From the NCBI GenBank assembly GCA_002780065.1, contig PEWQ01000034.1:1-9521 (forward strand): DNA of 9,521 nt, written 5' to 3'. Made by a program: the position numbers and the translations under genes. Every line of letters starts with the position of its first letter. The first letter of the stretch is position 1. The notes under the pieces were generated by a model. It made no database searches. It saw only the letters and a list, made by a program, of their open reading frames with translations, and had not been told where the DNA came from. This document shows positions 1 through 9,521 of this stretch, piece after piece. Source of the DNA: Candidatus Hydrogenedentes bacterium CG07_land_8_20_14_0_80_42_17. Its GTDB lineage: Bacteria > UBA8481.

Positions 1-28
1 CCGCATTGTTGCTCCTATTGCTTCTGAA

Positions 29-313
29 CTAGCGCTTCTTGATACAAGAATTCAGGATCTGATTGAACGGTTCGTCGATCCTTTCGTAGCTTTTCGGCGC
101 ACGGCTTCGCTTTTGAAGTCCAGACATTCCTTCAGCTTTCCAGCGGTGAACCCATTTGGCTACGGTGTTTCGTGAGCATGAAAAATGATGAGCCGTAGCT
201 CTTAGACTATTGACCAGAGCATAACGAACCATATGATCTCGAAGATCAAATTTGTGGTTCATTGGCCGAATCCTGCTATAATACTTTTCACAGACAGCGC
301 AGACAGTGAGCAT
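29..313 (-). CDS. N-terminal HTH part of an IS481/IS630-type transposase, probably truncated
   Basis: The product resembles the N-terminal DNA-binding region of IS481/IS630-like transposases. Residues about 18-75 hold a helix-turn-helix (core SCSRNTVAKWVHRW) followed by the typical EGMSGLQKRSRAP linker. Only 94 residues precede a TAG at 29-31 and no DDE catalytic domain follows in this frame, so the gene is broken or shifted; the +1 frame stays open from the stop to the window edge (ASSEAIGATMR). The start is ambiguous. ATG at 311-313 has a strong AGGAG (324-328) ten bases upstream and adds a CxxC-containing N-terminus. ATG at 260-262 has AGGA eight bases upstream, overlaps the stop of the preceding small ORF as ATGA, and begins MNHKFDLR, closer to where the family usually starts. 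Family assignment is by motif resemblance only. Confidence 0.7.
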   Translation of the reverse strand: MLTVCAVCEKYYSRIRPMNHKFDLRDHMVRYALVNSLRATAHHFSCSRNTVAKWVHRWKAEGMSGLQKRSRAPKSYERIDEPFNQILNSCIKKR

Positions 314-384
314 GGCAATTTATCTCCTTTTTGTGATTGATTTGGTTGCAATTTTGCCTGCTTCTGTCTGTATTGTGTAGTCAT
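259..384 (-). CDS. Possible 41-residue small ORF between two overlapping genes
   Basis: This short frame starts with ATG (382-384) overlapping the TGA of the upstream ORF as ATGA, with AAGGGA (390-395) five bases before it. It ends in a TGA at 259-261 that overlaps the internal ATG (260-262) of the transposase frame, again as ATGA. The product (MTTQYRQKQAKLQPNQSQKG...) is polar and Q/K-rich at its N-terminus; I recognise no family. It overlaps the upstream part of the transposase ORF in another frame, so if translation of the transposase begins at 313 both frames would be used over 51 bases. It may be a translational coupler rather than a functional protein, or chance. Confidence 0.35.
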   Translation of the reverse strand: MTTQYRQKQAKLQPNQSQKGDKLPCSLSALSVKSIIAGFGQ

Positions 385-653
385 ATTTTTCCCTTCAAAA
401 TTTGTCGCAGGCGATCCATTTCCGCCGCAGTGAGATCTCCCCAGTAATTCTCGGGTTCGACCACCATATCCAAGTGTTTTCGTGGAAGAGGTGTCTTGAA
501 ATAGGGATTGAGAGATTGAACTTCGTGTCGCACACGTACTTGAGTTTCTGAGAACGCACTGTTGTTCCCGGCTTTCTTGGCTCGCTTCAAACCGACTCGC
601 CCGGAAGACCTTTTGGAAAGAGGCGGTCGTAGCTCGTTGACTTTGGTTCTCAA
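381..653 (-). CDS. Hypothetical small protein (90 aa)
   Basis: The frame opens at a TTG (651-653) and closes with a TGA that overlaps the ATG of the next small ORF. The N-terminal half is very basic (KRSSGRVGLKRAKKAG). The C-terminal part (MVVEPENYWGDLTAAEMDRL then RQILKGKI) has the look of a genuine folded or amphipathic segment. I do not recognise a family. The start is weak: TTG has a GGGAGG some 13 bases upstream, and a TAG lies nine bases upstream in frame. An alternative ATG at 679-681 belongs to another frame (MFWEGYIVFIENQSQ...), so a frameshift joining the two frames is possible. Position and overlaps suggest co-transcription with the HTH transposase fragment downstream. Confidence 0.5.
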   Translation of the reverse strand: MRTKVNELRPPLSKRSSGRVGLKRAKKAGNNSAFSETQVRVRHEVQSLNPYFKTPLPRKHLDMVVEPENYWGDLTAAEMDRLRQILKGKI

Positions 654-698
654 TAAAGACTATGTAGCCCTCCCAAAACATACTAATTTTAGCGTTCT

Positions 699-747
699 AC
701 CTGCCGCAATTTCACTCGGCCAACGGCCTCCTTCAATTGCGGCAGGT
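699..747. repeat. Perfect 13-bp inverted repeat
   Basis: ACCTGCCGCAATT (699-711) is the exact reverse complement of AATTGCGGCAGGT (735-747), separated by 23 bases that include GGCC-AAC-GGCC (718-728). It lies between the divergent left-hand ORFs and the gene at 908. No T-run follows on either strand, so it does not look like an intrinsic terminator. It could be a REP-like palindrome, a protein-binding site, a leader hairpin for the minus-strand transcript or a mobile-element relic. Confidence 0.75.
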
Positions 748-843
748 TCTTCTGTCATCTCTGGAGGTGGCTCACGATGTACCCGTGCTTTCCCAAAAAT
801 ATAATAAATGGAATAGCTTTTTTAACGAAATTGCATAAAACTA

Positions 844-871
844 TTGTTACAATTAAATTGAAGTCTATACA
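844..871 (+). promoter_or_regulatory. Candidate promoter for the 115-aa gene
   Basis: TTGTTA (844-849) and TATACA (866-871) are spaced by 16 bases in an AT-rich stretch and would start a short leader ahead of the ATG at 908. This is a consensus-like match only. The sigma preference of the host is unknown. Confidence 0.3.
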
Positions 872-907
872 TTGCCGGTAAAGGTTGAATAAAAGAAGGA
901 GAGTATT

Positions 908-1255
908 ATGACAAAATTCATATCAGCAAATCAGTCGTACGTTGTGTTGGTTGAGTATCCATCCGGTCGCGTCCCCGAGCGATACGACAACGACGGCTGC
1001 GGATTCGATCCGAACGCAGGCGTGACGTATATCGAGCTTGGCCCGGTACCGATCACGATCCGGTACGCCGACTACGGAAAAATGTTTGAGGGCTGTCTCA
1101 CAGTGATCGTCTCGTATGCGGAAGAGGAAGCGATCTTTACGGTCGAGACGTTCGACGGGCACCTTTCGTCGAGGCCGCAAAAGCTCGGCGGCAACAGCGG
1201 CGCTGATATCGGTGTGTTCCGCATCTTTGATCTTCCCATACGACAAGCAAAATAA
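908..1255 (+). CDS. Orphan hypothetical protein (115 aa)
   Basis: The ATG at 908 has a strong Shine-Dalgarno (AAGGAGAG, from about 896) and a candidate promoter upstream, and codon use looks like a genuine gene. The product starts MTKFISANQSYVVLVEYPSG and appears rich in beta strands (VVLVEYPSG, VTYIELGPVPITIRY, LTVIVSYAEEEAIFTVETF). It has two cysteines, no signal peptide and no membrane segment, so it is probably a small cytoplasmic protein. No family is recognised and no catalytic motif stands out. It stands alone between the minus-strand transposon remnant and the insertion sequence. It reads in the same direction as the insertion sequence but is separated from its transposase by about 230 bases and the element's left end. 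A cargo or accessory role is possible but unsupported. Confidence 0.75.
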   Translation: MTKFISANQSYVVLVEYPSGRVPERYDNDGCGFDPNAGVTYIELGPVPITIRYADYGKMFEGCLTVIVSYAEEEAIFTVETFDGHLSSRPQKLGGNSGADIGVFRIFDLPIRQAK

Positions 1256-1289
1256 CCTGGGGAACATATCACCATCAAATAACGCACCA

Positions 1290-1324
1290 TTCGGCGTTCA
1301 ACGTTCAGCGTTCGGCGTTCACCG
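1290..1324. repeat. Heptanucleotide tandem repeat, five units
   Basis: Five contiguous 7-base units read TTCGGCG, TTCAACG, TTCAGCG, TTCGGCG, TTCACCG. Each starts TTC and ends in CG. A looser 7-base phase of TTC triplets (1332, 1339, 1346) continues into the left terminal repeat of the adjacent insertion sequence, which may be coincidence. Confidence 0.7.
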
Positions 1325-1338
1325 ATTACTGTTCGAAG

Positions 1339-1357
1339 TTCAGACTTCCTGAGCTCA
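1339..1357 (+). repeat. Left terminal inverted repeat of the IS
   Basis: TTCAGACTTCCTGAGCTCA pairs with the right end at 18 of 19 positions. It lies about 128 bases before the transposase start. Confidence 0.8.
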
Positions 1358-1428
1358 TTCTGAAATCAGCGTAGTTCCGCGCAACGCCCCGGAAGCGCCG
1401 CAGGCACTTTTTGCCGTATCAAATGTAT

Positions 1429-1493
1429 CGGCGGCATGGCAAACTTCACGAAGTCATTCGACATTTCAAAGGAGGAATTTTGCCATGCTACCG
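1429..1493 (+). promoter_or_regulatory. Hairpin sequestering the transposase start codon
   Basis: GCATGGCAAA (1434-1443) is the exact reverse complement of TTTGCCATGC (1479-1488). The stem extends with a G-U pair (1433/1489), one C-A mismatch and three more pairs (1429-1431 with 1491-1493). The ATG at 1485-1487 is inside the 3' arm, and the Shine-Dalgarno AAAGGAGG (1468-1475) is in the 35-base loop. A weaker competing arm, TTTGCC at 1410-1415, could pair with 1438-1443 and free the start codon. The structure should reduce translation initiation. Sequestered transposase starts are established for IS10 and IS50, though there in read-through transcripts. That this one works the same way is inference. 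Confidence 0.6.
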
Positions 1494-2003
1494 CAGTTGT
1501 TGCTGCCGGGATTTCCAGAAGGTTCAACGAGAATCGGCGATATATTGAGCATTTTGAACAAAGAGGGGCGCGTCACTTACTTTGTCGGTAGCGATAACTA
1601 CTTTTCCCATCCGGTTGGGGACGAACGGTCACGCAGATTCATTCTGGCGTCGCTCATGGAGAACGGCCATGTTCGTCCGTGCGATCTGGAGAGCGAGCCT
1701 TTGTGCATTCCGCATCGCACGCTCATGAACTGGACAAGCCGTCTACGAAATAAAGGCCCCGATTCTTTTTTTCGCGCGCGTAGCCGACAAAATCCTCGCG
1801 TGATGACGCCGGAAAATATCGCGAATTGCGCCAGTCTCTTTGCCGACGGAATGAGCGTATCCGATGTCGCAAAACACACCGGCATTGGGGAATCGACAAT
1901 TCGCAAGGCGGTGAAACGCAATGCCGTCAAAAAAAAACATCAAAAGGAAATTTCGGAGACATCGTCGGTACCGGCACGACAAAATCGGAACGTAGCCATG
2001 TAG
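1485..2003 (+). CDS. IS transposase ORF1: N-terminal helix-turn-helix protein (172 aa)
   Basis: This is the unshifted product of the transposase gene. ATG 1485 follows AAAGGAGG with nine bases between. Residues about 67-96 look like a first HTH (CIPHRTLMNWTSRLRNKGPDSFF), and residues about 112-146 form a second, resolvase-like HTH (FADGMSVSDVAKHTGIGEST then IRKAVKRN). These would bind the element's ends. The A-run at 1929-1937 encodes K149-K151. Beyond it this frame gives 21 more residues (HQKEISETS...) before TAG at 2001-2003, and these look like out-of-frame filler. Without the shift it yields a DNA-binding protein lacking the catalytic core, which in IS1 and IS3 elements acts as a transposition repressor. 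That role here is inference. Confidence 0.75.
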   Translation: MLPQLLLPGFPEGSTRIGDILSILNKEGRVTYFVGSDNYFSHPVGDERSRRFILASLMENGHVRPCDLESEPLCIPHRTLMNWTSRLRNKGPDSFFRARSRQNPRVMTPENIANCASLFADGMSVSDVAKHTGIGESTIRKAVKRNAVKKKHQKEISETSSVPARQNRNVAM

Positions 2004-3700
2004 ACGCTTCTGCGGCGGCAGGCATGGGAACGGCATGCACGCGTGTGGATGAACGCGTGGCGGCGGCCTTGGGCCTCGCGAAGTGCGCGACGGCTCATTT
2101 CGAACATTCTCGTGACGTGGACATGGGCGGTCTTCTGACCGGGTTGCCCGCATTGTGCGACAATGGGCTCTTGAGCGGGATCGACAAGCATGTCCATCTG
2201 CCGAAGGGGTTTTATAGCTGCCTTCACATTCTTATGACGATTGCGTTCATGGCGCTTGGGCGTATACGCCGTCCGGAAGGCCTCAGGCATATTTCACCGG
2301 GAGAATTTGGAAAAGTGATCGGGCTCGATCGCGTGCCCGAGGTGCGAACACTGCGAGAGAAAATCACCGAGATGGCTCACACGGGAACCCCGGAAGCATG
2401 GATGAAAGAACTCTCGAAAACATGGATGAACGACGATCCCGATGAGGCCGGTTACCTTTACGTCGACGGGCATGTTCGTGTGTATCACGGAAGCACGGCT
2501 GTGCTACCGCGTCGTTATGTTTCTCGTGAATTGCTTTGTCTGCGCGGAACTACGGACTATTGGGTTAACGACGCGCTTGGCCGCCCTTTCTTTGTTGTCT
2601 CCAAAGCCGTTACCGATGGTCTCGCGAATACGCTGCTGAACGATATTCTACCGGACCTGTTGACTTCCGTTCCTCGGCAGCCGTCACCGACGGAACTGGA
2701 AGCCGATCCGCTTCTGCATAAATTTGTAATCGTATTTGATCGTGAGGGCGCGACACACAGTCTGCTATCCGCGCTCTGGGAAAGCCGTGTCGGCGCCATC
2801 ACCTATCGAAAGAACGTCAGGGATGTCTGGCCGGAAAACGAGTTCATCGAAAATGAAGTCCCCGTGCCCGGCGGCGGAAATACATGCATGCAGCTGGCGA
2901 TGCGAGCGACGACGCTGACGGCGGGTGAGGCGTCCATTCCAGTCGTGGAGATTCGCCGTCTGACAGCAACCGGTCATCAGACCGCAGTGATCTGCACTGC
3001 GCGGCGCCTGGGAAATACGATCATCGCGGGCCGGATGTTTTCGAGGTGGTGTCAGGAAAACTTCTTTGCCTACATGATGGAACACTATGAAATCGATGGA
3101 CTTGTGCAGTACGGCGCCGAGGCTCTTCCGAGCACACTTTTGGTTATTAACCCAGCATGGAGCACTCTCAACAAGGCCGTCAAAATCTCTTACCGCGGCG
3201 TGAAGAAACTCCAGGCAAAACTTGGGGCGGAAGAAAGTCGTGAGGATGGCGCCGACATTCAAAAAAAGGCCGATTACGTTCAGGATATTCAAGCAGCGCA
3301 AGTTGACCTGGAGCAACTCCGCGCCGAACGCGCAAAGACGGAGAAAAAAGTGACGCTGGATTTGCTACCGGAAAATCAACGACCTACGCGGCTGTTGCCA
3401 TTGAACAAGCAACTGGCGGACACGGTGAAGATGATCGCATATCGCGCCGAGACGGCAATGGTGGCCATTCTGAGGCGACATCTGGCGAAGGAGGACGAAG
3501 CGCGCGCGCTGGTTCGGGAGCTGTTCGTATCGTCGGCGGATATCGAGCCTGACGAGACCGCTGGTACGCTCACGATCCGAATTCACAGAATGGCAAGCCC
3601 TGTTCACGACAAGGCCATCGCCTCACTCATGAAGGAACTGACCGAGCGAAAATTCTGCCATCCGGAAACAGGAGCGAAAATGGTTTACGTTCTCGCGTGA
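1485..3700 (+). CDS. Full-length DDE transposase made by -1 frameshift (about 738 aa)
   Basis: With a -1 shift at 1929-1937, the two HTH domains of ORF1 are joined to a 587-residue catalytic part that continues TSKGNFGDIV and then TTKSERSHVDASAAAGMG. The catalytic core is RNase-H-like. The first acidic residue is in YLYVDGHVRVYHG (D codon at 2465), the second in FVIVFDREG (D at 2738), and the third in MFSRWCQENFF (E at 3056). The R-x3-E arrangement recalls the C-terminal signature of IS4-superfamily enzymes, with the usual Y and K positions altered. A charged, coiled-coil-like segment follows (about 3200-3350, KKADYVQDIQAAQVDLEQLR). ORF2 alone has only a TTG at 1826 and no ribosome binding site, so it depends on ORF1. 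All three acidic residues are intact and ORF2 has no internal stops, which suggests a recently active element. Confidence 0.8.
1929..1937 (+). other. Nine-A slippery run joining the two transposase frames (-1)
   Basis: Nine consecutive A lie in the overlap of the two frames. In the ORF1 frame they read AAA AAA AAA CAT; in the -1 frame they read into ACA TCA, the sense frame of ORF2. A slip of -1, by ribosomal frameshifting or by polymerase slippage, yields the full transposase. A decayed one-base change would look identical in a single sequence. Confidence 0.7.
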
Positions 3701-3734
3701 CTTAATCCGGGAAAAGTGCCATTGCGGTTCGCAT

Positions 3735-3753
3735 TGAGTTCAGGAAGTCTGAA
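3735..3753 (-). repeat. Right terminal inverted repeat of the IS
   Basis: Read on the minus strand it begins TTCAGACTTCCTGAACTCA, matching the left end except for one base. It lies 35 bases after the transposase stop codon. Confidence 0.8.
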
Positions 3754-3802
3754 GTTGCAATGTTACATTAAACGGTAGACGTTTTTCACATCTTCTACGC
3801 AG

Positions 3803-3869
3803 ATTGTAAAATCAATGACTTTTCTATTGTAAAAAAAAAGTTGATGTAAAAAGGATTATGCATTATTCT
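3803..3869 (+). promoter_or_regulatory. AT-rich leader with candidate promoter for the surface-protein operon
   Basis: ATTGTAAAA occurs at 3803-3811 and again at 3826-3834 (23 bases apart), with a related ATGTAAAAA at 3844-3852, and a nine-A tract at 3831-3839. TTGATG (3841-3846) and TATTCT (3864-3869), 17 bases apart, form a weak promoter-like pair. It would start transcription only a few bases before the ATG at 3877, giving a nearly leaderless message. This is pattern matching and unproven. Confidence 0.25.
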
Positions 3870-3876
3870 TCTTTGT

Positions 3877-6800
3877 ATGCAGACAAGCGATATAATTGTA
3901 CGTAGCTATAGATATGTCTCATTCAACTCAACTGTTGTTTTTAAACGCATACTTTTTGTTATCTCTTTATTCGTATCATTAATCATCTTTGCTCCTATCA
4001 CCTACGCATCCTACAACTATGGTATCCTAACCGTTTCGTCGCATGACCCGTCGTTTGAGGGTGCAACTTTGAAATGGACATACACTGCTACCGGCTCTAC
4101 TTATGGCTCTACTACCGATCCTGCTATGGACGATTCGAAAACTTTTCGGAGTACTTCGTCAACTCTTTCGTATTCCGGACGGACATTGCGTAATAATGAA
4201 TTTGCATCTGTTGTAGAAGGGCACTCATACAAACTCGAGGTCGGATGGTATGCCTCCGGCACTGAGTGGATAGACAATCGGCTCGAACTCAATATCGAAT
4301 GGTATAATTCATCCGATAGTCTCATTTCAATCGGCACTGCCACTGATCTTGATCTGTCTTCTCAAAGCTCATGGGAATTGAAGACACTTTTCGATACCGC
4401 TCCGGCAGATGCAGTAAAAGCAAAAGTGCTTTTACGATGGCGGCGCACTACCGGTACGACCTCGGGCCGACAACAAAGTTTTGATCGCATTGCACTCCTC
4501 GATCTCACATCTCCGAATCCAAGACCGAATCCGCCAACGCTTTTGTCGCCAATTGACAATTCTGAAACGACAAATATATTTCCTGTCTTCTCATGGCTTC
4601 ATAACGATACAAATGCCTCTCCGCAGGCAATGTATCACCTCCAGATTTCTGCCGATTCGAGTTTTAATTCGATTCTCGCAGAAGACTCGGATCTCTCGAC
4701 AGAGACGATGCAACGGCTTCCCACCGGTTTGCCGACACCTGCAGATTCGGTTCTCTTCTGGCGGACTCGAACTTCGAATATTACAGATATTTTTTCGGAT
4801 TTTTCCGAGCCCGCCGCATTCCGACTGAATAATCTCGTTGCAAATCCGAGCTTTGAAAAGTGGACCGGGCCACTTGTGACCGACGACGCGGAAAGCTGGA
4901 CTAAGCTCAATAGCACAACAAATAATTACGTGAGGCAAACGAGCAATCCGCTTCACTCGGGCGCAAAAGCGCAGAAATTGCAAGCTCCAACAACTTCGTA
5001 TGCTCGCGGCGTGGAGACGAATAAAGACGAGTATTCTCCAGATGTAGAATACGGTCGAGGGTATCGAATTGGTGCATGGGCTCGAAAGAATAATTATCAG
5101 TTAACTCCAGATGCGTACCGGTTGCGTTTCGAATTTGACTGGTTCAATGAAACCGATACGCTCATTGCAACTTCGAGTATCGAAGAAGCATTCGATACTT
5201 TCGATGCGTGGACGCTCTTCGAGAGCGACACGCTTGTTGCACCCCCGGGGGCTATTGGAGCAAAGTTGCGGATTCAAGCAAAACGGGAGGGGGGGAGTTT
5301 GGAAAGCCTCGACCATCTGTACCTCGACGATGTATTTGCAACCGATCTTGGTGCGGCTGAATACATCAAACCCGGTACCCCGCAAAACCTAACTGTTGCC
5401 GGCAATCCATTTCAGAATGATCTCCGGTGGGATACTGCAACATCAGGCTCATTTCCAATATCAAACTTTCGGATATATCGCAGAACTGCTTCGGTGGAAT
5501 ATTCTCTTCTCGGAATCGCGCCTACAATAAACTATTCGGATACGAATGTAACTGTCGGAACAGAATACCAGTATGAGGTGCAAGCTGTGGATGTTGCCGG
5601 TGTTAGCGGCGATACATCTAATGAAGTCACAGTTGTGACGCAAGGATATGAGTACCCTCCCCCGCTTGGAACTAACATTCAGATCAACGAGATTATGTTT
5701 GATCCATCCGGTTCAGAACCGGCAAACGAGTGGGTAGAGCTCTACAACCCAACGGATACTCCAATCGCAATTGCCTCGTGGCTATTCGAAGACAATATTG
5801 CGATCTTCCGCATTCCTGAGAGCACTACAATCCCGGCAAAGGGGTATTTTGTTCTGGGATACAGCGTTACCTCGGCTGGAGGAAATGTAGACTTAATATA
5901 CGGAGCCAGCGTGCCGTCACTCAATCTTTCGAATTCAGGAGATACCGTAACGTTGCGAACCGACACTCAGCTTATCGATCAAATTGGATACAACACGAAT
6001 TGGGGCGGAGCGGAACCGAAGAGTTTATCACGCAAATTTTCCGGAAAATCGAGTCAGGATTACACGAACTGGGGGAGCTCTCAGGCGAGCGGCGGCACAC
6101 CGCGGGCGGTGAACGATGTTGATACGCTACCGCCATTGATCACACATACGCCTCCGTCACGAGTTGCCTGGCACCGTGATGTTGGCGTTCACTCAACGGT
6201 TACGGATAATGTGGATAAAGACATTGCTACCGAAAGTGTGAAGACGCGGTACCGTATTCCACCGAACACAACCTACTCCGAGATCACAATGTCACGCATT
6301 GCAGGAAGCACCTGGGACGGCGTAATTCCGGGAAGCGATGTAGATACTCCGATGCTAGAGTATTACATCGAGGCAAAGGACGCGTCGAACAACATTGGAA
6401 GATTTGCGGCACCTGATACTCCGCAACAGGTTTCTGTAGTTCAGATCGACACGAAATTGGTAATCAACGAAATTATGTACGACCCGGCAGGAGCAGAGCC
6501 AAACGAAGAATGGGTTGAATTATACAACTACGGCATAACAAACCTCGATCTCTCGGGCTGGCGATTCGGCGATGGCGAAGACATTTTTGTAATTCCGAAC
6601 GGCACTACAATCTTTGCCGACGGCTATCTCGTCTTAAAGCGAAGCGACTCCGCGGCACAGGGGGCGCCGGGCACCGGTATTAATTATGGCGATAGTGCAC
6701 CCGGCATTCAGTTTCAGAACATACTTGGCGAGATCACGGATCAAGCAATAATCTCAGATCCGACAGGACTCATTGTAGATGAAGTTAATTACTCTTCAAC

Positions 6801-7866
6801 GTGGGGTGCGAGTAATGTAAGAGGGCCAAATAATCTTACTCTTGAACGAATTTATCCTCAAGGCTCTTCAAATAACTCTTCAAATTGGCTCTACTCATAT
6901 CAACAAAATGGCACCACGGGCGAGACTAACACTTCGAAGATGGTGAGGAATGTATCAATCGAACCGAGCTATATCAATCCTCTGATCGGAGAGACCTCAG
7001 TCATTACCTTCGATGTGCTCGTGGACACAGAACCTGGCGATAACACAGCGGTAATCAAAGTGATAATACGTAATTATTCCGGCACAGCTATCAGAACAGT
7101 AACATTGGATGAAGCCTCGGCACCAGGCATTTATTCGAGAACATTCGTCTGGGACGGCACGAATGATGCCGGTGAGACGCGACTAGACGTTTTTAGAGTC
7201 GAAGTTAAAGTTCAGGATAAAAAAGGAGAAGTTTCGATTCAGAAGGTCGATGATCGTATGCTTCTCGGTTTCAACGATCGATATTCCGTAAATGATCTTT
7301 ACATCGGAAGCCGTCAGAAAGCGCTTACATACTACTTTACTGCCAGACCTGTTTTGATGTCTATTACAATAAACGATGCCGAGACAAATGTAGTGCGGCA
7401 TCTTCTCGATAGCGAAGCTGTTGGAGCTGGAAATCAGGTTGCAGTATGGGATGGCCGCCGTGACAATGGCTCATTCCACCTCGAAGGAACAACTTGGTCG
7501 TTCCAGGGACAGGGCTTTCCTTTCAATGCGTTGATCGCTTTGCCAAGATATCAGATTGCCGGGGAGACTTTGACTCCAAAAACTTATTTCAATCCTGATA
7601 TAGGTGAAAGCGTGACATTGTGGTATTTTCACGGAGATTCAGGACTTGTTTCAATAACTGTTCGTCGTGCAAAAGATGGAATGTTGATTCGAACACTCGC
7701 TACAAATATGCCGCACGATTTCGGTGAATACTCCTTGAATTGGGACGGAAAAGATAATGCTGAGGCTATTGTTCCTTCCGGGAAATATTTAATTGTGCTC
7801 GATGGGGTCACAAGTGATGTCTGGCAGAAGAGTCGTCTTCTGGAAGAGATAGAGGTGCGAAGATGA
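3877..7866 (+). CDS. Exported multidomain surface protein with two lamin-tail domains and C-terminal FlgD-Ig-like repeats (1329 aa)
   Basis: An N-terminal export signal is visible (KRILFVISLFVSLIIFAP core, likely cleavage after ITYA-44), though its n-region is long. Modules, by approximate residue: 45-215 jelly-roll/CBM-like; 219-318 Fn3-like (YHLQISADSSF); 320-490 second jelly-roll-like (NPSFEKW...LYLDDVF); 498-588 Fn3 (PGTPQNLTV...YQYEVQAVD); 602-745 lamin-tail domain (INEIMFDPSG...NEWVELYNP); 749-852 Ig/Fn3-like (MLEYYIEAKDASNN); 862-1008 second lamin-tail domain (INEIMYDPAG...EEWVELYNY); 1022-1329 three FlgD-Ig-like repeats (VWDGTNDAG, VWDGRRDNG, NWDGKDNAE). No catalytic motif, LPXTG or Por-type tail is seen. 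The role is probably adhesion, glycan binding or scaffolding outside the cell. No Shine-Dalgarno precedes the ATG. The gene overlaps the RHS gene by ATGA. Confidence 0.88.
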   Translation: MQTSDIIVRSYRYVSFNSTVVFKRILFVISLFVSLIIFAPITYASYNYGILTVSSHDPSFEGATLKWTYTATGSTYGSTTDPAMDDSKTFRSTSSTLSYSGRTLRNNEFASVVEGHSYKLEVGWYASGTEWIDNRLELNIEWYNSSDSLISIGTATDLDLSSQSSWELKTLFDTAPADAVKAKVLLRWRRTTGTTSGRQQSFDRIALLDLTSPNPRPNPPTLLSPIDNSETTNIFPVFSWLHNDTNASPQAMYHLQISADSSFNSILAEDSDLSTETMQRLPTGLPTPADSVLFWRTRTSNITDIFSDFSEPAAFRLNNLVANPSFEKWTGPLVTDDAESWTKLNSTTNNYVRQTSNPLHSGAKAQKLQAPTTSYARGVETNKDEYSPDVEYGRGYRIGAWARKNNYQLTPDAYRLRFEFDWFNETDTLIATSSIEEAFDTFDAWTLFESDTLVAPPGAIGAKLRIQAKREGGSLESLDHLYLDDVFATDLGAAEYIKPGTPQNLTVAGNPFQNDLRWDTATSGSFPISNFRIYRRTASVEYSLLGIAPTINYSDTNVTVGTEYQYEVQAVDVAGVSGDTSNEVTVVTQGYEYPPPLGTNIQINEIMFDPSGSEPANEWVELYNPTDTPIAIASWLFEDNIAIFRIPESTTIPAKGYFVLGYSVTSAGGNVDLIYGASVPSLNLSNSGDTVTLRTDTQLIDQIGYNTNWGGAEPKSLSRKFSGKSSQDYTNWGSSQASGGTPRAVNDVDTLPPLITHTPPSRVAWHRDVGVHSTVTDNVDKDIATESVKTRYRIPPNTTYSEITMSRIAGSTWDGVIPGSDVDTPMLEYYIEAKDASNNIGRFAAPDTPQQVSVVQIDTKLVINEIMYDPAGAEPNEEWVELYNYGITNLDLSGWRFGDGEDIFVIPNGTTIFADGYLVLKRSDSAAQGAPGTGINYGDSAPGIQFQNILGEITDQAIISDPTGLIVDEVNYSSTWGASNVRGPNNLTLERIYPQGSSNNSSNWLYSYQQNGTTGETNTSKMVRNVSIEPSYINPLIGETSVITFDVLVDTEPGDNTAVIKVIIRNYSGTAIRTVTLDEASAPGIYSRTFVWDGTNDAGETRLDVFRVEVKVQDKKGEVSIQKVDDRMLLGFNDRYSVNDLYIGSRQKALTYYFTARPVLMSITINDAETNVVRHLLDSEAVGAGNQVAVWDGRRDNGSFHLEGTTWSFQGQGFPFNALIALPRYQIAGETLTPKTYFNPDIGESVTLWYFHGDSGLVSITVRRAKDGMLIRTLATNMPHDFGEYSLNWDGKDNAEAIVPSGKYLIVLDGVTSDVWQKSRLLEEIEVRR

Positions 7867-9521
7867 TACGCTTGAAACGCTTCTGCTTTGTGTTAGGAAT
7901 GCTTCTTACTTTTGTTGTATTTGCGCAGGCAGGAGAAGAACATCCAACTCCATTGTCGAATCCACCTCCATCTGAAGAGCCACCACCGTGTGAGAATCAT
8001 ATCGAAATAGTAAACGGCGCGCTAGTTCATGTTTTGCGTGATTTATATGTACCGGGGCTTGAACCTGAATTTCGGCTTATCAGAACTTATCGTAGTCAAC
8101 AACTAAGTGACGGTTTTTTTGGAAAAGGCTGGCACACAATTTTCAATTCCAGAATCAGCGTTTTTACGACAAAAAGATACGTGCCAAGATTCGTGTCACT
8201 ACCATCATCACTACTTTCACCTTCAGTAGCAAAACTTCAAATAGAAAACGAGAAAAAAAATCAAATTCAACTCGTATACAATTTTAATAACTCGAGACAA
8301 CAAGAAAATGGAATAGAATCAATTCGAAGCGACTATCCATTATTGCTCGTTGAAGATTCAAAAGAATCTGCAATTTCAACCGAACCACTGATGCTCGCTG
8401 ATCAAGGCGCCCCGGCTGGTGCTGTTGATAATGGTCCCATCGAAATTATTGAAGTTTATTATACGATCTATCTACCAGATGGAACGATCAGAACATTCAA
8501 AGCTTCTACTAATATTTTTTATTCTCCGGTTTCACCTACTTCCTCTCCAGGCACACTCGGTCGATTAATTGCTTCTGATACTGATTACAGTTTTGTTGAA
8601 GCAGGTTCACGACTCGAATACCACTTTAGCAAGTCAACCAAATACCTTACCTCAATCACAACACCGGAAGGCAACGCCCTAATTATCAATCGCGACGAAA
8701 AGGGGAATCCAACATCGGTTGTCGATGCCGCAGGTCGAACCTATACAATTACAACTTCAAATGGAAAAATTACTAGTATCACGGATCACACCGGCAGAGT
8801 CTTCTCGTATGAATACAACATAAGTGGATTGTTGTCGCGCGTGTCGGCTCCTGAAAATCAAATTACCGAATATTCATATAACAGCGCCGCCCGACTCTCT
8901 CAAATCAATTTTCCAAATGGAGGTATCAGACACTACATTTACTCCGGCAAGCGAGTGATTCGGCGCATCGACGAGGTCGGTGGCGTTCAGGAATTTCAAT
9001 ACGATACTTCAACACCATCCGACGGAACTCCACGCACTAATATTCATACCGATGCCAGAGGCAATAAATGGTTCCAAACTTTTGATGCTGACGGCAACCT
9101 CCTTTTTGAAGTTGATCCGTATGGTGAAACTACAACATACACTTATGATGGTAATCGACGAATGACTTCGAAGACTATGCCTGACGGCGCCATATATCGC
9201 TGGGAATACAACCAGAATGGCTTCAAGACCACCGAAATCCTGCCTGACAGCAGAATTAAGTATTTTGTGTTCGATGCAAGAGGAATAATTCTTGCTGAGA
9301 CTAATGCTCTCAGTGAAGTAATGCAATATTCGTATGACACGTATTACAGGCTAACGAAAATACGGCATCCGGACGGCTCAGAGGAAAATTCCGAATACAA
9401 TTTGCTCGGGCTTCGGACATCATATTCTCTGCCCGGAAAACCTGCGACTACTACTACTTACGATCAGTATGGTCTGCTCGATCTTGTGACTGACCCGAAC
9501 GGAAAGACATGGGATTACGAT
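7863..9521 (+). CDS. Exported RHS/YD-repeat protein, 5' part (at least 553 aa)
   Basis: The ATG (7863-7865) overlaps the TGA of the preceding gene, implying translational coupling. The frame is open to the window edge, so the C-terminus is missing. Residues 1-23 are a signal peptide ending FAQA. A proline-rich linker follows (LSNPPPSEEPPPC, to about 45). Then comes an RHS N-terminal (DUF6531-like) segment, DLYVPGLEPEFRLIRTYRSQ followed by DGFFGKGW. Residues about 105-165 are a polar, Ser/Asn/Gln-rich insertion. From about 240 onward degenerate YD repeats run to the edge (HTGRVFSYEYN, ENQITEYSYNS, YGETTTYTYDG, DGAIYRWEYNQ, SEVMQYSYDTY). RHS proteins form hollow beta-shells that in many cases enclose a C-terminal toxin; whether this one does cannot be seen here. 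The partner is likely the upstream LTD/FlgD protein. Confidence 0.92.
   Translation, partial: MIRLKRFCFVLGMLLTFVVFAQAGEEHPTPLSNPPPSEEPPPCENHIEIVNGALVHVLRDLYVPGLEPEFRLIRTYRSQQLSDGFFGKGWHTIFNSRISVFTTKRYVPRFVSLPSSLLSPSVAKLQIENEKKNQIQLVYNFNNSRQQENGIESIRSDYPLLLVEDSKESAISTEPLMLADQGAPAGAVDNGPIEIIEVYYTIYLPDGTIRTFKASTNIFYSPVSPTSSPGTLGRLIASDTDYSFVEAGSRLEYHFSKSTKYLTSITTPEGNALIINRDEKGNPTSVVDAAGRTYTITTSNGKITSITDHTGRVFSYEYNISGLLSRVSAPENQITEYSYNSAARLSQINFPNGGIRHYIYSGKRVIRRIDEVGGVQEFQYDTSTPSDGTPRTNIHTDARGNKWFQTFDADGNLLFEVDPYGETTTYTYDGNRRMTSKTMPDGAIYRWEYNQNGFKTTEILPDSRIKYFVFDARGIILAETNALSEVMQYSYDTYYRLTKIRHPDGSEENSEYNLLGLRTSYSLPGKPATTTTYDQYGLLDLVTDPNGKTWDYD

Follow-up and report, generated by a model that had tools for sequence, protein, structure and literature searches.

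Ribosomal −1 frameshifting is used by many IS3 and IS1 elements. Slippage at runs of nine adenines (A9) is likewise already known in insertion sequences, according to the passages on such runs in four published sources (PMC1088944, PMC3711429, PMC5009743, PMC6211511), two of which describe it as efficient for bacterial RNA polymerase (PMC5009743; PMC1088944). The IS3-family element IS1447 of Clostridium thermocellum has an A9 run and an ORF1/ORF2 split, and slippage at its run has been measured at about 16% in each direction (PMC6211511). Baranov et al. 2005 lists A9 elements from Deinococcus, Nostoc, Mesorhizobium, Streptococcus, and Sulfolobus, with a conserved run of 8 or 9 A at the ORF split and transcriptional slippage as the proposed mechanism; the passages on these elements do not name their families (PMC1088944). 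For IS630 and DDE_Tnp_1 clusters, the relevant sections of Antonov et al. 2013 report both frame offsets at poly(A) within one family and take mixed offsets as the criterion for transcriptional realignment versus ribosomal frameshifting (PMC3711429).

We analyzed a stretch of 9,521 nucleotides (the window) from Candidatus Hydrogenedentes bacterium CG07_land_8_20_14_0_80_42_17, which carries a transposase of the Pfam family PF21804 divided between two frames at an A9 run (Table 1). We consider it likely that this transposase is restored by programmed slippage at A9, with transcriptional slippage the best candidate. The locus resembles IS1447 in its run and its split, whereas IS1447 encodes an IS3-family transposase and gains its functional product by +1 slippage (PMC6211511). 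It resembles the Baranov et al. elements in the run at the ORF split; unlike those elements as they are described there, PF21804 includes intact members alongside split ones, has T runs as well as A runs, and places them at two or three positions (PMC1088944). Both offsets occur at poly(A) in PF21804, as in the Antonov et al. clusters, although those belong to other transposase families, and the sections on them do not name PF21804 (PMC3711429).

The window element is a complete insertion sequence. Its terminal inverted repeats have 29-nt arms that are 83% complementary, with 24 nt of each within the element. AAGTT flanks the element intact on both sides, and 5-bp duplications also occur in relatives from Candidatus Accumulibacter sp. 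ACC003 and from a planctomycete genome (G1004). Because a dozen near-identical copies of the ACC003 relative share this arrangement and have target duplications of 5 bp, the AAGTT pair is read as a target duplication. Positions 3877 to 9521, beside the element, encode two proteins: one of 1329 aa that carries Lamin Tail and FlgD-Ig domains, and after it one with RHS repeats that is truncated where the contig ends. On the minus strand, positions 29 to 313 encode a short helix-turn-helix (HTH) protein (HTH_28, HTH_23) that resembles the N-terminal piece of another transposase. A second A9 run (3831 to 3839) is intergenic, lies about 75 nt past the element, and shows no sign of use.

Table 1. Features of the insertion sequence in the window (positions are those of the window).
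Feature	Position	Strand	Comment
Target-site duplication, left copy AAGTT	1336-1340	.	Matches 3752-3756 exactly
Complete insertion sequence, 2411 bp	1341-3751	+	Ends CAGACTTCC...GGAAGTCTG
Left terminal inverted repeat	1341-1364	+	24 nt of the 29-nt arm, whose 5 outermost nt form the target duplication
Inverted repeat, arms 1429-1447 and 1475-1493	1429-1493	+	z −3.8
GGAGG ribosome-binding site of ORF1	1471-1475	+	From the sequence
ORF1, 172 aa, frame 3	1485-2003	+	Two HTH regions: about aa 71-108 (weak) and aa 117-145 (strong)
ORF2 open frame, frame 2, −1 to ORF1	1784-3700	+	Used part begins right after A9
A9 slippery run, putative frame-crossing site	1929-1937	+	AAA AAA AAA codons in the ORF1 frame
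Catalytic PF21804 domain of ORF2	about 2027-3694	+
First putative catalytic Asp (YVDGH), ORF2 D176	2465-2467	+	Invariant in 33 members; role suggested by the Tn5-like fold
Second putative catalytic Asp (FDREG), ORF2 D267	2738-2740	+	Role suggested by the fold
Putative catalytic Glu (SRWCQENFF; R-x3-E), ORF2 E373	3056-3058	+	Role suggested by the fold
Right terminal inverted repeat	3728-3751	+
Target-site duplication, right copy AAGTT	3752-3756	.

The run has exactly nine A, as originally predicted, and it is the only homopolymer of ≥8 in the coding region, the ORF1/ORF2 overlap included. This 2.39-Mb genome has 50 exact A9 runs on each strand, so that about 0.005 would be expected per 220-nt overlap. 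The −1 relation of the two frames also holds; their overlap, said to lie exactly at A9, in fact extends over 220 nt of open frame. Pfam places the HTHs in ORF1 and the whole of PF21804 in ORF2, in agreement with the predicted division into an HTH part and an entire DDE core. In the intact relatives, a single ORF of about 735 to 745 aa spans both parts. Residues 1 to 148 of an intact relative align to ORF1 and those from 165 onward to ORF2; since each ORF aligns to successive stretches of that relative, the two are parts of one protein, as had been proposed. The original prediction was also right that ORF2 lacks a start signal of its own: its frame offers a single ATG, GTG, or TTG in the stretch from A9 to the conserved catalytic domain, namely ATG 2024, and this candidate lies downstream of the conserved ORF2 residues R18 (1991) and D22 (2003).

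ORF2 matched PF21804 (Transposase_29) with an E value of 1e-161 and 539 bits (cut-off, 27) over positions 1 to 560 of 562. Expression through such a run was said at the outset not to be known for a transposase with the YVDGHVRVYHG core; the core belongs to this named family, and no earlier report of slippage for PF21804 was found in the literature. A full-text literature search found no paper that names PF21804 or Transposase_29 as a transposase family (the one match was an unrelated chromatin paper), and the elements may carry a family name in ISfinder. A sequence search of solved structures gave only weak matches; the best of them paired the HTH part with a CRISPR repeat-binding protein (2lvs; E = 1.5e-4).

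The AlphaFold model of an intact relative (L007; mean pLDDT, 84) comprises the HTH part, a low-confidence stretch at residues 154 to 161, and then the catalytic part. A9 falls in this low-confidence stretch, a probably flexible linker that joins the DNA-binding part to the catalytic part. The catalytic part of the model matched Tn5 transposase (Foldseek E, 2.9e-8; Z, 18.4 over 312 residues; rmsd, 4.5; identity, 11%), and other transposases and integrases scored Z values of 8 to 14. D176, D267, and E373 of ORF2 are invariant, and by their Tn5-like placement in the model (strand, strand end, and helix) they are the putative DDE triad. The family is like Tn5 (IS50/IS4 group) in having a DDE catalytic fold with a beta insertion and in retaining R-x3-E here; it is unlike Tn5, a single ORF, in that its members carry an N-terminal pair of HTHs. 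The IS4 family signature is Y-2-R-3-E-6-K, and here R369 and E373 are kept and the Y and K positions are Met, so the full signature is absent.

Relatives were collected by a scan of 85,000 species genomes, which gave 80 loci, and by whole-genome searches that added more (an r in a locus name marks a locus read on the other strand). Viral contigs and phage records gave no match, and plasmids gave one weak Streptomyces match that was of no help on the split. Counting the window, 22 split members have a run where the frames cross. In 15 of these the run is A8 or A9 at the HTH-DDE linker (the window, L005, L062, L067, L068, L097r, L110r, L124r, L139r, L140, L141r, L142r, L150r, L162, and L172r); in one Bacteroidota clade it is a T8 at a different place, between the two HTHs (L071 to L074, L076, and L138); and in L075 it is an A8 at a third place. 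Persistence of an A run of 8 to 10 with a frame split, proposed at the outset as the check, is therefore seen among relatives: members from several phyla have A8 or A9 at this linker. In L076, a further frame change lies downstream at a C7 run (positions 2934 to 2990; ACCCCCCCAAACCC), which marks either a broken element or a second slip site.

Most members whose identity to ORF2 is 65 to 70% are intact, and their linker lacks a run. Close single-ORF relatives lacking the run, named at the outset as grounds for rejecting the reading, thus exist at that distance; a split at A8 or A9 is found instead in the closest relative (75%) and in many that are more distant. Because of these split relatives, the trait is polymorphic in the family rather than an error. 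About 30 near-identical intact single-ORF copies (L015 to L047) are present in the ACC003 genome; these copies are a transposition burst by a version without slippage control. Many short or contig-end fragments were found as within-genome repeats in other genomes (L112; L114 to L123, G374; L168 to L171, G886; L106 to L109, G186). These match only the last 30 to 35 residues of PF21804 and are perhaps small derivatives that keep the right end.

The runs coincide with the frame crossings. Among the automatically scored split members, the overlap holds a run (A8-A9 or T8) in 18 of 18, and the overlaps, which make up 3.7% of coding length, contain 18 of the 26 runs of ≥8 (p = 1.6e-20, a value that overstates the number of independent events, though not the pattern, as related sequences are not independent). 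Intact single-ORF members (n = 33) have one run of ≥8 in 73.5 kb.

The frame offset is −1 in 16 of the 22 split members and +1 in the other 6 (L005, L072, L075, L124r, L139r, and L150r). It differs even within a sister pair that keeps A9 in both members, being −1 in the window and +1 in its closest relative, L005. The run had been predicted to allow either ribosomal −1 frameshifting or transcriptional slippage; a −1 offset was confirmed for the window copy, but it is not constant in the family. No stem-loop was found in the 70 nt past the run at 21 sites (mean z, +0.2; none below −2; window, +1.3; the scoring covers simple stem-loops). In IS1447 a stem-loop precedes the run, whereas the PF21804 set was scored for downstream stem-loops only (PMC6211511). 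Transcriptional slippage is favored over ribosomal −1 frameshifting because −1 and +1 offsets are mixed and a downstream stem-loop is lacking.

Production of the fusion by ribosomal −1 frameshifting on A_AAA_AAA within the run is nevertheless the strongest of the alternatives, although we regard it as unlikely. Whichever of the observed codon phases it is in, the run contains a heptamer slippery for −1 shifts, −1 members have A_AAA_AAA in the ORF1 frame, and these members are the majority. Against this stand the +1 members, with the closest relative among them, the lack of downstream stem-loops in the set, and a run that is usually nine long when a heptamer suffices for ribosomes. A ribosomal contribution in the −1 members, including the window copy, is possible.

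That the window copy is a transposase broken by an indel at a mutational hot spot, or that the run contains a sequencing error, is very improbable. Homopolymers are indel hot spots, intact relatives exist, and some members are clearly decayed (L070, L077, and L083). However, intact relatives have almost no long run to serve as a hot spot, the same state recurs in many independent assemblies, two transposed copies in one genome keep A9, and the run has stayed in place over near-saturated synonymous divergence with both frames under selection. Indels do evidently also occur in PF21804, since at least four and up to six other members, L077, L083, L164, and L177r among them, are out of frame with no run of ≥8 and look decayed or unclear. 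These four were set aside, as was L070, which has C8 and A8 runs and an in-frame stop; the T7 of L164 is inconsistent with the frame crossing.

Separate translation of ORF2, by internal initiation or reinitiation at ATG 2024, with the transposase acting as a two-protein complex, would fit the position of this ATG 20 nt past the ORF1 stop (2001 to 2003) and the start of Pfam PF21804 near it, but we give it hardly any credence: KSERS, R18, and D22 upstream of the ATG are conserved in the ORF2 frame in split and intact members, the Met is absent in L140, L141r, L142r, and L162, and the homopolymer at every split is left unexplained. In the 14 members checked, no start codon lies between the run and KSERS in the ORF2 frame, and KSERS itself, ahead of the only ATG, is conserved; on these grounds internal initiation is disfavored, and an internal start for ORF2 was rejected.

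The split elements move. In the single-contig genome of a member of the Planctomycetota (G1004), two A9-split copies, both full length, share 99.75% identity and are flanked by different target duplications, each a perfect 5 bp (AGATT and AATTT), and a third, partial copy has the same junction. In split pairs, both ORF1 and ORF2 are under purifying selection (pN/pS, 0.13 to 0.37), with dS about 1 to 3 or saturated. The A run is kept even though its Lys codons could be AAG without cost to the protein. In the genome of the window, no second copy of the element covering the junction was found. That genome does contain a solitary 56-bp left end, 98% identical, between two direct repeats of ~33 bp (L003, 1501 to 1556, contig C63), and an 81-bp fragment identical to the ORF2 interior (L002, 1501 to 1581, contig C65); the latter stops at the contig end, and a second, unassembled or truncated copy therefore exists.

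Split members occupy four separate positions in a tree built from 57 ORF2 proteins. The window groups with L005 and L124r, with weak support (80/63), inside a clade of 20 that is intact apart from these three. When the 21 split rows were constrained to one clade, the tree was rejected (AU p = 2.4e-5), and with it a single origin of the split state. Because relatives at 65 to 70% identity are intact, the split device appears to have been gained or lost repeatedly, and the tree does not tell gain from loss. We offer as a tentative reading, about which we are nearly evenly divided but lean toward doubt, that slippage-dependent expression was gained (or lost) several times in PF21804, with the slip site moving among three places (the HTH-DDE linker for A8-A9, the stretch between the HTHs for T8, and a third place for the A8 of L075) and the offset switching between −1 and +1, so that selection would favor the slip itself and not one inherited site.

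Silencing of read-through transcripts by a hairpin at the start of the transposase gene has been described for IS10 and IS50. In the window element, the inverted repeat at 1429 to 1493 brackets the ORF1 ribosome-binding site and start codon and would pair both in read-through transcripts. Comparably strong hairpins occur at the ORF1 start in L009, L011, L013, L035, L036, and L055 (z, −3.3 to −5.8), and the mean z is −1.9 (n = 28). Such a hairpin could, by analogy, silence read-through transcripts.

From these comparisons we infer that slippage occurs, that it is transcriptional, and that it has a regulatory role. RNA polymerase would stutter on A9 and produce a mixed mRNA pool. Messages with nine A would give only the short HTH protein (ORF1, presumably an end-binding product or regulator), and those with one extra A, or two fewer, would give the fused HTH and DDE transposase. 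Since the slip point is in the linker, a one-residue change should be tolerated. How much transposase is made would then be set by how often slippage occurs.

PF21804, which is widespread, would thereby join the transposase families in which slippage during transcription probably determines the transposase level. Automatic annotation may list its split transposases as broken genes. The coexistence of split and intact members in one family would allow a direct comparison of the cost and benefit of slippage control.
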